45,892 nt of DNA from contig NZ_JAKLSQ010000006.1 in NCBI RefSeq assembly GCF_022014495.1, positions 1 to 45,892 of the forward strand, read 5' to 3'. Numbering within the stretch: the stretch's first letter is position 1; each line of letters begins with the position of its first letter. A program made the translations under genes and the position numbers. This document shows positions 1-45,892 of the stretch, in pieces. This stretch comes from Sandaracinobacteroides sayramensis. Lineage in GTDB: Bacteria; Pseudomonadota; Alphaproteobacteria; Sphingomonadales; Sphingomonadaceae. The notes beneath the pieces are model-generated. The model made no database searches, was not told the DNA's origin, and saw nothing but the letters and a program-made list of their open reading frames with translations.

Positions 1-208
1 TCACTCGTCTCCATCTGACGAGCTAACTTACCAATGGCATGATTTCTGGGGAGCAGGTCACGTCGCCAACCTAAAGATGCATCGGCGCGGCAAGAATCCA
101 ATTCTTCGGGGAACCGCCCTCTGGAACCCGCTTTGTGGTTTTCACCCGTTCGGGTTCGTTCGGTCGCAGCTTCTAATATTGGCCTGCCAATTCCGCATGC
201 TGGAAGTT
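1..208. other. Non-coding left edge
   Basis: No open frame here has gene-like composition or a recognisable product; the frames crossing it continue antisense into ung. A short perfect inverted repeat, ATTGGC-CT-GCCAAT, lies at 178-191 just beyond the ung stop. It has no T-run and is not a convincing terminator. Confidence 0.5.
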
Positions 209-940
209 TCATTTCAGCGGCGGCAATCTCCAGTCCACTGAATCGAGCCCATGCTCAGCCAGAAATGCATTGGCCTTCGAAAAATGCCGGCAACCGAAAA
301 AGCCATTGTCGGCAGAGAAAGGCGATGGGTGAGCCGCTTTCAGCACCAGATGACGGCTGCTGTCGACAAACCCCGCTTTCTGTTGGGCATAGCGCCCCCA
401 CAGAAGAAACACCGCAGGCTCCGCACGGGCCGCGACCAGTTTGATCACCTCGTCCGTGAAACGCTCCCACCCCTTGCCGGCGTGGGAAGCCGGACGCCCC
501 TGCTCCACTGTCAGCACACTGTTGAGAAGCAGGACACCCTGCTTCGCCCAGCTTTCGAGAAAGCCATGAGATGCAGGCGGTATATCAAGATCGTCTTTCA
601 ACTCCTTGAATATATTCCTGAGTGAGGGGGGAATGGCCACACCGGGTGGCACAGAGAAGCTGAGGCCATGCGCCTGCCCTGCCCCATGATAGGGATCCTG
701 CCCCAGGATCACCACGCGCACCCTTGAGAGCGGTGTCAGGTCCATGGCGCGGAACCAGTTGGCGGCACGCGGCATGATGATCTTGCCCTGCTCGCGCTCC
801 TGCACGAGGAACCGGCGAAGTTCGGCCATGAAGGGGGCTTCGAACACCGGAGCCAGCGGAATGCGCCAGCTTTCCTCCAGCTTTACCGCTCCGGCTTTCG
901 CCTGCCCGGATTCGCCCTGCCCGTTCACGGATGTGCTCAT
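209..940 (-). CDS. ung: Uracil-DNA glycosylase (family 1)
   Basis: Removes uracil from DNA as the first step of base-excision repair, acting in the cytoplasm on deaminated cytosine or misincorporated dUMP. The 243-residue protein carries the family-1 signature GQDPYHG with the water-activating Asp at about residue 82, the LLLNSVLTVE strand, and the second catalytic motif HPSPFS (His at about 204), where HPSPLS is the usual form. The length is slightly above the usual 220-230 because of a hydrophilic N-terminal tail. The start is ATG at 940, overlapping the eda stop by four bases (ATGA), so it is probably translationally coupled as the last gene of the Entner-Doudoroff operon. That is an unusual metabolic neighbourhood for a repair enzyme, but the identification is secure from the motifs. 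Confidence 0.96.
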   Translation of the reverse strand: MSTSVNGQGESGQAKAGAVKLEESWRIPLAPVFEAPFMAELRRFLVQEREQGKIIMPRAANWFRAMDLTPLSRVRVVILGQDPYHGAGQAHGLSFSVPPGVAIPPSLRNIFKELKDDLDIPPASHGFLESWAKQGVLLLNSVLTVEQGRPASHAGKGWERFTDEVIKLVAARAEPAVFLLWGRYAQQKAGFVDSSRHLVLKAAHPSPFSADNGFFGCRHFSKANAFLAEHGLDSVDWRLPPLK

Positions 941-1548
941 GAAAGCCGCGAAGCCGCGGCGGCCGCGTCGCGAATCGCGGTGACGTCGGGGATTCCCCTG
1001 CCCACGATCCAGCTGCCCCCCACGCAAAGCACCGCTTCTTCCGCCAGCCATTCGGGCGCGCTCGCCAGCGTGATGCCGCCCGTCGGGCAGAAACGCACAT
1101 TGCCGAAGGGGGCCGCCAGCGCCTTCAGGGCTTTCAGGCCGCCGGCCGCTTCGGCCGGGAAGAATTTGAACCGGTCGAGCCCAAGATCCAGGCCGCGCAT
1201 GATGTCTCCGGCATTGGCTACGCCCGGCAGAAAGGCAATGTCCCGCTCGATGGCGGCCTTCGCCAGCGGCTCGGTCAGCCCCGGTGAGACGATGAACTCC
1301 GCGCCAGCCTCGATCGCAGCGTCCAGATCGCCCGCGTTCAGCACCGTTCCCGCTCCGACGATGGCACCGGGCACTTGCCGCATTTCCCGAATGGCCTCCA
1401 GCGCCGCAGGGGTGCGCAGCGTCACTTCCAGCACTTTCAGGCCCCCGGCGACCAGCGCCTCGGCGATCGGCGCGGCATGGGCCACCTCCTCCACCACCAG
1501 CACCGGAATCACCGGGCCGCTGCGCATCAGTTTCTCGATCCCGTTCAT
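937..1548 (-). CDS. eda: KDPG aldolase (2-dehydro-3-deoxy-phosphogluconate aldolase)
   Basis: Cleaves 2-keto-3-deoxy-6-phosphogluconate to pyruvate and glyceraldehyde 3-phosphate, the last step of the Entner-Doudoroff pathway. The 203-residue class I aldolase has the expected LEVTLRT motif with Glu41 and Arg45, GAGTVLN, SPG, and the Schiff-base Lys128 in FKFFPAE. The phosphate-binding PTGGI follows. Length is normal for the family. The start ATG at 1548 is preceded by GGGAGGA and overlaps the glk stop by four bases. Its position after edd and glk fixes the role as catabolic. The protein could also cleave 4-hydroxy-2-oxoglutarate, as E. coli Eda does, but nothing here points to that. Confidence 0.97.
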   Translation of the reverse strand: MNGIEKLMRSGPVIPVLVVEEVAHAAPIAEALVAGGLKVLEVTLRTPAALEAIREMRQVPGAIVGAGTVLNAGDLDAAIEAGAEFIVSPGLTEPLAKAAIERDIAFLPGVANAGDIMRGLDLGLDRFKFFPAEAAGGLKALKALAAPFGNVRFCPTGGITLASAPEWLAEEAVLCVGGSWIVGRGIPDVTAIRDAAAAASRLS

Positions 1549-2522
1549 CGTTCCTCCCTGCCGAGGGCCTCGTTGAAGAAGACGGCGGCGGCCCCCAGCA
1601 GCCCCGGTTCCGGATGGACGATGTGCAGGATCGGAATATCCGCCATGCGCTTTTCAAATCGGCCCTTGGCCTTGAAGCGGGCATGGAATCCCGATCCGGC
1701 CAGCAAGTGCCGCACACGCGGCAACATCCCGCCGGCCAGCACCACGGCATCCGCGCCTTGCGCCAGCGCCAGATCGCCCGTCACGCTGCCCAACATCAGG
1801 CACCAGCGATCGAATGCCTCCCGGGCAAGGGCATCCGCATTCTCAAGCGCCGCTGTCCAAAGCGCCTTGTCGTCCAGCGAGGAGGAAGCCCGGCCTTCGA
1901 TCGCCGCCAATGCGGCATGGATATTGGAAAGCCCCGGCCCCGAGACCAGCCGCTCCACCGAAACCCGGCCGAAGCGCCGCCGCAACTGGGCCAGAATCCG
2001 CTCCTCCAGATGGTCGACAGGCGCGAAATCGATATGCCCGCCTTCCGTCGGCACCACGCGCGGATGCCGGCCCGTCAGCAGCAAGCCAACCCCAAGCCCG
2101 GTTCCGGGGCCAACCACCGTGACCGCGCCTTCCGCCGGCAAGGCCTTGCGAGGGCCGGCAACGGCTTCGAGCAAATCCGACGAACATTCAGATATCGCAT
2201 GAGATACGGCAGAAAAATCATTGATGAATCTTGCAGATTTCAATCCAATCTGCCCAGCCACCAGAGCCGGCCGTATCGACCACGGGCTGTTGGCAAGCGT
2301 GATCAACTCCACATTCGTCGGCGCTGCCAGCGCCACTACGGCATCGTCGGGAACCGGCCTTCCCAAACCCGCCCGATAAGCCTCGAACGCGGCCTGCAGG
2401 CTGGCATATTCGGCGACTTTCAGCTTCGCGACATGCGAAAGGGCAATGCGACCCTCTTCCCCCCTGGTCGCAATTGCAAAACGCGCGTGCGTTCCGCCGA
2501 TGTCCGCTGCAACCATTTCCAT
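1545..2522 (-). CDS. glk: Glucokinase
   Basis: Phosphorylates glucose with ATP to glucose 6-phosphate, feeding the zwf-edd-eda route in the same operon. The 325-residue protein begins with the phosphate-binding DIGGTHARFA (about residues 7-16) and carries VVGPGTGLGVG and EGGHIDFAP, the signatures of the proteobacterial Glk (PF02685) family rather than the ROK family. The start ATG at 2522 has GGAGG five to six bases upstream; a second Met two codons later is possible. The gene begins nine bases after edd and overlaps eda by four bases. This implies that glucose enters unphosphorylated rather than through a PTS, which is typical of sphingomonads (inference). Confidence 0.94.
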   Translation of the reverse strand: MEMVAADIGGTHARFAIATRGEEGRIALSHVAKLKVAEYASLQAAFEAYRAGLGRPVPDDAVVALAAPTNVELITLANSPWSIRPALVAGQIGLKSARFINDFSAVSHAISECSSDLLEAVAGPRKALPAEGAVTVVGPGTGLGVGLLLTGRHPRVVPTEGGHIDFAPVDHLEERILAQLRRRFGRVSVERLVSGPGLSNIHAALAAIEGRASSSLDDKALWTAALENADALAREAFDRWCLMLGSVTGDLALAQGADAVVLAGGMLPRVRHLLAGSGFHARFKAKGRFEKRMADIPILHIVHPEPGLLGAAAVFFNEALGREER

Positions 2523-2531
2523 TGCAGCCTC

Positions 2532-4358
<1,827 letters not shown>

Positions 4359-4359
4359 C

Positions 4360-5055
4360 TCAGGGGCACCAGTGGATGTCGATCGCCTGGCTGGAATCGG
4401 CCAGCACCCGGCCAATGGGATAGCTGGAACCGGCGCCGTCCTTCAGCGCCTTTTCCAGCACCTTGCGCTTGTCCTTCCCCGTCACCGAGATCAGCGCCGA
4501 TCGGGCGGCAAGGATCGAGGCTTTCGTCAGCGTCACCCGGGCGAAAGGCGCGTCCGCCGGAAGCGGCTCGGGCGTGACGCCCACGGCCCGGTGCGGCGCC
4601 GTCAGGGCAGCCTCCAGATCCGGCCCGGGGAAGATGGAGGCGGTGTGGCCATCGGCGCCGACACCCAGCCACACCAGATCGAGCGGCCAGTGGATCGCCT
4701 GCAGCCGCGCGTCCGCCGCCTTCCCCGATTCCACCACCGGCAGGTCGCCGCCGGTCAGCGGCACCACGCGGGCGCCCAGCGGCAGGAAACGCTCGGCCAG
4801 CGCGCGGACATTGGATTGCCCGTCGCTCACCGGCACCAGACGGTCGTCGGTCGGAACGATGGTCACATCCTTCCACTTCAGCTTCGCCGCCTTCAGCAGG
4901 TCCAGCGCCATCAGCGGCGTCTTGCCGCCCGGAAGCGCCACCGCCGCATCGCCGCGCGCGTCCAGCGCCGATTCGATCAGGAACTGGGCGTCTCCAGCCA
5001 CCGCCTCGGCCATCTCGGCGGCGTCCTCATACTCCCACCATTCCACTTCAATCAT
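4360..5055 (-). CDS. pgl: 6-Phosphogluconolactonase (DevB type)
   Basis: Hydrolyses 6-phosphogluconolactone made by Zwf to 6-phosphogluconate. The 231-residue protein shows the DevB/SOL-family (glucosamine-6-phosphate isomerase fold) motifs ALPGGKTP near residue 41 and VPTDDRLVP, the latter the counterpart of the usual TDER segment. The SNVRAL segment after it and [14 protein letters not shown] in the middle are also characteristic. It sits 30 bases after zwf and one base before edd, exactly between the enzymes that supply its substrate and use its product. The start ATG at 5055 gives a normal length for the family. Confidence 0.95.
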
Positions 5056-5085
5056 TACCCGAATTCCTTGTCATGGCCGGAACGA

Positions 5086-6543
5086 TCAGTCGTTCCAGCT
5101 CGCATTGTCCCGTTCGATGAGGGCGATCGCGGCCGACGGCCCCCAGCCGCCCGCCGTATAAGGCCGCGGCTCCATGGCATTTTCCGCCCAGCCGCGTCGG
5201 ATTCCGTCGATGAAGGCCCATTGCGCCTCCACCTCGTCGCGGCGGACGAACAGCGTCTGCCGGCCCTCGATCAGGCTCAGCAGAAGTTGCTCATAGGCGA
5301 TCCGTCGCCGGGCTTCGGCAAAGGCGTTGCGCTGGTCGATGTCCAGCGAGACTTCGCGCAGGCGGATTCCGCCCTGGTCCAGCCCCGGCACCTTCGCCAT
5401 CAGCTTCAGCGAGATATTCTCGTTCGGCTGCAGGCTGATCAGCAACTTGTTCGCCTGCATCCCCTGCACATGCTCGCCGAAGATCGAATGCGGCACCGGC
5501 TTGAAATCGATGAGGATTTCCGACTTGCGGGTGACCAGCCGCTTGCCGGTGCGCAGGTAGAAGGGCACGCCCTTCCAGCGCCAGTTGTCGATATGCGCCT
5601 TCAGGGCGACGAAAGTCTCGGTGCCGCTCGCCCGCCCAAGCTCGTCGGCATAGCCCTTCACCGGCTGCCCGCCGACGGCACCCGCCACATATTGCCCGAT
5701 CACGCTGTGGCTGGGCGCGGTCCGGCCGTCGATGGGGCGCAGGGACTGGAGCACCTTCACCTTCTCGTCGCGGACGCTTTCCGCATCCGAACGGGCGGGC
5801 GGCTCCATCGCCACCAGCGCCAGCAGTTGCAGCATATGGTTCTGCACCATGTCGCGCAGCGCCCCCGCGCCGTCGTAGAAATCGACGCGCCCTTCCAGCC
5901 CGACGGTCTCGGCGACGGTGATCTGCACATGCGAAATGGCGTCGGCGCGCCACAGCGGCTCGAACAGGATGTTGGCGAAGCGCATCGCCAGCAGGTTCTG
6001 GACGGTTTCCTTCCCCAGATAATGGTCGATGCGGAAAATCTGCGCCTCGGAAAAAGCGGCGGCCACCGCATCGTTGATCTCGGCCGAACTGGCAAGATCG
6101 GTGCCCAGCGGCTTTTCCAGCCCGATGCGCACATTGGGGCCGGCCAGCCCGGCGGCGGCCAGCCCTTCGATCGTGGGCTTGAACAGCGAAGGCGCGGTGG
6201 AAAGAAAGATGGAAATCTGCTCGGCGCCGCAATTGTCCACGCCGCAGGCGGCCTGATGCAGCCGCCTGTAGCCCGACATGTCGGTCGCATCGAGCGGCAC
6301 ATAGGAAAGCTGCTTCAGGAAGGCGGCCGCCCTCCCCTCGTCCCCCAGCCCGTTGGCGATGTGCGGCGCCAGCGCTTCGGCCGCCAGCGCGCGAAAGCCC
6401 GCGTCGTCGATCTGCGAGCGCGCGGTGCCGACGATCCGCACCTCCGCCCCCAGCAGCCCGTCCACGGAAAGCCCGTAGAGAGACGGCAGCAGCATCCGAC
6501 GTGAAAGGTCGCCCGTGGCACCGAAAAGCAGAACCGCTGTCAT
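5086..6543 (-). CDS. zwf: Glucose-6-phosphate 1-dehydrogenase
   Basis: Oxidises glucose 6-phosphate to 6-phosphogluconolactone with reduction of NAD(P)+. The 485-residue protein has the N-terminal nucleotide-binding loop GATGDLSRR (residues 8-16), EKPLGTD near 143, and the active-site RIDHYLGKE (171-179) containing the catalytic His region. The start ATG at 6543 has GGGGAG four bases upstream. The frame stays open much further upstream in antisense to other genes, but that extension is not coding. It is the first gene of the six-gene Entner-Doudoroff operon, with about 200 bases separating it from the divergent Pcm-like gene. No operator such as a HexR site could be assigned by eye. Confidence 0.97.
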   Translation of the reverse strand: MTAVLLFGATGDLSRRMLLPSLYGLSVDGLLGAEVRIVGTARSQIDDAGFRALAAEALAPHIANGLGDEGRAAAFLKQLSYVPLDATDMSGYRRLHQAACGVDNCGAEQISIFLSTAPSLFKPTIEGLAAAGLAGPNVRIGLEKPLGTDLASSAEINDAVAAAFSEAQIFRIDHYLGKETVQNLLAMRFANILFEPLWRADAISHVQITVAETVGLEGRVDFYDGAGALRDMVQNHMLQLLALVAMEPPARSDAESVRDEKVKVLQSLRPIDGRTAPSHSVIGQYVAGAVGGQPVKGYADELGRASGTETFVALKAHIDNWRWKGVPFYLRTGKRLVTRKSEILIDFKPVPHSIFGEHVQGMQANKLLISLQPNENISLKLMAKVPGLDQGGIRLREVSLDIDQRNAFAEARRRIAYEQLLLSLIEGRQTLFVRRDEVEAQWAFIDGIRRGWAENAMEPRPYTAGGWGPSAAIALIERDNASWND

Positions 6544-6681
6544 GCACTCCCCGCGATGGCTCGAAATCCCAACTCCATGGGCCACCATTAATGGGAGGCG
6601 GCGGAATGTGAAGCCCGGCCGGGGAAAAGCGCCGGAAATCAACGGCCAGAAATCAAAGCGAGCGTGCCAGTTGCGGGCAGC

Positions 6682-6705
6682 CCGGCCCTTCAGTATCAGG
6701 GCCGG
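6682..6705. promoter_or_regulatory. Hairpin in the zwf / Pcm-like divergent region
   Basis: A perfect 8-bp stem CCGGCCCT...AGGGCCGG with an 8-base loop lies between the divergent starts of zwf and the Pcm-like gene, about 45 bases before the GTG start of the latter. It could be a 5'-leader hairpin or a protein-binding palindrome. No T-run follows, so a terminator is unlikely. Function is unassigned. Confidence 0.35.
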
Positions 6706-6750
6706 CACCATATCTCTGTTCGAACAGTCGCAACCAAGGGGCCTATCCGC

Positions 6751-7416
6751 GTGGCATCTGCTGTTTCCGCTTCCCAAATCGCCGCCCGTGAAGCGATGAT
6801 CGACAGCCAGTTGAAGCCTTGCGGCGTCGTCTCGCCGCGCGTTTCCGCCGCCTTCTTCGCCGTGCCGCGCGAAGCGTTCGTGGCCGCCGGCCGCCGTGGT
6901 CTCGCCTATGTCGACGCGCCGCAGCCACTCAAGCCCGGCCGAGAGTTGCTGGCCCCGCTCAGCCTCGGGCTTCTGGTGGAGCATGCCGAGATTCAGCCGA
7001 ACGACAAGGTGCTGATCGTCGGCACGGGCAGCGGCTATTCCGCCGCCATAGTTTCGCAATTGTCGAACTCGGTGGTGGCGCTCGAATCCGATTCGGAGCT
7101 GGCCGCCGAGGCGCGGGACAATCTCGCCGCCTATGCCGAAGTGCGTGTCGTCGAGGGTCCGCTTGAAAAAGGCTGGGCCGAAGCCGCGCCTTACTCTCTC
7201 ATCCTGATTGACGGGGCGGTCGAGGAACTGCCCGTCGAGTTGATCGCGCAACTGGCCGAGGGGGGCCGGTTGCTGGCGATCGTCGTCGGCAGCGATGGCG
7301 TCAGCCGCGCTGCAAAGGGAATCCGGCGGGCAGGCCTGCTGCCGCTGGAGCCCTTTGCGGAAGCGCCGGGCGCCGTTCTGCCTTCCTTCGGAAAGGCGCC
7401 CGCCTTCCAGTTCTGA
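6751..7416 (+). CDS. Protein-L-isoaspartate O-methyltransferase-like protein
   Basis: A 221-residue SAM-dependent methyltransferase of the Pcm superfamily. The N-terminal AMIDSQL segment matches the family, and VLIVGTGSGYSAA is the AdoMet-binding glycine loop, followed by an acidic strand end (ALESD) and ILIDGAVEELP. Members with this context are usually annotated as protein-L-isoaspartate methyltransferase, which repairs isoaspartyl residues, but the sequence is divergent and the true substrate is uncertain. The start is taken as GTG at 6751, nine to ten bases after AAGGGG; an ATG at the AMIDSQL segment would remove part of the conserved N-terminus. It lies 12 bases upstream of tolC and is probably co-transcribed with it. 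Confidence 0.8.
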   Translation: MASAVSASQIAAREAMIDSQLKPCGVVSPRVSAAFFAVPREAFVAAGRRGLAYVDAPQPLKPGRELLAPLSLGLLVEHAEIQPNDKVLIVGTGSGYSAAIVSQLSNSVVALESDSELAAEARDNLAAYAEVRVVEGPLEKGWAEAAPYSLILIDGAVEELPVELIAQLAEGGRLLAIVVGSDGVSRAAKGIRRAGLLPLEPFAEAPGAVLPSFGKAPAFQF

Positions 7417-7428
7417 AAGCCCCCCTCC

Positions 7429-8817
7429 ATGTTGAAACATCTGCTTCTCGCCACCGCGCTGATCGCGGCGCCCGCGTCCGCCGAAACGCTTCAGGACGCG
7501 ATCGCCGCCGCCTATGGCAGCAACCCGCAAATCGCCGCCGCCCGCGCCCGCCTGCGCCAGGTGGACGAAGGCGTGCCGCTCGCCTCGGCCGGCATGCGCC
7601 CCACGGTCGACCTCACCGGGGATTTCACCCAGGAATTCTCCGACCGTCTGGGCGATCGCGGGCAGCTCTGGCGCGGCGGCGCGGTCGTCGCCCAGCCGAT
7701 CTATCAGGGCGGGCGCGTGCGCGCCGGAATCTCCGCCGCCGAGGCGCAGATCGCCGCTCAACGCGCGCAATTGCGCGCGACGGAATATCAGGTGATCGTC
7801 GACACGGTGGCCGCCTACGCCGATGTGCTGAAAACGGAGGCGGTGGTGCGGCTGAACGAAGGCCAGGTGAAGCTGCTGGGCGAACAGCTCCGCGCCTCGC
7901 GGGATCGCTTCGAAGTGGGCGACCTGACCCGCACCGACGTGGCGCAGAGCGAGGCCCGCCTGGCCGCCGCCCGGGCCGGCTTGCAGGGCGCGATCGCCCA
8001 GCGGACGCTTGCCCGTCAGGCCTATCGCCGCCTCGTCGGCAACGATCCGGTGGACCTGCAGCCGCTGCCGGCGCTTCCGGCAACGCCCGCGACCGAAGAC
8101 GAAGCCCGCAACCGCGCTTTCGAGCTGAACCCGTCGATGGCGGCCGCCCGCTTCTCGGAAAAGGCGGCGGCCGAGAATGTGCGCGCCGCCAAGGCTGGGC
8201 GCGGCCCCTCCGTCGCGGTGAACGCCGGCGCCCGCTATGTGCACGGCACCGAATCGGTCGCCGGCCTCACCGGCTTCTCGCCGACGCTCGGCGTTTCGGC
8301 CGGCATGCCGCTCTTCTCGGGCGGGCTGATCGCCGCCCAGGTCCGCCAGGCGCAGGCGGCGCAAAGCGAGGCTCTGGAGAATATCACCCAGACCGAGCGG
8401 CTGGTGGCGGAGGGCACCACCGGCAGCTACGCCCTGCTGCGCACCGCCGAATCGCTGATCGAATCGTCGAAGGTGCAGATCAGCGCCAACGAACTGGCGG
8501 CCGAAGGCGTGCGCCAGGAAAATCAGGTGGGCAGCCGCGACATTCTGGACGTGCTGAACGCCGAGCAGGAACTGCTGAATTCGCGCGTGAATCTCGTCCA
8601 GGCCGAGCGTGACCGCTATGTCGCGGCCTATGAATTGTTCGAGATGATGGGAAATCTGGAAACGGTTCTGGAAGGCGCGCCGATCGGCCGTTACGATGCG
8701 GAAGCCAATGCCAACAGGGTTCGCGGCAAAGGCTGGCAGGAATTCGGCTATGATCCGGATCCGCGCACCGATCGCAGTCGCAACCAGGCCCCGCCACTGG
8801 TGGGCCCTACCCAATGA
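7429..8817 (+). CDS. tolC: TolC-family outer-membrane efflux/secretion channel
   Basis: Outer-membrane channel for type I secretion or tripartite efflux. The 462-residue protein has a cleavable signal peptide (residues 1-18, cut after ASA) followed by ETLQDAIAAAYGSNPQIAAAR, the standard start of the first helical repeat. The duplicated coiled-coil repeats, with DVLKTEAVVRLNE in the first half and DILDVLNAEQELLNSRVNL in the second, are typical of the TIGR01844 TolC family. It is downstream of the Pcm-like gene and ten bases upstream of popZ. A similar TolC-like/PopZ/ValS order is known from Caulobacter. No inner-membrane pump or membrane-fusion partner is encoded nearby, so the substrate cannot be inferred. 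Confidence 0.92.
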   Translation: MLKHLLLATALIAAPASAETLQDAIAAAYGSNPQIAAARARLRQVDEGVPLASAGMRPTVDLTGDFTQEFSDRLGDRGQLWRGGAVVAQPIYQGGRVRAGISAAEAQIAAQRAQLRATEYQVIVDTVAAYADVLKTEAVVRLNEGQVKLLGEQLRASRDRFEVGDLTRTDVAQSEARLAAARAGLQGAIAQRTLARQAYRRLVGNDPVDLQPLPALPATPATEDEARNRAFELNPSMAAARFSEKAAAENVRAAKAGRGPSVAVNAGARYVHGTESVAGLTGFSPTLGVSAGMPLFSGGLIAAQVRQAQAAQSEALENITQTERLVAEGTTGSYALLRTAESLIESSKVQISANELAAEGVRQENQVGSRDILDVLNAEQELLNSRVNLVQAERDRYVAAYELFEMMGNLETVLEGAPIGRYDAEANANRVRGKGWQEFGYDPDPRTDRSRNQAPPLVGPTQ

Positions 8818-8827
8818 TCCGGAACCG

Positions 8828-9187
8828 ATGACCCGCAAAGCCCTCGATCCGAACCTGGCCTCGATCCTCGACTCGATTCGCGCAACCGTCGGCGCCGACT
8901 TGCCGCCGCCGGTCGCGCAAGCGGTGGACATCGACGAGCCGCTGGAAGACGCCGTGGAGATCGAGGTAGTCGCGGAAGAAGCGGCTTCCGCCGAGGAGGC
9001 CCGCCCGGCCAGGGCGACGAAAGCCGGGCGCAAGGCGGCGGCCGCGCCCGCGGCCGGACGCACGGTCGAGGATTTCCTGGCGGACCTCATCCGCCCACAG
9101 GTGGAAGCCTGGCTCAACGCCAACCTGCCGGAACTGGTGCAGAAGATGGCCGCCGAGGAAATCGCCCGCCTCACCGGCAAGAAGTGA
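8828..9187 (+). CDS. popZ: Polar organizing protein PopZ (DUF2497)
   Basis: Alphaproteobacterial polar scaffold protein that self-assembles at the cell pole and recruits client proteins, including the ParB-centromere complex. The 119-residue protein shows the three-part PopZ layout: a short N-terminal client-binding helix (LASILDSIRATVG), an acidic Pro/Glu/Ala-rich linker at about 28-75, and a C-terminal oligomerisation region beginning TVEDFLADLIRPQVEAWL and ending EIARLTGKK. It is shorter than Caulobacter PopZ (177 aa), mostly in the linker. The start ATG at 8828 lies ten bases after the tolC stop. The popZ-valS order agrees with the conserved alphaproteobacterial arrangement and supports the call. 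Confidence 0.88.
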   Translation: MTRKALDPNLASILDSIRATVGADLPPPVAQAVDIDEPLEDAVEIEVVAEEAASAEEARPARATKAGRKAAAAPAAGRTVEDFLADLIRPQVEAWLNANLPELVQKMAAEEIARLTGKK

Positions 9188-9255
9188 CGGCGCCGCCAAA
9201 GGCCATATAGCGAGGCTCCTTCCCTTGCGGGCGCGCAGCGGCTAACCCCGCCGCC

Positions 9256-12147
9256 ATGCTGGAAAAGACCTTCACGCCCGCCGAAATCGAAGCCCGCTGG
9301 TACGCGCATTGGGAAAGCACCGGCGCCTTCCGCCCTTCCCGGCCGGAAGCGAAGCCCTTCACCATCCTGCTGCCGCCGCCGAACGTCACCGGCACGCTGC
9401 ACATCGGCCACGCCCTCAACCAGACCTTGCAGGACATCCTCATCCGCTGGCAGCGGCTGAAGGGCGCCGACGCGCGCTGGATCGTCGGCACCGACCATGC
9501 CGGGATCGCCACGCAGATGGTGGTGGAACGCACCATCGCCGGCCAGGGCCTGACGCGGCAAAGCATGGGCCGGGCCGCCTTCCTGGAAACCGTTTGGGAA
9601 TGGAAGGGCCAGTCCGGCGGGGCGATCACCCGGCAGATGCGGCGGCTGGGCGCCAGTTGCGACTGGGCGAACGAGCGCTTCACCATGGACCCGGCCTTCA
9701 ACAAGGCCGTGGTGGAGGTGTTCGTGCGCTTGCACGAAGCAGGCCTCATCTACCGCGACAAGCGGCTGGTGAACTGGGATCCGAAGCTCAAGACTGCCAT
9801 TTCCGACCTGGAAGTCGAAACGCGCGAAGTGCAGGGGCATTTCTGGCACATCCGCTACCCGCTGGCGGATGGCGTCCGCCTGTCAGACGGGCGTGACTAT
9901 ATCGTGGTCGCGACCACGCGCCCCGAAACCATTCTGGCCGATATGTTGGTAGCGGTGCATCCCGATGACGAACGTTACAGGAGCGTGGTCGGTCAGCATG
10001 TCATCCTGCCGATCACCGGCCGCCGTGTACGCATCGTGGCAGATGTACACGCTGACCCGGAACTCGGCAGCGGTTGCGTCAAGATTACGCCGGGGCATGA
10101 TTTCAATGACTTCGAAGTCGGTCGGCGCGCCGGGATCGCGCCGGCAGAAATGCTCAACATGTTCGATGCTGAAGCCAATATCGTGCAAATCTACGAGGAG
10201 AGGGAGGAATGGGGCGTCACAAATTACGGAGATGACGAACTCCCTGATATTGTTGAGGAACCCACCCGGAATCCAATACCTACAATTCCCCAAGAATTCA
10301 TCGGCCTGCACCGCTTCGAGGCCCGCGAAGCCATCGTCGCTGCTCTTAATGCGCTTGGCCTACTGGAACGGGTGGAAGCCAAGATCATCCAGACCCCGTT
10401 CGGGGACCGCTCCGGCGTAGTGATTGAGCCCTGGCTGACCGACCAATGGTATGTCGATGCCGCGAAGCTGGCGGTGGAGGCCCGCGCGGCGGTGGAAGAC
10501 GGCCGCACCCGCTTCGTGCCTGCAACTTGGGAGAAGACTTACTTCAACTGGATGGAGAACATCCAACCGTGGTGCGTGTCGCGCCAATTGTGGTGGGGGC
10601 ACCGAATCCCGGTGTGGTATGGCCCTTGGCGGTCTGACGATCCTGACAGGCCAACTCCGACATCAATCGCTGATAATGACCTGCAAACAAAACCGTTTAT
10701 CGCCAGGGATTTTGCCAGCGCAGTTACGCTTGCCCAAGAGTATTACCGAGATTACTACCCTGGTGATTACATAATAAACGAAGCACCCGATGAAGCGGAT
10801 GTAAGCCTGCAAAACGAATTTTTGCATCATACGCCTCTTCGCATACTCCATCTGAAACGAGACGCAGACGTCCTAGACACATGGTTTTCCTCCGGCCTTT
10901 GGCCCTTCGTCACGCTCGGCTGGCCGGATCAAAACGAGGATTTGAAGCGCTGCTACCCCAGCAGCGTCCTCGTCACCGGATTTGACATCATCTTCTTCTG
11001 GGTCGCCAGGATGATGATGTTCGGTCTGCAGATCATGGACGAGGAACCGTTCGAAACGGTTTACATCCACGGCCTCGTGCGCGACGCCAAGGGCCAGAAG
11101 ATGTCCAAATCCAAGGGCAACACCGTCGACCCGCTGGAACTGATCGACCGCTTCGGCGCCGACGCGCTGCGCTTCACCATGGCCGCCAGCGAAGCGCAGG
11201 GGCGCGACGTGAAATTCGACGAGAAGCGCGTCGAGGGCTATCGCAACTTCGCCACCAAGCTCTGGAATGCGGCCCGTTTCGCGGAATCGCAGGGGATCAA
11301 GGCCTCACCCTCCCCCGAACCACCAGCAGCCACCCATGCGGTCAACCGCTGGATCATCGCCGAAACGGCGAAGGCCGCGGCGGACGCGGAAGCCGCCCTC
11401 ACCGCTTACCGCTTCGATCAATATGCGCTGCAACTCTACCAGTTCGTCTGGAGCCGCTATTGCGACTGGTATCTGGAACTCATCAAGCCGCTGCTTGCCG
11501 AAGGCGGCGATCTGGCCGAGGAGACACGGGCGGTCGCCGGCTGGGCGCTCGATCGGATTCTGGTTCTTCTGCACCCCGCCATGCCCTTCCTGACGGAAGA
11601 GCTCTGGCACGCGCTGGGCGAACGCCAGCAGGATCTGATCGTGGCAGGCTGGCCCGATCTTGATGCCGGGACCGATGAAGCGGGTGCGGAAATCGGCTGG
11701 CTGATCGAGCTGGTTTCGGCGATCCGCTCCGCCCGCACCGAATTGAACGTGCCGCCGGCCGCGAAGCTCGCGCTGCACAGCAACGAAGTCGATTCCGCCC
11801 TGATCGCCCGGCTGGAACGGCATCGCCCGGCGCTGGAGCGTCTGGCGCGCATCGACACCATCGCCACGACGCCCGCGCCTGCGGGCGGAGTCGCGCAGCT
11901 GGTGGTCGAGGGCTGCACCTATGCCCTGCCGCTGGAGGGTGTGATCGACCTTGCCGCCGAGCGCGCACGCCTGCAAAAGGCGGCCGAGCAAGCCGAAAAG
12001 GAAGCCGCCGCGCTGGACGGCCGGCTCTCCAATCCGGGTTTCGTGGAACGCGCCAAGCCCGAAGCGGTCGAAAAGGCCCGTGAAGACCATGCCGCCCGTT
12101 CGGCCGAAGCGGAACGCTTGCGCGCGGCGCTCGCCCGCCTGGGCTAG
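9256..12147 (+). CDS. valS: Valyl-tRNA synthetase
   Basis: Charges tRNA-Val. The 963-residue class I synthetase has HIGH at residues 49-52 (after PPPNVTGTL), an editing domain, [27 protein letters not shown], and KMSKS at 615-619, then an anticodon-binding domain and a C-terminal coiled coil (about 870-960) that is Glu/Lys/Ala rich. Two stretches are odd: about residues 311-345 and 462-540 look like additions to the usual ValRS sequence and are encoded with rare ATA, AAT and ACA codons unlike the flanks. The frame is intact across both, so the enzyme is probably functional. The start ATG at 9256 gives the standard N-terminus. Confidence 0.96.
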
Positions 12148-12170
12148 GCTGGGGACTCCTATACCCCTTC

Positions 12171-12252
12171 GTCATCCCGGGCTTGACCCGGGATCCCGCT
12201 TCTGGCCCACGCTGGCCGGAAAGCTGGACCCCGGGTCAAGCCCGGGATGACG
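12171..12252. repeat. Long palindromic intergenic repeat, copy 1
   Basis: Two inverted arms, GTCATCCCGGGCTTGACCCG at the left and its near-perfect reverse complement at the right, flank a core containing a CCCACGCTGGCCGGAAAGCTGG segment (about 12205-12227). The element folds into a long hairpin just after valS. Related arms occur at 13921-13994, 27051-27191 and, more distantly, 29404-29434. It may also act as a 3'-end stabiliser or transcription barrier for valS. Confidence 0.85.
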
Positions 12253-12326
12253 GGAAACATATCCAATCAATTATATGCGTTCTCAACCTGGAACCGCAGC
12301 CAGGCATCCTCACCATTTGCCCCAAC

Positions 12327-12351
12327 GGCGGCGCAGCGCAACTGCGCCGCC
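12327..12351. other. GC-rich hairpin in valS / DUF3168-like intergenic region
   Basis: A perfect 10-bp stem GGCGGCGCAG...CTGCGCCGCC with a 5-base loop (CGCAA). It lies in the roughly 300-base gap between valS and the convergent DUF3168-like gene. No U-rich tail follows on either strand, so it is either a Rho-type 3'-end structure or unrelated. No gene is visible in the gap. Confidence 0.5.
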
Positions 12352-12411
12352 GCCATGACATGGCTCCTCGCAGGGGTTGCAGATGAACCGACCTTTTGCC
12401 AGGTCCGGGAA

Positions 12412-12427
12412 ATAGGTATTGTCCTAT
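12412..12427. promoter_or_regulatory. Candidate operator, ATAGG-N6-CCTAT
   Basis: A perfect inverted repeat ATAGG-TATTGT-CCTAT, with a further CCTAT half-site at 12434-12438. A near copy (ATAGG-CAATTT-CCTAC) lies directly upstream of the S24 repressor gene 760 bases away, so the two are plausibly binding sites of one regulator. This copy is downstream of the DUF3168-like gene, and no promoter or gene it would control is evident. Confidence 0.4.
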
Positions 12428-12456
12428 AGTTAACCTATTCTTCTTGCGTTTCCTGC

Positions 12457-12840
12457 CTACTCCTCTATCGTCAAGGCCCGTAGGCGGAGGCAAAGCGAAA
12501 TGCGCCCAACTTCCCGATATGCGCCAGAGACCTGGGTGAGTTCGGAATCGGCGAGGAAATGCCCGGCGATCTTCAGATCGCCCTCCCGAAGCCGGCCCGC
12601 CAGGCGCCCGCGCACGGACTCGACAGCGTCTTCCGGCCCCTCCAGGCGGAACAGCAGATGGTGCCGCATTCCGCTGAAGGTCAGGCTGGCCCATGGCTCG
12701 CTGTCGAAATCCTCCAGCACCAGATACGGCTTGCCGCTGTCGGCCTGCGCCGAAAGCGGCGAATCCGCCAGCAGCGGGTCGTCGGCCACCAGCGCCCGCA
12801 CCGCACGCAGCAGCCCGGAGTGCACATCCCGCAAGTTCAT
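12457..12840 (-). CDS. DUF3168-like protein (phage/gene-transfer-agent tail-completion type)
   Basis: A 127-residue soluble protein. The layout of an N-terminal helix, PYLVLEDFDSEPWASLTFSG, HHLLFRLEG, an amphipathic helix, and a C-terminal strand GRISLCLRLRAL resembles DUF3168, a family found as tail-terminator-like genes in phages and in the alphaproteobacterial gene transfer agent. No other head or tail gene is adjacent, so it would be a stray or repurposed member. It overlaps the upstream 80-codon gene by four bases (ATGA), which fixes the start at 12840; an ATG six bases earlier is the alternative. The family assignment is by eye and moderate; it could be an unrelated protein. Confidence 0.45.
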   Translation of the reverse strand: MNLRDVHSGLLRAVRALVADDPLLADSPLSAQADSGKPYLVLEDFDSEPWASLTFSGMRHHLLFRLEGPEDAVESVRGRLAGRLREGDLKIAGHFLADSELTQVSGAYREVGRISLCLRLRALTIEE

Positions 12841-13079
12841 TCGCATGCGGACCCTCCGGCCCGCAGGCGGCGCTCGGCATTTCGCCGCTCGCTTTCCGGC
12901 AAACCCGCCAGAACGCCGGACAGGTGCGCGCGCACGCGGCGCTCCATGCGCGGCCCGGGTTGGCGGCCACGACGCAGATCGTGCACCAGCCGGGGGTCGC
13001 GCACACTGTCGCGCCCAAATCGGGAGGGGGGTATGTTGGTCAGTTTCAAACATATTTCAATTGCATGCAGCAGCGACAT
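12837..13079 (-). CDS. Small conserved putative DNA-binding protein
   Basis: An 80-residue basic protein starting MSLLHAIEICLKLTNIPPSRFGRD. The pattern of a short helix, an FGR-x(2-3)-V-DPRLV segment, DLRRGRQPGP and a C-terminal Arg-rich helix resembles small helix-turn-helix proteins common in alphaproteobacteria that match the N-terminal half of S24-type repressors. I recognise the type, not a named gene. Start ATG at 13079 has GAGGAG about ten bases upstream. It is translationally coupled to the DUF3168-like gene and diverges from the S24 repressor gene across a 126-base gap that holds a candidate operator. This suggests a small regulatory module. Confidence 0.55.
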   Translation of the reverse strand: MSLLHAIEICLKLTNIPPSRFGRDSVRDPRLVHDLRRGRQPGPRMERRVRAHLSGVLAGLPESERRNAERRLRAGGSACE

Positions 13080-13171
13080 GATCCGGCAACTCCTCATGTC
13101 GACCCTGTGCCCATTCGTCCCGTCACCGCCCAAGCCCTCTTAGACGGTCCGAATCGGATGCATTAATGGTG

Positions 13172-13187
13172 ATAGGCAATTTCCTAC
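13172..13187. promoter_or_regulatory. Candidate operator upstream of the S24 repressor
   Basis: ATAGG-CAATTT-CCTAC, one mismatch from a perfect inverted repeat and the same pattern as the site at 12412. It ends 18 bases before the ATG of the S24 repressor and overlaps a second near-palindrome, CCTACTAGTCTAGG. The position fits autoregulation and control of the divergent two-gene unit; this is inference from position only. Confidence 0.45.
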
Positions 13188-13205
13188 TAGTCTAGGCTTT
13201 TTCTT

Positions 13206-13892
13206 ATGATTAACGACGAACGCTCCGCGTTTACCACGATTGCAGACGAAGCGGATGTCCGCGCCACCCTGGAACGGCTGATCGAGAAATCCGGCGACGG
13301 CTATGCCGCCTTGTCGCGGCTGATCGGCCGCAACCCCGCTTATATCCAGCAATATCTGCGCCGCGGCGTTCCCCGCCGGCTTTCCGAGCAGGACCGGCAC
13401 CGCCTCGCCCGCCACTTCGGCATCAGCGAAACCCTGCTGGGCGCCCCCGTCCGGGCGGCGCCGTCAACCCCGGTTCCGGCCAGCCTCAGCCCGGACAGCG
13501 CCCGCCACGGGCAGGTGGAAATTCCCTGGCTCACCGGCGGAATGCGCCCTCCCCAGCCGATCCTCATGGATTCGAGCCTGCTGCAGCGCGTCGCCGATGG
13601 CCGATATGCGAGCCTCGCCGCGCATCTGGTGGAGGGGGATTCGATGGCCCCCACGCTGCTGGACGGCGACCATGTGCTGATCGACATGGCGGACCAGCTG
13701 CCCCTGCGCGACGGCATCTATGTGATCGAAAGCGATTCGCAGCCGGTGGTGAAAAGGCTTTCGGTCAATCCGGCAACGCAGCGCATCGCCATTCTTTCCG
13801 ACAATGCCTCCTACCCCTCCTTCGCAGACTGCGATCCGCTGCAGGTGCGCGCGGTCGGTCGCCTGGTCTGGCTCGGCCGCCGTCTGGGATGA
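13206..13892 (+). CDS. S24/LexA-like repressor with serine-lysine peptidase domain
   Basis: A 228-residue regulator. Residues about 32-70 form a helix-turn-helix (YAALSRLIGRNPAYIQQYL, then LSEQDRHRLARHFGI). A Pro/Ala linker at 81-100 leads to an S24 (signal-peptidase-like) domain with the nucleophile Ser146 in VEGDSMAPTLLDGD and the general base Lys183 in VVKRLSVNP. Proteins of this design are phage-CI-like or stress repressors that can be inactivated by RecA-stimulated self-cleavage, but no clear Ala-Gly cleavage site is visible, so cleavage is uncertain. It diverges from the 80-aa putative DNA-binding protein and has a candidate operator immediately upstream. It is not the canonical LexA, whose length and N-terminus differ. 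Confidence 0.85.
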   Translation: MINDERSAFTTIADEADVRATLERLIEKSGDGYAALSRLIGRNPAYIQQYLRRGVPRRLSEQDRHRLARHFGISETLLGAPVRAAPSTPVPASLSPDSARHGQVEIPWLTGGMRPPQPILMDSSLLQRVADGRYASLAAHLVEGDSMAPTLLDGDHVLIDMADQLPLRDGIYVIESDSQPVVKRLSVNPATQRIAILSDNASYPSFADCDPLQVRAVGRLVWLGRRLG

Positions 13893-13920
13893 CCCGGGTT
13901 GGCGGCCCCTATTCCCCTTC

Positions 13921-13994
13921 GGTCACCCCCGGGGGCCAGCTTTCCGGCCGGCGTGGGCAAAAACGCGGTATCCCGGGTGAGGCCCGAAATGACG
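13921..13994. repeat. Palindromic intergenic repeat, copy 2 (degenerate)
   Basis: GGTCACCCCCGGGG at the left and CCCGGGTGAGGCCCGAAATG at the right are worn versions of the arms of copy 1. The core CCAGCTTTCCGGCCGGCGTG is the inverted version of the copy 1 core. It sits between the S24 repressor and a convergent small membrane-protein gene. Confidence 0.7.
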
Positions 13995-14026
13995 AAATAG
14001 ATCAATTACCTATATGGATTCTCAGC

Positions 14027-14206
14027 CTAGCGGCCAGCCAGACGCAGCCCCAGGGCCAGCAGCGCGCCGGCGCCAAGGCCGATCACGGCGCCTGCGGAAG
14101 GTTCGCCCACGGCAATACCGCCTGCAAGCCCCAGGATCAGGCCAAGCGCCAGCAGCACGCCGAACGCCCGCTCGGAAGTGGGGGGTTGGGGAAGCTGCGA
14201 TGTCAT
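14027..14206 (-). CDS. Small membrane protein
   Basis: A 59-residue protein with a short polar N-terminus (MTSQLPQPPTSERA) and two hydrophobic segments, about residues 15-33 and 40-57, separated by GEPSAG, so probably a hairpin inner-membrane protein. Start ATG at 14206 is preceded by AAAGG at nine bases. Codon use is like the neighbouring chromosomal genes. I do not recognise a family. It lies immediately outside the degenerate tRNA-His half that marks the edge of the decayed element. Confidence 0.6.
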   Translation of the reverse strand: MTSQLPQPPTSERAFGVLLALGLILGLAGGIAVGEPSAGAVIGLGAGALLALGLRLAGR

Positions 14207-14251
14207 GAAACAGAACCTTTCCGCATCGGTAGCGGCCATCATCAAGGCGGA

Positions 14252-14300
14252 TGGGGCCAACGACGGGACCTTAACCCGCAACTTCTGGCATTACAAACCA
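14252..14300 (-). pseudogene. Degenerate 3' half of tRNA-His (old attachment site)
   Basis: Aligned without gaps to 15968-16016 of the intact tRNA-His, 41 of 49 bases agree, from the CCA end through the T arm, variable region and anticodon loop; similarity stops there. The anticodon-loop positions are mutated, so no functional tRNA can form. The extent, anticodon loop to CCA, matches a typical att core. Confidence 0.8.
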
Positions 14301-14584
14301 AGGCCATGACATTTTTATTAGGAATTTCAACGATTTGATCAACGAGATGCTCAAAACTGAACATGGGGCAGCTAAGCTGACTGCCTGTGCGCACAGCCAA
14401 TTATCCCAAACTTCGCAGAGTTACCAGCCCCGCAGGTTCAACATGAACCCGCGAGCACTGGCCTGTGTGCATCTGAGAAAAACCCATGATTGCCCGCATC
14501 GTTATCGGGCCTGGCGATACTCGTTAGGCTTTCGACCTTCCGCGCGACCGACAGACCCGAGCGATGTCGTAGGCGACCGATGGT
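14301..14584. other. Non-coding stretch inside the decayed element
   Basis: No supported gene. An imperfect hairpin, CGC-A-GGTTCA-ACA-TGAACC-C-GCG, lies at 14431-14453. A similar hairpin built on GGTTC/GAACC recurs at 15911-15930 near the other end of the element. Overall composition is less GC-rich than the flanking genes. Confidence 0.4.
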
Positions 14585-14830
14585 GAGGTCCGGCTGCACC
14601 CCAGCCGCATCGTTCCGTTCAAGGGCGACCCGATCCCGAATTCGTTCGGTGTCTCGACGGAGGATGCTTATTGGGGTCGTTCTCGCGTTACGCGCATCCT
14701 GACCGAGGTGCAGGCGCTGGATGCGACCAAGGCAGACTTCGCGTATCTGGTGCGCAAGGCCAGGCTCATCTGGACCGCGTGGTTTGCCAGTGGACGCAGC
14801 GCGGCTCGCGCGGAACCGACACGCCGCTGA
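14585..14830 (+). pseudogene. Phage portal-like (DUF1073-type) relic
   Basis: An 81-codon open stretch without a start, reading EVRLHPSRIVPFKGDPIPN, then YWGRSRVTRILTEVQALDATKADFAYLV. The order of a H-P-S-R-I/V segment, a W-G-x-S segment, a helix with repeated D-A-T/A, and L-V resembles the core of DUF1073 portal-like phage proteins. The final residues before the stop at 14828 look frameshifted, and the downstream sequence (TPLIHLGKDK in another frame) may be its continuation. The family call is by eye. A nearby DUF4054-like fragment, a gene type found in the same phage gene clusters, supports it. Confidence 0.4.
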
Positions 14831-15013
14831 TCCACCTGGGCAAGGACAAGTCGGCGCGAGCTCGTCGACTGCTAGGCGCGCATGACAGCGCGCAACGGCG
14901 GGCGAGTGCTGCCGCAATCGGCCCGCTTTGGATGTTTTCTTCTGCGGGGCGGGTTTGGTGGCGCCTGTGTGGGCCGTGCAGGCGCCGCAGCCCACAGGCG
15001 CGGCGCACCAGCA

Positions 15014-15664
15014 TCACACGGACTGTACGGATGTGACCTGCTTGCGACGGCGGCGGGCGGCCAGGCCAATCGCACCGAAGCCGGTGATCATCATTGCCCA
15101 AGTGGCGGGCTCGGGGACACGGGCGTTGTTGATGTAGAGTTGGGTGATGCGTCCACTGCCATATGCATAAGTGCTTAGTGCAAAATAGTCTTGATCCCAG
15201 TCACAATATCCGGCCACGTCGTTGCCGGAGGCGGTGAAATTATTCCCAACAATACTCGCCAGAGAAAAGAAGACGTAGCAGGAGCCTCCCCAATCTTCGT
15301 AGCCGGCGATGCTTACTTCAATTGGCCGACCATTCAAAAACTTTACGTCCGCATAGAGACGTTGCACATAGCCAAGGCCCCGGAATACTTCCAAAGCTCC
15401 GCCACTCGTGTGAGCGCCAACTCTGGGCACATAATCGTCAAGGTGGAACGATGCAGCGAAATCGAATTTTTCCCCAACACTGTAAGAGGGTTCCGGGAAG
15501 GGGCCGCAGGGCGTGTTCGTCTCATTTCGACACCATTCAACGGTGTTGACCTTATCTATTACGCCCACACCGACAAACTTTAAATGCCAAATGCCATCAT
15601 CCCATGATCCGGCATGTACAGATGAAGTAACGAAAAGCGCAGACAAAGCCAGAATAATACGCAT
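15014..15664 (-). CDS. PEPxxWA-CTERM secreted protein (in decayed element)
   Basis: A 216-residue exported protein with a signal peptide (MRIILALSALFVTSSVHA) and a C-terminal sorting signal: VPEPATWAMMITGFGAIG, a hydrophobic segment, then ARRRRKQ. Such tails are processed by an exosortase/PEP-CTERM system in Gram-negative bacteria. The middle is rich in aromatic residues and has five cysteines, with no recognised domain. Start ATG at 15664 has GGGG five bases upstream. Codon use is visibly more AT-rich than the neighbouring core genes, and the gene lies between the two tRNA-His copies, so it is probably cargo of the old element. Confidence 0.8.
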   Translation of the reverse strand: MRIILALSALFVTSSVHAGSWDDGIWHLKFVGVGVIDKVNTVEWCRNETNTPCGPFPEPSYSVGEKFDFAASFHLDDYVPRVGAHTSGGALEVFRGLGYVQRLYADVKFLNGRPIEVSIAGYEDWGGSCYVFFSLASIVGNNFTASGNDVAGYCDWDQDYFALSTYAYGSGRITQLYINNARVPEPATWAMMITGFGAIGLAARRRRKQVTSVQSV

Positions 15665-15773
15665 ATCAGCCCCAAAATTGCCCAGAACGAAGATTGGTTT
15701 TCTGGATCGTGGAGTCAATGATTCGATTTTGTCGGCGGTAAAAGCAACGGGCTGATTTCCGCAAGTTGGCGCC

Positions 15774-15857
15774 ATGCCCAGCATGCCGCCGACCGTTTCG
15801 CCATTCCGCCTGCGCTATCCCGAGTTCTCGGATATGCAGGATGGCCTCCTGTGCTGA
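15774..15857 (+). pseudogene. DUF4054-like phage head-tail relic
   Basis: A 27-codon frame beginning MPSMPPTVSPFRLRYPEF and stopping soon after. The F-R-x-R-Y-P-E-F-x-D pattern is the characteristic N-terminus of DUF4054 head-tail connector-type phage proteins, which are normally 100 residues or more. It is on the same strand as the portal-like relic, as expected for a single phage structural operon that has decayed. The fragment is short, so the call is tentative. Confidence 0.4.
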
Positions 15858-15910
15858 GGACATGTTCCGCGCTTTCCTGACAGCCAACGCTGAGAAGGCT
15901 TCGCCACCGA

Positions 15911-15930
15911 ACAGGTTCGAGTGAACCTGT
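15911..15930. repeat. Perfect hairpin near tRNA-His
   Basis: ACAGGTTC-GAGT-GAACCTGT, 8-bp arms with a 4-base loop, no T-run. It lies about 40 bases outside the 3' end of tRNA-His, inside the decayed element, and resembles the hairpin at 14431-14453. No function is assigned. Confidence 0.5.
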
Positions 15931-15967
15931 CGCACTTTACGAGCCTGGCGCCAAGTCATTGAAAAGG

Positions 15968-16045
15968 TGGGGCGACCGACGGGACTTGAACCCGCAACCT
16001 CTGGTACCACAAACCAGCGCTCTAACCAATTGAGCTACGATCGCC
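15968..16045 (-). tRNA. tRNA-His(GTG)
   Basis: Folds as a complete cloverleaf on the minus strand: acceptor GCGATCG with CGGTCGC, D stem GCTC/GAGC, anticodon stem CTGGT/ACCAG around the loop TTGTGGT (anticodon GTG), and T stem GCGGG/CCCGT with loop TTCAAGT. The extra 5' G(-1) opposite C73, diagnostic of tRNA-His, is present, and CCA is encoded. It is the intact right-hand copy flanking the decayed element. Confidence 0.95.
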
Positions 16046-16129
16046 ATATCGCCCGGTGCGCCGCGGGAAACGGCGCGCGAGGGGTGCGGCAATAAGCGTG
16101 CGCGCCCCGCGACGTCAAGCGAAACCCGG

Positions 16130-16753
16130 CTACTTCCCCACGTTATAGGCGAGGCTGGCGTCATCCATCTGGAAACCCACCAGAATCTCGAAGCTCGCTG
16201 CCCTGACCGCGGCGCGCACCTGCGGGTCGGAAAGCGGATCCACCAGCGCGTCTATATCTTCCGGCCGGCGCTCGCGGGAAATGCGTTCCTGCACATCGGC
16301 CGGCAGCGCCACCGCCGAACGGTGCACGTCCGCCCGCGCCCCGCCGCGCGCCTCGGCGCGAAGCTGGCCTTCCTCGAATTTCAGCATCACCCCGGTCAAC
16401 TGCTTGGAAACCAGCACATTGCCGCCCTGCGCCATGGCGACGAACAGCGGCAGATACACTTCCTTCGCCGGCCCGGCGTGGCGGCGCTGCGCCGTCACCG
16501 TGAAGCTCACGTCGGTGGTCAGATATTCCGCGCTTTCGATGCAGGTCGCGCTCACGTCGGAAATCTGCGCCGTCAGCGCGATGGCGCTGGCATCGCGGCT
16601 TTGCGGCGGATCGAACTGCGTCACGCTGCCCACGAAGGTCGGGATGGCAACGGCCGGGCATTGCGACCGCTTCACCAGCAGCGGGTTGCGGTTGCAGGCG
16701 GCCAGCGTCAACGCCGACGCGGCGAGCCCGAGCATGAGAAAGGCCTTCGACAA
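16130..16753 (-). CDS. Uncharacterised lipoprotein
   Basis: A 207-residue envelope protein with a type II signal peptide, MSKAFLMLGLAASALTLAAC, whose lipobox LAAC places the lipidated Cys near residue 20. The mature part begins NRNPLLVKRSQCPAVAIPTF and contains DVSATC and a predicted all-beta middle, without a family I can name. The start is chosen as TTG at 16753 because AGGAG lies six bases upstream; an ATG two codons earlier would abut that ribosome-binding site directly. The gene diverges from ispH with about 125 bases between. Predicted to face the periplasm. Confidence 0.75.
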   Translation of the reverse strand: MSKAFLMLGLAASALTLAACNRNPLLVKRSQCPAVAIPTFVGSVTQFDPPQSRDASAIALTAQISDVSATCIESAEYLTTDVSFTVTAQRRHAGPAKEVYLPLFVAMAQGGNVLVSKQLTGVMLKFEEGQLRAEARGGARADVHRSAVALPADVQERISRERRPEDIDALVDPLSDPQVRAAVRAASFEILVGFQMDDASLAYNVGK

Positions 16754-16878
16754 ATGCATCTCCTGAGGCACAACCAGGGGCGATCGCCCCTCTGCCCCCT
16801 CAGCGCCGTCCTTAGGCGTCTCGAAGGCAATTTGGGAAGGGGCTTCATGCCCGCCTCCACTTCGCCTAAGAGGCATGC

Positions 16879-17820
16879 ATGCAAGTGAAGCCAGCCTTAA
16901 GCGTTCTCGTCGCCGCCCCGCGCGGTTTCTGCGCCGGAGTCGAGCGCGCCATCCAGATCGTCGAGCTCGCGCTCGAGAAATATGGCGCGCCGGTCTATGT
17001 CCGGCACGAGATCGTCCACAACCGCTTCGTGGTGGACAGCCTGAAGGCCAAGGGCGCCATCTTCGTGAAGGAACTGGACGAAGTGCCGGACGGCGCGCAG
17101 GTGATCTTCTCGGCGCATGGCGTGCCCAAGGCCATCCCCGCCACCGCCCAGGAACGCGGGCTCGACTGGCTGGACGCCACCTGCCCGCTCGTCTCCAAGG
17201 TGCACCGGCAAGCCGAGCGCATGGTGGAACAGGGCCGCCACATCCTGTTCGTCGGCCACGCCGGCCATCCGGAAGTGATTGGCACCTTCGGCCAGGTCCC
17301 CGATGGGGCGATGACGCTCATCGAGACCGTCGAGGATGCCGAAGTGGTGCAGCCGCCGACCGAAGAACTGGGCTTCCTGACGCAGACCACGCTTTCGGTC
17401 GACGATACGGCCGACATCGTCACCACGCTGCAGCGCCGCTTCCCGTCGCTGGTCGGCCCCAAGGGCGAGGATATCTGCTACGCCACCTCCAACCGGCAGA
17501 CGGCAGTGAAGGCGATCGCCCGCCGGTGCGAACTGGTGCTGGTGATCGGCGCCGAGAACAGCAGCAACTCGCAGCGCCTGCGGGAAGTCGCGGCCCGCGA
17601 AGGCGCCCGCGCGCAACTGATCCAGCGCGCGCATCTGATCGACTGGAGCTGGTTCGAGGGCGTTTCCACCCTGGGCATCAGCGCCGGCGCCTCCGCCCCG
17701 GAAGTGCTGGTGCAGGAAGTGGTCGACGCGCTGCGCGAGCGGTACGAGGTGGATGTGCAGGAAGTGGCCACCGCCACCGAAAGCGTGGTTTTCAAGCTGC
17801 CCCGCGGCCTTGCCGCCTGA
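16879..17820 (+). CDS. ispH: 4-Hydroxy-3-methylbut-2-enyl diphosphate reductase
   Basis: Last enzyme of the MEP isoprenoid pathway; reduces HMBPP to IPP and DMAPP with an oxygen-sensitive Fe-S cluster. The 313-residue protein has the three conserved cluster cysteines, Cys18 (RGFCAG), Cys102 (DATCPLV) and Cys200 ([10 protein letters not shown]), the substrate-binding His in EIVHN and GHAGHPE, and the SAGASAPE motif near the C-terminus. Length is normal. The start ATG at 16879 overlaps an ATG in another frame just before it. It is followed 36 bases later by the homoserine kinase gene, and then by rnhA. Confidence 0.97.
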
Positions 17821-17856
17821 CATCCGCGCATAACATCTGCGCATAGGGGGGGCCGC

Positions 17857-18816
17857 ATGGCAGTCTACACCGAAGTGCCGGCGGAGGCGCTGGAAAGCTT
17901 TCTGAGGCGCTACGAAACCGGCAAGCTGATTTCCGCCAAGGGGATAGCGGAGGGCGTTTCAAACTCCAACTTCCTCGTGGAAACGGCCACCGCGCGCTAC
18001 ATACTGACGCTTTACGAGCATCGCATAGATCTTCAGGATCTGCCCTGGTTCCTGGCCCTGATGGAGCATCTGGCGGACAAGGGCGAACCCGTTCCCCGCC
18101 CCATCCGCGACCGGCGGGGCGAGGCGCTGCAGCAACTGGCCGGCAAGGCCGCCTGCCTGATCCAGTATCTGCCCGGAGTCTCCGTTTCGCAGCCCACGCC
18201 CTTACAGGCCCGTTCCGCCGGCGAGGCGCTGGCGCGGCTGCATCTGGCCGGGGCCGACTTCGAGGCGGAGCGGCCGAACGGCCTCGGCCTTCCCCAATGG
18301 CGGGAAACGGCGGCGGAACTGGGCGAAGGGCTGGATTCGATCGAGCCCGGCCTCGCCGCTTTCGCAGCCCGGCGGCTGGACGCGCTTTCCGGCAAATGGC
18401 CGGCGCATCTGCCGCGCGGCACCATCCACGCCGACCTTTTCCCGGACAATGTGCTGATGCTGGGCGACAAGGTGACGGGCCTCATAGACTTCTATTTCGC
18501 CTGCACCGACCTCTTCGCCTATGATCTCGCCGTGCTGCACGCGGCCTGGTGCTTTCCGCCCGACGGTTCCGCCCCCGGCCCCGCGCATTCGGATGCGCTG
18601 ATGGCCGGCTACCAGTCCATCCGCCCGCTTTCCCCGGACGAGCTGGCCGCTTTCCCGATGCTGGCGGAGGGCGCCTCCCTGCGTTTCCTGCTGACCCGCG
18701 CGCAGGACTGGCTCGCCCCGCCGTCCGATGCGCTGGTGCAGCGCAAGAACCCCCTGCCCTTCGCGCGGCGCCTTCGCCATTATGCGGCCCTCAGCGAAGG
18801 GGCCCCGCATGGCTGA
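17857..18816 (+). CDS. thrB: Homoserine kinase (APH-fold, ThrB2 type)
   Basis: Phosphorylates homoserine in threonine synthesis. The 319-residue protein is of the aminoglycoside-phosphotransferase-fold type found in alphaproteobacteria, not the GHMP type of E. coli. It shows GISNSNF-like GVSNSNF near residue 34, TLYEHRI, the catalytic [10 protein letters not shown] (191-200, with Asp193 as the probable base and Asn198 as a metal ligand) and the metal-binding GLIDF (Asp211). Start ATG at 17857 follows GGGGGG at about five bases. It overlaps rnhA by eight bases. The ispH-thrB-rnhA order is common in sphingomonads as far as I recall. Confidence 0.93.
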
Positions 18817-19261
18817 GCTTCCGCAAGTCACCATCACCACCGACGGCGCCTGCAAGGGCAACCCCGGCCCCGGCGGCTGGGCGGCGATCCTGCATTGGAA
18901 CGGCCAGGAAAAGCTGCTGACCGGCGCCGAGCGGGAAACCACCAACAACCGCATGGAAATGACCGCGGCGCTCCGCGCGCTGGAAGCCATGAAGAAGCCC
19001 GCCGAAATCACCCTGCAGACGGACAGCCGCTACCTGCTCGACGGCATGACCAAATGGATTCACGGCTGGAAGAAGAACGGCTGGCGCAACCCCTCCAGGC
19101 AGCCGGTGAAGAACGCCGACCTCTGGATGGACCTGGAGCGCGCGGTGAAGCCGCACCGGATTCGCTGGGAATGGGTGCGCGGCCACTCCGGCCATCCGTT
19201 GAACGAACGCGCCGACCAGCTCGCCAACGAAGCGATCGCCTCCATGCTCCAGCAAGGCTAG
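18809..19261 (+). CDS. rnhA: Ribonuclease HI
   Basis: Degrades the RNA strand of RNA-DNA hybrids. The 150-residue protein has the full catalytic set: Asp12 ([14 protein letters not shown]), Glu50 (NNRMEMTAA), Asp72 (TDSRY) and the late Asp in NERADQLAN, plus GHSGHPLN containing the flexible-loop His. Length is that of the standard enzyme. The start ATG at 18809 overlaps the end of thrB by eight bases, suggesting translational coupling. It is followed after 11 bases by the DUF808 gene. Confidence 0.96.
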
Positions 19262-19272
19262 AAAGGCCCCAG

Positions 19273-20220
19273 ATGGCTTCCGGTCTCATCGCCCTTCTCG
19301 ACGATGTCGCGGCAATCGCCAAATTGGCGGCGGCCTCGCTGGACGATGTCGCCGCCGCGACCGCCAAGGCCGGCGCCAAGTCGGCGGGCGTGGTGATCGA
19401 CGACGCCGCCGTTACCCCCACCTATGTCACCGGCTTCACGCCGGACCGGGAACTTCCGATCATCTGGAAGATCGCCAAGGGTTCGCTGCGCAACAAGCTG
19501 ATCTTCCTCACCCCGATCTTCATCGCGCTCGCCGCCTTCCTGCCGCAGGCGCTGACGCCGCTGCTGATGCTGGGCGGTTCCTTCCTCTGCTTCGAAGCGG
19601 CGGAAAAGGTGATGGAGAAGCTGGGCCTCCACGCCCATGCCGAGGGCGACAGTCCTGAGCTGCCCGTGCCGCTGGAACCGGCCGAGCGGGAGACGAAGAT
19701 GGTGGGCGGCGCCATCCGCACCGACCTCATCCTCTCGGCGGAAATCCTCGCCATCGCGCTGGGCGAGCTGGACAATCTGCCGCTCGCCACCACGGCTGCC
19801 GCGCTGGTCGGCGTCAGCATCGCCGTCACCGTGCTGGTCTATGGTGGTGTCGCCCTCATCGTGAAGATGGACGACATCGGCCTCCGGCTGGCGCAGGTGG
19901 ACAATGGCGCTTCGCAGGCGGTCGGCCGCGCGCTGGTCGCCGGCATGCCGAAGCTGCTGGCGGCGCTTTCGGTGATCGGCACCGCCGCCATGGCCTGGGT
20001 CGGCGGCGGCATCGTGCTGCACGGGATGGAAGTGCTGGGCATCTTCCCCGCCCTGCCCCACGCCCTCACCCATTGGGCGCATGCGATCGCCAGCCTTTCC
20101 CCCGTGCTGACGGCGGCTCTGGAATGGGTCGTCCACGCCAGCTTCGCCGGCGTCTTCGGCCTGATCCTCGGCGCCGTCATCGCGCAGGGCGTCACGCTGG
20201 CTGGCAAGCTGCGCAAATAG
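19273..20220 (+). CDS. DUF808 inner-membrane protein (YedI family)
   Basis: A 315-residue polytopic inner-membrane protein. The N-terminal MASGLIALLDDVAAIAKLAAASLDD is the family hallmark, followed by DDAAVTP, a conserved FTPDRELPIIWKIAKGS and about six hydrophobic segments (for example LTPIFIALAAFLPQALTPLL). The family is widespread and its function is unknown. The start ATG lies 11 bases after rnhA. Nothing in the sequence suggests a transport substrate. Confidence 0.9.
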   Translation: MASGLIALLDDVAAIAKLAAASLDDVAAATAKAGAKSAGVVIDDAAVTPTYVTGFTPDRELPIIWKIAKGSLRNKLIFLTPIFIALAAFLPQALTPLLMLGGSFLCFEAAEKVMEKLGLHAHAEGDSPELPVPLEPAERETKMVGGAIRTDLILSAEILAIALGELDNLPLATTAAALVGVSIAVTVLVYGGVALIVKMDDIGLRLAQVDNGASQAVGRALVAGMPKLLAALSVIGTAAMAWVGGGIVLHGMEVLGIFPALPHALTHWAHAIASLSPVLTAALEWVVHASFAGVFGLILGAVIAQGVTLAGKLRK

Positions 20221-20310
20221 GCTGGCCTTATCGGGAGGAGCGGGCCGACACGCCTTGCCCCCGGGCCGGCCGCGTGAAAGACTCGCGCCCAAGCCATTGG
20301 GGAGACAGCC

Positions 20311-21312
20311 ATGACCAAAGCCCGCGAAATCCATCTGAAGAGCCGCCCGGCAGGCCTGCCGCAAGTCGAGCATTTCGAACTCGTCACCGTCGAGCTGCCC
20401 GAGCCGGGCGCGGGCGAGGTTCTGGTCAGAAACCGCTTCATGTCGGTCGACCCCTATATGCGCGGCCGCATGTACGATCGCCCCAGCTATGTGCCGCCTT
20501 TCCAGGTGGGCAAGGTGCTGGAAGGCGGCGCCGTCGGCGAAGTGATCGCCTCCAACGACCCGTCGCTGAAGCCCGGCGACCTCGTCAATTCCATGGCCGG
20601 CTGGCGGGAAGCCTTCGTCGCGCCCGCCTCCACCCTCACCAAGGTTCCGGCGATCGAAGGGGTGCCGTCGCAAGCCTATCTGGGGGTGATGGGCATGCCG
20701 GGGCTTACGGCCTGGTCCGGCCTCACCCAGATCGGCGAACCGAAGGAAGGCGACACGGTATTTGTGTCGGGCGGAGCCGGTGCCGTCGGGTCCGCCGTGG
20801 CGCAGATCGCGAAGATCAAGGGCTGCCATGTCGTCGCCACCGCCGGCACCGACGAGAAATGCGCCTGGCTTAAGTCGGTCGGCGTCGACCATGCCATCAA
20901 CTACAAGACCGCGCCCAGCCTGCTGGGCGCGGTCCGCGAAGCCGCACCCAGAGGCATAGACGTCTATTTCGACAATGTCGGCGGCGAGCATCTGGAAGTG
21001 GCGCTGGAACTGGCCCGCCCGTTCGCCCGGCTGGTGGAATGCGGCATGATCGCCGGCTACAACGCCACCGAGCCGGCGCCGGGGCCGCGCAACATCATGT
21101 ATGTGGTGGGCAAATCCCTGAAGATGCAGGGTTTCATCGTCATCCAGTATCAGCATCTGATGCCGCAATTCCTCGCCGAGATGGGCGGCTGGATTCAGCA
21201 GGGCAAGGTCCGCTGGCAGGAAACCATCCTGGAGGGGATCGAAAGGGCGCCCGAGGCCTTCATCGGCCTCTTCTCCGGCTCGAACACCGGCAAGATGCTG
21301 GTGAAGCTCTGA
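20311..21312 (+). CDS. NADP-dependent oxidoreductase (MDR, CurA/LTB4-dehydrogenase type)
   Basis: A 333-residue medium-chain reductase without catalytic zinc. It shows the family's MSVDPYMRGRMYD motif near residue 46, GMPGLTAWSGL near 131, the dinucleotide-binding SGGAGAVGSAVAQIAK near 153, and FDNVGGE near 217. Proteins of this type reduce the double bond of enones and alkenals with NADPH. The start ATG at 20311 follows GGGGAGAC. The next gene starts on its stop codon. The physiological substrate cannot be deduced; it is similar in type to E. coli CurA. Confidence 0.9.
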   Translation: MTKAREIHLKSRPAGLPQVEHFELVTVELPEPGAGEVLVRNRFMSVDPYMRGRMYDRPSYVPPFQVGKVLEGGAVGEVIASNDPSLKPGDLVNSMAGWREAFVAPASTLTKVPAIEGVPSQAYLGVMGMPGLTAWSGLTQIGEPKEGDTVFVSGGAGAVGSAVAQIAKIKGCHVVATAGTDEKCAWLKSVGVDHAINYKTAPSLLGAVREAAPRGIDVYFDNVGGEHLEVALELARPFARLVECGMIAGYNATEPAPGPRNIMYVVGKSLKMQGFIVIQYQHLMPQFLAEMGGWIQQGKVRWQETILEGIERAPEAFIGLFSGSNTGKMLVKL

Positions 21313-21980
21313 AACCTGCCTGGCCCATTCTGGCGCTGGCGTTGCTCGCCGCCTGCGGGCAGCGCCAGCCGGCCCCCGGTGCGGCCCCTGCCCCCGGCCG
21401 GGCGCCGGCCCAGTCCAGCTTCCTCGCGCTGGACCGCGATCCGGCGCAATGCCGGGCCGCGCTCGACCGGCTGGGCACCAGGGCCAGCCTGATGCCGGGC
21501 CGGCAGGGGCCGGCCGGTTGCGGCTATGCCTGGGCGGTGCTGCGCACGCCGGCCTCCACCGGCCCGCGCTGGCTGGGCGAGCCGCCGGCCACAAGCTGCT
21601 CGGTGGCGGCCGCCCTGAGCTGGTGGGAACAAAGCGTCGTGCTGCCCGCCGCCCGCCGGCATCTGGGCGAGACGGTCGCCGCCATCCGCCACATGGGCAG
21701 CTATGGCTGCCGCACCATCGGCAATCGCCAGGGCGGCCAGCCTTCCGAACATGCGAAAGCCAACGCCATAGACATCGCCGGCTTCCGCCTCGCCTCAGGC
21801 CGGGAAATCAGCGTGCTGAAGGACTGGAACGGCTCCGCCCGCGACCGGGCCTTCCTGCGCGACGTGCGAAACGGCGCCTGTCCGCTGTTCGGAACCGTCC
21901 TCTCGCCCGACTACAACGCCGCCCATGCCGACCATCTGCATTTTGACCAGATGCCGCGCAGCACGGGCTTCTGCCGTTGA
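21309..21980 (+). CDS. Extensin-like lipoprotein (probable CTG start)
   Basis: A 223-residue predicted lipoprotein: MKPAWPILALALLAACG gives a signal peptide and LAAC lipobox, followed by a Pro/Ala-rich spacer and an extensin-like C-terminal domain. That domain has four cysteines after the lipobox pair, GSYGCRTIGNRQGG, SEHAKANAIDIAGF, and the metal-site-like HADHLHFD near the end, a motif shared with M15/peptidoglycan-active enzymes. No ATG, GTG or TTG start lies near the signal peptide. CTG at 21309, overlapping the previous stop as CTGA with GGTGAAG just upstream, is the only start that restores it. A TTG at 21342 would destroy the signal. Confidence 0.75.
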   Translation: MKPAWPILALALLAACGQRQPAPGAAPAPGRAPAQSSFLALDRDPAQCRAALDRLGTRASLMPGRQGPAGCGYAWAVLRTPASTGPRWLGEPPATSCSVAAALSWWEQSVVLPAARRHLGETVAAIRHMGSYGCRTIGNRQGGQPSEHAKANAIDIAGFRLASGREISVLKDWNGSARDRAFLRDVRNGACPLFGTVLSPDYNAAHADHLHFDQMPRSTGFCR

Positions 21981-21999
21981 AGACCGCCTCCAAGGGCCG

Positions 22000-22575
22000 T
22001 TACAGGCCACCCCAGGGTTCGGCCGGAACCGGCACTTCCTTCGAAAGGTCGAAGCCGACTCGGAAATCGCGGTTCGGCCGGGTCAGGCGATAGGTGAAGC
22101 GGCTGCCCGGCAGGATGGCCATTTCCCAGACGTTGGTGACCGACTGCGGCAGCCCCTCCTTCTGGAACATCGCCTTCGATTCGGCGTCGGCGGGAAATCT
22201 CAGCGTCAGCGTTCCGTCCGGTCCGGCGATCGCCGGCCCCACATGCTCGCCGCCATAATTGGTGACGGCGTCCAGGCTGCCATCCTCATGCCGATGCCGG
22301 TGCTTCAACTGCATGCCCCTGGGGGTCGCCGTCAGGAACCAGGTGCGCGAACGATTGTCGCCCACAAGGAAGGGAATGCGGATTTCCGTGTCGGTGCAGC
22401 TCGCCACATGCATGCTGAGCGGTTGCCCGGCGAGGTCGGCGTCGGCCGCCTCCCGGCTTTCCATTGCGCCGGCAAAGGCCTTGCCGCAAAGCGGCTTCAA
22501 GGCTTCGAAAAAACTGCCGGCAGCAGCGGCGGGCGACGCAAGCGCAAGGAGCGCCAGGGCAAGGAAATGTCTCAT
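22000..22575 (-). CDS. Uncharacterised secreted protein
   Basis: A 191-residue exported protein with a signal peptide cut after residues 1-19 (ASPAAAA). The mature part starts GSFFEALKPLCGKAFAGAMES and includes DTEIRIPFLVGDNRSRTWF, LKHRHRHEDGSLDAVTNYGG and a C-terminal TNVWEMAILPGSRFTYRL. It looks like a single compact beta-rich domain with a Cys pair (C30, C60 region). I recall similar conserved hypothetical proteins in sphingomonads but no function. It converges with the extensin-like gene and diverges from purC. Confidence 0.75.
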   Translation of the reverse strand: MRHFLALALLALASPAAAAGSFFEALKPLCGKAFAGAMESREAADADLAGQPLSMHVASCTDTEIRIPFLVGDNRSRTWFLTATPRGMQLKHRHRHEDGSLDAVTNYGGEHVGPAIAGPDGTLTLRFPADAESKAMFQKEGLPQSVTNVWEMAILPGSRFTYRLTRPNRDFRVGFDLSKEVPVPAEPWGGL

Positions 22576-22665
22576 GGCCGCCAGCCTAATCGGCTTTGCC
22601 CGCGTTGCCGAGTCCTGACGAACAGGCTATGCCCAACCTTCAGATTTACCTAGGAAGCACAATCC

Positions 22666-23444
<779 letters not shown>

Positions 23445-23448
<4 letters not shown>

Positions 23449-24362
23449 TCCGCATTCCTGCCGCCGCTCTTCTTCTGTCCCTCCCGGCCGCGCCGCTTTT
23501 CGCGCAGGCCAAGCTCCCGGAGCTGCCGCGGCTGATGCAGCCGCGCGCGGTGATGTCGATCCCGGCCGCCGCGCCCACGGAAAGCATCCGCTACGGCGAA
23601 GCGCCTTCGCAGCAGGTGGAACTGTTCCTGCCGAGGGCAGCGCAAGCAGATGGCCGCCATCCGGTCGTGGTGATGGTGCACGGCGGCTGCTGGCGCAAGG
23701 ACGTGGCCGGCCCGGAACTGCTCCGCCCGGCGGCGGCTGCCTTTCTGGAAAAGGGCTTCGCGGTCTGGTCCATCGGCTACCGCCGCGTGGACGAGGAAGG
23801 CGGCGGCTATCCGGGCACCTACCAGGATGTGGCGCAGGCGATCGACCTCCTGCGCGAGCATGCGGAGGCACGGCAGCTCGATCTCACGCGCACCGTCCTC
23901 TTCGGCCATTCGGCGGGCGGGCATCTGGCGCTGTGGGCGGCCGGGCGCAGTAAGCTGCCTGCCGCCAGCCCGCTCCGCGTCGACAATCCGCTGAAGCCGC
24001 GCGGCGTGGTTTCCGTCGGCGGTTTCGGCTCGCTGAAGAAATGGCAGGGCGAAATCGGTATCAACTGCGGGCCGGACATCGTGCAGAAACTCGCCCCCGG
24101 AGATGGAGACGCGCGTTTCGCCGACACCTCGCCCGAACAGCTTCTGCCGAGTGGCGTGCGCACGATCCTGCTGCACGGCGTGTTCGACGGCGTGGCTTCC
24201 CCCGCCACAGGGCTGGACCATGCGCAGGACGCGCGCCGTGCCGGAGACCTGGCGGAAATCCAGATTGCCCCGGTCGCCGGCCATTTCGATGTGATCGCGC
24301 CTGGCACCGCGGCTTTCGCCCAGGCCCTGGCGGCCGTGGAGCGCTTGTCGAACAGCCGCTGA
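23445..24362 (+). CDS. Exported alpha/beta hydrolase
   Basis: A 305-residue hydrolase with a signal peptide ([20 protein letters not shown]). The fold markers are [13 protein letters not shown] (oxyanion HGG), [20 protein letters not shown], the nucleophile elbow GHSAGGH (Ser near 149), and a C-terminal His in AGHFDVI. The arrangement resembles the BD-FAE/kynurenine-formamidase group of esterases. The substrate is unknown. It overlaps purC by four bases (ATGA), a coupling that links it to purine-gene expression without a functional reason I can see. Probably periplasmic. Confidence 0.82.
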
Positions 24363-24550
24363 GACTGTCGGCCTTTTTTACAGGCATTTTGCGAAATCAT
24401 CGCAACAGCGCGAATCATATCGAATCATCCAATTGAAGAACAAATAGAAATTTCCTCCGCAGCTTGGTCGGATTCTTGCACTCCGTTATTTCAATCATCG
24501 GGCCGCGACCACTCAACAGGCATGACTTAAACCTATCGGAGGAATGAAAC

Positions 24551-25318
24551 GTGCAATTTTTCAAGCTCGCCACTGCCACCATCGCGCTCATCGGTGCCGC
24601 CACCGTCGCCAACGCAGGCGTGATCCGCGTTTCCGCCGCTGACTTCAAGCCGGCCGCCGGCCTCATCACCTTCAGCAACAGCGGCGCCGTCAATCCGGTC
24701 TACAATCCGGCGGACTATGGCTCGGTCACCGGCCCGGTCGTCTATACGGGCGGCTTCTTCCTCGGCCAGTCGCTCAGCACCACTCCGGGCGTCGATTGCC
24801 CCGGCGCGGCGGCCTCGGCCTGTGTGGTCGGCAACCCCAGCGGCCCGCTCTCGCTGGACCCGAACTCCCCGAACGTGACCGTGCGTAACGACGGTTCCAA
24901 CCCGACCTCGCCGGTGCTCTCGGGCACGCCGACTTTCAATGGCCCGATCGCCATCCTTTTCAGCACCGACCAATATGGCGTCGGCTTCGACGGCGGCTAT
25001 TTCGACGCCATCGGCAGCACCGGCATCACCGCCTTCGCCCGTGACGGGTCGCTGCTCGGCACCGTCACCAACACCGGTCTCGGCATCGAGTTTCTCGGCC
25101 TCGTGACCGACAATGGCCAGGCGCAGATCGCCGGCGTGTTCTTCGAACTCGTGGGCGCCGAGCCGGCCGGCTTCGCGATCGACAACCTGCGCTTCGCGCA
25201 AGTGGGCGACATCGTGGTTCCCGGCGGCGTTCCGGAAGCCGCCACCTGGGCGCTGATGATCGCCGGCTTCGGCCTGGTGGGCGTCGCCTCGCGCCGCCGC
25301 CGCGCGCTCGCCGCCTGA
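24551..25318 (+). CDS. PEPxxWA-CTERM secreted protein
   Basis: A 255-residue exported protein with a signal peptide (LATATIALIGAATVANA) and a C-terminal sorting tail: VPEAATWALMIAGFGLVG, hydrophobic segment, SRRRRALAA. Here the PEP motif reads PEA. The middle is a beta-rich, Gly/Asn/Ser-rich domain with GFDGGYFDAIGSTGITAFARDG and FAIDNLRF, resembling the generic PEP-CTERM extracellular domain. The start is GTG at 24551 with GGAGG at 24538-24542; an ATG at 24545 is in another frame. A terminator hairpin lies 25 bases after the stop. The 188-base leader upstream is AT-rich for this window. Confidence 0.88.
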   Translation: MQFFKLATATIALIGAATVANAGVIRVSAADFKPAAGLITFSNSGAVNPVYNPADYGSVTGPVVYTGGFFLGQSLSTTPGVDCPGAAASACVVGNPSGPLSLDPNSPNVTVRNDGSNPTSPVLSGTPTFNGPIAILFSTDQYGVGFDGGYFDAIGSTGITAFARDGSLLGTVTNTGLGIEFLGLVTDNGQAQIAGVFFELVGAEPAGFAIDNLRFAQVGDIVVPGGVPEAATWALMIAGFGLVGVASRRRRALAA

Positions 25319-25342
25319 TCCGCATCCAAACGCGACAGGAGG

Positions 25343-25379
25343 AAGGCCGGAACCCGACAGGGTTCCGGCCTTTCTTTTT
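25343..25379 (+). terminator. Rho-independent terminator
   Basis: A 13-bp perfect stem AAGGCCGGAACCC...GGGTTCCGGCCTT with a GACA loop runs into TTTCTTTTT. It ends the PEP-CTERM gene on its left and probably also protects the convergent NYN gene. Confidence 0.9.
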
Positions 25380-25392
25380 CAAATCGGCCCGT

Positions 25393-26088
25393 TCAGCGCA
25401 CCCGCCGCAGGAACAGCCCGCTGTCGCGCTTCTCGATCTCGAAATTCGGCAGCCGCTCCACCAGTTCCGAAAGCCGCGTGGCGCCATAGTTGCGGGCGTC
25501 GAACGAAGAGCGGTTTCCCGCCCGCTGCCCCACCTCGCTCAGGCTGGCGAAGCCCTTTTCGTCCCGCTTGGACGCCTTCCAGGCATCGCTCAGCAGTGCG
25601 ATCACCTCCTCATCCACCGGCTTCGGCTTCGGGCTTTCCGTCGGTGCGTCGGACGGAAGCTGCGTCACATCGATGAAGCGGGTGCAGGCCTGGCGGAAGG
25701 ATTGCGGCGTCTTTTCCGTGCCGAAGCCATAGATCGGCAGGCCGTTCTGCCGCAGCCGCATCACCAGTGGCGCGAAATCGCTGTCGGACGACATGATTCC
25801 GAAACCATCCACCCGCCCAGAATAGAGCAGATCCATGGCGTCGATCACCATCTTCATGTCGGTGGCGTTCTTGCCTTTGGTCACATCGAACTGCTGCTGC
25901 GGCTCGATGGCATATTGGTGGGCGAGGCCCGACCAGCCCGAAAGCGCCGTCTTCGCCCAATTGCCATAGGCGCGGCGGATGTTCACCGCGCCCAGTTCCG
26001 CCAGAACCGTCAACACCGCGTCGATTCCAGCGGGAGACGCATTGTCCGCGTCGATCAGCAGCGCGATGTTCGCCGTTCCATTCGCCAT
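25393..26088 (-). CDS. NYN-domain protein (LabA/DUF88 family)
   Basis: A 231-residue protein with an N-terminal PIN-like NYN nuclease domain: [14 protein letters not shown] (first acidic site), [17 protein letters not shown] and [17 protein letters not shown] (acidic cluster). A Pro-rich hinge (about 148-160) leads to a C-terminal OST-HTH/LOTUS-like domain containing [28 protein letters not shown]. Such proteins are probable RNases; the acidic residues for metal binding are all visible. Start ATG at 26088 has AAGGAAG about seven bases upstream. It diverges from purS, with 45 bases between the start codons. Confidence 0.88.
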
Positions 26089-26133
26089 GTGCCAGCTTCC
26101 TTTCTCCGCTGCTTTGGCGCATAGGCCCGGATC

Positions 26134-26364
26134 ATGAAAGCCCGAGTCACCGTTTCCTTGAAGCCCGGCGTCCTCGATCCGCAGGGCCGCGCCATCCGGC
26201 ACGCCCTCGACGGCCTTGGTTTCCCGGAAGTGTCCGACGTGCGCGTCGGCAAGATCATCGAACTGGACGTGGTCGAGGGCACGACCGAGGAGCAGGTGGC
26301 CGAAATGGCCCGCAAGCTGCTGGCCAACACGGTGATCGAGAATTTCCGGGTCGAGCTCGCATGA
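26134..26364 (+). CDS. purS: Phosphoribosylformylglycinamidine synthase subunit PurS
   Basis: Small bridging subunit of the three-part FGAM synthase (PurS-PurQ-PurL), step 4 of purine synthesis. The 76-residue protein has the standard [12 protein letters not shown] segment, LGF near 30, and the VRVGK segment with an acidic C-terminal half. Start ATG at 26134. The stop overlaps the purQ start by four bases. It has no PurL next to it, unlike the usual purSQL cluster. Confidence 0.95.
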
Positions 26365-27026
26365 AGACCGCCGTCGTCGTCTTCCCCGGTTCCAACTGCG
26401 ACCGCGATCTTGCCGTCGCCCTGGAACTGGTGACGGGCCGCAAGCCCGCCATGCTCTGGCACGACGACACGAGCCTGCCCGAGGGCCTGGACCTCATCGC
26501 CCTGCCCGGCGGTTTCTCGCATGGCGATTATCTGCGCTCCGGCGCGATCGCCGCCCGCGCGCCGCTGATGCGCGAAGTGATCGCGGCGGCCGGCAAGGGC
26601 ACGCCCGTGCTGGGCATCTGCAACGGCTTCCAGGTGCTGACGGAAACCGGCCTGCTGCCCGGCGCGCTGATGCGCAACGCCGGCCTCGATTTCGTCTGCC
26701 GCGACGTGGCGCTGGAGGTGGTCACCGCCGACACGCCTTTCACCCGCGGCTACAAGGCGGGCGAAACCGTCACCATCCCCGTCGCCCACCACGACGGCAA
26801 TTTCCAGGCGGACGCGGACACGCTGGACCGGCTGGAGCAGCAGGGCCAGGTCGCCTTCCGCTATGCCGAAGAGGTGAACGGCTCCGCCCGCGGCATCGCC
26901 GGCATCCTCAGCGAAAAGGGCAATGTGCTGGGCATGATGCCCCACCCCGAGCGTGTGGTGGAAAAGGCCCACGGCGGCACGGATGGGCGCGCGCTGTTCG
27001 AGGGCCTGCTCACCGTCCTCGCCTAG
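26361..27026 (+). CDS. purQ: Phosphoribosylformylglycinamidine synthase subunit PurQ
   Basis: Glutaminase subunit of FGAM synthase; releases ammonia from glutamine for PurL. The 221-residue class I amidotransferase has FPGSNCDRD at the N-terminus, [12 protein letters not shown], the nucleophile Cys in GICNGFQVL (near residue 86) and the His-Glu pair in [10 protein letters not shown]. It is coupled to purS by an ATGA overlap. A cluster of palindromic repeats begins 24 bases past the stop, and the next two kilobases carry no purine gene. Confidence 0.96.
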
Positions 27027-27050
27027 GCGAAAAACTCCTCCACGCCCTCC

Positions 27051-27191
27051 GTCATCCCGGGCTCGACCCGGGATTCTGCTTTCCGGCCAGCGTGGGCAAA
27101 AAAACTCCCCGTCACCCCGGGCTTGACCCGGGGTCCAGCTTTTTGCGGACGAAGCGGAGGAGGCAGTATCTCGGGTCAAGCCCGGGGTGAC
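27051..27191. repeat. Palindromic intergenic repeat, copy 3 (compound)
   Basis: Three arms are visible: GTCATCCCGGGCTCGACCCG at 27051, GTCACCCCGGGCTTGACCCG at 27111, and the inverted CGGGTCAAGCCCGGGGTGAC ending at 27191. A core segment (TTCCGGCCAGCGTGGGCAAA) lies between the first two. It is either a nested pair of repeats or one repeat with a duplicated arm, between purQ and the convergent transporter gene. Confidence 0.85.
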
Positions 27192-27283
27192 GAACGACTC
27201 CACCCAATTCGAACCGCCCCGCTTCCCATGCGGCAGTAGGTCCATGCACGCCTTCACATGAGGCTAATTAGGGATGTGCTACC

Positions 27284-28051
27284 TCAGACCTTGGTCCTGA
27301 ACGGCGTGAAGTCCGTCTCCACATCGAACACGTCCAGCCCTTCGGAGCGTTTCATGAAGGCGACCACCTTGTAGGTCACCGGCGTCAGCAACGCCTCCCA
27401 CAGCACCTTCATCAGATAATTGGTCGCCATCACCGTCAGCACCAGCCTGGTATCCCACACGCCCAGGAAGGCCAGCGGGTAGAAGATCAGGCTGTCCACG
27501 CCCTGCCCCACCACCGTCGAGCCGATGGTGCGCGTCCACAGATACCGGCCCCGCGTCCAGACCTTCATCCGCGCCATGACGAAGGCATTGGCGAACTCGC
27601 CTGCCCAGAAGGCCGTCACCGAAGCGGCGAAGATGCGGGGCGCCTGCCCCATCACGCCCGCGAGCGCCTCCTGCCCCGTCCAGTCGTCGGCGGGCGGCAT
27701 CGCCACCACCACGGCCGCCATTCCGGCCGCGAACACAGAGGCCGCAAAGCCCACCCAGACCACCCGCCGGGCACGGGCATAGCCATAAACCTCTGTAAGA
27801 ACGTCACCCAGCACATAGCTCAAAGGAAAGAATAAAATTCCTGCGCCGAAAGCCACCGTGCCGAACAGGGGCAGATCCAGCGCCGCCACTTTGCCGGCCC
27901 CGATCAGGTTCGCGCAGATCAGCAGCACCGCGAAGGCCGCCATGCAATAATCATAATAGCGCAGGCGGCGCCCCTCGATGGCTCCGGCTTCCACGGCGCG
28001 CACGCCGGCCGGTTCCTCCACTGTCAGCCCTTCCACCCGCTGCTCGTTCAT
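27284..28051 (-). CDS. Queuosine precursor transporter (YhhQ/DUF165)
   Basis: A 255-residue inner-membrane protein of the vitamin/queuosine-precursor ECF-like family, importing preQ0/preQ1 or queuine for tRNA modification. About six hydrophobic segments follow a 32-residue polar N-terminus. Family features include FFPLSYVLGDVLTEVYGYARAR, AFWAGEFANAFVMARMKV and TIGSTVVGQGVDSLIFYP, then NYLMKVLWEALLTPVTYKVV. Start ATG at 28051 has GGGGG four to five bases upstream. No preQ1 riboswitch fits in the short gap to the divergent polymerase gene. Confidence 0.92.
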   Translation of the reverse strand: MNEQRVEGLTVEEPAGVRAVEAGAIEGRRLRYYDYCMAAFAVLLICANLIGAGKVAALDLPLFGTVAFGAGILFFPLSYVLGDVLTEVYGYARARRVVWVGFAASVFAAGMAAVVVAMPPADDWTGQEALAGVMGQAPRIFAASVTAFWAGEFANAFVMARMKVWTRGRYLWTRTIGSTVVGQGVDSLIFYPLAFLGVWDTRLVLTVMATNYLMKVLWEALLTPVTYKVVAFMKRSEGLDVFDVETDFTPFRTKV

Positions 28052-28108
28052 CAAGCCCCCGCAAATCAACCGCCGGCATCTTGGCCCAGCGCCTCGACTC
28101 GCGCAACT

Positions 28109-28123
28109 GTTCCTGATATGTTC
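28109..28123 (+). promoter_or_regulatory. Probable LexA (SOS) box
   Basis: GTTC-CTGATAT-GTTC, the GTTC-N7-GTTC direct repeat recognised by LexA in alphaproteobacteria. It ends six bases before the ATG at 28130 of the Y-family polymerase and overlaps an earlier ATG at 28118, which supports the later start. Placed so close to the start codon, it would block initiation or overlap a leaderless transcript start. Confidence 0.75.
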
Positions 28124-28129
28124 CAAACA

Positions 28130-29401
28130 ATGTCGGAAGAACGCCCCCTCCGCTGGCTCTATCTCGACCTCAACAGCTATTTCGCCAGCGTCGAGCAGCA
28201 ACTGGTTCCCGAACTACGCGGCAAGCCGGTCGCGGTCGGCCCGGAAAGCGTAAACTCCGGCACCGTCATCGCCGCCAGCTACGAAGCCAAGGCCTATGGC
28301 ATCAAGACGGGGATGAAGGTCGCCGAAGCCCGAGCCCGCTGCCCGCAGCTGATCTTTTCGGGGCAGGACCACCGCATCTATGCGGAATTCCACGAGAAGA
28401 TATTGGAAGAGGTCTGGCGCCACATTCCGGTCACCCAGGTCTGCTCGATCGACGAGGTGGCCTGCCGCCTGCTCGACAATGAGAATGGCCGCGCAAAGGC
28501 CATCGAACTGGCCAGACGGATCAAGGCGGGAATCCGCGCCAATGTCGGCGAATGCCTCACATCCTCGGTGGGAATCGCTCCTTCGCGCCTGCTCGCCAAG
28601 ATGGCGGCCGACATGCAGAAGCCGGACGGCCTCACCCTTATCGAGGCAGGCGACCTGCCCCACGCCCTGCTCCCGCTCGGGCTGCGCGACATTCCCGGAA
28701 TCGGCCCGCGCATGGAAGCGCGCCTCAACGGCCGGGGAATCCGCAGCATGGCGCAGCTTCTCTCCCGAAGCCCGCTCGAGGCCGGAAGCGCCTGGGGTTC
28801 GGTGGTGGGCACGAGGCTGTGGTATGCGCTGAACGGCCACGACCTGCCGGAAACCGCCCGCAAGTCCCGCTCCATCGGCCACAGCCATGTGCTGTCCCCC
28901 GACACGCGCGACCCCGAGAACAGCCGGCAGACCGCGCGGCGCCTGCTGCTGAAGGCCGCCAGCCGGCTGCGGCGCGGCCAGTATGTCACCCGCTATCTCA
29001 CGCTTGGCGCCCGCTTCGAATCGCGGCGCAAATGGTCGGCGACGCAAAGCCTTCCCGAAACGGACGACAGCTTCCCTCTGCTGGAGGCGCTGGCGAAGCT
29101 ATGGCCGCAGTTGATAGCCCATCAGGCCGAGCTTTCGGCGCGGGACAGGGTTCACACCATCTCCGTCAGCCTGGAGGACATCCGCCCCGCCCCCGCAAGC
29201 GAAGCGAAAGGCCAGCAACTGCATCTGTTCGACGACAAGCCTCGCTCCAGCCTCGCCGTCGCCAGGGCGCTCGATGCGATCAACGCCCGCTATGGCCATA
29301 ACAGCGTGACGCTCGGCCCCGCCTATGTGGGCCGGGCGAATCTGATCGGCGCGAAGATCGCCTTCGGCCGAATCCCCGAGGCGGCGGAATTCCACGAATA
29401 G
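28130..29401 (+). CDS. Y-family translesion DNA polymerase
   Basis: A 423-residue polymerase: WLYLDLNSYFASVEQQ (metal-binding Asp and steric-gate region), GTVIAASYEAKAYGIKTGMKV, CSIDEVAC with the second acidic pair, a little-finger domain from about 240, and a helix-hairpin-helix DIPGIGPRMEARL near 195. The LDLNSYFASVEQQ form is closer to an alphaproteobacterial DinB-related clade than to ImuB, which lacks the catalytic acids. The C-terminus carries QLHLFDD, resembling a beta-clamp-binding peptide. Start chosen at 28130 because the SOS box covers the earlier ATG. Likely damage-inducible. Confidence 0.9.
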   Translation: MSEERPLRWLYLDLNSYFASVEQQLVPELRGKPVAVGPESVNSGTVIAASYEAKAYGIKTGMKVAEARARCPQLIFSGQDHRIYAEFHEKILEEVWRHIPVTQVCSIDEVACRLLDNENGRAKAIELARRIKAGIRANVGECLTSSVGIAPSRLLAKMAADMQKPDGLTLIEAGDLPHALLPLGLRDIPGIGPRMEARLNGRGIRSMAQLLSRSPLEAGSAWGSVVGTRLWYALNGHDLPETARKSRSIGHSHVLSPDTRDPENSRQTARRLLLKAASRLRRGQYVTRYLTLGARFESRRKWSATQSLPETDDSFPLLEALAKLWPQLIAHQAELSARDRVHTISVSLEDIRPAPASEAKGQQLHLFDDKPRSSLAVARALDAINARYGHNSVTLGPAYVGRANLIGAKIAFGRIPEAAEFHE

Positions 29402-29403
29402 CA

Positions 29404-29506
29404 CGTCGCCCCGGGGCTTGATCCCGAGGCGACGGAATGCCCGCTTCGATTGAAGCCGACCCGCCAACCGGGGCGGGAACGGTATCGACCATCCCGTCCC
29501 CGCCCC
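29404..29506. other. Two hairpins between convergent genes
   Basis: CGTCGCC...GGCGACG (29404-29434) encloses a CGGG...CCCG inner stem and resembles a worn copy of the palindromic repeat family. A second GC stem, GGGGCGGGA...TCCCCGCCCC (29470-29506, one bulge), follows. Both lie between the polymerase and the convergent PEP-CTERM gene and may serve as 3'-end structures. Confidence 0.5.
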
Positions 29507-29528
29507 CGTATCGCCGCCTCATCCGCCT

Positions 29529-31541
29529 TTATGCCATGGCCGCCATGCGCTGCCGGCGCAGCGCGCCGCCGACCAGCCCGAAACCGGCGATCAGCATGGC
29601 CCAGCTCGCCGGTTCGGGAACGGACATGACGGTGGCGCGGATATTTAATGTGATCGGCCCCAGCGCCTGATCCGCCAGCCCGGAGAAGCGGCTGAAGCCG
29701 TTGAAGGTCAGCACGCTTTCATAGCTGCCGGCACGCAGGCCGCTGCTGTCGAAGCTCAGCCAGTTGCCGAGATCGATATCGCCGCCGGCCAGATCGCTGA
29801 AGGCGTCGCCGGCGAAGGCGAAGCCCGGCCCGCCATCCAGCACGAAGCCGCCGCCCAGCGTTTCCGAGAAGGCGGTGGCGAATATGGCGTTCCAGACGGC
29901 GATTTCGGTGGCGACCGGCCCGCTGCCGGCGCGGATGCTGCCGAAATCGAGCGTGTAGAGGCTGCCGGAACCGGCGAAGCTGCCGGCGCCGCCGGCCTTG
30001 GCCAGTTCGGCGACGGCGACATCGGTGACGGTGCCGAAGAAGCTGATGGTCTGCGATTCCAGCGCCAGATCGGCCAGTACCGGGTTGACGGAGGTGAACC
30101 CCAGCGTCGCCGTGCTGTTCACCAGCCCGGCCGTGCCGGTGTCCAGCCCGAACCGCAGGACGCCGGATTGGCCGGCGGCCAGCAGGCCGGGCACGGAGAG
30201 GACATTGACATGGCCCGGCGTGACGGCGACGCTGGTGCGCAGATGGTCGGTCAGCGCGCCGCTGGCGGTGTTGCGGATCGTCGTGCTCGAGGTGAAGCCG
30301 GCGGTTCCCCCGCGGACGACACCGAAATCCACGATGCGGCTGGTACGGGTGGCGACGGCGGGCGCATAGACATCGGCCCTGACGATCAGCGAGTGGTTGG
30401 CGACATTGTCGAAATTGTTGGCGACCGTGAGAGCTTGCCCGCTGACCGTGCCGGCGGTTCTGGCGTTGAAGCGCAGGTTGGCGACATGGCTGCCGCCGAG
30501 CGGGAACGGGTCCAGCACGAAGTCGGCATTCTGCACGCTGACATCGGGGGCATGCACATTCTGCACCGCGCCGCGCAGACGTGTCTCACGGCCCGCGTTG
30601 CGAATGGTGATGTTCGTTCCGCGACTGTCGCCGACACGGAGCGTGCCGAAGTCCAGGAAGGAGACATTCGGAAAGGCCGCTGTCACCGCATTGCCGCTGA
30701 CGACCTGCTGCGCATCGGCGGCGAATATCCCCCCGCTGCCCGAGACGCCGTTGCGGCCATTGAACCCGTTGCCGCTGCCGAGTTGCGCGCCGCTATAATC
30801 TTTAAGGACCGTCACCCGCGTATTGAGTTGGAGAGAACCGTCGTTCACGAGGTTTCCGGTGGTGGCCTCGTCGTTGATTTGCAGCTTCGCCCCGCCACCG
30901 CTGCGCAGCGTGCCATTGCCGCTGATCGTGCCCCTAGTGTAGAGGGTGCCACCGGGAGTGCTGGCTTCGATCAGGCCATTATTGACGATGACTGTCGCCC
31001 GATATACCTTGCCCGTGGATATTACAATATGTGAATTACCCACCGTTCCCGAGCCTCGGATAGTCTGACCAGAGCCGATGGTCCAGTTCACTCTTCTGCG
31101 CTCGCTTGCCGAGTGAGTGCCACCGAGCGTGCCACCATTGAGCTGGATGACGCCATTGCCATCGATCCGGTGATTATCCGTGCCCTCCAAGAAACCATAG
31201 ACAGTTATAGTTCCATTATTCGTTATGTTTCCATGAACATGAAGATAGGAGCGAAGCAAATAATCTGGATGATAAAGAATATTCACATGATTCCCTGAGC
31301 CTATTTGCAGATGGCGAACCTCGCGCTGCGTCCCTGCCACCACATTGACCTTGGAGCCTGGCTGCAGGATGAAGGCGTCATCATTCTTTCCCGGTTCCCC
31401 GGTCGGCGTCCATCTGCTTCTGGCGTTAAAGCTGCCCTCGCCACCGCGCCAGTCATAGCGGCGTGCCTCCGCCGGATGGACGAATGCCGTCAGCGCGACG
31501 GCAATACCGATAAGCGAAGTCGAACGAGAATATGCGTGCAT
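29529..31541 (-). CDS. Large PEPxxWA-CTERM protein with beta-sandwich repeats
   Basis: A 670-residue exported protein: signal peptide (STSLIGIAVALTAFVHPAEA), an N-terminal part (about 30-260) of right-handed beta-solenoid type with repeated N-G-T/N-G-x-I turns (NITNNGTITVYG, RIDGNGVIQLNGG, GTISGNGTLRSGG), then two or more choice-of-anchor-D-like domains marked by LDFGTLRVGDSRGTNITIRN, IVDFGVVRGGTAGF and LDFGSIRAG, and the sorting tail VPEPASWAMLIAGFGLVG plus RRQR. Start ATG at 31541. The DNA of the first roughly 200 codons (about 30790-31400) is more AT-rich than the rest. Probably a cell-surface or matrix protein. Confidence 0.85.
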   Translation of the reverse strand: MHAYSRSTSLIGIAVALTAFVHPAEARRYDWRGGEGSFNARSRWTPTGEPGKNDDAFILQPGSKVNVVAGTQREVRHLQIGSGNHVNILYHPDYLLRSYLHVHGNITNNGTITVYGFLEGTDNHRIDGNGVIQLNGGTLGGTHSASERRRVNWTIGSGQTIRGSGTVGNSHIVISTGKVYRATVIVNNGLIEASTPGGTLYTRGTISGNGTLRSGGGAKLQINDEATTGNLVNDGSLQLNTRVTVLKDYSGAQLGSGNGFNGRNGVSGSGGIFAADAQQVVSGNAVTAAFPNVSFLDFGTLRVGDSRGTNITIRNAGRETRLRGAVQNVHAPDVSVQNADFVLDPFPLGGSHVANLRFNARTAGTVSGQALTVANNFDNVANHSLIVRADVYAPAVATRTSRIVDFGVVRGGTAGFTSSTTIRNTASGALTDHLRTSVAVTPGHVNVLSVPGLLAAGQSGVLRFGLDTGTAGLVNSTATLGFTSVNPVLADLALESQTISFFGTVTDVAVAELAKAGGAGSFAGSGSLYTLDFGSIRAGSGPVATEIAVWNAIFATAFSETLGGGFVLDGGPGFAFAGDAFSDLAGGDIDLGNWLSFDSSGLRAGSYESVLTFNGFSRFSGLADQALGPITLNIRATVMSVPEPASWAMLIAGFGLVGGALRRQRMAAMA

Positions 31542-31661
31542 TGCCCCAATCCCCTGTCTGCGGCGGCCCCGCCGCCGGAAAAGCGCAGCGACAGCCGGTG
31601 ACCGCAGCTTAGGTCGATCGCCCCCCGCCCGCGTCATGCACTTGCATGAGGCCGGGCCGAT

Positions 31662-32792
31662 TTATCCGCCGCCGTCCAGCAGCGCGCACAGCCGCACAAG
31701 CTCGCGCTGCGATCTTATGCCCAGCTTGTCGAACACGTGCGCCAGATGCGTGCGCGTCGTGGCGGCTGACACTTTCAGCCGCGCCGCCGCCTGCGGCGCG
31801 GAAAGCCCCGCCCCCACCAGCGCCGCCACCCTTGCCTCGGCGCTGGTGAGGCCAAAGCCGCGTTGCAGCGCGGCGATTCCGGGTGCATCGGGCGCCGTCG
31901 GATCGGCCAGTTGCAGCAGCAGGCATGGCCCGGCATCCCTCCCCAGCAGCACGGAAGACGGTAACGGCGGCAGAGGCGTGGCAATGGCGAAACAGGCCGG
32001 CCGCCCATCGCCGCGCGGCAGCGCCCGCACCAGCCGTGCCGGCGCTTCCGCCTCGGCCCGCGACAGCGCCGCGTGCCGCAAGCGGGCGAGCACCGCATCC
32101 TGCGCGGCGGTCGCGCCGGTCAGGCGCCGCGCCTCCAGCCGCAGACAGTCGCCCTTCGCCAGCAGCGCCTCGCCGGCGGCATTCGCCTCCAGCAGCAGGC
32201 CGTCCGCCAGCAGGATGAAGGCCGCCGTCGGCAGCGCCATCGCCATCGCTTCCAGCCTGTGCAGCCGCGCCCGGCTCGCTTCTACATCCAGCATCAGGTC
32301 GATGGCCCGGGCGATATGCGGCGCCAGCCGCCCCAGCCGCGCGGCCACCGTATCGACCGCCTCGGCCTGCCGGGCGTTCAGCACCACGCCAAGGCCGCCG
32401 CTGGCCGTGGCATGCGTCAGGCTGGCGTGCGGCAGAGACACCGATTCCTCCAGCTTCTGCGGCGCGAAGATATCGGCATAAAGCGCGGTCCGGCGCAGCC
32501 GATCGCGGCTGAGTATGCTGCTGCCGACGGCTGGCCGGCCCGCCGAGCGCCCGGCGATGCCAACGGCGAGCGGATTGGCGGCGTGGTCGCGCATATAGGA
32601 ATCGTTCAGGTCGGCCCGCAGCCGCCCCACCACCAGATTCGCCTTGCCGGTCACGAAGTCATGCCGCACCAGCATCGCGCCCTCGGCGCCGACATAATCG
32701 GCCACGGCCGACAGCACCGCCGGCCAATCGCGCCCGTGCACGGCGGCGGCATACAGCAGATCGATCGTTCGGGCATAGGAATGGCTGCGCAT
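31662..32792 (-). CDS. LuxR-family transcriptional regulator
   Basis: A 376-residue regulator with a C-terminal GerE/LuxR helix-turn-helix: GLTSAEARVAALVGAGLSA, AARLKVSAATTRTHLAHVFDKLGIRSQRELVRL. The N-terminal 300 residues form an unrecognised sensor region, possibly PAS-like around 190-260 (AAFILLADGLLLEANAAGEALL). Start taken as ATG at 32792; a TTG eleven codons earlier is possible. It lies 120 bases upstream of the large PEP-CTERM gene in the same direction and may regulate it, which is inference from position. Confidence 0.88.
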   Translation of the reverse strand: MRSHSYARTIDLLYAAAVHGRDWPAVLSAVADYVGAEGAMLVRHDFVTGKANLVVGRLRADLNDSYMRDHAANPLAVGIAGRSAGRPAVGSSILSRDRLRRTALYADIFAPQKLEESVSLPHASLTHATASGGLGVVLNARQAEAVDTVAARLGRLAPHIARAIDLMLDVEASRARLHRLEAMAMALPTAAFILLADGLLLEANAAGEALLAKGDCLRLEARRLTGATAAQDAVLARLRHAALSRAEAEAPARLVRALPRGDGRPACFAIATPLPPLPSSVLLGRDAGPCLLLQLADPTAPDAPGIAALQRGFGLTSAEARVAALVGAGLSAPQAAARLKVSAATTRTHLAHVFDKLGIRSQRELVRLCALLDGGG

Positions 32793-32952
32793 GCGGGCCG
32801 GCTTTCCGAGATAGGCGGCTGCCAACCGGACATTCCATATCCGGCCAGTAAGAAAAACAGGTGACGCATATGCCCCAAAAAGCCCGCGGCAGGCGACGAT
32901 GGAGGGCAGACCGGCGGATGACTCTTGCTGGCCGCTCGGCTAAGGCCGGCGC

Positions 32953-35130
<2,178 letters not shown>

Positions 35131-35137
35131 AATAAAA

Positions 35138-35165
35138 GGGGCGGAAGACCAAAGCCTTCCGCCCC
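35138..35165 (-). terminator. Terminator between purL and PEP-CTERM gene
   Basis: A perfect 10-bp stem GGGGCGGAAG...CTTCCGCCCC with an 8-base loop. Read on the minus strand it runs into TTTTATTT, so it most clearly ends the minus-strand PEP-CTERM gene. For purL it is only a stem without a T-run. Confidence 0.8.
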
Positions 35166-35188
35166 GAAATCCCGCCTGATAGCGGCTG

Positions 35189-35830
35189 TCAGCCCAGCAG
35201 GACGCCAGCGCTGCGGCGACGGCGGGCGGCATAGCCGACCAGGCCGAAGCCGGCGATCAGCATCGCCCAGGTCGCCGGCTCGGGCACCGCCGAGGCGGCG
35301 ATGTCGTCGAACTCGAAGGCGACACCCGTCGAGGTGAAGCGCAGGCCGGTGATCACCTCGCCGGCCCCGGCGGTGATGAAGATGCGGCGATTATTGGCCT
35401 GATTGCCCTGATCGCCCACGATCGGCGGAACCCCCACGCCCGGCGTATTGCCGAACAGGCTCAGCAGCACCGTGCCGCCCGCGCCCAGCACTTCCAGCTG
35501 ATTGTAACCGTCGATAGATCCCCAATAGAAGCTGATGGACTTCAGGTTGGGCGTATCCAGCTGCGCCCAGTTCGGGTTGCTGGCAGAGGAGACGAAGCCA
35601 TAGGCCGTGGCGTTTCCGGCGGGCGCAGCCGCCGCGGCTGTGCTGCCGGTGGCAATACCCAGCGAACCCGACCAGCTATAGCCGGCCGCATCCGGCGCAT
35701 CGAAGGTCACGACCAGCGTCTCCAGCGCTCCGGCGCCCGGATCTGGCGCACCCGGCGCGGTGATGAACGACGCCGCAGCGGCGGGAACCGCCAGCACCGC
35801 GACCGCAACTGCAACAAATGACTTGATCAT
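35189..35830 (-). CDS. PEPxxWA-CTERM secreted protein
   Basis: A 213-residue exported protein: signal peptide MIKSFVAVAVAVLAVPAAAA, a beta-rich domain with LETLVVTFDAPDAAGYSW, LKSISFYWGSIDGYNQLEVLG and FEFDDIAASA, and the tail VPEPATWAMLIAGFGLVG with YAARRRRS. The middle resembles the Npun_F0296-type exosortase-associated domain of PEP-CTERM proteins, with the SFYWGSIDGYN strand (by-eye call). Start ATG at 35830 has AAGGGG eight bases upstream. An overlapping pair of palindromes lies 105-133 bases upstream, a likely promoter-proximal operator. Confidence 0.88.
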   Translation of the reverse strand: MIKSFVAVAVAVLAVPAAAASFITAPGAPDPGAGALETLVVTFDAPDAAGYSWSGSLGIATGSTAAAAAPAGNATAYGFVSSASNPNWAQLDTPNLKSISFYWGSIDGYNQLEVLGAGGTVLLSLFGNTPGVGVPPIVGDQGNQANNRRIFITAGAGEVITGLRFTSTGVAFEFDDIAASAVPEPATWAMLIAGFGLVGYAARRRRSAGVLLG

Positions 35831-35934
35831 GTTCCGAACCCCTTCAGAAACGCGGACACAAAGCCCACGAACATAATCAAGCAAGTTGCATGCCAATTCC
35901 TGAAAAAGCGGCGGCACCCACCACGCCGTCACAG

Positions 35935-35963
35935 AATTGTCAAACAATCTGACAATTGTTTGA
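35935..35963. promoter_or_regulatory. Two overlapping palindromes upstream of PEP-CTERM gene
   Basis: TCAAACAAT-N6-ATTGTTTGA (35940-35963, perfect 9-bp arms) overlaps AATTGTCA-N7-TGACAATT (35935-35957, perfect 8-bp arms). Nested sites sharing half their bases are typical of alternative dimer positions for a regulator, or of a switchable structure in a 5' leader. The AT-rich context fits a promoter for the PEP-CTERM gene. Confidence 0.55.
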
Positions 35964-36029
35964 TCTATTAACCTTTCTGGATGAAGCAGGCCCACCCTGC
36001 CCTTCCGGAAGCAAGCATGGCGAGGCCGT

Positions 36030-36713
36030 TCAACGCAGCAGTTGCAGCAGTTTTTCGGAAAGTTCCGGCGCGCTTGCCGGATTCTGGCCCGTCACAAGCA
36101 GGCCATCCACCACCACCATCGGCTGAAACGGAGGTGACGAACGATAGAAAGCCCCCTGCTCCACAAGCGCGGTTTCCACCAGGATCGGCACGAGGGCGTC
36201 GCAACCGGCCTCGATTTCCTCCGCGTTGCTGAACGCTGTCAATCGCTTGCCGCGCACAAAGGGGCCTCCATCGGGCGCATGGGCGGCAAGCAGGCCGGCC
36301 ACACCATGGCAAATGGCCGCAACGGGTTTTCCGCTGGCGTGCAGGTCGCTGACCAGCGCGCCCAATGCGTGGCATCGTGGGAAGTCCCAAAGCGTCCCCG
36401 TCCCGCCGACCAGATAGAGGCCGTCGAGCGATTCCGCCTCCACCGTCCTCATGTCGACCGGTGTTTCCAGCATGCGCGACAATCCGGGCTGATCCAGAAA
36501 CCATTGCCCCGCAGGCCACAAGGAAGGGGCTACGAGGCTCTGCGGATCGAGCGGCGCAGGCCTTCCCTCGGGGGTTGCGAACCCTATTTCGCAACCCGCC
36601 TCGGCGCACAGGCGATAGGGCATCGCCAATTCCTCCAGCCAGACACCGGTCGGGACGCCGCTTTCCCCCAGTTCGGCCCTGGATGTCATGACGAAGAGAA
36701 GCCTCTTGGGCAT
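36030..36713 (-). CDS. DJ-1/PfpI-family protein (Hsp31-like)
   Basis: A 227-residue protein of the type 1 glutamine-amidotransferase-like superfamily. It shows GVWLEELAMPY with Glu27/28, DGLYLVGGTGTLWDF, and the nucleophile elbow AAICHGVAGLL with Cys135 and His136. This layout matches the Hsp31/glyoxalase III subgroup, which removes methylglyoxal or acts as a chaperone. Start ATG at 36713. The role is inferred from family only; the neighbouring genes give no hint. Confidence 0.85.
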   Translation of the reverse strand: MPKRLLFVMTSRAELGESGVPTGVWLEELAMPYRLCAEAGCEIGFATPEGRPAPLDPQSLVAPSLWPAGQWFLDQPGLSRMLETPVDMRTVEAESLDGLYLVGGTGTLWDFPRCHALGALVSDLHASGKPVAAICHGVAGLLAAHAPDGGPFVRGKRLTAFSNAEEIEAGCDALVPILVETALVEQGAFYRSSPPFQPMVVVDGLLVTGQNPASAPELSEKLLQLLR

Positions 36714-36865
36714 CAGCCGGCACTCCTCTGTCCCGGATACGGATGCATATATGACTCCATATTCTCATCGAAGGCAGCGGGCCCTCCAATCGACGGCTTT
36801 CGTTCGCACAGCCGGTAGGCGCTTTTCAATTGGCTGAGGGGCGGCTATCGGGCTTCGTTCTGGTG

Positions 36866-36942
36866 GGGCCTGTAGCTCAATTGGTTAGAGCAGGCCGCTC
36901 ATAACGGCTTGGTTGCGGGTTCGAGTCCTGCCGGGCCCACCA
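36866..36942 (+). tRNA. tRNA-Ile2(CAT), possibly tRNA-Met
   Basis: Complete cloverleaf: acceptor GGGCCTG/CGGGCCC, D stem GCTC/GAGC, anticodon stem GGCCG/CGGCT around CTCATAA (anticodon CAT), T stem GCGGG/CCTGC, encoded ACCA. The first pair is G-C, so it is not the initiator. The GAGCAGGCCGCTCATAACGG segment and the TTGG variable region resemble E. coli tRNA-Ile2 more than elongator tRNA-Met; if so, its C34 is modified to lysidine by TilS. Confidence 0.9.
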
Positions 36943-37035
36943 TCCCCACTTGACACGAGCACAAGCCAAAAACGCCCTTAATAAGGCTCAGACGTGGAAG
37001 CAGCGGCGCCCGGCGTCGGCATAGATGTTCGAGAA

Positions 37036-37080
37036 TGGCGCACCCGAGAGGATTCGAACCTCTGACCTCTGCCTTCGGAG
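37036..37080 (-). repeat. attL: 3' half of tRNA-Arg(CCG)
   Basis: Read on the minus strand the 45 bases give the anticodon loop CTCCGAA, GGCAG, the variable region, the T arm AGAGG-TTCGAAT-CCTCT, CGGGTGC-G and CCA: the 3' half of a tRNA-Arg(CCG) from anticodon loop to CCA. The 5' half is absent and unrelated sequence follows. This is the duplicated core left when an element integrates into the tRNA gene; the complete tRNA should be at the other end. Confidence 0.88.
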
Positions 37081-37093
37081 CTAGAAGCGCAAC

Positions 37094-37197
37094 GCTACTC
37101 CATGCTGCGCCAGCCTTCGCCAAAGACCGATAAGTCATTGTGATTTATTGGTTTTATTGACAATGAAGGGCCGCCAAGCTACTCCATTAGCCGCCAA
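37094..37197. repeat. Candidate integrase arm sites
   Basis: GCTACTCCAT occurs twice as a direct repeat (37094-37103 and 37178-37187), and CCGCCAA occurs at 37171 and 37191. They lie between the attL core and the integrase gene, the usual place for arm-type binding sites of a tyrosine integrase. Binding is inference. Confidence 0.45.
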
Positions 37198-37257
37198 CGT
37201 TTTCGATCTGCTGGTGAGTTTTTGGTGAGTTTTTTTGGACCCTCTGGCGAGGTGAAC

Positions 37258-38604
37258 ATGCCGAAATTAACGAAAATCGTCATCGACAAGGCGCTGCCGC
37301 GCGACAGCCAGTACACGCTCTGGTGCAGCGAGCTTAAAGGCTTCGGGGCCTTCGTGCTGCCGTCTGGTACTCGTACATACTTCGTGGACTACCGAAACGC
37401 CAACAATGTTCGTCGGCGTATGAAGCTCGGTCGCCATGGTGTCATTACCGCTGAACAGGCCCGCACACTCGCCATCCAGGCATTAGCGGACGTCGCCAAG
37501 GGCAATGACCCTCTGGAGAACCGAAACAGCGCCCGCAAGGCGATCACGATGAAGGAACTGTGCGAACTTTATATCAAGGAACTCGATGAGGGCCGGATTC
37601 TCGGCAAGGGTGGCCGACCGAAGAAGGCGACCACCAAGGTTACCGACCTTGGCCGCATCAATCGGCATATCATTCCGCTGATCGGCAGGACTCAGGTGAC
37701 GCATCTGACCAAAGCCGATGTGACCACCATGATGAAGGATATCATGGCGGGGAAGACGCGCCTTAGCGAAAAGACGGGCAATCTGCGTGGCAGGTCGGTC
37801 GTGCGCGGCGGCCATGGGGCGGCGAGCCGCACCGTCGGCTTGCTCGGCGGCATTCTCACCTATGCGCGCGATGAGTTGGGGATTATCGAAATCAATCCCG
37901 TCCATGGAGTACGTAAACCCAAGGACGCCGTGAAAACTCGCCGCCTGAACGAAGACGAGTATCGGGCGCTGGGCCGCATCCTGAACGAAGCGGCTCTCGA
38001 TGACCGCTATACGCGGACCACGGAGATCGTCCGGCTACTTGCCCTGACGGGTTGTCGGCGCGGCGAAATCATCGGGATTCGCTGGGCGGAGATTGATACC
38101 GCCGGCAGCGCCTTTCGATTGGATGACACCAAGGAGGGGCAGTCCGTCCGTCCGATCGGTCTCCCGGCATTGGAGTATTTTGATGATCGGCGCGCGGAAG
38201 GCGCCGAAGACGATAGCCTCTATGCCTTCCCGGGCCGGGACGACGAGAAGGCGTTCGGGAGCTTTCCGCGCCATTGGGAGAAGATATTCCAAGGTACGGA
38301 ACTGGAGGATGTCACGGCCCATGTCCTCCGGCACAGCTTCGCCAGCATGGCCAATGATCTCGGCTTCACCGAGATCACGATCGCCGCGCTCCTCGGTCAC
38401 GCGTCCAACTCGATCACAAGCCGCTATGTCCATACCCTTGATGCTGCGCTTGTCATGGCAGCGGACACGGTGTCGGGTTACATTCAGGCGCTCCTGGATG
38501 GCGCAGAACTGTCCCATACGCATTACGCGCTTGATCGCGGCTCCAGAAAAGCGGCGCTCGCCAGATTCCTCGCGCCTCATGATGCTGAACGCCTGGCGGC
38601 GTAA
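37258..38604 (+). CDS. int: Tyrosine site-specific integrase (P4/DUF4102 type)
   Basis: Catalyses integration and excision of the element at the tRNA-Arg core. The 448-residue protein has the DUF4102 N-terminal domain (MPKLTK..., GFGAFVLPSGTRTYF), a SAM-like core-binding domain at about 95-215, and the catalytic set Arg267 (TGCRRGE), Lys292 (DTKEG), His355 and Arg358 (HVLRH), His381 (LLGH) and nucleophile Tyr390 (RYVHTLD). Start chosen as ATG at 37258 (MPKLTK, the standard N-terminus) behind GAGGTG; an in-frame TTG twelve codons earlier is less likely. It points into the element from attL. Confidence 0.94.
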   Translation: MPKLTKIVIDKALPRDSQYTLWCSELKGFGAFVLPSGTRTYFVDYRNANNVRRRMKLGRHGVITAEQARTLAIQALADVAKGNDPLENRNSARKAITMKELCELYIKELDEGRILGKGGRPKKATTKVTDLGRINRHIIPLIGRTQVTHLTKADVTTMMKDIMAGKTRLSEKTGNLRGRSVVRGGHGAASRTVGLLGGILTYARDELGIIEINPVHGVRKPKDAVKTRRLNEDEYRALGRILNEAALDDRYTRTTEIVRLLALTGCRRGEIIGIRWAEIDTAGSAFRLDDTKEGQSVRPIGLPALEYFDDRRAEGAEDDSLYAFPGRDDEKAFGSFPRHWEKIFQGTELEDVTAHVLRHSFASMANDLGFTEITIAALLGHASNSITSRYVHTLDAALVMAADTVSGYIQALLDGAELSHTHYALDRGSRKAALARFLAPHDAERLAA

Positions 38605-38682
38605 CCTCCGTCCGTTCGCAATTTCCGGTTCCCCTGGCTCCCACTGGTAGCTGGGGGGCCGTTGCCGCAGGATATGGATCGG

Positions 38683-38695
38683 ATGGACAGTCCAT
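38683..38695. promoter_or_regulatory. Short palindrome after integrase gene
   Basis: ATGGAC-A-GTCCAT lies between the integrase and the Abi-type genes, within a partly symmetric stretch (GGAT...ATCC). It may be an operator for the downstream operon. The evidence is only the symmetry and position. Confidence 0.3.
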
Positions 38696-38759
38696 TTATC
38701 CGGACTTAGATTTGGACCGTCGTTCAGGAGACCTCACGCCCACTCTGTCGACAAAAGAA

Positions 38760-38783
38760 AAGGCCCGCCTTACAGCGGGCCTT
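38760..38783. terminator. Terminator-like hairpin
   Basis: AAGGCCCGC-CTTACA-GCGGGCCTT, a perfect 9-bp stem. On the minus strand it continues into TTTTCTTTT; on the plus strand the tail is TTAAAT. It probably ends integrase transcription and insulates the Abi-type operon that begins 110 bases later. Apart from this and the short palindrome, the 290-base gap shows no gene. Confidence 0.7.
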
Positions 38784-38894
38784 AAATATCCTTAGACGAT
38801 GAGGGGGGGCGTTAGCCCGCATTCTCAAAGCCGATGGGCCTTATATAGGGGTAGTGACGCCACCGTCAATACCACGCTGGCAGGACACTAAAAG

Positions 38895-39557
38895 TTGCCC
38901 TTCACTCAGGATGAGCTTCACGAGCTGCCCACCGTCATCTCTGCGCCCCGCTTCGCCACCTACTTGCAGGCTATGGGCAATGACCGAGAGAAGGCTCTCG
39001 CACTCTATGAATGGAACCTGGACCTTTCGTCGGCCCTGATCGTCCCGCTCCAGGTGTGTGAAGTGGCGGTTCGTAATGGAATCGCCGAAGCGATCGAGCA
39101 CGTCCACGGCGCGAACTGGCCGTGGAACAATGGCTTTATCCGAAGCTTGCCGCGTCCGAAAAGCAAGTTCCGATATAACCCGGCGAATGATCTTCAATCC
39201 TGCGCAGCGTCCTTGCCCACGACCGGAAAAATCATAGCTGAACTCAAATTCGCGTTCTGGGAGAACATCTTCACCGTTGGCCAGGACAGCCGTATCTGGA
39301 ATGCGCACTTTCGCGCCTGCTTTCCCGGTGCGCCGCTAGGTCAGCCGATTCCGCAATGCCGAGCCACGGCTTATGCGGACCTCCAGATCATTCGACGTTT
39401 GCGGAATCGAATCGCTCATCACGAGCCCATCTTCAGCCGTAACATCGCCGACGACTATCAACGGATTCATGACATGATCGCGTGGCGCAGCCAGGTGGCT
39501 GCGGCGTGGATGGATCGAAAGCAGGCAGTCCTTACTCTACTCGCGGTGAAGCCATGA
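38895..39557 (+). CDS. HEPN-type Abi-like protein
   Basis: A 220-residue protein of the Abi_2 / AbiD-AbiF-like type. The helix LQVCEVAVRNGIAEAIEHVHG and the late LQIIRRLRNRIAHHEPIF are characteristic; the latter holds the HEPN RNase motif R-N-x3-H (Arg170, Asn171, His175). HEPN proteins of this kind cleave RNA and act as toxins in phage defence. The start appears to be TTG at 38895, since the next Met lies at residue 27, inside the conserved region. It overlaps the next gene by four bases (ATGA). Position straight after the integrase in a conjugative element fits a defence cargo. Function is inferred from family. Confidence 0.8.
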   Translation: MPFTQDELHELPTVISAPRFATYLQAMGNDREKALALYEWNLDLSSALIVPLQVCEVAVRNGIAEAIEHVHGANWPWNNGFIRSLPRPKSKFRYNPANDLQSCAASLPTTGKIIAELKFAFWENIFTVGQDSRIWNAHFRACFPGAPLGQPIPQCRATAYADLQIIRRLRNRIAHHEPIFSRNIADDYQRIHDMIAWRSQVAAAWMDRKQAVLTLLAVKP

Positions 39558-40450
39558 CCGGGAAGTTCTCCCCATTTGTTATCAAGGCGCTGGTCGACAC
39601 CATTACGGGCGGCTCCGGAAACGACAACACGCCAGCGATCGGAATCTATCGCTCGGGTCCAAAAATCGAGCAGTTCTTTCTCGATTGCGGCCTCGACATG
39701 CGCATCGGCCCAAACTCGCGCGTGCCGGCCACGACAGATTTTCTGCGCCGGACGGCCAATCATCATGACGGCAATGGCGATACCTATATCACCCGGACCA
39801 TCGAGAAGGTGTGCGATCCCCGCGAATATCTGGCGGAGCCTGACAAAGCCACCGCTGTCCGCGAGCATCTCAACAAGGCGCTGGCGCCAGAGGGACTGTC
39901 CGTCGTCATCGTTGGCGGGAAAGCCATTCTGACTGAACGGCAAGGTTCTGGTGGGATTGTCGAGCCTTTCATCAAGAAGGTGGCGACGCTGGATTTTGAT
40001 ACCGTCCAGATGGAGATCGCCCGTGCCCTCCCAAACCTGGAGAGCGACCCGGAAGACGCGGTAACAGCAGCTTGCTCGCTGATCGAAGCGGTGTGCCGAT
40101 CGATCCTTGTCGAACTCAAGGTGCCGCTGCCGCCAAAGAAGGACATCGATGGGCTGATCCGCGCCGTTCAGGGCCCGTTGGGCTTGTCGCCGGGTCGATC
40201 GGATCTTCCACCCGAGGTAGAAGCCGACATCCGCCAAACGCTTAGCGGTCTCACCTCCGTTACCAAGGGTATTGGCGCGTTGCGGACGCACGGTGGGGAT
40301 GCGCATGGGCGCGAGAAGGGCTTTCGCCGCATCGACGCTCGGATTGCACGTCTTGCGATCAATGCGGCGAGTACGCTGGCGCTGTTTCTGATCGAAACGT
40401 GGGAACGCCAGGAGCACCGCACCTTACCTCAACATGCTGAGGCATCCTGA
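39554..40450 (+). CDS. Abi_C-domain protein
   Basis: A 298-residue protein whose C-terminal third matches the abortive-infection C-terminal domain: AACSLIEAVCRSILVEL, a hydrophobic L-x-P-G loop, TLSGLTSVTKGIGALR, GGDAHGR and LAINAASTLALFLIET. R-x6-H (Arg244 to His251) lies in the GDAHG segment, so it may be a second HEPN-like site. The N-terminal 140 residues (starting MTGKFSPFVIKALVDTITGG) are a separate, unrecognised alpha-beta region. Start ATG at 39554 overlaps the HEPN gene stop, so the two are made together, perhaps as a toxin and its partner or as a two-part effector. Confidence 0.78.
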   Translation: MTGKFSPFVIKALVDTITGGSGNDNTPAIGIYRSGPKIEQFFLDCGLDMRIGPNSRVPATTDFLRRTANHHDGNGDTYITRTIEKVCDPREYLAEPDKATAVREHLNKALAPEGLSVVIVGGKAILTERQGSGGIVEPFIKKVATLDFDTVQMEIARALPNLESDPEDAVTAACSLIEAVCRSILVELKVPLPPKKDIDGLIRAVQGPLGLSPGRSDLPPEVEADIRQTLSGLTSVTKGIGALRTHGGDAHGREKGFRRIDARIARLAINAASTLALFLIETWERQEHRTLPQHAEAS

Positions 40451-40543
40451 CGCCCTCAATCCATCTGAGAAAAGGGTAAGCTAGAGTTACCACGCGATCA
40501 TTGCAGAACCGCTTGGGAATGTCGCCGAGAGGCGCAAATCTGC

Positions 40544-40699
40544 GATCCTAGGGTCAAGCGGCTCTGCGACGAGACCATCAAATCGCAGCGCCAGGAGATC
40601 GATGAAATGAAGGGCATTCTCATCCGAATCTGGCCGGGCACGTTGCCGCACGAACGGTATTGCGCAAGCACTCACACTCCCTTGGAAGCTTCATCGTGA
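40544..40699 (+). pseudogene. DUF305 C-terminal relic
   Basis: A 51-codon stretch without a start reading DPRVKRLCDETIKSQRQEID, then EMKGIL and a tail unlike the family. The K-R-L-C-x-x-I-I/K-x-S-Q-x-x-E-I-x-x-M pattern is the C-terminus of DUF305 proteins, which often accompany copper or other metal-resistance genes. The upstream sequence is in a different frame, so the gene is broken. It may be a remnant of a metal-resistance cargo. Confidence 0.5.
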
Positions 40700-40741
40700 G
40701 GGATGCACGCGCGCTGTGCGTATAGCCATTGTGCGGAGAAG

Positions 40742-40822
40742 ATGGAGAAAATGATGAAGCCTTTTGTTCTTCCGATTGCCGCTCTCGCGCTGCTTCCGAC
40801 GCTCTCGCTCGAGCAAGGCTAA
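40742..40822 (+). CDS. Short signal-peptide-like ORF, probably truncated
   Basis: A 26-codon frame, MEKMMKPFVLPIAALALLPT then LSLEQG and stop, behind GGAG. It reads as a complete signal peptide with nothing after it, so it is most likely the 5' end of a disrupted periplasmic-protein gene, in keeping with the DUF305 relic before it. The remaining sequence of the 407-base gap between the Abi genes and the LysR gene shows no other gene. Confidence 0.3.
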   Translation: MEKMMKPFVLPIAALALLPTLSLEQG

Positions 40823-40857
40823 GATACGGGCAGGTGCTTCCCAGATTATGATTGGAA

Positions 40858-41934
40858 ATGGCCAACAGGCGCATAACATTGGCGGATGAGGAAAATCTTT
40901 TCTTCGCCTGCCGGCTGTTGTCCCGTGGAATAGATCTGGTTTCGGTCGTCCAGGCGCTTGTCGTGGCGGAATATCTCAGCTTCAGCGCGGCGGCGAGCGC
41001 GCTCGGCGTTCGACAATCGGGTGTCAGCAAGCGCATCAGGATGTTGGAAGAAAATCTTGGAGTAACCTTGTTTGAGCGAGGTCCGCGTGGTGTACGCACG
41101 ACACTCGCCGGCGAGTCTTTTCTCACGCAGGCCCGGTGTGTGATGCTCCAATTTGATAGCGCAATTGCTTCTGCGCGCCAGGCCGGACGGGGCGAACAGG
41201 GAACGTTGCGCATAGGCGTGTTCACGTCATTGGCTGGCGGCTTTCTGCGCGATCTAGTCCTTGAGTTTCGAAACGCTCATCCGCTGGTGCGCATCGATGT
41301 TCGCGAGGGCGATCGCCGTGTGCATATCAGCGAGGTTCGCCGCCATTCCCTCGATGTGGTGATAGCGACCGGGAATGCCGAGGTGATCGGTTGCGACACC
41401 GCTGAGCTTTGGCGGGAACGAGTGCATGTTGCGTTGCCGCAGGGTCATCCGCTTGCCGAACGTTTGGAGCTGCATTGGTCAGACATTCGCGATGAACAGT
41501 TCATGGTTTCGGAATACCCTCCTGGGCCGGAAATCCATGACTATGTCGTGAGGCGCATTGCTGATTACAGCCATTATCCGGTGATCGAGCGACGCGGTGT
41601 TCAGCAGGAAATGCTGATGAGCATGGTCGGCATGGGATTTGGGATCAGCCTTGTTTCGGAAGGCTGGATCGCCCTTGGCATTCCGGGGGTCGTGATGAGG
41701 CCGCTTGTCGAAGAAGCTGATATCGTGCCGTTCAGCGCGATCTGGTCGCCCGACAACGACAATCCGGTGCTGCGGCGCTTTATCAGCACGGCCCATGTCA
41801 TGGCCGGACGCACGCGGCGCGGAACGTCGGACTGGGCAGGCATCGACGTATCCGATCCGCAGAAGGCTGATGAGCCGTCCGCGCCGCACGACGACGACAA
41901 TCACTCGGAAGGGAGCAGATATGACACAAGGTAG
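40858..41934 (+). CDS. LysR-family transcriptional regulator
   Basis: A 358-residue regulator. A winged helix-turn-helix at about residues 28-88 (ALVVAEYLSFSAAASALGVR, QSGVSKRIRMLEENLG, LFERGPRGVRTTLAG) is followed by a substrate-binding-like effector domain (TLRIGVFTSLAGGFLRD to about 300) and an acidic C-terminal tail. It has a 25-residue N-terminal extension before the first HTH helix and a longer tail than most LysR proteins. Start taken as ATG at 40858; TTG two codons earlier is possible. LysR genes are often found beside trb clusters of alphaproteobacterial elements, and it may control them. Confidence 0.88.
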   Translation: MANRRITLADEENLFFACRLLSRGIDLVSVVQALVVAEYLSFSAAASALGVRQSGVSKRIRMLEENLGVTLFERGPRGVRTTLAGESFLTQARCVMLQFDSAIASARQAGRGEQGTLRIGVFTSLAGGFLRDLVLEFRNAHPLVRIDVREGDRRVHISEVRRHSLDVVIATGNAEVIGCDTAELWRERVHVALPQGHPLAERLELHWSDIRDEQFMVSEYPPGPEIHDYVVRRIADYSHYPVIERRGVQQEMLMSMVGMGFGISLVSEGWIALGIPGVVMRPLVEEADIVPFSAIWSPDNDNPVLRRFISTAHVMAGRTRRGTSDWAGIDVSDPQKADEPSAPHDDDNHSEGSRYDTR

Positions 41935-42229
41935 GACCGTCTTCATCGTGCTGGTCGCGCTGGTCGTTGGGTTTGGATCAGGCTTCGTTCTCCGCCCGAT
42001 TCTCGTGCCCGTTGGGCCGACGGCTGCGACCGCTGGCATTTCTGCCTCCATTCCGGCCATGATCGAGCCTCGGGGCACGCAATATTTTAGGGCTCATCTC
42101 GATGAAGCCCGCCATATTGTCGAGCAGTGCCAGACAGGCGCGGTGCGCGGCGGTGAGTGCGCCACTGCCGAAACTGCTGTCGTGGAGGCAGAAGGCAAGG
42201 AGCGCTTCGGGAAATTCATGGGTAATTGA
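41921..42229 (+). CDS. Putative entry-exclusion protein (TrbK-alt/EexN-like)
   Basis: A 102-residue small membrane-anchored protein: an N-terminal transmembrane segment (VFIVLVALVVGFGSGFVL) and a soluble periplasmic part with ARHIVEQCQTGAVRGGECAT and a helix ending ERFGKFMGN. The C-x(8)-C spacing and overall layout match the putative entry-exclusion proteins found beside trb genes, which stop redundant conjugation. It overlaps the LysR gene by 14 bases and has GGGAG upstream. The call rests on length, topology, cysteine pattern and context, so is moderate. Confidence 0.55.
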   Translation: MTQGRTVFIVLVALVVGFGSGFVLRPILVPVGPTAATAGISASIPAMIEPRGTQYFRAHLDEARHIVEQCQTGAVRGGECATAETAVVEAEGKERFGKFMGN

Positions 42230-42236
42230 TCGTGTG

Positions 42237-42517
42237 CTATTCGTTGGTCTGCCTCGGAGGGCGGCCCTTCGAAGATAGGGGCGAGTGGTTCTGATCCTCC
42301 GCCCGGCGCAATTTCAGGAACGCCCGATCGGTCGCCATGAATCGGGCGATCATCGGCACCACCAATTTTGCAGGGTCGATCGATCCCGCGCTTTCCTCCG
42401 TCTCGGCCGCCAGTATCTCGGCATAGCGGGTGAGATCCCGGTAGGTGGCGGCGGGCAGTTCGATCGTGATTTTCACCGGCCGTCCTCGACCAGCGGACCC
42501 AGTTTGAGTTTGGTCAT
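42237..42517 (-). pseudogene. DUF2274 gene with probable frameshift
   Basis: DUF2274 proteins are encoded next to trbI in these clusters and begin MTKLKLGP..., then PVK-[IV]-T-[IVL]-ELP. Here the ATG at 42517, coupled to the trbI stop by ATGA with GGAGGA seven bases upstream, encodes MTKLKLGPLVEDGR and then stops at 42473. In the next frame the sequence continues PVKITIELPAATYRDLTRYA through ARFMATDRAFLKLRR. One missing C after the GAC codon would restore the reading frame. Downstream the GTG at 42476 overlaps that stop (GTGA), so a reinitiated 79-residue protein is possible. Confidence 0.75.
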
Positions 42518-43803
42518 CGTGCGCTCCTCCAGGCCGGCATCACGATGTCGCGCGCGACGAGCACACGGACCGGATAGCCGGGCCGCACGGTCAGCGTCGG
42601 CTGGATGTTGAGCTGGCGACGGACGATCTCCTGCCCGGCCCGGTTGAACGTATCCTGCCCGCCGTCGCGGATGGCGCGGGCGATGTCATCGTTGGAGTCC
42701 GACCCCATTTCAGCGCCGATGCTGAGCAGGGTCGAGAGCGCGGCGGCGCGGGCGATCCCGCCCCAATGCTGGTTCACCCGGTCTTCGAGACCAGCATAGC
42801 CTGCGGCGTCGCCCGCCGGCTGACGGTCGAGAATGATCGAGCGGCCGTCAGGCAGGATAAGACGGCTCCAGGCGAGGAGGATGCGGCGCTGCCCGTAAGC
42901 GACCTGGCTGTCATAGTCGCCGATCAGCCGCGACCCTTGGGGGATGAGCAATATGCGCCCGGTCGGGCTGTCATAGACATTCTGGGTCACTTGCGCCGTG
43001 ACCTGGCCCGGCAGATCGGAACTGATGCCGGTGATCAGGGCGGCGGCGATGATATTCCCCGCCTGGACGATGTTAGGCGAGACCGGATCGATCAGCCGCC
43101 CGGCGTTGAGCGTGCGGCTCTCCGGCCCGCGCTCGACAAATTCCTGTTTCGACCGCTGCATATTGGGGCCGTCCGGTGGAACCGGCGCGGGCGGGATAGC
43201 AGCGGCGTTCAAGGCTGCGAGATCGAGACCGGAAAGCGGCGGCGCGGACGCGCCTTGTCCAGCGGGCGCCGCGGTGCTCTGTCCACCAAGAAACAACCGG
43301 CTTGCTATCGCGGCCTCCCGCTCCTGCGCCGCGCGCTGCCGGGCCTGCTCCTCGGGTGTCGGGCCGCTATTGGGTTGAGCCGTGTCGGCGCCGATCGGCG
43401 GGACCGTCACCATTTCCCCGCGTTGCTGCGCGGAGACGATCGGCCCTCCAAGGTCGCCGGGGAGCGGCGCTCCCAGCGGCGGAACGCCGGGTGGCAGGGC
43501 GGAATAGTCTTGCGGACCGCTTGTCACCCGTTCGGTCACGGCACGATTGTCGGTGTTGTAGAGTTCGGTGGGCGGCTTGGCGTCGCGGCTCTGAAGCGCA
43601 AATGTCAGCGCGCCGCCCACAGCAAGCGCGCCGAGACCGCCAATGCCGGCGATGACCTTGCGCGACAGGCGCATCACGCGCGGCGCCTCACCGCGCAGGC
43701 GAAATCCGCCGGGATCGGCCGGCGCTGGCGCCGCCGAAGCTGCTGCTGCCGGCGCCGGGCGCTCCTCTTTCTCCCTTTCCAGGGATTCGTCGGGCGCGCT
43801 CAT
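42514..43803 (-). CDS. trbI: Conjugal transfer protein TrbI (VirB10-like)
   Basis: Type IV secretion channel component spanning the envelope. The 429-residue protein has a cytoplasmic N-terminus, a single transmembrane segment at about 49-70 (VIAGIGGLGALAVGGALTFA), a Pro/Gly-rich periplasmic linker and a C-terminal VirB10 domain: VSPNIVQAGNIIAAALITGI, GRILLIPQGSRLIGDYDSQV, RLILPDGRSIILD, and the late VRPGYPVRVLVARDIVMP. It overlaps trbG by four bases at its start and the DUF2274 gene by four at its end. Length is typical. Confidence 0.95.
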   Translation of the reverse strand: MSAPDESLEREKEERPAPAAAASAAPAPADPGGFRLRGEAPRVMRLSRKVIAGIGGLGALAVGGALTFALQSRDAKPPTELYNTDNRAVTERVTSGPQDYSALPPGVPPLGAPLPGDLGGPIVSAQQRGEMVTVPPIGADTAQPNSGPTPEEQARQRAAQEREAAIASRLFLGGQSTAAPAGQGASAPPLSGLDLAALNAAAIPPAPVPPDGPNMQRSKQEFVERGPESRTLNAGRLIDPVSPNIVQAGNIIAAALITGISSDLPGQVTAQVTQNVYDSPTGRILLIPQGSRLIGDYDSQVAYGQRRILLAWSRLILPDGRSIILDRQPAGDAAGYAGLEDRVNQHWGGIARAAALSTLLSIGAEMGSDSNDDIARAIRDGGQDTFNRAGQEIVRRQLNIQPTLTVRPGYPVRVLVARDIVMPAWRSAR

Positions 43804-44828
43804 CGCCGTGCCCTGCCATTGCGACGAGCGTCGTCGCGGACGATGCGTACGGTCTGCTGAGGATGTTCGCCCAGACGCAGTTCGGCGGCGGCGAACAGGC
43901 GGTCGACCACGATATAGCGCTCGCGCACCCGGTAGTTGACCAGTTCGCCGCCGCCATTCGGGCCGATGACGAACAGGGGCGGCATCTCGCCCTGCGCGAT
44001 GCCTGAGGGAAATTCGATGAACACCTGGGCGCTGTCATCGAATGCACGCACCGGACGCCACGGCGCATTGTCGCCCTCGATGCGGTAGCGAAAGTTGAGC
44101 CGGGCGACATCGATCCCGGCGGCGATGGGCGCTGATCCCGCCGCTGCCGCATTCTGGCCGCGTAGCGCGATCAGCCGGCCCTGCGGATATTGCCAGGATA
44201 CCGACGCCATCCATGTGCGCTGCGTGGCGCGCAGCTCCAGATGATAGGTGCGCCGATCGGTATTGATGATGAGATTGGTGGCGAGGTCGGGCCGTGTTGG
44301 TTTGACCAGGATATGGACACGGCTGCTATCCCCCGAGCCGCTGACGGTGTCGCCGATGATCCAGCGCACGGTATCGCCTGCCGCCACCGGTCCTGGTCCC
44401 ACCAGTTGCTCGCCTTCCTGAAGGGCGATGTCCGTCACCTGTCCCGGCGCGGTATAGACCTGATAAAGCGCACCCTCGGTCCAGGGATAGAGCTGGATGG
44501 CGTTGATGAACCCGTCGCGAACGGGCTGGATGCGCGCGGCGGCGTTGGCCTGGCTGACGCGCGCGGAGGGATCGACCGGTTCGGGCGGATCGCGCCGTTC
44601 CTCGACCGGCATCAACTGTCCGGGCAGCGGCAGCGGTTCGGCGATCGTGACGATCTCGACCGGCGCGGGCGCCTCGGGCGTGAGCGTCGCTGCGATGGCG
44701 GGCGCGTCGTCATAGAGGATCGCGGGCGGTTTAGACGAGGTCGTGGCGCAGCCCGCCAGCGTGGATGCGGAGATCAGCAAAGCCGGACCTACGGATTTAC
44801 GGAAATACGTGCCTAGGATGATCTTCAT
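43800..44828 (-). CDS. trbG: Conjugal transfer protein TrbG (VirB9-like)
   Basis: Outer-membrane-associated channel subunit that pairs with TrbI. The 342-residue protein has a lipoprotein-like signal (LISASTLAGCATT, Cys near 27), a Pro-rich linker, and the VirB9 domain: AIQLYPWTEGALYQVYTAPGQ (N-terminal domain), LIINTDRRTYHLELRATQ, and a C-terminal part PVRAFDDSAQVFIEFPSG with LPLFVIG-like PPLFVIGPNG and YIVVDRLF. Coupled to trbF and trbI by ATGA overlaps. The lipobox suggests lipidation, which is not universal in TrbG. Confidence 0.94.
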   Translation of the reverse strand: MKIILGTYFRKSVGPALLISASTLAGCATTSSKPPAILYDDAPAIAATLTPEAPAPVEIVTIAEPLPLPGQLMPVEERRDPPEPVDPSARVSQANAAARIQPVRDGFINAIQLYPWTEGALYQVYTAPGQVTDIALQEGEQLVGPGPVAAGDTVRWIIGDTVSGSGDSSRVHILVKPTRPDLATNLIINTDRRTYHLELRATQRTWMASVSWQYPQGRLIALRGQNAAAAGSAPIAAGIDVARLNFRYRIEGDNAPWRPVRAFDDSAQVFIEFPSGIAQGEMPPLFVIGPNGGGELVNYRVRERYIVVDRLFAAAELRLGEHPQQTVRIVRDDARRNGRARR

Positions 44829-45508
44829 TGGCCCAGCTCCTTCGACCAGTTGATGGCCGTGACGAACACGCCCAGCGGATTCTTGCGCAGCCGCTCGGGG
44901 TCGCGCGGCGGCTGGATGACGAGGGTGAGGATGGCCGACCAGCGCTCGGTCCCGGCGAGTTGGCCGTCCTGATAGCGGCGCTCGGTCCAGGCGATGCGGA
45001 AGCTGTCCGGAGAGGCGCGGATCACACTGGAGACGTCGATTGCGACCTGAACCCTGCCGACATTGGCGAAGGGGTCGTTGGTGCGGGCGTAATCATTGAG
45101 CGCCAGCGCGCCGCGATCCGTGGTGAAATCATAGGCGCGCAGCCAGTTCTGGCGGACGATCACCGGATCGGCCGGCACGCTGCGGACCTGTTCGACGAAC
45201 CGCGCCAGATGGAAGGCGATCTGGGGGTCGGTCGGGCGATATCCCGCTTCGGCGGGTGCGACGGCTTGCGCCACGCCGAGCTTGTCGACCTCGACTACCC
45301 AGGGAACGATCGTGCCGCGCGCCCCCTGGACCACGAGACCCGCGGCGAGCCCGCCTGACATCGCGAGCGTGGCGAAAAAGGCGAGCCGCCAGTTCCGGGC
45401 CTGGACACGGGCGGAACCGATGCGATCATCCCAAGCCTGCGCAGCGCGCTGATAGGGTGTCTCGGGCTGCGGGGTCTTGCCGTAGCGGGTCGAGGGGCGT
45501 TTGAACAT
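44825..45508 (-). CDS. trbF: Conjugal transfer protein TrbF (VirB8-like)
   Basis: Inner-membrane core protein of the type IV secretion apparatus. The 227-residue protein begins with MFKRPSTRYGKTPQPETPYQ (a TrbF hallmark), crosses the membrane once near 41-62 (LAFFATLAMSGGLAAGLVVQ), and has the periplasmic VirB8/NTF2-like domain with VPWVVEVDKLG, RFVEQVRSVPADPVIVRQNW and WSAILTLVIQPP. It follows trbL after six bases and overlaps trbG by four. Confidence 0.95.
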   Translation of the reverse strand: MFKRPSTRYGKTPQPETPYQRAAQAWDDRIGSARVQARNWRLAFFATLAMSGGLAAGLVVQGARGTIVPWVVEVDKLGVAQAVAPAEAGYRPTDPQIAFHLARFVEQVRSVPADPVIVRQNWLRAYDFTTDRGALALNDYARTNDPFANVGRVQVAIDVSSVIRASPDSFRIAWTERRYQDGQLAGTERWSAILTLVIQPPRDPERLRKNPLGVFVTAINWSKELGQ

Positions 45509-45514
45509 TTGCCG

Positions 45515-45892
45515 TCAGTCCTTCTGGCTGAGATCGGGCGAGGAACCGCCGCCGCCGCGATCGCCGGAGCGTACGGCGTGGGTGACGGACGACACGCCCC
45601 GGTTCATCGCTTGTTGGCGCTTCATCGATTGCGCCCAGGCTGGAGGGGCGCTGGCGGTGGATGTCGCACTGCCTGCCGTCGCAGCCGCAGTCGGTGCTGT
45701 GGCGCCTGACCCGCCGCTGATTGTGCCGCCTGTGGCCGTGAACCCGGCGCGGGCGCCGGACCTGAAGCTGGATTTCATGGCGTCGCCGGCCTTGGCGGCG
45801 GCTTTCTTCAACGGGGATGTGGCGGCGTTGACCGCGCCGCCGACCGCCGTCTTGCCGACAGCGGACATGCCGCCGGCGACCGCGCTGCCGCC
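45515..45892 (-). CDS. trbL: Conjugal transfer protein TrbL, C-terminal part
   Basis: Incomplete: the frame is open through the right edge, so only the last 125 codons are seen. They are Ala/Gly/Ser-rich and end APPAWAQSMKRQQAMNRGV, SSVTHAVRSGDRGGGGSSPDLSQKD, the low-complexity tail typical of TrbL (VirB6-like), whose polytopic membrane part is upstream. Position directly before trbF supports the call, as trbL-trbF-trbG-trbI is the standard order. Confidence 0.85.
   Translation of the reverse strand, partial: GGSAVAGGMSAVGKTAVGGAVNAATSPLKKAAAKAGDAMKSSFRSGARAGFTATGGTISGGSGATAPTAAATAGSATSTASAPPAWAQSMKRQQAMNRGVSSVTHAVRSGDRGGGGSSPDLSQKD

Follow-up and report, generated by a model that had tools for sequence, protein, structure and literature searches.

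The DNA analyzed here, referred to as the window, is a stretch of 45,892 nucleotides from Sandaracinobacteroides sayramensis (contig NZ_JAKLSQ010000006.1). Two HEPN-type proteins are encoded side by side on its plus strand. P1 (38895-39557) is an Abi_2/AbiF-type HEPN protein of 220 aa with a TTG start and the motif R170-N171-x3-H175. Its likely ribosome binding site, AGGA, is read in the sequence at 38882-38885 (plus strand), and AGGA is also found 5' of the TTG in the comparison loci L003, L005, L020, L022, L048, and L052 when the P1 loci are placed side by side. P2 (39554-40450) is an Abi_C HEPN protein of 298 aa with its own N-terminal region and the motif R244-x6-H251. Both open reading frames, the ATGA overlap that places the ATG of P2 over the stop codon of P1, and the two motifs are present as described in the initial annotation. 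The position claimed for the pair, between integrase and conjugation genes, is also correct; a tyrosine integrase is encoded upstream (37222-38604) and TrbI downstream (42514-43803).

The element housing P1 and P2 looks conjugative, and 8 kb of it is matched at 94.8% by a contig of Sphingobium faniae (blastn). Open reading frames past the window read as conjugation genes, by reading only. A tRNA-Met gene (36866-36942) lies directly before the integrase gene and is a likely attachment site; a search of the 73.5-kb contig for an attL/attR repeat of the tRNA-Met end revealed no second copy. Within the element, an RNA gene, P1, and P2 constitute a mobile cassette (38752-40450) recognized with blastn as one homology block. 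When compared with the fetched loci, this block extends from 38752-38754 to 40420-40450 in L005-L010, L020, and L052.

Membership in Abi/HEPN families was confirmed with profile searches, narrowly for P1 (Pfam Abi_2, 27.6 bits; cut-off 25.6) and clearly for P2 (Pfam Abi_C, 74.4 bits; cut-off 24). With PADLOC, P1 was matched to PD-T4-5 (6.9e-13) and AbiD (5.9e-6), while P2 was matched to AbiJ (1.1e-14) over residues 101-286. A literature search for PD-T4-5 together with Abi_2, judged from its listings, returned nothing. All 36 P1 sequences in the alignment share R170, N171, and H175, and H251 and R244 are conserved in 25 and 24 of 25 aligned P2 sequences, the window's own being included in both alignments. 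The comparison of models with PbAbiF (PDB 8vz6) revealed that the fold of P1 is the AbiF fold. The HEPN RNase motifs proposed for the two proteins are accompanied by matching signatures and folds in both. The N-terminal 100 residues of P2 have no Pfam match at E up to 1, where Pfam's coverage of the AbiJ N-terminal types may be partial. PDB sequence searches with the P1 and P2 profiles gave best E-values of 0.29 and 0.32, which were taken as chance.

A conserved RNA gene, absent from the parts listed in the initial annotation, lies 5' of P1 and is encoded by the minus strand. This predicted gene, a candidate antitoxin of P1, corresponds to 38753-38835 (about 83 nt between inferred ends). Its core (38800-38827, minus strand) is composed of an outer stem, UGAG/CUCA, and an inner hairpin, GGGC-UAAC-GCCC, based on RNAalifold and covariation. 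The Rho-independent terminator (38750-38783, minus strand) has a stem of 10 pairs at 38783-38760, followed by TTCTTTTGTC; terminator-like sites in the region number 2 versus 2.2 in shuffled sequences, i.e., not above chance. The predicted promoter (38840-38869, minus strand) includes the -35 box TTGACG (38869-38864) and the -10 box TATAAG or TATATA within 38847-38840. It shows 10 of 12 matches, which is equaled in a fraction of 0.003 of shuffles. Across 25 RNA loci, the promoter score has a mean of 9.96 out of 12 versus 7.48 after shuffling, and the best of 300 shuffled sets reached 7.84. The window's RNA promoter is absent from the list of a strict general promoter scan. Because that scan omits the promoter and the terminator counts are those of chance, the case for the RNA gene rests on conservation.

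Noncoding DNA of 141-143 nt accompanies P1 in L005-L010, L020, L022, L052, and L048 (blastn), and in L048 the gene and its noncoding 5' DNA are present without P2. For the majority of P1 relatives, to identities as low as about 35%, the opposite strand 5' of the gene shows TTGACA-like and TATAAT-like boxes as well as a short core with a terminator hairpin. The exceptions at P1 identity of 35% or more are L086, which has another hairpin, and L081/L090, in which the P1 relative is split over two frames and a different sequence, by eye resembling a transposase start, replaces the RNA gene.

The RNA alignment contains 25 RNAs chosen for their visible core, with near-copies among them; the RNA of L029 was extracted yet omitted from alignment A3, its core looking unlike the others. 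When RNAalifold was run on the 25 RNAs without any supplied structure, its prediction contained all three elements: outer stem, inner hairpin, and terminator. At the seven core pairs, 98.8% of cells are paired, a value which falls to 44-56% when one side is slid. Changes on both sides were observed at five of the seven core pairs (as high in 4 of 500 shuffles), and 29 cells, counted as sequences and not as events, are changed on both sides versus 9.1 in shuffles (0 of 500 as high). Folded singly, seven of eight RNAs have z-scores of -2.47 or lower, the other being L106 with -0.85. The best fold of the L048 RNA has a different outer stem. In L005, L010, L020, and L022, ACG takes the place of the AUG seen in the core of the window, and a coding reading of the RNA was rejected.

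The link between the RNA and P1 was analyzed with two models. For R2, 10 loci with P1 identity of 50% or more served as the training set, and the model was applied to 16 held-out distant P1 loci in which the RNA had been spotted by eye beforehand (about 11 to 12 distinct RNAs). The RNA 5' of P1 on the opposite strand was recovered in 14 of the 16 at E < 0.01, and in a 15th at 0.055. There was no match below 0.01 in 19 still more distant Abi_2 loci, and one in 15 P2 loci without P1. The latter, in L054 (23.0 bits with R1 and 24.5 with R2), is just past the stop codon of an apparent integrase and was judged to be chance. The total of 18 R2 matches below 0.01 is completed by two matches antisense to RNA loci (L082 and L026) and one elsewhere in L124. 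R1 was built from all 25 RNAs and scanned over 299 genomes; the window, itself in the training set, is matched at 38756-38838 (minus strand) with 78.1 bits. Since some match at E up to 0.01 occurs in 172 of the 299 genomes and a terminator hairpin is part of the model, only the gap in bit scores was used. Six matches of 57-78 bits are set apart from the next at 33 bits, and all six are located 5' of a P1 relative. As all six belong to the training set, they speak for specificity only.

Rfam revealed nothing at gathering score in the window beyond two tRNAs, and no abiF match near P1 at E up to 10. Of 10 genomes that contain a P1 relative, none gave an abiF (RF03085) match over the cut-off, and no control genome matched either. 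Known Rfam RNAs near P1 were rejected, as they gave sub-threshold matches only, such as isrJ with 26.8 bits versus 37.

It is likely that the locus represents two defense units joined end to end: an AbiF-like RNA toxin-antitoxin system composed of P1 and the divergent RNA, and then P2, a separate HEPN RNase. The Clostridioides difficile AbiF (AbiFCd) is reported to be toxic, to require R202 and H207, and to be neutralized by bound RCd22, an RNA with two motifs that is encoded upstream of its toxin and co-transcribed (PMC12373285). AbiF is the proposed ancestor of Cas13, according to two reports (PMC12373285; PMC12737573). P1 most likely works like the C. difficile AbiF, judging from the fold, the motif, and the neighboring RNA. 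As in the AbiF systems (PbAbiF, 8vz6; AbiFCd/RCd22), an Abi_2 HEPN protein of the same modeled fold with RN-x3-H has a short structured RNA gene 5' of it. Unlike those systems, P1 has 220 aa, and the RNA has one core, is encoded opposite to P1 after promoter-like boxes of its own instead of being co-transcribed on the same strand as RCd22 is, and lacks an Rfam abiF match; its antitoxin role is putative.

By analogy, P1 would be a HEPN ribonuclease of the Abi_2/AbiF fold, kept inactive by binding of the small RNA, which would be transcribed divergently from the 5' side of P1. Upon infection, the RNA may be lost or titrated, and the freed P1 would cut RNA and stop growth. As the strand opposite P1 encodes the RNA core, with separate promoter-like boxes in front of it, the doses of antitoxin and toxin would be set separately. 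P2 would be an independent HEPN RNase whose N-terminal region likely senses or docks. Its gene would come last, frequently coupled in translation, after defense genes of several kinds. Most likely, P2 adds a second RNase layer.

The genes directly ahead of P2 relatives are of nine kinds, counting Abi_2, with the ATGA overlap in three and gaps of 3-38 nt in six. The Pfam and PADLOC matches are AbiEii with ATGA (L019) and AbiEii-like (L011-L014), GmrSD (L017), HsdR-like (L047), HmaC-like (L034), PDC-M36A-like (L035), T5orf172/MUG113 (L067), and, with a weak match, REase_III-like (L054) proteins; an RN-x3-H protein with ATGA (L046 and L179) was recognized by motif only. An annotated PD-(D/E)XK nuclease gene is ahead of P2 in L183, and a small unscanned open reading frame lies 114 nt upstream of P2 in L093 and L094. 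P2 resembles the AbiJ/Abi_C family in its C-terminal Abi_C HEPN domain. Unlike AbiJ, its first 100 residues are outside the AbiJ profile match, and it follows several other defense genes. The locus differs from HEPN-MNT (type VII) systems, as no nucleotidyltransferase was found among the six window genes scanned. In the AbiE case, L019:3465-5894, an AbiEi-like open reading frame (by reading), AbiEii, and P2 overlap in one run, perhaps a three-gene AbiE variant.

The variety of these fronts is consistent with P2 being a guard that watches the front defense enzyme through coupled translation or contact, and fires when the enzyme is blocked. PrrC/RloC-type guard RNases are similar to P2 in concept, namely an RNase that accompanies a restriction system. 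Nevertheless, no recognized defense gene is ahead of P2 in L018, L021, L055, L066, and L180-L182, and co-location in defense islands would yield part of the pattern; a guard role is less likely than not. If P2 is such a portable guard, some defense islands would hide an unrecognized second layer. A wider version is unlikely: P2 would be a general guard HEPN RNase, appended by junction exchange behind AbiF-like, AbiE, GmrSD, type I restriction, and other systems and firing on defeat of the front; here it would guard an AbiF-like RNase with a divergent RNA antitoxin, and phages might counter with lone RNA copies.

The separate distributions of P1 and P2 would also fit ordinary cargo, i.e., two unrelated Abi genes that met by chance in a mobile element. 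This is doubtful, however, since the joined block is found at 76-95% DNA identity in Sphingobium, Sphingomonas, Novosphingobium, Acetobacter, Gluconobacter, Komagataeibacter, and Gluconacetobacter, and the ATGA junction is seen with other front genes too (L019, L046, and L179).

The location of the RNA ahead of P1 but on the other strand, and that of its promoter boxes in the window, 25-55 nt before the P1 start, could suggest a cis-acting or antisense regulator rather than a protein-binding antitoxin. This is quite improbable: the RNA is directed away from P1 and does not overlap its coding region, and the compensatory core changes extend across P1 relatives of 35-100% identity, for which a terminator alone is no explanation. 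In addition, the AbiF RNA described in the literature binds the protein (PMC12373285).

P1 and P2 had been regarded as a coupled pair, with a tabulation of their co-occurrence proposed. Among 20 loci obtained via P2 from genome_contigs, P1 is ahead of P2 in 10 (L003-L010, L020, and L022), only the last 83 nt of P1 remain in two (L015 and L016), and other fronts or none are seen in eight. The junction is ATGA in nine of the 10; in L004, which is cut by the contig end, it is ATGC and the P1 frame runs on. Relatives of P1 and P2 occur in 11 and 12 of 196 genomes of the order. Two genomes have both, namely the window's own and one other (G024), and the two genes are neighbors in the window's own genome alone. 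The family, with 249 genomes, yields 13 and 12, and the window's own genome is the sole overlap. Five plasmid records have P1 at 68% identity or more, one of which is also among the P2 matches listed (40 of 168); in the best eight of the 168 P2 records (H1-H8), P1 is ahead in one (H1). As the loci were collected through their similarity to the query, these counts describe the sampled sets only. The pair is thus kept in near relatives, while beyond these it is no stable unit.

One toxin-antitoxin or co-effector pair, with P2 as antidote or partner, would agree with the ATGA-joined loci, the record H1, and the single homology block in several taxa, but it is very unlikely given a P2-less locus with P1 of 85% identity (L048), P2 without P1 in L011-L014, L017-L019, L021, L046, and L047, intact P2 beside a frameshifted P1 (L009) or the 83-nt remnant, intact P1 beside P2 that is frameshifted (L020) or cut after 79 residues (L022), and the full RNase motif retained in P2. 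The idea that P2 is the antidote of P1 was not borne out, each being found without the other; the antidote is likely the RNA.

The AbiF-like reading also resembles type III toxin-antitoxin systems (ToxIN, AbiQ, and CptIN), described in the same report, in the proposed neutralization of a protein RNase by RNA (PMC12373285). Unlike in type III, there is a single RNA core without tandem repeats (R1 has a single match on this strand in the window), the RNA is off the toxin's strand, and P1 has the HEPN fold. The ToxN fold differs from the HEPN fold. With its RNA under a separate divergent promoter, a small proteobacterial AbiF relative would represent a second way of arranging RNA control, and P1 and its RNA would be a compact model for the recognition of an RNA partner. 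Next to Abi_2 genes that currently pass as hypothetical, members of this RNA family could be annotated.

Searching viral_contigs with patterns of the RNA yielded 7, 3, and 0 matches at nine distinct loci. L173 is a known P1 locus, L170 and L174 are leads, and the remaining matches were chance-like by eye. The leads, L174:8219-8253 (plus strand) and L170:773-809 (minus strand), are apparent lone RNA cores with the same loop sizes and outer stems of 5 and 8 pairs. The L174 core has just 13.8 bits with R2, and a search run without a positive control gave no Abi_2 match on either contig. It is possible, from these very few pattern matches, that the lone cores serve phages as decoys for the antitoxin RNA.

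As a further lead, another type of divergent RNA, a shorter hairpin with CCCCGG...CCGGGG, was observed 5' of the gene in 13 distant Abi_2 loci (L028, L085, L086, L087, L092, L110, L111, L116, L120, and L132-L135). Its covariation energy is weak (-0.3, from sequences picked by eye), and promoter-like boxes are ahead of it in several cases. At L110:2414-2481, the Rfam DUF3800-IX RNA (48.1 bits; cut-off 36.8) adjoins an Abi_2 gene.
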